A stretch of 38,753 bases of DNA from Betaproteobacteria bacterium (GTDB lineage: Bacteria > Pseudomonadota > Gammaproteobacteria > Burkholderiales > SG8-39), in contig JANYII010000309.1 of the NCBI GenBank assembly GCA_025358705.1, positions 1 through 38,753 on the forward strand, written 5' to 3'. The position numbers and the translations under genes were made by a program. The notes under the pieces were generated by a model that did no database searches, was not told the origin of the DNA, and saw only the letters and a list, made by a program, of their open reading frames with translations. Positions 1 through 38,753 of the stretch are shown piece after piece (position 1 is the stretch's first letter; each line of letters opens with the position of its first letter).

Positions 1-1934
1 TGCAGGCCCTCGCCATTCAGCGTGGTGCGTCCCGCTGTCGCGCCAAGCAGGAAACCGCGCGCGCGCTGGTCAGCCGCTGCCCATGCCAGGTCGCCGATGC
101 GCTGCATGCCGAACATCGAATAGAAGATGTAGAACGGCACCGTCACCTGGTTCGAGTGGCTGTACGAAGTCGCGGCGGAGATCCACGAGCACATCGCGCC
201 CGCCTCGTTGATGCCTTCCTCCAGGATCTGCCCCGCCTTGTCCTCGCGGTAGTACATCACCTGGTCCTTGTCGACCGGCTCGTACTTCTGGCCCTCGGGA
301 GCGAAGATGCCGAGCTGCCGGAACATGCCTTCCATGCCGAAGGTGCGCGCCTCATCCGGGACGATCGGCACAATGCGCTTGCCCAGTTCCTTGTCGCGCA
401 CCAGCGCGGTGAGGATCCGCACGAACGCCATCGTGGTTGATATCTCGCGACCCTCGCCCGAGCCCTTCAGCACCTGGTCGAACGCTGACAGCGGCGGCAC
501 GGCGGGCGTGTCCTGCGATTTCTGCCGGCGCTGCGGGAAGAAACCGCCCAATGCCTTGCGGTGCTCCTGCAGGTACTTCATCTCCGGCGAATCCGCCGGC
601 GGCACGTAGAACGGCAGCTTTTCCAGCTGGTCATCGGAAATGGGCACGTTAAAGCGGTCGCGCATCTCGCGGATCGTCGCCACGTCGACCTTTTTCAGCT
701 GGTGCGTCGGATTCTTTGCCTGCCCCTGCTTGCCCAGCCCGTAGCCCTTGATGGTCTTGGCGAGGATCACGGTGGGTTGGCCCTTGTGCTTCACCGCGGC
801 GGCGTACGCCGCGTAAATCTTGTGCGGATCGTGGCCGCCGCGATTCAGGCGCCAGATGTCTTCATCGGTCATGCGCGAGACCATCTCCAGTACCCTGGGG
901 TGCTTGCCGAAGAAGTGCTTCCTCACGAAGGCGCCGTCGTTGGCCTTGAAGTTCTGGTACTCGCCGTCGACGGTGTCCTCCATGATCTTGCGCAGGTGGC
1001 CGTCCTTGTCGCGCGCGAGCAGAGCGTCCCAGTAGCCGCCCCAGATGAGCTTGATCACGTTCCAGCCGGAACCGCGGAACTCGCCTTCGAGCTCCTGGAT
1101 GATCTTGCCGTTGCCGCGCACCGGGCCGTCCAGGCGTTGCAGGTTGCAGTTGACGATGAAGATCAGGTTGTCGAGCTTCTCGCGCGCCGCCATGCCGATC
1201 GCGCCCAGCGACTCGGGCTCGTCCATCTCGCCATCGCCGCAGAACACCCAAACCTTGCGGTTCTCCGTTTGCGCGTGCCCTCTCGCCTGCAGGTATTTGA
1301 GGTAGCGCGCCATGTAGATCGCCTGGATCGGCCCCAAACCCATGGATACCGTGGGGAACTGCCAGTAGTCGGGCATCAGCCATGGATGCGGATAGGAAGA
1401 CACGCCCTTGCCATCGACTTCGCGGCGGAAATCGAGCAGCTGTTCCTCGGTGAAACGGCCTTCCAGCAGGCCGCGCGCGTAGATGCCCGGCGACGAATGT
1501 CCCTGGAAATACACCAGGTCGCCCCCGTGTCCTTCGTGCGGCGCGTTCCAGAAATGGTTTTGCCCGACGCCGAACAGCGTGCCCACCGACGCGAAACTGG
1601 CGATGTGGCCACCCAGCTCGTCGTCGTTCTTGTTCGCGCGCGCCACCATCACCATCGCGTTCCAGCGGCAGAACGACCTGATGCGCTCTTCGAGCGCCGG
1701 GTCTCCCGGCGAACGCTCCTCCATGTGCGCCGGGATGGTGTTGACGTATGGCGTATGCGGACTGTAGGGGAGCGTGACGCCGGAAGTGCGCGCCTTCTCG
1801 GTAAGCTTTTCGATCAGGTAATGCGCGCGCTCGCCGCCTTCGCGCTCGAGCACCGCTTCAAGCGCGTCCAGCCATTCCTGCGTTTCGAGGCTGTCGGGGT
1901 CATTGGCCGCGGGTTGTTGCGGAACGGCGGACAT
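1..1934 (-). CDS. aceE: pyruvate dehydrogenase E1 component, homodimeric type (3' end truncated by window edge)
   Basis: Reverse-strand translation from ATG at 1932-1934: MSAVPQQPAANDPDSLETQEWLDALEAVLEREGGERAHYLIEKLTEKAR...VWVFCGDGEMDEPESLGAIGMAAREKLDNLIFIVNCNLQRLDGPVRGNGKIIQELE; open to base 1; strong upstream SD (AGGAGGAAA). Absent from the ORF track, probably because it runs off the edge. Confidence 0.97.
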   Translation of the reverse strand, partial: MSAVPQQPAANDPDSLETQEWLDALEAVLEREGGERAHYLIEKLTEKARTSGVTLPYSPHTPYVNTIPAHMEERSPGDPALEERIRSFCRWNAMVMVARANKNDDELGGHIASFASVGTLFGVGQNHFWNAPHEGHGGDLVYFQGHSSPGIYARGLLEGRFTEEQLLDFRREVDGKGVSSYPHPWLMPDYWQFPTVSMGLGPIQAIYMARYLKYLQARGHAQTENRKVWVFCGDGEMDEPESLGAIGMAAREKLDNLIFIVNCNLQRLDGPVRGNGKIIQELEGEFRGSGWNVIKLIWGGYWDALLARDKDGHLRKIMEDTVDGEYQNFKANDGAFVRKHFFGKHPRVLEMVSRMTDEDIWRLNRGGHDPHKIYAAYAAAVKHKGQPTVILAKTIKGYGLGKQGQAKNPTHQLKKVDVATIREMRDRFNVPISDDQLEKLPFYVPPADSPEMKYLQEHRKALGGFFPQRRQKSQDTPAVPPLSAFDQVLKGSGEGREISTTMAFVRILTALVRDKELGKRIVPIVPDEARTFGMEGMFRQLGIFAPEGQKYEPVDKDQVMYYREDKAGQILEEGINEAGAMCSWISAATSYSHSNQVTVPFYIFYSMFGMQRIGDLAWAAADQRARGFLLGATAGRTTLNGEGL

Positions 1935-2002
1935 AGTTTCCTCCTGCGTAATCTCTTGTAGAGAGCAATCGGATCTTGAAACGGGGTGATTTATAGTATG
2001 CC

Positions 2003-2854
2003 ATGGCCGCCACGATCATCGACGGAAAATCGCTTGCCGCAGCGACGCGCGCGTCACTGAAAAGCCGGGTCGATGCGCTTGCGGCCCGCGGCCTGCGCCC
2101 CGGGCTAGCCGCGATACTTGCCGGGGCCGACCCGGCTTCGCGCGTTTACGTGCGAAACAAGGTGCTCGCTTGCGAGGAAACCGGCGTCCGTTTCGAAGTC
2201 CACGAATTTCCGCAAGACGTTTCCGAGGCCATGCTCCTGGAACGGCTCGCGCAGTTGAACGCCGATCCGCAGGTGCATGGAATCCTGGTGCAGCTGCCGC
2301 TGCCGCGCCAGCTCGCGGCGGACCGGGTGCTGGCCGCAGTGTCACCCGCGAAAGATGTCGACGGCTTTCACGCCGCGAATCTCGGCGCGCTGCTGCAGGG
2401 GCGCCCGGGATTCGTCCCCGGAACACCTGCCGGCGTGATGCGGTTGTTGGAGCACGCCGGCGTGGCGCTGGCCGGCAAGCACGCCGTGATCGTCGGCCGC
2501 TCGACCATCGTCGGCAAACCGCTCGCGCTGCTACTCTTGCAAAAAGACGCTACCGTCACCATCTGCCATTCGAAGACACGCGATCTTGGGGCGACCACGC
2601 GGCAGGCCGATATCCTGGTCGCCGCGGTGGGACAGGCGAAACTCATCACTGCGGACATGGTCAAACCGGGGGCCTGCGTTGTCGATGTCGGGGTCAACCG
2701 GTTGCCGGACGGCAAGCTTGCCGGCGACGTGGATTTTGCAGCGGTAAAAGAAATTGCAGGGAACATCACCCCGGTCCCGGGCGGCGTCGGCCCGATGACC
2801 GTCGCCATGTTGATCGTGAATACTGTGCGTGCTGCGGAGCTGTCGATTGAATAA
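2003..2854 (+). CDS. folD: bifunctional methylenetetrahydrofolate dehydrogenase / methenyltetrahydrofolate cyclohydrolase
   Basis: [20 protein letters not shown]...[12 protein letters not shown]...[11 protein letters not shown]...[17 protein letters not shown]...GDVDF...[20 protein letters not shown]. Confidence 0.97.
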
Positions 2855-4892
2855 TCCTCTATTAGATTTTTCCGGCCTGCCGCGCTTCGCGGATATCAAA
2901 CCCGAGCACGTCGCGCCGGCGATGGATCAGCTCCTGGCCGACGCGCGCGCGGCGATGCGCCGGGCCGAGGAAGCGCCGGCGACGTGGGAACAATTCGTGC
3001 GGCCGCTGGAAGACGCGACCGAGCGGCTGTCGCGCGCGTGGGGACAGGTCGAACACCTGCACGCGGTGCTCGACAGCCCGCCGCTACGCGAGGCCTACAA
3101 CGCCTGCCTGCCGAAAATCACCCAGTTCTGGACCGAACTGGGCCAGAACCAGCAGCTGTTCGAGAAGTACCGCACGCTGAAAGCTTCTCCCGGATTCGTG
3201 CAATTCCCGCCCGCGCGCAGGAAGCTGGTGGAGAACGCGCTGCGTGATTTCCGCCTGGGCGGGGCGGAACTGCCCGCCCAGGTGAAGCCGCGCTACGCGG
3301 CGATCCAGGAAGAACTTGCTTCGCTGTCGGCGAAATTCTCCGAGAACGTGCTGGATGCGACCAACGCGTATTCGATCGTGATCGAGGACGAGAAGCGGCT
3401 GGCCGGAATCCCCGCGGACGATCTGCAGGCCGCGAGGGAAGCCGCCGGGAAAGACGGCAGGAAGGGTTGGAAATTCAATCTGCAGATGCCCTCCTACTTC
3501 CCGGTGATGCAATACGCGGAAGACCGGGCGCTGCGCGAGGCGCTCTACCGCGCGAGCGCGACGCGGGCGTCCGAATTCGGCAAGGCCGAGTGGGACAACA
3601 CGCCGCTTATCGAACGCATCCTCAAGCTGCGCAAGGAGGACGCGACGCTGCTCGGCTACCCAAATTTCGCCCAGGTGTCGCTCGAACCGAAGATGGCGCG
3701 GACGCCGAAGGAGGTCATCGAATTCCTGCGCGACCTGGCGGGCCGCGCCCGGCCTTTCGCCGAACACGACCTGGAAGAACTGCACGGCTTCGCGAGGGAG
3801 GAGCTCGGCCTCGAAAAACTCGAATCCTGGGACATTGCGTACGCCTCGGAGAAGCTGCGCGCGAAGCGCTATGCGTTCTCGGACCAGGAAGTGAAGCAGT
3901 ATTTTCCTGAAGACCAGGTCGTGCCGGGCATGTTCAAACTGGTCGAGACGATCTACGGCATCCACATTGCCGAATCCAAGGCACCGCTGTGGCATGGCGA
4001 CGTGCGCTTCTTCGACATCCGCAATGCCGGCGGCGAACTGATCGGCCGCTTCTACGTTGATTTGTACTCGCGCGACACCAAGCGTGGCGGCGCCTGGATG
4101 GACGGTGCAATCTCGCGGCGCCGGCTGGAAAGCGGGATCCAGGTTCCGGTCGCATACCTGAACTGCAATTTCTCGGGCCCTGTCGGCGGCAAGCCCGCGC
4201 TCTTTACGCACGATGACGTGATCACCCTGTTCCACGAATTCGGCCATGGCCTGCACCACCTGCTGACGCGCGTCGAGGACCTCGGCGTCGCCGGCATCAA
4301 CGGCGTCGAGTGGGACGCGGTCGAGCTGCCGAGCCAGTTCATGGAAAACTTCTGCTGGGAATGGGAAGTGCTTAAGCACATGACCCGCCACGTCGACTCG
4401 GGAAGAGCGCTGCCGCGCGCGCTTTACGACAAGATGCTCGCGGCGAAGAATTTCCAGTCTGGCCTGGGCACGCTGCGCCAGATTGAATTCGCGCTGTTCG
4501 ACATGCGGCTGCACTCTGAGTTCGACCCGGAGTCCGGCCGTGCTGCGCAGGCCGGAAGCGCGGTGCTTGGTCTGCTCGCCGAGGTGCGGCGCGAGGTCGC
4601 GGTGCTGGTGCCGCCCGCCTGGAACCGCTTCCCGAACAGCTTTTCCCACATCTTTGCCGGCGGCTATGCCGCGGGCTACTACAGCTACAAATGGGCCGAA
4701 GTGCTCTCGGCGGACGCGTACAGCCTGTTCGAGGAAATGGGCGTGCTCGATCCGGAGGCGGGGCGCAAATTCCGCGACGAAATCCTCGCCGTTGGCGGCA
4801 GCCGTCCGGCGGCGGATTCGTTCCGTGCCTTCCGCGGACGCGAGCCGCGCGTCGATGCCCTGCTCAGGCACAGTGGTATGATTCCCGCATGA
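2847..4892 (+). CDS. prlC: oligopeptidase A (M3 family zinc metallopeptidase)
   Basis: HEXXH motif in [15 protein letters not shown]-term [21 protein letters not shown] typical of OpdA/PrlC. In-frame TTG at 2847 overlapping the folD stop is the likely start (ORF track begins at 2829). Confidence 0.94.
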
Positions 4893-5593
4893 TTTCGCGG
4901 GCTTTTCTGCTCGTACTGCTTGCCGCCGCCGCGACCTCTTCCGGTCTGGCGCAGGCGCAGCAGTACCGCTGGACCGATGCCAAGGGGCGAGTCCAGCTGA
5001 CCGACACGCCACCGCCCGCCTCGGCCAAGAATGTAAGGCGGATCGAGAGCAGCACGGTGCAGCCCGAGGCGGCGCCGCTGCCATTCGAGATCGCACGGCT
5101 ACAGAAGGATTTCCCGGTCACGCTCTACACCACGCCGAGCTGCAAGGATCTCTGCGAGCAGGCGCGCGCTGTCCTGAACCGGCGCAGCGTGCCGTTCAGC
5201 GAGTTCCAGGTCTGGAACGAGAAGACGCAGCAAGAACTGAAAAACGCCACCGGCTCCAACCAGCTCCCGGTGCTGATGGTCGGGCGCTCGTCGCTGCGCG
5301 GATTCGACCAGGGCCAGTTCGAAAAAATGCTGGATTCCGTGGGATACCCGGCGGCCGGCGCTTATCCCGCGCGCAATCAGGCCGCGCCCGCACTGCCCGA
5401 AGGCTATACCGGGCCCGAAGCCGCGACGGCGAAATCGGGGGCAACGAAGGCCGCGCCGGCAGCCAAAGCCGGACCCTATGACGCGAGCGGCCTCACCGGC
5501 CCGGCGCCCAAGCCCGGACAATACGACGCGAGCGGCCTTACCGGGCCGCCCCCGAAGCCCGGACAGTACGGCGTTCCCGGCGAAAAAAAATAG
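4889..5593 (+). CDS. exported DUF4124 / glutaredoxin-like protein
   Basis: Signal peptide [27 protein letters not shown]4124-like YRWTDAKGRVQLTDTPPP; Grx-like FPVTLYTTPSCKDLCEQARAVLNRRSVPFSEFQVW...NQLPVLMVG; ATGA overlap with the upstream stop codon. Confidence 0.85.
   Translation: MISRAFLLVLLAAAATSSGLAQAQQYRWTDAKGRVQLTDTPPPASAKNVRRIESSTVQPEAAPLPFEIARLQKDFPVTLYTTPSCKDLCEQARAVLNRRSVPFSEFQVWNEKTQQELKNATGSNQLPVLMVGRSSLRGFDQGQFEKMLDSVGYPAAGAYPARNQAAPALPEGYTGPEAATAKSGATKAAPAAKAGPYDASGLTGPAPKPGQYDASGLTGPPPKPGQYGVPGEKK
5477..5566 (+). repeat. two tandem 45-bp in-frame units encoding YDASGLTGP(A/P)PKPGQ
   Basis: Direct reading: tat/tac codons at 5477, 5522 and 5567 are spaced by 45 bp; units differ by a few bases. 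Confidence 0.9.
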
Positions 5594-5608
5594 CCTTGCT
5601 GTCGCAGG

Positions 5609-6373
5609 ATGAAACTTGCGACGTGGAACGTCAATTCGCTCAAGGTTCGCCTGCCGCATCTTACGGATTGGCTCGCGCAGGCGCAGCCCGACATTGTCTG
5701 CCTGCAGGAACTGAAGCTCGAAGACGTGAAATTTCCGCGCGCCGAACTGGAGGCAGCAGGCTACCAGTCCGCGTTCTCCGGCCAGAAAACCTACAACGGC
5801 GTGGCGATACTTTCGCGCTCGCCGCTGCTCGAGGTGAGCACGGGAATTCCCGGCTTCCAGGATGAGCAAAAGCGCGTCATCGCGGCTACGGCAGGCGGCG
5901 TTCGCGTAATCGGCGTCTACTGCCCGAACGGGCAGGCAGTGGGTTCGGACAAATATGCATACAAATTAAGCTGGTTCGCGGCGCTCAAGGACTATCTCGC
6001 CGGCGAGGTGCGGCGCTATGCCCAAGTCGTGGTTGCGGGAGACTTCAACGTCGCGCCGGAAGACCGGGATGTGCACGACCCGAAGGCCTGGGAAGGCCAG
6101 ATCCTCGTCTCGGAGCCGGAGCGCTCGGCGTGGCGCGCGCTACTCGGCGTCGGCCTGAGCGATACCTTCCGCCTCTTCGAGCAGGCGGAAAAAACCTATT
6201 CCTGGTGGGATTACCGGATGCTCGGCTTCCGGCGCAACGCGGGCCTCCGCATAGACCACGTCCTCGCCTCGGCTGAACTGGCGCGGCGCTGTACCGCGAG
6301 CACGATCGACAAGGCCCCGCGCAAGCTCGAGCGGCCTTCGGACCACGCGCCGGCGGTTGCTGAATTCTCCTAG
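5609..6373 (+). CDS. xthA: exodeoxyribonuclease III
   Basis: MKLATWNVNSLKVRLPHLTDWLAQAQPDIVCLQELKLED...VIGVYCPNG...GDFNVAPEDRDVHDP...WWDYR...LRIDHVLAS...PSDHAPAVAEF. Confidence 0.96.
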   Translation: MKLATWNVNSLKVRLPHLTDWLAQAQPDIVCLQELKLEDVKFPRAELEAAGYQSAFSGQKTYNGVAILSRSPLLEVSTGIPGFQDEQKRVIAATAGGVRVIGVYCPNGQAVGSDKYAYKLSWFAALKDYLAGEVRRYAQVVVAGDFNVAPEDRDVHDPKAWEGQILVSEPERSAWRALLGVGLSDTFRLFEQAEKTYSWWDYRMLGFRRNAGLRIDHVLASAELARRCTASTIDKAPRKLERPSDHAPAVAEFS

Positions 6374-6401
6374 CGACGCGCTTCCCCGGCTAGCGCGTCG
6401 C
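6373..6401. terminator. hairpin between convergent genes (9-bp perfect stem), possible bidirectional 3' end structure
   Basis: gcgacgcgc (6373-6381) pairs with gcgcgtcgc (6393-6401); spans the 3' ends of xthA and the convergent gene; no clear T tract. Confidence 0.4.
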
Positions 6402-6800
6402 GGGCAGGGAAACGCTGTATGAAAGTGCCAGCTTGAGCTGATCTCCGGTCTGCGCAGCCAGCACAGGGGCTTGCGATGTCCTTTGATCGGGGAGAGCTGC
6501 AGTCTGCGTTGGATTCCATGCCAGACCGATGGTCGCTGCGCAAAGCATCAGTGCGAATGCGCCGACGCCCGCGTAGCGCGCCGCGCGCTTGTGCCTCACC
6601 ACCGTTTCCAGGCGGGCACGTGCGTCAATGCCTCTGGATATTTCCACCTTGAGCCCATCTTCGGCCGCTGCCTTCAATTCACGTTCGAGTTTTTCCGCGC
6701 GCTTCGCAGCGAGCAGCCGCATTCTCTGGATGTTCACCCGTGCAAGGCGTGCTGCGTGCACCTGGCGGGCCATCTCTTCTGACTGAGCGTTCATGTTCAT
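6390..6800 (-). CDS. hypothetical protein with one predicted TM segment
   Basis: 136-aa ORF filling the gap; charged Arg/Lys/Glu-rich N-terminus followed by hydrophobic YAGVGAFALMLCAATIGLAW. Confidence 0.6.
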   Translation of the reverse strand: MNMNAQSEEMARQVHAARLARVNIQRMRLLAAKRAEKLERELKAAAEDGLKVEISRGIDARARLETVVRHKRAARYAGVGAFALMLCAATIGLAWNPTQTAALPDQRTSQAPVLAAQTGDQLKLALSYSVSLPATR

Positions 6801-6895
6801 CCCGGTAGCGTAGAGCGCGCATTGTCGCGCCGTGCTGCGCCGCGGGATGCAGGCAGATCGCCCCGGGGAGTGTAGGGAAAAACTAGCGCCCGGTG

Positions 6896-8494
6896 CTAGT
6901 CGATCTGGGCGTACGCCGGGAGCGTAAGGAATTCGACGTAGTCGCCTGTGGTGATCTGCTCAAAAAGCCGGGCGCCCGCTTCGTACTTGCCCGCCTTCCA
7001 GGCGTCTTCACCGAGGTGGGTCCTGACTTTCGGCAATTCCTCGGCAAGCAGTTTGCGGAACAGGTCGGCGCTCACCTTGCGGCCGTCGTCCAGCTTGCCC
7101 TTCTCCGAGCGTATCCACTGCCAGATCTGCGAGCGCGAGATTTCGGCGGTGGCCGCATCTTCCATGAGATTGAATACCGGTACGCAGCCGTTGCCCGCGA
7201 GCCAGGCGCCCAGGTACTGGATTCCCACCGAAATATTGTTGCGCAGTCCTGCTTCGGTGATCGGCGCCTCCGGCTTGAAGTCCAGCAAATCCGCCGCGCC
7301 GTAATTCACGTCGGGACGCTGGCGGCCGTACTGGTTCGGCTGCGGCATGTGCTTGTCGAAGATTTCCTTGGCGATCGGCACCAGCGCCGGATGCGCGACC
7401 CAGGTGCCATCGCAGCCATCGGTCACTTCGCGCAGTTTGTCCTGGCGCACTTTTTCCATCGCCGCCGCGTTCGCTACCGGGTCGTTCTTGATCGGGATTT
7501 GCGCCGCCATGCCGCCCATTGCGGGCGCGCCGCGACGATGGCAGGTCTTGACCAGCGTGAGAGCGTAAGAGCGCATGAAGGGCGAAGTCATCGTCACCTG
7601 CGAGCGATCCGCCAGGCAGAAATTTTCATTCGAGCGGAATTTCTTGATGCAGGAAAAAATGTAGTCCCAGCGGCCGATGTTGAGGCCTGCGGAATGGTCC
7701 TTCAGTTCCCACAGGAATTCGTCCATCTCGAAGGCCGCGACCACGGTCTCGATGAGACAGGTCGCCTTGATGCTGCCTTTTGGAATGCCGAGGCTCTCCT
7801 GCGCCAGAAGGAAGACGTCGTTCCAGAGACGCGCTTCCAGATGAGATTCCATCTTTGGCAGGTAGAAATAAGGCCCTGAGCCGCGCGCGAGCAGTTCCTT
7901 CGCGTTGTGGAAGAACAGCAAAGCGAAATCGAACAGGCCAGCGGAGACGGGCTTGCCATCCACGGTGACGTGCTTTTCGTCGAGATGCCAGCCGCGCGGC
8001 CGCGGAATCACTACCGCGGTCTTTTCGTTCAGGCTGTATTGCTTGCCATTCTGATCCAGGGAGATGTTGCGGCGCACCGCGTCGCGGATGTTGATCTGCC
8101 CGTCGATCATGTTGAACCAGGTCGGGCAATTGGCGTCCTCGAAGTCCGCCATGAAAGTGGAAGCGCCGCAGTTGAGCGCGTTGATCACCATCTTGCGATC
8201 GGTCGGGCCGGTGATCTCGACACGGCGGTCGAGCATGTCCTTCGGCTGCGGCGAAATGGTCCAGTTGGCGTCGCGGATGCTTTTCGTCTCCGGCAGGAAG
8301 TCGGGCAGCTTGCCGGCATCGAATTCCTTTTGCCGCGCGGCGCGGCGCGCGAGCAGTTCCTGGCGGCGCGCTTCAAAATTCCGGTGCAACTTCGCGACAA
8401 ACGCGAGCGCTTCGGGCGTCAGGATCCGGGCAAATTCCTGGGAAATCGGAGCGGACGCGTGAAGGCCAGCAGGAAACGGATTGGATCTGTCCAC
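6896..8494 (-). CDS. aceB: malate synthase A
   Basis: VEITGPTDRKMVINALNCGASTFMADFEDANCPTWFNMIDGQINIRDAVRR...VVIPRPRGWHLDEKHV...RWDYIFSCIKKF...MGGMAAQIPIK; GTG start. Confidence 0.97.
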   Translation of the reverse strand: MDRSNPFPAGLHASAPISQEFARILTPEALAFVAKLHRNFEARRQELLARRAARQKEFDAGKLPDFLPETKSIRDANWTISPQPKDMLDRRVEITGPTDRKMVINALNCGASTFMADFEDANCPTWFNMIDGQINIRDAVRRNISLDQNGKQYSLNEKTAVVIPRPRGWHLDEKHVTVDGKPVSAGLFDFALLFFHNAKELLARGSGPYFYLPKMESHLEARLWNDVFLLAQESLGIPKGSIKATCLIETVVAAFEMDEFLWELKDHSAGLNIGRWDYIFSCIKKFRSNENFCLADRSQVTMTSPFMRSYALTLVKTCHRRGAPAMGGMAAQIPIKNDPVANAAAMEKVRQDKLREVTDGCDGTWVAHPALVPIAKEIFDKHMPQPNQYGRQRPDVNYGAADLLDFKPEAPITEAGLRNNISVGIQYLGAWLAGNGCVPVFNLMEDAATAEISRSQIWQWIRSEKGKLDDGRKVSADLFRKLLAEELPKVRTHLGEDAWKAGKYEAGARLFEQITTGDYVEFLTLPAYAQID

Positions 8495-8642
8495 GGCGCG
8501 AAAAACTCTGTTGACGGAAGAGGGAGAATTCTACGTATCGCGATGACGCGCCGCAACATGAGATGATGCTGCGGCGCCGGTTGCGGTCAAAAAGCACCGG
8601 GAGTACGCTGCCCTCCCACAGTGCGGGGCTGAATTTCACATT

Positions 8643-9704
8643 ATGAAAAATCCTTACAATATCCTCATCTTCGGTGCTTCCTACGGCTCTTTGCTCGCAA
8701 CCAAGCTGCTGCTTGGCGGGCACAACGTAAGAATGGTCTGCACACCGGCCGAAGCCGAGTTGTTCAACCGCGAAGGCGCGATCGTTCGCATGCCGGTCAA
8801 AGGCCGCGACGGTCTGGTCGAGATCCATTCGCGCAAGCTGCCCGGCAAGCTCACCGCCTGCACGCCGGCCGACGCGAGTCCCGAAGGCCACGACCTTGTG
8901 GTTCTCGGCATGCAGGAGCCGCAGTACCGCTCGCCGGGCGTGCGCGAGCTGCTGGCGGCGGTGGCAAAGGCAAAACTGCCTTGCATGTCGATCATGAACA
9001 TACCGCCGTTGCCCTATCTCGCGCGCCTTCCCGGAATTGATCCGAGCTCTTGCAGGGTTTGCTACACCGATGCCACGGTATGGGACGGATTTGATTCGAA
9101 ATTGATGACGTTGTGCAGCCCGGACCCGCAGGCGTTCCGGCCGCCGGAGGAAAAAGTGAATGTGCTGCAGGTACGCCTGCCAACGAACTTCAAGTCGGCG
9201 CGCTTTCCTTCGGATGCGCATACCGCGATCCTGCGACGGCTTGAAGCCGACATCCAGGCCGCGCGCTTCGACGGCATGGAATTGCCCGTCAAATTGAAAG
9301 TGTACGACTCGGTGTTCGTACCGTTGGCGAAATGGTCCATGCTGCTCGCCGGCAACTATCGCTGCATCCAGAAGGACGGCATCCGCCCGATCAAGGATGC
9401 GGTGCACTCCGACCTGGAGACCTCGCGCTCGGTCTACAGCTGGGTAGCGAAGTTGTGCGTTTCTCTTGGCGCGGACGAAAAAGACCTGGTGCCGTTCGAA
9501 AAGTATGCAGCGGCGGCGCAGTCGCTGGTCACGCCTTCTTCGGCGGCGCGAGCCGTCGCCGGCGGCGCGCTCAGCATAGAACGCACCGACCGCCTGGTGA
9601 AGGCGATCGGAGAGCAGAAGGGAATGCGTTCACCGAAGGTGGACGAAATCGTGGCAATCGTGGACGCCCGGCTGGAAGCCAACTACCAGGCAAACAAGAA
9701 ATAG
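8643..9704 (+). CDS. ketopantoate reductase-like (ApbA/PanE-type Rossmann) protein
   Basis: N-terminal NILIFGASYGSLLATKLLLGGHNVRMVCTP nucleotide-binding-like segment; middle and C-terminal regions only distantly resemble the family. Confidence 0.6.
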   Translation: MKNPYNILIFGASYGSLLATKLLLGGHNVRMVCTPAEAELFNREGAIVRMPVKGRDGLVEIHSRKLPGKLTACTPADASPEGHDLVVLGMQEPQYRSPGVRELLAAVAKAKLPCMSIMNIPPLPYLARLPGIDPSSCRVCYTDATVWDGFDSKLMTLCSPDPQAFRPPEEKVNVLQVRLPTNFKSARFPSDAHTAILRRLEADIQAARFDGMELPVKLKVYDSVFVPLAKWSMLLAGNYRCIQKDGIRPIKDAVHSDLETSRSVYSWVAKLCVSLGADEKDLVPFEKYAAAAQSLVTPSSAARAVAGGALSIERTDRLVKAIGEQKGMRSPKVDEIVAIVDARLEANYQANKK

Positions 9705-9705
9705 C

Positions 9706-11105
<1,400 letters not shown>

Positions 11106-11109
<4 letters not shown>

Positions 11110-12173
11110 GTCAACGGCAGCAATAATGTGAATATCGTTCTTCCCGGGCGGCTGTCGAATTCGACGACACCGCCATGATTTTGTACGTAGGTCTGCACCA
11201 GCGCGAGGCCAATGCCGCTGCCGCCCTCCCGTCCGGAAACGAGCGGATTGAAGACGCGGTCGCGGATTTCCTCGGGCACGCCAGGCCCGTCGTCTATCAC
11301 TTGCAATTCCAATGCCAGCTTGTGGCGCTGCCGGGCAATTGTCACAAGGCGGGCCGAACGGGTGCGCAGGACGATGGTCCCGCCACGGCCGCTGTTCGCC
11401 CCGGAAAGGAGCGCCTGGGCGGCATTCCGGACCACGTTCAGGACGGCCTGGATAAGCTGCTCGATATCGCCGACGAGGTCCGGGACGCTTGGGTCGTAGT
11501 TGCGCAGTACGGAGATGCCTTCCGGAAATTCGGCCTGGACCAGGCTTCGGACGCGCTCCAGAACTTCGTGGATATTCACCGCCGCCAGCTGCACCGCACG
11601 CCGCGGCGTCAACAGGCGGTCAAGCAGCACCTGCAGCCGGTCAGCCTCCTTGATGATGACCTGGGTGTATTCCCGCAATTCGGGCCGGTCGAGCTCACGC
11701 TCGAGCAACTGCGCCGATCCGCGCAGCCCGCCGAGCGGGTTTTTGATCTCGTGCGCAAGATTGCGCAGCAGTTCCCGCGTGGTCTCCTGCTGGTCAAGCA
11801 GGCGCTCTTCCCGCTCCTGCCGCAACTGCTCCTGGATCGGCCGCAATTCCACCAGCAGGGGCGCATCCGGGATATCGATCGGTGCCACAAGGCAGGAGAG
11901 CGGCAATGGCTCGCGCCCCGCGCGCTCGTAGCTGGCGGCCTGCGCGCGGTAGCTCCAGTGCACGGCAAGAGCCTCTGCCAACATGCTTTCGAGCGTCGCG
12001 CTATCGGTAAAAAGGGCCGGAAATGGCTGGCCAACGAGCGACCTGGCGCCCGCGCCGAGCAGATTCTCGGCCGCCGAATTCGTGTAGCGCACCACGTAGC
12101 TGCCGTCCAGAATCACGACGGCGGTGGCGAGGAGCTCCAGGCCCTGAAGCCCATTGGGTTGTGCTTCGGCCAT
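11106..12173 (-). CDS. glnL: nitrogen regulation sensor histidine kinase NtrB
   Basis: PAS-like N-term; H-box NLAHEIKNPLGGLRGSAQLLERELD; VIDDGPGVPEEIRDRVFNPLVSGREGGSGIGLALVQTYVQNHGG; ATGA overlap with glnG. Confidence 0.96.
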
Positions 12174-12178
12174 TGGCC

Positions 12179-12655
12179 TCAGCGCGACAGGTTGCTGAGC
12201 TCGCGCTTCAGAGCTTCGACGTTTTTCTCGTGGACCTCGACCGTGTCCTGGTACGGTTTCAGCCGCTCGAGCACCCTGGCGTAGTTCTTCTCATCGCCGC
12301 CGCGCGTCGCTTCCTGTTCGGAGAGCTTTTTCCGGGCGTCGGCCAGCATCGACTGCTCCTGGTCCAGTTCCTTCTCGATCGTGTCCTTCTGCTTTGCCTT
12401 GGAGGACTGGCGGTCGGAGGCAGACTCCTTGGGAAATCCTGACGGAGACTTTGCCGCGGACTTGGCCGGCACTACCGTGACGCGCTGCTGCTGCACGATG
12501 CGGCAGTCCTTGCCGACGGTGTCTTCCTTGAGGTTGGTCACGTGGGTGCGGCCATTGGTGTCCTTGCAGCTCCAGATGGTCTCCACCTGGGCAATTGCAG
12601 GACCGGCCAAGACCACGCCGAGCATCAGGACTAGCGCTGCACTGATCCGTGACAT
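12179..12655 (-). CDS. exported DUF4124-type protein with C-terminal coiled coil
   Basis: MSRISAALVLMLGVVLAGPAIAQVETIWSCKDTNGRTHVTNLKEDTVGKDCRIVQQQ...; long Glu/Lys/Arg helix at C-term; sits between glnA and glnL. Confidence 0.75.
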   Translation of the reverse strand: MSRISAALVLMLGVVLAGPAIAQVETIWSCKDTNGRTHVTNLKEDTVGKDCRIVQQQRVTVVPAKSAAKSPSGFPKESASDRQSSKAKQKDTIEKELDQEQSMLADARKKLSEQEATRGGDEKNYARVLERLKPYQDTVEVHEKNVEALKRELSNLSR

Positions 12656-12733
12656 GGACAAGAAGACGCCTGAAATCAAGAACCTAAGTCTATGCCACAA
12701 ATAGAGGTTTCTCAATCCGTCCTCCAAAATAGA

Positions 12734-12771
12734 AAGGACGGGCCACGCAGCATGCACGGTGACCCGTCCTT
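12734..12771 (-). terminator. intrinsic-like terminator downstream of glnA
   Basis: aaggacggg (12734-12742) pairs with cccgtcctt (12763-12771); on the minus strand followed by T-rich TTCTATTTTGG. Confidence 0.6.
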
Positions 12772-12798
12772 CCCTTAACGCGCGAACTACAGACCCGG

Positions 12799-14214
12799 CT
12801 AGGAGCTGTAGTACATGTCGAACTCCACCGGATGGGTGGTCATGCGGAAACGCGTCACTTCGTCCGATTTCAGCGCGATGTAGGACTCGAGGAAATCCTC
12901 GTCGAACACGCCGCCCTTGGTAAGGAAGGCATGATCCTTCTTCAGGTTCTCGAGCGCCTCGTCCAGCGATGAACAGACCTGCGGCACCTTGCCAGCCTCT
13001 TCGGGCGGCAGGTGATACAGGTCTTTGTCGATCGGGTCGCCAGGGTGGATCTTGTTCTGCACGCCGTCCAGACCCGCCATCAGCATCGCCGAGAACGCCA
13101 GATAGGCATTCGCGGTCGGATCTGGGAAGCGTACCTCGACGCGACGCGCCTTGGGGCTCGCCACGTAAGGAATGCGGCAGGAAGCGGAGCGATTTTTCGC
13201 AGAGTAAGCAAGATTGATCGGCGCCTCGAAGCCCGGCACCAGGCGCTTGTAGGAATTGGTGCCCGGGTTTGTGATTGCGTTCAGCGCCTTGGCATGCTTG
13301 ATGATGCCGCCGATGTAGAACAGCGCGAAATCCGACAGGCCGGCATAGAGATTGCCCGCGAACAGGTTGTTGCCGCCCTTCCACACCGACTGGTGCACGT
13401 GCATGCCTGAACCGTTGTCGCCCACGATCGGCTTGGGCATGAAGGTCGCGGTCTTGCCATACGAGGCGGCGACGTTCCAGACCGTGTACTTGAGGATCTG
13501 CAGCCAGTCGGCACGCTGCACCAGCGGCGCGAACTTTGTGCCGATCTCGCACTGGCCCGCTGCGGCAACTTCATGGTGATGCACTTCCACTTCCACGCCC
13601 TGCTGTTCGAGCGCGATGCACATCGCGTTGCGGATGTCCTGCAGCGTATCGGCCGGCGGCACGGGGAAATAACCGCCCTTCACCGGCGCGCGGTGCGCCA
13701 TGTTGCCCGACTCGTATTCGATCCCCGTGGACCAGGGCGCTTCCTCGGACTTGATCTTCACCGAAGCGCCTGACATGTCGATGTTCCAGGTGACGCCGTC
13801 GAAAATGAAGAACTCGGGTTCCGGGCCGAAGTAGGCCACGTCGCCGAGGCCGGACGACTTGAGGTAGGCCTCCGCGCGCTTCGCGATGCCGCGCGGGCAG
13901 CGGTTGTAGGGCTTGCCGTCCGTGGGCTCGACCACGTCGCAATTGATGTTGAGCACCGCTTCGTCCGTGAACGGATCCATGCGCGCGGTAACGGCATCCG
14001 GATACAGCAGCATGTCGGAAGCCTGGATGCCCTTCCAGCCGGCGATCGACGAGCCGTCGAATGCGTGCCCGTCGGTGAATTTTTCCTTGTTGAACTGCTT
14101 GGCAGGCACCGAAACGTGCTGTTCCTTGCCGCGCGTGTCGGTGAAGCGGATGTCGACGAACTTCACCTCCTTGTCCTTGATCATCTTCAATACGTCATCG
14201 GGCGTCATCGCCAT
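12799..14214 (-). CDS. glnA: glutamine synthetase type I
   Basis: [41 protein letters not shown]...[19 protein letters not shown]...[11 protein letters not shown]...[17 protein letters not shown]...NRSASCRIP; start placed at 14212-14214 (471 aa). Confidence 0.98.
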
Positions 14215-14279
14215 TGCATTTCTCCTAAGCGGGTAAAAGAAGGACGGGCTGGGCATACCGGCCCGGACTCGCCTAACTG

Positions 14280-14295
14280 AGCAGAATCCATGCCA
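14280..14295 (-). promoter_or_regulatory. sigma54 (-24/-12) promoter of glnA
   Basis: Minus strand TGGCATGGATTCTGCT vs consensus TGGCACG-N4-TTGCW: two mismatches outside N, GG/GC spacing preserved; about 65 bp upstream of the glnA ATG. Confidence 0.85.
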
Positions 14296-14357
14296 AACGA
14301 CCTCACCATGGCCAGCCCCTCCTCTGGCCAAGTTGGTGCGATTCTACCCGACGAAAT

Positions 14358-14374
14358 TGCGCCTATATGGTGCA
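14358..14374. promoter_or_regulatory. NtrC-binding site 1 (proximal to glnA)
   Basis: TGCGCC-TATAT-GGTGCA, matches TGCACY-N5-GGTGCA with one mismatch. Confidence 0.85.
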
Positions 14375-14388
14375 CAACCGAGTCGATT

Positions 14389-14405
14389 TGCACTTTTTTG
14401 GTGCG
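14389..14405. promoter_or_regulatory. NtrC-binding site 2 (distal to glnA)
   Basis: TGCACT-TTTTT-GGTGCG, one mismatch to TGCACY-N5-GGTGCA; centre-to-centre spacing from site 1 = 31 bp. Confidence 0.88.
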
Positions 14406-14433
14406 AATCGTTTCGGAACCTATAATTGACCCG

Positions 14434-14871
14434 ATGGACGACATAAAGACGAAAGCCCGGGAACGCGGCCAGAAACTGAAGCTCGCCTATGCGGGGGCGC
14501 TGCTCCCCGCGGAAGCGCATGCGCTGATGCTGGCGGGGGCGAAGCTGGTCGATGTTCGGACGGATGCTGAACTGCACTTCGTCGGATCGGTGCCCGGTGC
14601 CGAAGCCATCGAGTGGAATACCTATCCTGAAGGGCAGCGCAATCCGGCGTTCCTGGAACAGCTGGCGGAAGCCGCGCGCAAGGACGAGCCCGTGATGTTT
14701 CTGTGCCGCTCGGGCGTGCGCTCGCACCACGCCGCGATTGCGGCTACCGAGGCAGGCTGGACTGATGCCTACAACATTCTCGAAGGCTTTGAAGGCGACA
14801 AGGATGCGACAGGCCATCGCAACGTGGCCGGCGGCTGGCGCAAAACCGGCCTGCCCTGGGCGCAAAGTTAG
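14434..14871 (+). CDS. rhodanese-like domain protein
   Basis: KLVDVRTDAELHFVGSVPGAEAIEWNTYPEG...EPVMFLCRSGVRSHHAAIAATEAGWTDAYNILEGFEGD; Cys loop CRSGVRS. Start at ATG 14434. Confidence 0.9.
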   Translation: MDDIKTKARERGQKLKLAYAGALLPAEAHALMLAGAKLVDVRTDAELHFVGSVPGAEAIEWNTYPEGQRNPAFLEQLAEAARKDEPVMFLCRSGVRSHHAAIAATEAGWTDAYNILEGFEGDKDATGHRNVAGGWRKTGLPWAQS

Positions 14872-14878
14872 ATGTGGG

Positions 14879-14907
14879 AACAGGGGAGCCTGAGCTCCCC
14901 TGTTTTT
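14879..14907 (+). terminator. intrinsic terminator after the rhodanese gene (between convergent genes)
   Basis: aacaggggagc-ctga-gctcccctgtt, perfect 11-bp stem, followed by ttt. Confidence 0.9.
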
Positions 14908-15700
14908 AATTCTTCCAGTCCACCCAGCCGAAGTGGGCTGTGAGCAGCACGATCAAGCCAAAGACGATCCGGTACCAGGCGAACGGCTTGAAGTCGTGCG
15001 TCGCGACATAGCGGATCAGCCAACGCACCACGACGAAGGCGGAAACAAAAGCGGCAACTGAACCAACGCCGAACATCGGCAGATCGTTGGCCGAGAAAAG
15101 CGCGCGGTGTTTCAGCAGGTCGTAGCCGCCCGCTGCCACCAGCGTGGGCACCGCGAGGAAGAACGAGAACTCGGTGGCCGCCTTGCGCGACAAGCCGAAC
15201 AGCATCCCGCCGATGATCGTCGCCCCCGAGCGCGATGTTCCCGGGATCAGCGCGAGGCATTGCGCGAACCCGACTTTCAGGGCATCGAGCCACGTCATCT
15301 CCGAGACTGATTCCACGCGGGAACGTGCGCGCGGTTTTCTCTCGACCAGGAGGATGATGATGCCGCCAGCGATGAAGGCCAGGGCAACCGGCACGGCATG
15401 GAACAGATACCCCTTTATGATCTTCGAGAAGAGCAGGCCGAAAACCGCCGCAGGAATAAAGGCGACCAGCAGGTTGCGATAAAGCGCGATATCGATCCTG
15501 AAAAAACGCGCCCGGTACTCCCACACGATGGCGAGCATCGCGCCGGTCTGGATCACGATGTTGAACACGCTCCAGCGCTCGTCGTTCGCGCCGAGCAGGT
15601 CGCCGACCAGGATTAGGTGGCCGGTGCTGGAGATCGGCAAAAACTCGGTGACTCCTTCGACGATCCCGAGGATCAGTGCATACAGCAAGTTCGTATCCAT
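14906..15700 (-). CDS. uppP: undecaprenyl-diphosphatase
   Basis: [37 protein letters not shown]...[42 protein letters not shown]. Confidence 0.97.
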
Positions 15701-15705
15701 GCCGG

Positions 15706-18456
<2,751 letters not shown>

Positions 18457-18497
18457 GGGGCAAGATTCTGCGCCCCTTGACGATTTGGCATCGCAGC

Positions 18498-18503
18498 ATT
18501 ATA
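18498..18503 (-). promoter_or_regulatory. probable -10 element of the thiC promoter (TATAAT on minus strand)
   Basis: Perfect TATAAT about 42 bp upstream of the aptamer 5' end; -35 not recognisable. Confidence 0.55.
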
Positions 18504-18517
18504 TTACCGGCCGGTCA
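18504..18517. promoter_or_regulatory. TetR-family operator
   Basis: TTACCGGCCGGTCA, near-perfect inverted repeat of the TGACCG-N2-CGGTCA type, 17 bp upstream of the tetR start. Confidence 0.7.
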
Positions 18518-18533
18518 GTTAATATTTTTCCGC

Positions 18534-19169
18534 ATGCCTGCTCCTGCCAAATCCGAGCCGCGCTGGGCGCGTCGCAAGCACGCCCGGCCGGAAGAAATCA
18601 CCGCCGCCGCACTCGAGCTGTTCGTCGAGCGGGGCTATGCCGGCACGCGCCTCGAAGATGTCGCGGCAAACGCCGGCATCTCCAAAGGCACGCTCTATCT
18701 GTATTTCGCCAATAAGGAAGAGTTGTTCAAGGCGGTGGTGCGCGAGGGCCTGGTGTCGCCGATCGCCGAAATGCGTGGCCTGATCGGGCACTTCGAAGGC
18801 AGCACGCTCGAGCTGGTGCGCATGATGCTGTTCGGCTGGTGGGAACGGATCGGCGTCTCGCGCATCGGCGGAATTCCCAAACTGGTTATCTCGGAAGCGG
18901 GCAATTTTCCGGAATTGGCGCGCTTCTATCTGGCCGAAGTGGTCGAGCCGGCGCAGGCCGCCACCGTTGCCATCGTCGAGCGCGGCATCGCGCGCGGCGA
19001 ATTCCGCGCCGTAAACGTCGATGTCGTTGCGCGCCTGATAGCGGCGCCCATGCTCGGCTTGCTGATGTGGCGCAATGCGCTCGAACCGTTTTCGAAATCC
19101 AAGCTGGACCCGCTCGCATACCTGGAGACGCACCTCGACATGCTGCGACACGGCCTTGCCAAGGAATGA
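18534..19169 (+). CDS. TetR/AcrR family transcriptional regulator
   Basis: ITAAALELFVERGYAGTRLEDVAANAGISKGTLYLYFANKEELFKAVV, classical TetR HTH. Confidence 0.94.
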   Translation: MPAPAKSEPRWARRKHARPEEITAAALELFVERGYAGTRLEDVAANAGISKGTLYLYFANKEELFKAVVREGLVSPIAEMRGLIGHFEGSTLELVRMMLFGWWERIGVSRIGGIPKLVISEAGNFPELARFYLAEVVEPAQAATVAIVERGIARGEFRAVNVDVVARLIAAPMLGLLMWRNALEPFSKSKLDPLAYLETHLDMLRHGLAKE

Positions 19170-19173
19170 AGCC

Positions 19174-20334
19174 ATGAATATTTTCCAGCGCAGCACGCGC
19201 CGATCGATGTTCATGATCGCGGTGGTTGTCTTCGTCCTGCTCGCAGTATCCGCGGTCGCCCTGCGCGGCCAGCAGAACGCCGTCGATGTCGCGGCGAGCG
19301 CGAAGAGCGCGGTTCCGGTGGCCGAATTCCTGCAGGAGGATCTCTATATCGTCGAGCCGCGCAATCTGGACCGCGTGCTACCCCTTACCGGCTCGCTGAT
19401 GCCGCTGAACGAGGCGACCGTCAAGGCCAAGGTCGCGGGCGAACTGGTTGCGGTCACGGTGCGCGAAGGCGAAAGCGTGAAGCAGGGCCAGCTGCTGGCC
19501 AGGATCGACCCCACCGAGGTGCAGGCCAGGGTCGCCGCACGCGAAGCGGATGTCGCTGCCGCGAAAGCACAATTAATATGGGCGGAGAAAAACCGCAATC
19601 AGCAGAAAGCCCTGCTCGACAAGTCGTTCATCTCGCAGAGCGCCTTCGACAATATCCAGAGCAATTTCGATGTGGCGGTGGCCAAGCTGCACGCGGCCGA
19701 TGCCGAACTGGTGGTGGCTCGCAAGTCCCAGGGCGACGCGGTGCTGGTCGCGCCATTCTCCGGCATCGTCTCGGCGCGCCTCGCCCAACCCGGCGAGCGC
19801 GTCGCGCTGGACGCCAAGGTGGTGAGCATCGTCGACCTGTCGCGCCTGCAGCTCGAGGCCTCGGTGCCGCCGTCCGCAATCGGCCAGGTCCGGGTCGGGC
19901 AAACGATGAATTTCCGCGTCGAAGGCTTCGGCGAGCGCGAGTTCGCCGGACGCATCGAACGCATCAACCCGTCAGCCACCGCGGGCTCGCGCTCTATCAG
20001 CGTCTACGCGGTGATCGACAACCGCGAAGGCCTGCTGCGCGGCGGTATGTTCGCGCAGGGCGCGCTGACGCTGTCGCGCGTCGACAATGCCCTCGCGGTG
20101 CCGGCATCGGCGGTGCGCGAGGAAATCGGCCAGACTTTCGTCTACGCCATCGAAGACGGATTGATCAAGCGGAAAAACGTTAAGGTGGGCGCGCCCGATG
20201 CCGCGGGCCGCGTACAGGTGCTGGATGGCCTTGTCGGGGGCGACCGCATCGTGCGCGTGAACCTCGGATCGTTGCGCGAGGGCGTGGCCGCAAGACTTTC
20301 TGGTCCACAGTCTTCTGAAGCAGCAAAGAAATAG
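19174..20334 (+). CDS. RND efflux periplasmic adaptor (membrane fusion) protein
   Basis: LTGSLMPLNEATVKAKVAGELVAVTVREGESVKQGQLLARIDPTEVQARV...VLVAPFSGIVSARLAQPGERVALDAKVVSIVDLSRLQLEASVP. Confidence 0.94.
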   Translation: MNIFQRSTRRSMFMIAVVVFVLLAVSAVALRGQQNAVDVAASAKSAVPVAEFLQEDLYIVEPRNLDRVLPLTGSLMPLNEATVKAKVAGELVAVTVREGESVKQGQLLARIDPTEVQARVAAREADVAAAKAQLIWAEKNRNQQKALLDKSFISQSAFDNIQSNFDVAVAKLHAADAELVVARKSQGDAVLVAPFSGIVSARLAQPGERVALDAKVVSIVDLSRLQLEASVPPSAIGQVRVGQTMNFRVEGFGEREFAGRIERINPSATAGSRSISVYAVIDNREGLLRGGMFAQGALTLSRVDNALAVPASAVREEIGQTFVYAIEDGLIKRKNVKVGAPDAAGRVQVLDGLVGGDRIVRVNLGSLREGVAARLSGPQSSEAAKK

Positions 20335-20346
20335 CGCCGCCTCGTC

Positions 20347-23300
20347 ATGTGGTTTACCCGCGTAAGCATTTCCAATCCGGTGTTCGCGACCATGATGATG
20401 GCCGCGCTGCTGGTGCTCGGCGCGTTCTCGTATTCGCGCCTGCCGGTGGAGCAGTTCCCGGACGTGACCTTCCCGGTGATCGTGGTGCAGACCGAGTACC
20501 CGGGCGCCTCGCCCGAAAACGTCGAAGAGGAAGTGACGCGGAAGGTCGAAGAGTCGGTCAACACCATCAGCGGCATCAAGACGCTCTCGTCGCGCTCCTA
20601 TGAGGGCCTTTCGGTCGTCATCATCGAATTCGACCTGTCGATCGACCCCAAGCTCGCGGCACAGGACGTGCGCGAGAAGATCGCCCTGATCCGCTCGGGA
20701 TTCCGCGACGAAATCAAGGAACCGCGCGTCAGCCGCTTCAACCCGGACGATTTCCCGATCGTTTCCGTCGCGGTGCAATCCACGGGCCGAAGCCTGCGCG
20801 AACTGACCACGCTCGCCGACCAGGTGATCAAGAAGCGGCTCGAGAACGTCGGCGGCGTCGGGCAGGCAACGCTGGTGGGCGGCGTCAAGCGGGAAATAAA
20901 GGTCTATCTCAACCTGGAGGCGATGGAAGCGCAGAAAGTCGGCGCCGACCAGGTGGTAAAGGCGCTGCAGAGCGAAAACCAGGAAGTCCCGGCCGGCTCG
21001 ATCCTGAGCGCCAGCCAGGAAAAAATCGTGCAATTGCGCGCGCGGCTCACCGGCCCGCAGGATTTCCGCAATCTGATCGTGGCGCGCCGCGGCGGCAAGG
21101 CGGTCACGCTGGGGGCGATCGCCGAGATCGAGGACGGGCAGCAGGAGGAAGAGAACGTGGCGCTGGTCGACGGCCAGCGAGCACTTGCGATCGACATCAT
21201 CAAGGCGCAAGGGGAAAACACCATCGCCGTGGTCGACGGCGTGCGCCGCGTCACCAGGGAGCTGCAGGGTTTCCTGCCCGCCGACGTAAAAATCGCCATC
21301 GTGCGCGATGCATCCACCAGCATCCGAAATTCCATCGCCGACGTGAAGAAGACGATGCTGGAGGGCGGCCTGCTCACCATCGCCATCGTGTTCCTGTTCC
21401 TCGCCTCCTGGCGCAGTACCGTGATCACGGGCCTGACGCTGCCGATCGCGCTCATCGGAACGTTCCTCTTCATCTACGCCTTCGGCTTCACGCTCAATGT
21501 GCTGACCCTGATGGCGCTGTCGCTTTCCGTGGGCCTGCTGATCGACGACGCCATCGTGGTGCGCGAGAACATCGTACGCCACGTGGCGCTCGGCGCCGAC
21601 CATCACACGGCGGCGCTCGAGGGCACGAGGGAAATCGGCCTCGCGGTGCTCGCCACCACGCTGTCCATCGTGGCCGTGTTCCTGCCGGTCGGCTTCATGG
21701 GCGGCATCATCGGGCGGTTCTTCCACCAATTCGGCCTGACCGTGGTCGCTGCGGTGCTCATTTCGATGTTCGTGTCGTTCACGCTCGATCCGATGCTGTC
21801 CTCGATCTGGCACGATCCCCAGGCCGAGGGTCATTTCGGTTCCGGCCCGATCGGCCGGACCATGGCCTGGTTCCACGGATTCATGGAGCGGATCTCCGGG
21901 CGCTACGAGCGATTGCTCGGCTGGGCCCTCGCGCATCGAAAGACAGTCGTCGCCCTCGCCATCACGACGTTCCTCTCCAGCTGCGGGATGCTCAAGTTCG
22001 TCGGCACCGAATTCGTCCCCGAGCCCGACCTGTCCGAGCTGCAGGTGCAGTTCAAGACGCCGGTGGGCGCCTCGCTCGCGCTGACCCAGGCCAAGGCCCA
22101 GCAGGCCGAGGCTGCGCTGCGCGAGTTCCCGGAAGTGAAGGTCACCTACGCGACCGTCAACACCGGCTTCGTGCAGGGCAAGAACAAGGTCAACATCTTC
22201 GTCCAGCTGCTGCCCAGGAAAGAGCGCAAGCGCTCGCAGAATCAGCTCACCAAGCCGATGCGCGAGCGCCTGTCGCGCATCGCCGGCATCGAGCTGCAGC
22301 AGATCGGCGCTTTCAAGACGGTCTCCAGCGGCAAGCCGATCCAGGTCTCGATCCTCGGCCAGGAGCGCAAGGTGCTGGTCGAGCTCGCCGACAAGGTGCT
22401 CGCGGCAGTACGCGAAGTGCCCGGCGCGGTGGACTCAGAATCGAGCGACGAGGCGGCCAAGCCGCAGTTCTCGATTGAACTCAAGCGTGAACTGGCGAGC
22501 GACCTCGGCATCGGCGTCGGCCAGGTCGCCGCGACGCTGCGGCCCCTGCTCGCCGGGCAGGCGGTCGGCAACTGGCGCGGTCCGGACGACCAGTACTACG
22601 ACGTGCAGGTGCGCCTGTCGCGCGCCGACCGCGCGCGCGCCGAGGACCTGCAGCGCGTGCCGCTCGCCTCCACCCAGATCGACGCCAACGGTTCGCCGCG
22701 CATGGTCAACCTGCGCGAGATCGCCGCCATCTCGCCCGGCAGCGGGCCGCAGCAGATCAACCGCAAGGAGCAGCTGCGCGAGGTGCTGATCACGGCGAAC
22801 GTCTACAACCGGCCGGCCGGCGACACCGCCAACGAACTGCGCGCCAAACTCGACCGCATCGTGCTGCCGCCCGGCTACCGCTTTACCATGGGCGGCTCCT
22901 CGAAGGACATCCAGGAATCGTTCGCCTATGCCGTCCAGGCGCTGGCGCTGGCGGTGATCTTCATTTACCTGATCCTCGCCTCGCAGTTCGGCAGCTTCAT
23001 CCAGCCGGTGGCGATCATGATGTCGCTGCCGCTATCGCTGATCGGCGTGGTAGTGGCGTTGCTCCTGTTTCGTTCGACGCTCAACATTTTTTCCATCATC
23101 GGCTTCATCATGCTGATGGGACTGGTGACCAAGAACGCGATCCTGCTGGTGGACTTCGTGAACCAGGAGCGCAAGGCAGGGAAACCGCGTCTCGACGCGG
23201 TACTCGCCGCCGGCCGCATCCGGTTGCGGCCGATCCTGATGACCACGCTGGCAATGATCTTCGGCATGATCCCGCTCGCGCTGGGCCTGGGAGAAGGCGG

Positions 23301-23460
23301 CGAACAGCGTTCCCCCATGGGGCAGGCGGTGATCGGCGGCGTCATCACCTCCGGCCTGCTGACCCTGGTGGTGGTGCCCGTGATCTACACCTATCTGGAC
23401 GATCTTGCCGCCTGGGCGAAACGCTTTGGTAAGATTGCACCTTCCCCCGGCACAAGCTAG
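20347..23460 (+). CDS. RND multidrug efflux transporter permease (HAE1/MdtB-like)
   Basis: 1037 aa; [71 protein letters not shown]4 proton-relay [27 protein letters not shown]. Confidence 0.96.
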
Positions 23461-23475
23461 TAAAACTCGCGTTCC

Positions 23476-24141
23476 ATGAACCTCGAGCAGGCCCGCACCA
23501 ATATGGTTGAGCAGCAGATCCGCACCTGGGAGGTGCTGGACCAGGACGTCCTGGACCTGCTCTACACCGTGCCGCGCGAGGATTTCGTGCCTCCGTCCTG
23601 CCGCAACCTCGCGTTCACCGACATGGAAATTCCGTTGGGTGAAGGCGAAAGGATGTGGGCCCCGAAGCTGGAGGCCCGGGTGCTGCAGGAACTTGCGCCC
23701 AAGCGCAGCGACCGGGTCCTCGAAATCGGCACGGGAAGCGGCTACTTCACCGCCCTGCTCGCGCACCGCTCGGCGCATGTCTATTCGGTCGAGATCCGGC
23801 CGGCGCTCGCCGCCTTCGGCAAGGCGAACATCGCGCGCCACGGCGTCGACAACGTGACCCTCGAAGTCGGCGACGGCGCCAACGGCGTGCCAGCGGGACT
23901 GTCCGGCGGCGGCCCTTTCGACATCATCGTGCTCACGGGTTCGGTGCCGCAATTGCCGCAGGCACTGCTGGCTTCGCTTGCCGCCGGCGGGCGCGCCTTC
24001 GCAGTGGTCGGCGACATGCCGATCATGGCCGCGGGCATATCTTCCAGCACCGCTGACGGCGCGCTTCGCACTGTCGAATTGTTCGAGACGCTGCTCGCGC
24101 CTCTCGCGAATTGCAAACAGCCCTCGCGCTTTACCTTCTGA
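23476..24141 (+). CDS. protein-L-isoaspartate O-methyltransferase-like protein (divergent)
   Basis: Overall Pcm architecture with SAM motif RVLEIGTGSGYFTALLA; PREDFVPPSCRNLAFTDMEIPLGEGERMWAPKLEARVLQEL lacks canonical QTISQP. Confidence 0.85.
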   Translation: MNLEQARTNMVEQQIRTWEVLDQDVLDLLYTVPREDFVPPSCRNLAFTDMEIPLGEGERMWAPKLEARVLQELAPKRSDRVLEIGTGSGYFTALLAHRSAHVYSVEIRPALAAFGKANIARHGVDNVTLEVGDGANGVPAGLSGGGPFDIIVLTGSVPQLPQALLASLAAGGRAFAVVGDMPIMAAGISSSTADGALRTVELFETLLAPLANCKQPSRFTF

Positions 24142-24178
24142 CATGCCAGTGCACGGAACCCATTACAAGGCCCGATCG

Positions 24179-25513
24179 ATGCGCGTCATTACGCTGGCCC
24201 TCACCCTCCTCGCGCTGCCCGCCCTTCCTCTTCCTTCCTGGGCGCAGGACCTGCAGCAGGTCTACCGCGACGCGAAAGCCTACGACGCGCAGTACGCATC
24301 GGCCCGCTACGCGCTGCAGGCGGGCCTGGAGAAACTGCCGCAAGGGCGCGCGCTGCTGCTGCCGACGCTGAACGCGACGGCAAGCACCACGACCAACCAT
24401 CTGTCCGTCAATCCCTACGGTCCGAACCCGGTACCGCAGACCGCGCGGACGTTCTACAACCGCAACTACCTGCTTTCGCTGTCGCAACCTCTGTTCCGGC
24501 CGCAGAACTGGCTGCAGTTCGACCAGGCCGAGCAGCAGGTCCGGCAATCGGACGCGGTCTTCGGCCAGGCGGGCCAGGACCTGATCGTGCGCGTCGCCCA
24601 GGCCTACTTCGACGTGCTCGCCGCGCAGGACACCTACTCCCTCGTTGGCGCCCAGAAAGCGGCCATCAGCGAGCAGCTGGCGCAAGCGAAGCGCAATTTC
24701 GAGGTTGGCACGGCCACGATCACCGATACGCACGAAGCCCAGGCGCGATTCGACCTTTCGGCCGCCCAGGAAATTTCGGCGCAGAACGACCTGGACAACA
24801 AGAAAAAGACGCTGGCGCAGATCGTCGGCAAGGAATACGCCGAGTTGCGCCCGCTGCGCGCGCAGGTCTCGCTGTCGCCGCCCAGCCCCAACAACATGCG
24901 CGAGTGGGTCGCGCTCGCGGAGAAGCAGGCTTATCCGGTGGTCATCCAGGATGCCATCATGCAGATCGCCAACCTGCAAACGCGGGTCGCCAAGTACGGG
25001 CATTTCCCGACGGTCGACCTGGTGGCGAGCTACGGCCAGACCGAGCAGACCGGATCGACCATCAGTTCCAGCAGCTCCCAGCTCAACTCGGGGGTCATCG
25101 GGCTCCAGCTGGCGGTGCCGCTCTTTCAGGGCGGCGCGATCAGCTCGCGGGAGCGCGAGGCCGCTGCGAACCATGAAAAAGCCAAGCAGGATCTGGAAAA
25201 CGCGCGGCGCACCAGCATACTGCAGGCGCAGCAATCCTACCTGTCGGTGATCAATGGCGTGGCGCAGGTGCGAGCCCTTGAGCAGGCCCTGGTCTCATCG
25301 CAGAGCGCGCTCGACTCGAACAAGCTCGGCTACGAAGTCGGCGTGCGCATCAATATCGACGTCTTGAACGCGCAGCAGCAGCTGTTCTCGACGCGGCGCG
25401 ATCTCGCGGTGGCGCGCTACAACACCATCACCAGCCACCTGCGGCTGAAGGCCGCCGTCGGCAGCCTGCGCGACGAGGACCTCGAAGAGGTCAATCGGGC
25501 GCTGGCCCAGTAG
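24179..25513 (+). CDS. tolC: TolC family outer membrane efflux protein
   Basis: Signal peptide MRVITLALTLLALPALPLPSWAQ; DLQQVYRDAKAYDAQYASARYALQAGLEKLPQGRALLLPTLNATAS...GVRINIDVLNAQQQLFSTRRDLAVARYNTI. An in-frame ATG at 24143 is a less likely start. Confidence 0.92.
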   Translation: MRVITLALTLLALPALPLPSWAQDLQQVYRDAKAYDAQYASARYALQAGLEKLPQGRALLLPTLNATASTTTNHLSVNPYGPNPVPQTARTFYNRNYLLSLSQPLFRPQNWLQFDQAEQQVRQSDAVFGQAGQDLIVRVAQAYFDVLAAQDTYSLVGAQKAAISEQLAQAKRNFEVGTATITDTHEAQARFDLSAAQEISAQNDLDNKKKTLAQIVGKEYAELRPLRAQVSLSPPSPNNMREWVALAEKQAYPVVIQDAIMQIANLQTRVAKYGHFPTVDLVASYGQTEQTGSTISSSSSQLNSGVIGLQLAVPLFQGGAISSREREAAANHEKAKQDLENARRTSILQAQQSYLSVINGVAQVRALEQALVSSQSALDSNKLGYEVGVRINIDVLNAQQQLFSTRRDLAVARYNTITSHLRLKAAVGSLRDEDLEEVNRALAQ

Positions 25514-26759
25514 CTGCGCCGGTAGTTGCGGTTCGCAGTAGTTCCTCGCACAGCAGCAGGTGCTTTTGCGTCGCGCCGCGATTCGCGTCGCTGAGTTTTC
25601 TACCTGCCGAACCGATCCTTTCCCGCTCACCTTCATTCGACAATAGCCGCAGGGCTTCGCGGATCGCGCCGGCCGCGTCGCCAACCTGGATGGCCGCCCC
25701 GGCCTCGAGTGCAAGGCGTGTCGCCTCCGCAAAATTGAACATGCTGGGACCCAGCACGACCGGCACGCCCGCCGCGCATGCCTCGATCAGGTTCTGGCCG
25801 CCGAGCGGCGCGAACGATCCGCCGATCACGGCCACGTCCGCGGCCGCGTAATAGAAATCCATTTCTCCCATCGTGTCGCCCAGATGAACGCGATGGTTCG
25901 CGGCCGGCAGCGGGTTGAGGCTGCGGCGCGACTGCGATAGGGCGGAAACGTCATCGAATCGCCGCGGATGCCGGGGAACGACGAGCACCAGCAGCTTTTC
26001 ATCCCAGGCAGGCAGTGCATCCAGCAGCAACTTTTCCTCGCCTTCTCGCGTGCTGGCCAGCAGCAGCACCGGGCGTCCGAGCCGCTCGCGCCATGCCCTG
26101 CCGGCAGCGCGCTTCGTTTCGTCGGGCGTGCTGTCGAATTTCACGTTGCCCGTGACTTCGATGCGCCGCGCGCCGAGCGCGCGCAGCCGCGCCGCGTCCT
26201 CGTTGCTCTGCGCGCAGACGATGGCGAGCGCGGCAATCGCCGGTTGCGTGAGGCCTGGCCAGCGTTGGTAGGAGAGCGACGATTCCCCGGACATGCGCGC
26301 GTTGGCCAGCAGCACGGGAACGCCTCGCTCGCCGCAGGCAGCAACCAGGTTGGGCCAGATTTCGGTCTCCACCAGCACCGCGAGGCATGGCCGGAAGTGC
26401 TCCAGGAACCGGCGCACGGCTCCCGGATAGTCGTACGGCAGCCAGGCAACCTGAACCGACTCGCCATGCAGCGCCCTGAGCGTTTCGCGCCCGGCGGCCG
26501 TCATGCAGGTAAGCAGCAAATCAAACCCGGGATGAGCCATCCCGAGTGCGCGCACCAGTTCCGCGCAGGCACGCGCCTCGCCCACCGATACCGCGTGCAG
26601 CCAGATCAACGGCCGCCCAGAGGGTGTGTCCCGGTAATAGCCGAAGCGCTCGCCGACGCGCCTGCGGTAGAACGGCTCGCGCCGCCCGCGCCACCACAAC
26701 CTGGCCAGGATGAGGGGCATGGCCGCCACGATCAGGCACGAGTAAGCCAGGCGCCACAT
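25491..26759 (-). CDS. waaA: 3-deoxy-D-manno-octulosonic acid (Kdo) transferase
   Basis: MWRLAYSCLIVAAMPLILARLWWRGRREPFYRRRVGERFGYY...LIWLHAVSVGEARA...VLVETEIWPNLVAACGERGVPVLLANARMS...IGGSFAPLGGQNLIEACAAGVPVVLGP. Confidence 0.96.
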   Translation of the reverse strand: MWRLAYSCLIVAAMPLILARLWWRGRREPFYRRRVGERFGYYRDTPSGRPLIWLHAVSVGEARACAELVRALGMAHPGFDLLLTCMTAAGRETLRALHGESVQVAWLPYDYPGAVRRFLEHFRPCLAVLVETEIWPNLVAACGERGVPVLLANARMSGESSLSYQRWPGLTQPAIAALAIVCAQSNEDAARLRALGARRIEVTGNVKFDSTPDETKRAAGRAWRERLGRPVLLLASTREGEEKLLLDALPAWDEKLLVLVVPRHPRRFDDVSALSQSRRSLNPLPAANHRVHLGDTMGEMDFYYAAADVAVIGGSFAPLGGQNLIEACAAGVPVVLGPSMFNFAEATRLALEAGAAIQVGDAAGAIREALRLLSNEGERERIGSAGRKLSDANRGATQKHLLLCEELLRTATTGAATGPAPD

Positions 26760-27721
26760 CAGGGCGAGGGTTCCATATTTTTCAGAATCTCTGCGACGGT
26801 GGGCGGCATGCCTCGGTTGCCGAGATTGCGCAGCCGCCCTGCGCCATGCAAGCCGGTGAGCGCGGGGTCGGAGCCGCAGTACAGGCCAATCACAGGAACA
26901 TTGACTGCCGCCGCGAGGTGGGCGAGTCCCGTATCCACGCCCACCACGCAATGCGCCCGGCGCGCGAGGCTCGCCAGTTCCGTCAACGTCATGCGCCTCG
27001 GCACGACCGCGCCGGGTATGGCTGTCGCGATGCGCGCGCAACGGCGCCGCTCCTCCTCCGTACCCCAGGGCAGCAGGCAGTGCAGGCCGCGGTCCTCCAG
27101 CGCATTGCCCAGCGCGCGCCAATGCTCTTCCGGCCAGAGCTTGTCATCGCGGCTGGTCATGGTCAAAAGCAAGGCATAGCGGGAAGATGCGGGCTTGCTC
27201 GCCTGCATTCGCACTTCGTCCGGTACACGCAAGCCATAGTCGCAGGGTCCTTCGACGCGGTAACCAAGCGCGGACGCGGCAAGCTGGCGATTTCGATCCA
27301 CCGCGTGCATATTCCCCTGCACCGCATGCGTGGCATCGTAAAAATACGCGGCAAGCGGTTCGCGCACGCTGGCACGGTCGAACCCATGCTTGCGGCCCCG
27401 CGCAAGCGCCGCAATCAATGCGCTCTTGACCAGTCCCTGGCTGTCGATCACGGCGTCATATTGTTCGCCGCGCAAGGCCGAGCGAAACGCGCGGAACTCC
27501 GACCAGGTGTCGACGGCAAGCGGCGCGCCGCGCCAGCGCCGAATCGCCACCGGGATCACATGCCGCACCGACGCGTGCAGCGCGGCGACTTCCGCGAACG
27601 GCGCCTCAACGACCCAGTCGATGATGGCGCCCGGCACGCAGCGCGCGACATCCGTGACCGCCGGGCAGTTGTGCACGACGTCGCCGAGCGAGGAGGTTTT
27701 GACGAAGAGGATGCGCGGCAC
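26759..27721 (-). CDS. waaC: lipopolysaccharide heptosyltransferase I
   Basis: MPRILFVKTSSLGDVVHNCPAVTDVARCVPGAIIDWVVEAPFAEVAALHASVRHVIPVAIRRWR...VVGVDTGLAHLAAAVNVPVIGLYCGSDPALTGLHG; GTG start; overlaps waaA by ATGA. Confidence 0.95.
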   Translation of the reverse strand: MPRILFVKTSSLGDVVHNCPAVTDVARCVPGAIIDWVVEAPFAEVAALHASVRHVIPVAIRRWRGAPLAVDTWSEFRAFRSALRGEQYDAVIDSQGLVKSALIAALARGRKHGFDRASVREPLAAYFYDATHAVQGNMHAVDRNRQLAASALGYRVEGPCDYGLRVPDEVRMQASKPASSRYALLLTMTSRDDKLWPEEHWRALGNALEDRGLHCLLPWGTEEERRRCARIATAIPGAVVPRRMTLTELASLARRAHCVVGVDTGLAHLAAAVNVPVIGLYCGSDPALTGLHGAGRLRNLGNRGMPPTVAEILKNMEPSP

Positions 27722-27792
27722 GTGAATATTCGCCCTCTGGGCGTGGGCTAGAATACCGCGTTGTTTCGTTTCATTTTAATACGGATTTCCCC

Positions 27793-28554
27793 TTGCCCCT
27801 GTCGGTCGTCCTGATCACGCAGAACGCGGCCGCGCTGCTGCCCGAATGCCTTGCCAGTGTCGCCTTCGCCGACGAAGTCGTCGTGGTGGATTCGGGCAGC
27901 AGCGACGGCACCGCGGAGGTCGCGACCCGCTACGGCGCGCGCGTGGTGACGAAGGAATGGCTCGGGTTCGGCCGGCAAAAACAATTCGCCGTCGAGCAGG
28001 CGGCGCATGACTGGGTGCTGTGCCTCGATGCCGACGAGAGGGTTTCGCCCGAACTCGCGGCGAGCCTGGTGCGCGCACTGCAGGCGCCCGCGACGCCGGT
28101 CTACCGCATGGCGCGCTGCAATCGTTTTCTCGGCCGCTGGCTGCGGCACGGCGAAGGCTACCCGGACTGGAGCCTGCGCCTTTTCGACCGGCGCCACGCG
28201 CGCTGGAGCGACGACGAAGTCCATGAGAAGGTGCTGTACGCGGTCGCGCCGGGCACCCCGCTTGGAACCCTGGCGGGCGACTTGCTGCATGAATCGGGCG
28301 AAGACCTCGGCCGCTATCTCGAGAAACAGAACCGCTACACCGCACTTGCGGCGCAGGAACTGCACCGGCGCGGGGAACGCGCGGGACTCCCCGAGATCAC
28401 CCTGTCGCCGCTGCTGCGTTTCTTCAAGTTCTACTTCCTGCGGCTGGGTTTCCTCGACGGCATGCCGGGCCTGGTGCACATCTCGATCGGCTGCATGAAC
28501 AGCTTCATGAAGTATGCGAAGCTGATCGAACTGCAACGGATGCAGGATCAATGA
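27793..28554 (+). CDS. glycosyltransferase family 2 (WaaE/KdtX-like LPS core)
   Basis: PLSVVLITQNAAALLPECLASVAFADEVVVVDSGSSDGTAEVATRYGARVVTKEWLGFGRQKQFAVEQAAHDWVLCLDADERVSPEL; TTG start. Confidence 0.9.
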   Translation: MPLSVVLITQNAAALLPECLASVAFADEVVVVDSGSSDGTAEVATRYGARVVTKEWLGFGRQKQFAVEQAAHDWVLCLDADERVSPELAASLVRALQAPATPVYRMARCNRFLGRWLRHGEGYPDWSLRLFDRRHARWSDDEVHEKVLYAVAPGTPLGTLAGDLLHESGEDLGRYLEKQNRYTALAAQELHRRGERAGLPEITLSPLLRFFKFYFLRLGFLDGMPGLVHISIGCMNSFMKYAKLIELQRMQDQ

Positions 28555-29144
28555 ACAGGCCAGGCGCAAGCGAAATTACGGCGCTCCACGACAGCCGGCA
28601 CGCCGTTGCCGGCTGGGCGAAGGGCGGCGCCGTGGAGCACCGCAGCGGGGTGTGGCAGGCGATCGAAGACAATCACCGCTGCAACTGCCTGCTGTGGGAC
28701 GAGGAAGACCTGGCGCGCCGGCGCCAGGTGGCGGATTCGGAAATCGCCGCGAACAAGCGCGCCATCGACGGCCACAACCAGAAGCGCAATGACGCGATAG
28801 AGCGCATTGACGAGCAATTGCTGGGCCTGTTTCCGAATAAAAGAGAAAACGCAAAGTTGAGCAGCGAAACGGCCGGCGCAATGATCGACCGCCTGTCGAT
28901 CCTGTCGCTCAAGATCCACCACATGCGCCTGCAGACGCTGCGCAGCGACGTCGAGCGCGCGCACGTCGAAAATTGCCTGTTGAAATTGAACCGCCTGGTC
29001 GAGCAACGGACGGACCTGGCGGCGTGCCTCGACCGGTTGCTCGCCGAGGCGGCGCGCGGCGAGAGCTATTTCAAGGTCTACCGGCAGTTCAAGATGTACA
29101 ACGACCCCGCGCTCAATCCCGCGATCTACGGGGAAAAACGCTAG
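28551..29144 (+). CDS. DUF4254 family protein
   Basis: GVWQAIEDNHRCNCLLWDEEDLARRRQVADSEIAANKRAIDGHNQKRNDAIERIDEQLL...MIDRLSILSLKIHHM...YRQFKMYNDPALNPAIYG; ATGA overlap with upstream GT2. Confidence 0.75.
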   Translation: MNRPGASEITALHDSRHAVAGWAKGGAVEHRSGVWQAIEDNHRCNCLLWDEEDLARRRQVADSEIAANKRAIDGHNQKRNDAIERIDEQLLGLFPNKRENAKLSSETAGAMIDRLSILSLKIHHMRLQTLRSDVERAHVENCLLKLNRLVEQRTDLAACLDRLLAEAARGESYFKVYRQFKMYNDPALNPAIYGEKR

Positions 29145-30169
29145 GCCAGCAGCGCCGCGAGGCGTTCGTGGACCAGCGCGTCCGGAAGTTCGGAGACGCT
29201 CTTGTCCGCCTCGAGATACTCCGCCTTCGGGCCGCGCGGCGCCCACTGCGCGGGCGCCGGCGATACGTCCGTCTCGGCAAAGAAACCCAGCACGCCGCCC
29301 GGGCTCGCGGCGGCGAAGTGCATCAGGCCGCTGTCCGGGAAAATTGAGGTCCGCGCGCTCCATATCAGGCCCAGCGCCTCGGGGATGGGGCCGCGAAACG
29401 GCTGGATCTGCGGCGCAAGCCCGCGGGACGCGGCATCGAGTACCGGCCGCGCCACGTCGTCATCACCCGGATACTGCGGATCGCCCGATCTGCCCGGCGT
29501 CCACATGAATACCGTGTCCAGCCCCCAGCGCTGCTTCAAGTGCGCGCTCCAGGCAAGCACCTGCGCGGTACTCGGCTGCTTCTTCGGCCGGCGCGCGCCC
29601 AGGCCAAGGACGACATACCCGCCCGGCGCCAGACCGCGTCCAGCGAGCCAGTTCAGCGCGAATGCCGATGAAGCATCGGGCAAGGTGTAGCTTGGAACTG
29701 GTTTTTTGTCCGGATTTTTCAAACCCATGGGAAGAAGCAAACCCATCAGCCTTTCAATCTCGTGGCTCGAGACATCCGGCGGCAACGGATCGGTCAATCG
29801 GGGATATTTCGAGGCATCAGCGCAGCGCGCAACGCTGCGCGTGCCGCCCAACGACAAGCCGCGCCGGATCGCGCGCGGCGATTCGTCGCCGTTGGCGATG
29901 ACCACCCAGTCGTAGCGCTCGCGCCGGAGCGCAATGCTCTGCCACAACCACTGCAGTGCCGCGCCAAGACTTGCGCGCCCGGCGTTGCGTACCCGGCGGT
30001 ACACCCAGATACGGTCAATGTGCGGATTGCCCGCTACCACCCACGCGTTGTAGTCGTTCGCGAGCAGGTGCGTTTCGACCCCTGGCAGGCTTGCCTTCAA
30101 TTGCGCGAGCAGAGGCGTGGTCAGCAGCAGATCGCCGAGTTTGTCGCGCTTGATTACGAGGACCTTCAC
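29141..30169 (-). CDS. glycosyltransferase family 9 (heptosyltransferase-like)
   Basis: VKVLVIKRDKLGDLLLTTPLLAQLKASLPGVETHLLANDYNAWVVAGNPHIDRIWVY...FPDSGLMHFAAASPGGVLGFF; GTG start at 30169. Confidence 0.88.
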   Translation of the reverse strand: MKVLVIKRDKLGDLLLTTPLLAQLKASLPGVETHLLANDYNAWVVAGNPHIDRIWVYRRVRNAGRASLGAALQWLWQSIALRRERYDWVVIANGDESPRAIRRGLSLGGTRSVARCADASKYPRLTDPLPPDVSSHEIERLMGLLLPMGLKNPDKKPVPSYTLPDASSAFALNWLAGRGLAPGGYVVLGLGARRPKKQPSTAQVLAWSAHLKQRWGLDTVFMWTPGRSGDPQYPGDDDVARPVLDAASRGLAPQIQPFRGPIPEALGLIWSARTSIFPDSGLMHFAAASPGGVLGFFAETDVSPAPAQWAPRGPKAEYLEADKSVSELPDALVHERLAALLA

Positions 30170-30174
30170 GTCGC

Positions 30175-30190
30175 GGCGATTATAATCGCC
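30175..30190. promoter_or_regulatory. perfect palindrome carrying TATAAT on both strands; candidate bidirectional promoter core
   Basis: GGCGATTATAATCGCC, 16/16 self-complementary, in the 33-bp gap between divergent start codons (30169 GTG minus, 30203 ATG plus). Confidence 0.65.
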
Positions 30191-30202
30191 GCCGCTCCGC
30201 TG

Positions 30203-31330
30203 ATGCTTCACATCCACCATGTCAATCTGCAACCCATCGTCGGCGGCGGCGAGGTTTACACGCGCGCGCTTACCCGGGCCCTGGTCGATGCCGGTGCGAA
30301 AGTAACGCTCTATGCGCACCCTTCGGTGCGCCTCTGGGATGGCATGGACGGCCCCGGAATCGAGGTCGTGCGCATCGAGAATGAAGCACGGTTGCTCGAA
30401 CGCCTCCCGGCCAGGGACGCGCTGGTGCTCACGCAATGCCCGATTTCACCCCAAGGCATCGAGCGCCTTGCCGCAACGCACCGGCTCGCGGGATTCGCCC
30501 ACATGCCGATGTACCAGCGCAGCGCCGAGGCTTTCCGCGCCTATCGCCTGGTGATCACGGTGTCGCGCTATTGCATCGACCTGCTGCGCTCGGCCGGCCT
30601 GGAACGGATCTATCCCGAGCCGGTGTACGGCACCGCCGACCTGGCGCGCGGCGATGAGCCGGTCACGCGCCGTTCGCCCTACATCGTCGATCGGAGAAAA
30701 TTCCGGGACATTCTCATCGGTGGATTTGGCGCCCTCGCCGGTATCGCGAACCGGAGGGCAGAGCCATTCCGCAAGCAACCCGGCCTGACGCTCGGCTTGG
30801 TGTCCCTGATATCCCCGATCAAGCAGTTTCCGGAACTGTTTTCGATCCTTGCGCCGATCCTCGCGCGGCGGCCTTCGGTGAACCTGGAAATCTTCGGCCT
30901 CGGCGGCTACGCGCAGGTTCGCGACCTGCGGCGTGCCGTGGCGCCGCTGGCGAGCCGCGCGAGGTTCTGGGGATACCAGACGAATATCGGGGCAATCTAT
31001 CCGCAGCTCGATTACCTGATGACAGGCCTGCCGGAAAAGGAAGCGCTGGGCCTGAACGCGCTGGAAGCCCAGGCCTGCGGCACCCCGGTGCTCGCGCCGG
31101 ATGCGCCGCCATTCACCGAAACCGTGCTGGATGGCGCGAGCGGATTTCGCTATCGCGACCCGCGCCAGGATGGCGGCAGGCACTTCGAACAGATACTCGA
31201 TGCCATTCTCGCCGGCCGCGCGCGGCTCGATCCGCGCGCCGCGGCGCGGGAACACCTCGCGAATTTTTCCTACCCGGCCCTGGTCGAGCGGTCCCGCAAA
31301 TTGGTCGCCGTGCTTTCCGACCTAAAATAG
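30203..31330 (+). CDS. glycosyltransferase group 1 / GT4-like
   Basis: MLHIHHVNLQPIVGGGEVYTRALTRALVDAGAKVTLYAHPSV...LTLGLVSLISPIKQFPELFSIL...YLMTGLPEKEALGLNALEAQACGTPVLAPDAPPFTETV. Confidence 0.85.
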   Translation: MLHIHHVNLQPIVGGGEVYTRALTRALVDAGAKVTLYAHPSVRLWDGMDGPGIEVVRIENEARLLERLPARDALVLTQCPISPQGIERLAATHRLAGFAHMPMYQRSAEAFRAYRLVITVSRYCIDLLRSAGLERIYPEPVYGTADLARGDEPVTRRSPYIVDRRKFRDILIGGFGALAGIANRRAEPFRKQPGLTLGLVSLISPIKQFPELFSILAPILARRPSVNLEIFGLGGYAQVRDLRRAVAPLASRARFWGYQTNIGAIYPQLDYLMTGLPEKEALGLNALEAQACGTPVLAPDAPPFTETVLDGASGFRYRDPRQDGGRHFEQILDAILAGRARLDPRAAAREHLANFSYPALVERSRKLVAVLSDLK

Positions 31331-31334
31331 CTCC

Positions 31335-32783
31335 ATGCCAAGGACTGTCGTTCCCGTGATCCTCTGCGGCGGCGCGGGCAGCCGCCTCTGGCCGGTCTCG
31401 CGCCAGTTGCTGCCCAAGCAGTTCCTGCCGCTCGTCACCGGGCGCACATTGCTGCAGGACACCGCGCTGCGCGCGAAGGAAGCAACCGGGAGCGCGGCAC
31501 CCGCTGCTTCACCCATCGTGATCTGCAATGAAGCGCATCGCTTCCTCGTGAAGGACCAGCTGGCAGAAATCGGGGTCAGCGCCCGCATCGTGCTCGAGCC
31601 GGTGGGCCGCAGCACCGCCGCCGCCGTTGCCGTGGCTGCGATCGCGTGCGAACAGCAGGATCCGGTCCTGCTCATTCTCGCGTCAGACCACGCGATCCGG
31701 GGCGCGGAGGCGTTCAACAGTGCTGTAGCGCTCGCCGCCGAAGTCGCGGCTTCCGGGATGCTGGTGACTTTTGGCATTGCGGCGACGCGACCCGACAGCG
31801 GCTTCGGCTACATCGAGCGCGGAGAGCCCGTGCAGGACGGCGCCAGCGCCGTGTCTGCTCACGCGAAGGCGTACAAAGTTTCGCGTTTCGTCGAGAAACC
31901 CACGCAAGACCAGGCGCGCGACATGATCGCGACCGGGCGCGTGTACTGGAACAGCGGCATGTTCGCCTTCGGCGCGAAGCGCGTCCTGGAAGAACTCGGC
32001 CGCTTCCGGCCGGACATCCTCGAGGCTGCGCGCGCGTCGGTCGCCGCCGCGACGGACGACCTGGGCTTCCTCAGGCTGGGCAAGGAGGCGTTCCTCGCCT
32101 GCCCCGCGGAAGCCATCGACCGCGCCGTGATGGAGCGCACCGCGCACGCCGCCGTGATCCCGGCGGATTTCGGCTGGAGCGACGTCGGTTCGTGGTCCGC
32201 GCTCTGGGACCTGGCGGAGAAGGATGCCGCGGGCAATGCGGCGCGCGGCGACGTGCAGCTGCAGGACACGCGCGACTCCCTGATATTCGGCGACCGGCGC
32301 CTGATCGCGACATTGGGCGTGGACGGCCTGGTCATCGTGGACACCGACGACGCGCTGCTGGTGGCGGCAAGATCGCGCAGCCAGGACGTGCGCGAAGTGG
32401 TCGAAGACCTGAAACGCGCCAATCGATCGGAGCACCTCGGCCACCGCCGCGTCTACCGGCCCTGGGGCTACTACGAATCCGTGGACGCCGGCGAGCGCTT
32501 CCAGGTCAAGCGCCTGATGGTGAAGCCGGGACACGCCCTATCGCTCCAATTGCACCGCAAGCGCGCCGAGCACTGGGTGGTCGTGTCGGGGCGCGCGCGC
32601 GTGACGCGCGGCGAGGACACGCTCTACCTCGAAGAGAACCAGTCCACTTTCATTCCCGTCGGCACCAAGCACCGCCTCGAGAACGCGGGCGAAGCGCCGC
32701 TGCTGATCATCGAGGTGCAGTCGGGCAGCTACCTCGGCGAGGACGACATCGAGCGCTTCGAAGACCGCTACGGGCGGGGCTGA
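31335..32783 (+). CDS. manC: mannose-1-phosphate guanylyltransferase / mannose-6-phosphate isomerase
   Basis: VVPVILCGGAGSRLWPVSRQLLPKQFLPL...FVEKPTQDQARDMIATGRVYWNSGMFAF...PADFGWSDVGSWSALW...RPWGYYESVDAGERFQVKRLMVKPGHALSLQLHRKRAEHWVVVSGRA. Confidence 0.96.
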   Translation: MPRTVVPVILCGGAGSRLWPVSRQLLPKQFLPLVTGRTLLQDTALRAKEATGSAAPAASPIVICNEAHRFLVKDQLAEIGVSARIVLEPVGRSTAAAVAVAAIACEQQDPVLLILASDHAIRGAEAFNSAVALAAEVAASGMLVTFGIAATRPDSGFGYIERGEPVQDGASAVSAHAKAYKVSRFVEKPTQDQARDMIATGRVYWNSGMFAFGAKRVLEELGRFRPDILEAARASVAAATDDLGFLRLGKEAFLACPAEAIDRAVMERTAHAAVIPADFGWSDVGSWSALWDLAEKDAAGNAARGDVQLQDTRDSLIFGDRRLIATLGVDGLVIVDTDDALLVAARSRSQDVREVVEDLKRANRSEHLGHRRVYRPWGYYESVDAGERFQVKRLMVKPGHALSLQLHRKRAEHWVVVSGRARVTRGEDTLYLEENQSTFIPVGTKHRLENAGEAPLLIIEVQSGSYLGEDDIERFEDRYGRG

Positions 32784-33919
32784 TTGCCGCCGGCGAGGCT
32801 GGTGTACTCCCGCAGCAGCATTGCTTCCAGTTTCTCAGAGTCGAAATCCGAGACCACGCGTTCACGCGCCGCCGTGCCCATCGCATCGCGGACATTGTCG
32901 TCCGCCAGCAGTTTCTCAAGGGCAGCGGCCAGCGCCGGCGCGTCCTTCGGCGGCACCAGCAACCCGGTCTTGCCGCCCACCACGGCATCGCTCAGCCCGA
33001 CGATGGCAGTGCCGACGCAGGGCACGCCCAGCGCCGCAGCTTCGATCACGACGATACCGAATCCTTCCCGGTAGCTCGGCAGGCAGAGCAAGTCGGCAAA
33101 TGCGAGGTAGTGCTCGGGATTCGGGACATAGCCCGTCGGATAAATCGCCGGATTGCGTTCAATCTCGGCGAGCGTCTGCGCGGGCAGCGGATCGCGCTCC
33201 GGCTCCAGCGGCCCGACCAGGACGAGCGCCGCATTCTTCAGGCGGCCGAAAGCGTCCACGAGCTCCGCGATGCCCTTGTCGCGCGTCACCCGGCCGACGA
33301 ACGCGATCACTTTCGCGTTCTGCGGTATTCCGAGACCTGCCCTCGCCTGCATCGCGGCCGCGCGCAGCCTGGTCCTGTCGAATCGCTTCAGGTTCACGCC
33401 CGCCAGCGAACCCATGCCGCGCACATGCACGGCCCCGGGCCCGCAGATTCCCTCGGCGACGAGGAAATCCCGCTGCGAAACGCTGTCGGCGTAGCAGCGG
33501 GTATTCAGTCCGGTGATCACCCGGTCCGCGAGCCGGCCCAGCCAGCGCACCGCGCCTTTGCGTTCCGCCCAGGCCTGGCCGGTGAAGCTATGCAGGCGCA
33601 CCGGGACGCCGCAAAGCCAGCCCGCGATCGCCGCGAGCAATCCTGCCTTGGGCGTGATCGAGTGGACCAGGTCAGGATTCAGCCTCCTGAGATTCCCATA
33701 CAGCCGGACCAGCGCCACGAGGTCCCTGAGCGGAGAAATCTGGCGCGGAATATCCATCGCCACGACGCTTGCCGTGCCCAGCGCCGCGATCCGGTCGAAG
33801 CCTTCCGCGCGGCTGGTGATGACGTGCACCTCGTGACCGGCGGCGGCCAACGCGCGGATCTCGCCATCCAGGTGATGGAGCACGGGAAACGGGATGGTCG
33901 CGATTCGGACAATGCGCAT
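32768..33919 (-). CDS. glycosyltransferase family 4
   Basis: VHSITPKAGLLAAIAGWLCGVPVRLHSFTGQAWA...KVIAFVGRVTRDKGIAELVDAF...LCLPSYREGFGIVVIEAAALGVPCVGTAIVGLSDAV. Confidence 0.92.
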   Translation of the reverse strand: MRIVRIATIPFPVLHHLDGEIRALAAAGHEVHVITSRAEGFDRIAALGTASVVAMDIPRQISPLRDLVALVRLYGNLRRLNPDLVHSITPKAGLLAAIAGWLCGVPVRLHSFTGQAWAERKGAVRWLGRLADRVITGLNTRCYADSVSQRDFLVAEGICGPGAVHVRGMGSLAGVNLKRFDRTRLRAAAMQARAGLGIPQNAKVIAFVGRVTRDKGIAELVDAFGRLKNAALVLVGPLEPERDPLPAQTLAEIERNPAIYPTGYVPNPEHYLAFADLLCLPSYREGFGIVVIEAAALGVPCVGTAIVGLSDAVVGGKTGLLVPPKDAPALAAALEKLLADDNVRDAMGTAARERVVSDFDSEKLEAMLLREYTSLAGGNQPRP

Positions 33920-34860
33920 CAGTTTCCAGTCCCGCGCGCGGCATGTTTCCAGGCTGCCGCGAGCTGCTGCACTCCGGCCTGCACGGAGACCTCGTGCCGA
34001 TAGCCGATATTTTCAAGGCGATGGATCGGGTAGCGCACGCGCCGGGTCAGTACCTCCAGCCTCGCGCGGCTGAGCGGAAATCCAGGCAATGACCCGCACA
34101 GCGCCACCAGGGCGGCGACCGGCGTTTTCGGCAAGCGGAGCCGGGGCGGCGGCCGGCCGAGACCGGCGCAGATCGCCGCGACCAGCGCTTCCATGGAAAT
34201 GTCGTCGGAGAGATTGAACGTCCCGCCGGCGGCGGCGGGCGCGAAGGCGCACAGTTCAAGCGCCGCGGCGACGTTGTCGACGTAGATGAAGTTTGCGACC
34301 GCCGCGGGCGCACCGACATAGAAGAAAACTCCACGGTCGATTGCGGCGATCATGCCCTTCAGCCCCTGCGCCGACATTGCGGGCCCGAACACGCCGGAGG
34401 GACGGACGATGACTCGCTCGAAGGCGCCCTGCCGGGCGGCCGCCTCGACCAGCCCGTCCGATTCCAGCTTGGTGCGCTCATAGGCATTCACCGGCCGCGG
34501 CGGGAATGCCTCATCGATATCGCCGGACGGCGGCGCGCCGTAAACGCCGATGCTCGAAAGCTGCACCCAGCGCCGAACCTTGCCGCGCGCCGCCTCCACC
34601 AGGCGCCGCGTGCCCTCGACATTGACCGGCGCCATGCGCGATTCGTCGCGCAACTCCGCCGCGCAGTGGATGAGCACGTCCGCGTCCTGCAGGAAGGAGG
34701 AGGGAATCCCCTCCTCCAGGCTGCCTTCGACCGGTTCGCATCCGGCCGGCGCGCGTGCCGCCGAACGCGTCAGCGCGCGAATCCGGTGACCGCGCTGCGC
34801 CAGCCGCGCCGCGAGCCGGCGGCCGACGAACCCGGTGGCGCCTGTCAATGCAACTAGCAC
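33919..34860 (-). CDS. NAD-dependent epimerase/dehydratase (extended SDR)
   Basis: MLVALTGATGFVGRRLAARLAQRGHRIRALTR...LSSIGVYG...NAYERTKLESDGLVEA (YxxxK); ATGA overlap with the downstream GT4. Confidence 0.9.
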   Translation of the reverse strand: MLVALTGATGFVGRRLAARLAQRGHRIRALTRSAARAPAGCEPVEGSLEEGIPSSFLQDADVLIHCAAELRDESRMAPVNVEGTRRLVEAARGKVRRWVQLSSIGVYGAPPSGDIDEAFPPRPVNAYERTKLESDGLVEAAARQGAFERVIVRPSGVFGPAMSAQGLKGMIAAIDRGVFFYVGAPAAVANFIYVDNVAAALELCAFAPAAAGGTFNLSDDISMEALVAAICAGLGRPPPRLRLPKTPVAALVALCGSLPGFPLSRARLEVLTRRVRYPIHRLENIGYRHEVSVQAGVQQLAAAWKHAARGTGN

Positions 34861-34876
34861 GATGCGGCAATGGAGT

Positions 34877-35722
34877 TCAGACGGTCCACTTGCGCTTGCG
34901 CAGGGTCAGCAGGCGGAACAGGTCGGCCAGCCAGTGCAGCGCGCGCGGCCCGGCGAGCCGGTAAACGACCAGCCCGGCGCGCGCCATCAGCGTCTTGAGC
35001 AGCAAGCGCGGTGACGCCGCGCGCAGGCCGTTCTTGCGCCTCGCCCGGCGTATCTCCTCCAGGCCGAGGAGCATGTTCTCGGGCTTGCCGCTGATTCCGC
35101 CGATCTGCATGTCGACCGTCACCAGTTCATCCAGGCACAGGGCATTGCGCGCGGCAAGTTCGCGCAGGAGCAGATCGTAGTCGCCGGCAATGCGGAAGGA
35201 CTCGTCGTACCGGCCGTGCTCCTCGAACAGCGAGCGATGGTGCAGCGCCCCCGGATGCGGCAGCATGGTCAGCCCGGCGATAAACGCGGCGCGGATTTCC
35301 GGCCAGGGCCGGTGGAGCGTTTCGAGCAGCTTGCCGCCCGCATCGACGATATTCAGGCGTCCATAGACGAGCCGCACGCCCGGCAGGGCGCCAGCCAGGT
35401 GCGGCGCCATGCGCGCCAGGACATCCGCGTCATGAAAACGGTCGTCCGCGCCGAGAAAGCAGATCCATTCACCGCGCGCGTGCGGCAGCGCCTTGTTCCA
35501 GGCGTGGTAGACGCCCGTATCGGCGCCGGATTCCCAGTGCGCGATCGACGACGCGCGCGAGCGAACCAGGTCCAGCGTTGCGTCGCTCGAGCCGCCGTCG
35601 ATGACGATGGTTTCGTGGTCGCCGTAGGCCTGCGCGGCGATGCTGTCCAGGCAACGCCCGAGGACATCGGCATTGTTCAGCACCGCGATGACGATGGAAA
35701 TCCGTGGTTGCCTGGATGCCAT
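34877..35722 (-). CDS. glycosyltransferase family 2
   Basis: MASRQPRISIVIAVLNNADVLGRCLDSIAAQAYGDHETIVIDGGSSDATLDLVRSRASSIAHWESGADTGVYHAWNKALPHARGEWICFLGADDRFHD. Confidence 0.92.
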   Translation of the reverse strand: MASRQPRISIVIAVLNNADVLGRCLDSIAAQAYGDHETIVIDGGSSDATLDLVRSRASSIAHWESGADTGVYHAWNKALPHARGEWICFLGADDRFHDADVLARMAPHLAGALPGVRLVYGRLNIVDAGGKLLETLHRPWPEIRAAFIAGLTMLPHPGALHHRSLFEEHGRYDESFRIAGDYDLLLRELAARNALCLDELVTVDMQIGGISGKPENMLLGLEEIRRARRKNGLRAASPRLLLKTLMARAGLVVYRLAGPRALHWLADLFRLLTLRKRKWTV

Positions 35723-35735
35723 GCAGGGCCGCGCC

Positions 35736-36686
35736 CTAGAGATTCGCCCACGCGAGCCTGCCGGCAAGCCAGTGGATCACGCGACCGGCGGCACCGAAAC
35801 GCCGCCCCGCCACGGGACGCCACACTACCGCCATGCCCAGCGCCGCCATCTCGCCCACCGCCACGCGCAGCGCATCGAGATAGCGCTCGTATACCCACCG
35901 GTTGCCGCGCCCTATCGAATACGAGGTGTAAAGGATCAGGCGCTTCGGGCCGATGAATTTCAGACCATGGAAATGATAGAACACCGGCCGCAGCCCGCCC
36001 GGGCCCCGGCTCAAATAGGCCACGTTCCAGGGCGCCACGGTGCGGTCGCGCTGCTCCAGCACATGCACCTCCGCGGCGAAACGCCGCGGCCAGTCGTCGA
36101 GGTATTTCTGGTCGCCGAACTTGCCGTCCTCGTCTCGCGCGTAACACCACTCGATGCAGCGGTCCTGCCACCAGCGCAGCACGCGATGACCGGCTTCGCT
36201 GTTCCTGAAAAGCATGAACTGGACGCAGAAGCGGCCGAATTTTTCCCTCGCGGCGTACTCCGGCGCGAAGGCATGCTCGGTAATCAGGACATGCTTGCCG
36301 GAGCGCTCGAACTCCACCACCAGCCCCGCCCAGCCGTCGAAGAAGAACAGGTCGGCGTCCAGGTAAGTCACGCGCGCGACGCCGGGAGCGCGGCCGAAGA
36401 CGCAATCCGGCAGAAACGGCGTCAGCGTCCAGCAATACTCGGCGATCGACCGGTCGGCCTTGACCGCGCGCAGGCGATCGTTTTCGACGTCCTGCAGGGA
36501 CAGGACGGTGACGTTCGCGAGCGCAAGCCTGCGCAGAGCCTGGCCGCAGGCGTCGTCCATCGCCACGATCCAAAGGTGGAAGGGCGCGCCCTGCTTCGCC
36601 AGCGACCGGTGCAGCGACAATCCCTGCGGCAGGTAATGGCTGTCGAACAGGGTGACGAAATGCTCGCTTTCGCTAGCGGAATGCAT
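35736..36686 (-). CDS. putative glycosyltransferase, GT8-like
   Basis: HFVTLFDSHYLPQGLSLHRSLAKQGAPFHLWIVAMDD...VARVTYLDADLFFFDGW (DxD)...FVYHFHGLKFI-like end (VFYHFHGLKFIGPKRLIL). Confidence 0.75.
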   Translation of the reverse strand: MHSASESEHFVTLFDSHYLPQGLSLHRSLAKQGAPFHLWIVAMDDACGQALRRLALANVTVLSLQDVENDRLRAVKADRSIAEYCWTLTPFLPDCVFGRAPGVARVTYLDADLFFFDGWAGLVVEFERSGKHVLITEHAFAPEYAAREKFGRFCVQFMLFRNSEAGHRVLRWWQDRCIEWCYARDEDGKFGDQKYLDDWPRRFAAEVHVLEQRDRTVAPWNVAYLSRGPGGLRPVFYHFHGLKFIGPKRLILYTSYSIGRGNRWVYERYLDALRVAVGEMAALGMAVVWRPVAGRRFGAAGRVIHWLAGRLAWANL

Positions 36687-37770
36687 TCAGCGCTTCGATC
36701 ACCGTCCCGACGTCGGCGTCGGACATCTGCGGTTGGCAGGGAATTGAAAGGCAGGTCCTGGCGTGCTTCTCGGAATGGGCGAGGCCCCGGGGATCGCGTC
36801 GCAATCCGCTGCACGGCGCCTGCAGGTGCGCCGGGATCGGGTAGTGGATCAGGCTCTCGATGCCCCGCTCCTTCAGATGTTGCGCCAGCCGGTCGCGCTC
36901 CTCGCAGGCGATGACGAAGAGGTGATAGACGTGCGCCGACTCTTCCACCGGCAGGGCAAGCAGCCGCAGCGCGTGATTGCGTATGCCCTCGTGGTAGCGC
37001 GCAGCGATCGCGCGCCGCCGCTCGATGAAGCGGTCCAGCCACGGCAGGCGCGCCTCGAGCAGCGCCGCCTGCAATTCGTCCAGGCGGCTGTTCATCCCCA
37101 GGCGGCTGTGCTCGTAACGGTTCTCCTGCCCGTAATTCCGCAGGATGCGGGCCGAGGCGCCGATCTGCGGATCGTCGGTGACGAGGGCCCCCGCGTCGCC
37201 GATCGCGCCGAGATTCTTGGTTGGATAGAAACTGTAGGCGCCCCACGCGCCGAAAGTGCCCGCCGTCTTTCCGCCGACGCGCGCCGAATGCGCCTGCGCA
37301 CAGTCCTCCGCGAGGACGAGTCCGCGATCGCGGCACAGCGCCACCCAGGGCGCCATGCCGGGCATCCGGCCGTACAGGTGCACCAGCAGTATCGCCTTCG
37401 TGCGGGCCGTGATGCTTCGCTCGGCGCTGCGCAAGTCGAGCAACGCGCTCTGGGGCTCGATGTCCGCCAATACCGGCGTCGCGCCGGCGCGCAGGATGCC
37501 GAGGATGGTCGCAAACGCGGTCATCGGAGTGGGGATCACCTCGTCGCCTTCGCCCAGGCCGAGCGAGCGTATGCCGATCTCGATCGCATCCAGCCCGTTG
37601 CCCACGCCGACCGCGTGCGCGGCGCCGCAGTGCCCGGCCCAGTGCTTCTCGAATTGCTCCACCTGCGTGCCGAGCACGTACCAACCGGAGCGAATCACCC
37701 GCTCGGCGGCGCGGACCTCGGCCTGCAGCAGGGCCTCCGGCTCGCCGCCGAAATCGTTCATCCGGATCAT
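36673..37770 (-). CDS. DegT/DnrJ/EryC1/StrS family PLP-dependent aminotransferase
   Basis: MIRMNDFGGEPEALLQAEVRAAERVIRSGWYVLGTQVEQFEKHWAGHCGAAHAVGVGNGLDAIEI...EDCAQAHSARVGGKTAGTFGAWGAYSFYPTKNLGAIGDAGA (PLP lysine). Confidence 0.95.
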   Translation of the reverse strand: MIRMNDFGGEPEALLQAEVRAAERVIRSGWYVLGTQVEQFEKHWAGHCGAAHAVGVGNGLDAIEIGIRSLGLGEGDEVIPTPMTAFATILGILRAGATPVLADIEPQSALLDLRSAERSITARTKAILLVHLYGRMPGMAPWVALCRDRGLVLAEDCAQAHSARVGGKTAGTFGAWGAYSFYPTKNLGAIGDAGALVTDDPQIGASARILRNYGQENRYEHSRLGMNSRLDELQAALLEARLPWLDRFIERRRAIAARYHEGIRNHALRLLALPVEESAHVYHLFVIACEERDRLAQHLKERGIESLIHYPIPAHLQAPCSGLRRDPRGLAHSEKHARTCLSIPCQPQMSDADVGTVIEALNAFR

Positions 37771-38695
37771 GTGCGGTCCCAATAGCTGGACGCGTTTTGG
37801 GAATAGTAAGCCAGCGTACGCGTCAGGCCGCTCTCCAGGCCGACCTTGGGCGACCAGCCCAGTTCGTTCTCGATCATGGCGAAATCCCCGTAATAGTCGC
37901 CGATGTCGATCGCCTTGCGCGCCGGAGGGAACGGCACCAGCTGCTGCGTGCCGCCGCCGTGCAGCCGGACCATCAGCTCGGCGAGCGCCCCCAGGCTCAC
38001 GATTTCCTTCGATCCCAGGTTGTAGCACTTGCCAAGCGCCCTGGCGTCCGTCGCCGCCAGCAGCAATGCGTCGACCACGTCGTCGACATAATTGAAATCG
38101 CGCAGCTGCCTGCCGTCGCCGAATACCTGGATCGGCGCGCCATCGACGAGATTGCGCACCCAGACGCCAAGAAACGTCTGCCTCGCATCCTTCACCCGCA
38201 TCCCGGGCCCGTAGGTATTGGTCAGGCGCAGCGCGGCCGTGGCGATGCCGTAGACGCCGTGATAAAGGAGGTGGTACCACTCCCCGGCAAGCTTGTTGAT
38301 CCCGTTGACGTCGACGGGCCGTATCGGATGCTTCTCGTCCACCGGCAGGTATTGCGGCTTGCCGTACAGTTGCCGCGTGCTGGCGAAAACAATGCGCACG
38401 CCGGGATTGTTCACCCGGCAGGCTTCGAGAATCGACAACTGGGCGGCGGCGTTGATCGCAAGATCGGTCTGCGGATCGGTCATCGAATCCAGGTGGCTCG
38501 TCTGTCCGGCGAGGTTGAACAGGAAATCGCAACCCTGCAGGTGGCCGGCCATCGAACGCGCATCCCGGACGTCGCTCACGTCCACCGTCACCTGCCCGGC
38601 GATGTCCTGGATATTGAAGCGATTGCCGCCGTAGGCCGGGTTCAGGCTGTCCACCAGGGTCACGCGCGCGCCCATGCCGACCAGGCGGCGGGCCA
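37767..38695 (-). CDS. NAD-dependent epimerase/dehydratase (SDR), N-terminus disrupted at the window edge
   Basis: NLARRLVGMGARVTLVDSLNPAYGGNRFNIQDI...FLFNLAGQTSHLDSMTDPQTDLAINAAAQLSILEACR...IVFASTRQLYG...NDF; DVNGINKLAGEWYH...RDFNYVDDVVDALLLAA. Expected N-terminal GxxGxxG is missing; upstream sequence is an inverted copy of 38432-38489 with an in-frame stop. Confidence 0.85.
38432..38489. repeat. internal arm of a 58-bp perfect inverted repeat
   Basis: tcgacaactgggcggcggcgttgatcgcaagatcggtctgcggatcggtcatcgaatc; reverse complement found at 38696-38753. Confidence 0.97.
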
Positions 38696-38753
38696 GATTC
38701 GATGACCGATCCGCAGACCGATCTTGCGATCAACGCCGCCGCCCAGTTGTCGA
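38696..38753. repeat. terminal arm of the 58-bp perfect inverted repeat (runs to the window edge)
   Basis: gattcgatgaccgatccgcagaccgatcttgcgatcaacgccgccgcccagttgtcga is the exact reverse complement of 38432-38489. Confidence 0.97.

Follow-up and report, generated by a model that had tools for sequence, protein, structure and literature searches.

Genes and signals at the locus

The window analyzed here, a stretch of 38,753 nucleotides of betaproteobacterial DNA, carries the nitrogen genes glnA, ntrB and ntrC on its minus strand, and a gene encoding a rhodanese-domain protein that is divergent from glnA, from which it is separated by an intergenic region of 219 bp (Table 1). The window belongs to an assembly broken into 330 contigs, for which there is probably no cultured strain. 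The translation of ntrC contains both the phospho-acceptor context (LISDIRMPG) and the sigma54 loop (GAFTGA), and RpoN is encoded elsewhere in the same genome (PF04552). All the letters and coordinates given in an earlier, sequence-only reading of this region are present in the sequence. An Rfam scan of the glnA/rhodanese region produced no match.

Table 1. Genes and predicted regulatory elements around the glnA/rhodanese intergenic region (positions in the window)
Feature	Position	Strand	Remarks
ntrC (glnG), response regulator NR(I)	9706-11109	-	TIGR01818, 698.8 bits (cut-off 558.6)
ntrB (glnL), sensor kinase NR(II)	11106-12173	-	NF008293, 333.9 bits (cut-off 240)
glnA, type I glutamine synthetase	12799-14214	-	TIGR00653, 654.9 bits (cut-off 429); PF00120/PF03951
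sigma54 promoter of glnA, TGGCATGGATTCTGCT	14280-14295	-	2 mismatches to TGGCACGNNNNTTGCW
TAGAAT, predicted sigma70-type -10 toward glnA, glnAp1-like	14346-14341	-	20 bp from proximal NtrC centre
Proximal NtrC site, TGCGCCTATATGGTGCA	14358-14374	.	centre 14366, -97 from sigma54 start; 1 mismatch to consensus; order-wide conservation
Distal NtrC site, TGCACTTTTTTGGTGCG	14389-14405	.	centre 14397, -128 from sigma54 start; 1 mismatch to consensus; order-wide conservation
TTGGTG, putative rhodanese -35	14398-14403	+	within distal NtrC site; 3/6 match to TTGACA
TATAAT, predicted -10 of rhodanese promoter	14421-14426	+	invariant in 13 aligned relatives
Rhodanese-domain gene, 145 aa, motif CRSGVR	14434-14871	+	PF00581; solved relatives 8w14, 2fsx

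The control region of glnA and its conservation

The predicted sigma54-dependent start of glnA is at position 14269, when the C of the -12 GC element is counted as -12. The sequence-only reading had put the NtrC sites at -96 and -127; their placement stands, and the figures become -97 and -128 when they are recomputed from this start. The centres of the two sites are 31 bp apart, which is about three helical turns. The region upstream of glnA has the features of an NtrC-activated sigma54 promoter, namely the -24 GG and -12 GC elements and the paired palindromes, with both NtrC and RpoN being encoded. A scan of the intergenic region revealed no sigma54 promoter directed toward the rhodanese gene. 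When TGCACYNNNNNRGTGCA was searched with at most one mismatch, the NtrC pair gave the only matches in the 38.8-kb window, and two of the six matches to the strict NtrC motif in the whole 3.0-Mb genome are this pair.

To place the region in a comparative context, we gathered rhodanese orthologs and their flanking DNA from relatives as well as from a public genome collection. In the first set, 127 loci have glnA and the rhodanese gene in divergent orientation; in all there are 199 such loci, some of which are duplicated between the collections. Conservation was counted on the 175 non-identical divergent loci that carry a genus label. A sigma54 site with at most three mismatches is present at 172 of these, and the NtrC pair occupies its canonical place at 140. 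Thus, conservation across the betaproteobacterial order extends to the divergent genes, to the sigma54 promoter and to the two NtrC sites near -97 and -128, and profiles anchored on both NtrC sites yield strong, symmetric NtrC motifs. Because the sigma54 site and the NtrC pair recur across the related loci, we consider the glnA control region to be secure, and on this comparative evidence the layout exceeds chance. The glnA control region that had been proposed from the sequence alone is supported, and its conservation includes the window's genus and its sister genus. Loci of the Nitrosospira/Nitrosomonas type (L042-L051 and L062) mostly keep the divergent pair and lack the NtrC pair, except for L043, which has both sites and belongs to another lineage; nearly all of the others in this group (L042, L044-L051 and L062) are also without a recognizable sigma54 site.

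A second putative promoter facing glnA

A sigma70-type -10 element, TAGAAT, is directed toward glnA from within the intergenic region and was absent from the sequence-only reading. The corresponding ATTYTA is found in 13 out of 13 aligned relatives. At 21 of 78 loci, TARAAT and the centre of the proximal NtrC site are exactly 20 bp apart, the per-offset maximum in shuffled sequences being 3, and this 20-bp offset is seen at 25 of the 57 loci of the window's family versus 4 of the 83 others. A -35 element spaced 17 bp from TAGAAT would fall within the proximal NtrC site. On these grounds TARAAT is probably part of a sigma70 promoter of glnA that overlaps the NtrC site. To go by the title of a study, the glnA gene of the betaproteobacterium Herbaspirillum seropedicae reportedly has two oppositely regulated promoters. 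The predicted TAGAAT promoter would fit such an arrangement, in which a second promoter is regulated oppositely to the sigma54 one; that study is not known to deal with a divergent gene.

The rhodanese promoter

The rhodanese gene is preceded by a perfect TATAAT, followed by 7 nt and the ATG at 14434. That this element is the rhodanese -10, as the sequence-only reading had it, is supported by its invariance among the relatives, and it is the sole plus-strand match to TATAAT, allowing up to one mismatch, in the intergenic region. A perfect TATAAT was found downstream of distal NtrC sites 24 times versus 1.2 expected. Ten loci of the window's genus (g1) with an intact region were called by script, and in nine of these the TATAAT and the distal NtrC centre are 22-24 bp apart; in the tenth, L004, an insertion of 20 bp places the -10 at offset 44. 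The g1 loci with a close TATAAT have 4-10 nt between the -10 and the ATG, and several related genera have about 11-12 nt. The g1 spacing is also seen at the related locus L037 and, by eye, at L012, which belongs to a further species on a contig that ends early and whose distal site is degraded in its left half. Among the seven congeners with offset 24, TATAAT is 100% identical versus 48% for the 15-bp spacer, and we therefore consider TATAAT to be maintained by selection; the third codon positions of the rhodanese gene are 60% identical at the same seven loci, which is above the value for the spacer.

The loci L003, L037 and L082 contain no in-frame start upstream of the rhodanese ATG, which supports the ATG at 14434 as the start of the gene. 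The -10 element is so near to this ATG that there is no room for a Shine-Dalgarno sequence, and therefore a leaderless or almost leaderless mRNA is predicted, with a leader of at most about 2 nt. The pattern agrees with that of leaderless genes, as the -10 puts the transcription start on or beside the ATG and a Shine-Dalgarno sequence is absent. In Burkholderia cenocepacia, leaderless transcripts have been measured, with TAnAAT directly 5' of the start codons (PMC4603805), and the window resembles these genes in having TAnAAT near the start codon, no Shine-Dalgarno sequence and a weak -35; it should be noted that the leaderless starts are measured in that bacterium and predicted here (PMC4603805). 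The near-leaderless promoter, which had already been suspected from the sequence, gains support from its conservation in the genus and the sister genus. On the 3' side of the rhodanese stop codon, positions 14880-14907 form a strong hairpin with a T run (arms acaggggagc and gctcccctgt around ctga, then tttt), located between the rhodanese gene and the convergent uppP gene. This hairpin suggests that the rhodanese mRNA is monocistronic.

The -35 element is a different matter. TTGGTG had been proposed as the -35 of the rhodanese gene; it matches TTGACA at three of six positions and was not picked up by a standard promoter scan. The hexamers at the same place in congeners are TTGGTG, GTGGTG, GCGGTG, ATGGTG, CTGGTG, CGGGTG and TTAGTG, so that the conserved bases in the -35 region are only those common to the NtrC half-site, and neither the promoter scan nor the congener alignment revealed a rhodanese -35 independent of that half-site. 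TTGGTG thus stays a putative -35, with no support independent of the NtrC half-site. The wider proposal, that the distal NtrC site overlaps the rhodanese promoter, holds up, and the overlap is conserved both in the window's genus and in its sister. The distal centre is at about -36 relative to the predicted rhodanese start, and NtrC sites overlap core promoter elements on both sides, with the rhodanese -10 at 24 bp and the glnA-facing -10 at 20 bp from the respective site centre.

Position of the rhodanese promoter in other genera

The intergenic region is shorter in the sister genus (g5) and its relatives. At L189, L192 and L193, the distance between the rhodanese -10 and the distal NtrC centre is again 23-24 bp. 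At L011, L197, L194/L040 and L191, the rhodanese -10 itself is located within an NtrC-like palindrome (CGCACTCCTATAATGCG in L197 and TGCACCCCTATAATGCA in L194/L040), the match of the right half being partly due to TATAATGC, which is a common -10 context. At L011, L188, L190 and L197, this second NtrC-like site is present 30-31 bp from the proximal one; therefore, the spacing of the pair is kept and the promoter has shifted under the distal site. Taken over the sister-genus loci L011, L188, L190, L191, L194 and L197, an NtrC-like palindrome either contains or adjoins the rhodanese -10.

Direct overlap of the distal site with the -35 region was observed only in g1, x37, x38 and g147, plus the g5 type. 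In most of the other genera where a rhodanese -10 could be called, it is at least 30 bp, and usually 30-100 bp, from the distal centre. A fixed position of the rhodanese -10 was sought across the whole order and was found only in the window's genus and its close relatives.

The offsets from the distal NtrC centre to the rhodanese -10 cluster near 22-24, 30-35 and 52-57. In the first set, these offsets were phased at 10.5 bp with R=0.66 (one value per genus) or R=0.59 (set-wise); in an independent second set, R was 0.37 (p ~0.05). Because the second set is weaker, much of the signal comes from a single cluster at 30-35 bp and the genera share ancestry, we treat helical phasing as a lead only, and dropped it as an established result. 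Of the two related loci L038 and L039, one carries an 11-bp duplication, about one helical turn in length, in the DNA that separates the rhodanese -10 from the distal NtrC site, so that their offsets are 35 and 24, respectively.

We also considered whether the rhodanese gene is an NtrC target independently of glnA. Among 48 rhodanese orthologs located away from glnA, four have an NtrC-like site upstream, where chance alone would give about 5% per locus; of these four, three are on truncated contigs from which glnA may have been cut off. This candidate was ruled out, as the orthologs elsewhere are at chance level. It follows that any control of the rhodanese gene by NtrC would be an effect of the adjoining glnA and not a conserved need.

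A proposed role for the shared enhancer

We propose, with a probability of about 0.6, that the NtrC enhancer has a double role, in which it activates the sigma54 promoter of glnA and occludes two sigma70 promoters. From the sites at 14358-14374 and 14389-14405, bound NtrC would activate the sigma54 promoter by looping, and the same bound NtrC would cover the upstream portion of two outward-facing promoters of the sigma70 type, a glnAp1-like one toward glnA (-10 at 14346-14341) and the near-leaderless one of the rhodanese gene (-10 at 14421-14426). Since the distal site is centred near -36 with respect to the rhodanese start, NtrC and the sigma70 RNA polymerase should be mutually exclusive there, and bound NtrC would exclude this polymerase from both promoters. 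Under nitrogen limitation, glnA would then move to its sigma54 promoter and rhodanese transcription would be lowered. What we observe directly is which elements are present, how they are conserved and how they are spaced; that the rhodanese promoter is occluded, that it depends on nitrogen and that this serves the cell in any way is inferred. If the sites are already filled by unphosphorylated NtrC, the rhodanese gene might respond to nitrogen status only weakly. The main text of a paper on ntrC of Burkholderia cenocepacia names no rhodanese gene.

The spacing and the distance of the NtrC sites are similar in the glnALG operon of E. coli. In that operon, which has the promoters glnAp1, glnAp2 and glnLp, two NtrC enhancer sites likewise drive the sigma54 promoter of glnA and NtrC represses the sigma70 promoter glnAp1 (PMC3870243), a repression exerted in vivo largely by the phosphorylated form of NtrC (PMC3870243). 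Unlike in E. coli, the distal site of the window also lies within a divergent rhodanese promoter. For the window, NtrC activation and the occlusion of the glnAp1-like promoter are supported by this precedent. A comparable effect has been reported for gdhA of Pseudomonas putida, where NtrC at a sigma70 promoter lowers transcription, as is predicted here, and where repression was reported to be independent of phosphorylation (cited in PMC5648810). The site at gdhA is a dedicated one, whereas in the window the activating enhancer would double as an operator. The best reading of the region is, in our opinion, a bidirectional variant of the known NtrC design of activation and occlusion, following the logic of glnAp1 in E. 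coli. A more far-reaching version, in which the NtrC pair is a bidirectional switch and the rhodanese -10 is held order-wide on one helix face relative to the distal site, with NtrC contacting the sigma70 polymerase and nitrogen starvation lowering the sulfurtransferase as glutamine synthetase rises, seems to us distinctly unlikely.

The overlap may also reflect neighbourhood only, in that a compact intergenic region brings the signals together, with each gene retaining its own and NtrC having at most a small physiological effect on the rhodanese gene. This would account for NtrC sites not following the rhodanese gene away from glnA, for the many genera in which the rhodanese -10 is far from the enhancer (40-100 bp), and for a -35 region that is unconserved beyond the NtrC half-site. 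However, nearly all congeners retain TATAAT at 22-24 bp although the spacer is near saturation, and the overlap is kept or even deepened in the sister genus, and we therefore see this explanation as possible, if on the unlikely side. A different view would be that NtrC assists the rhodanese promoter, acting at about -36 (about -46 in other genera) as a class-II-like activator for a perfect -10 with a poor -35. The pairing of a perfect -10 with a non-conserved -35 is consistent with this view, as is the hint of helical phasing, which faded in the new set. Yet the encoded NtrC is of the sigma54-dependent type, as its GAFTGA loop indicates, several distal sites in the sister genus extend over the -10 itself, a placement that activation would not allow, and the orthologs elsewhere do without NtrC sites, so that assistance by NtrC is improbable. 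Finally, a rhodanese start further upstream, for which the frame in the window is open back to an ATG at 14290, or another promoter that would deprive TATAAT of its role as the -10, is very improbable indeed in view of the three relatives closed to such a start and of the single, invariant plus-strand match.

If the enhancer does occlude the two sigma70 promoters as we propose, one common enhancer would tie a sulfur-transfer gene directly to the nitrogen status, and the region would be a clean natural case in which an activating enhancer is also the operator for divergent housekeeping promoters, with the sister genera showing the overlap shifting from the -35 to the -10. Since glnA and the rhodanese gene are paired in this way widely across the order, the proposal is testable in cultured laboratory species.

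Elsewhere in the window, a TPP riboswitch (RF00059) is present on the minus strand at 18357-18461, just 5' of a minus-strand gene at 16506-18368 that looks like thiC.
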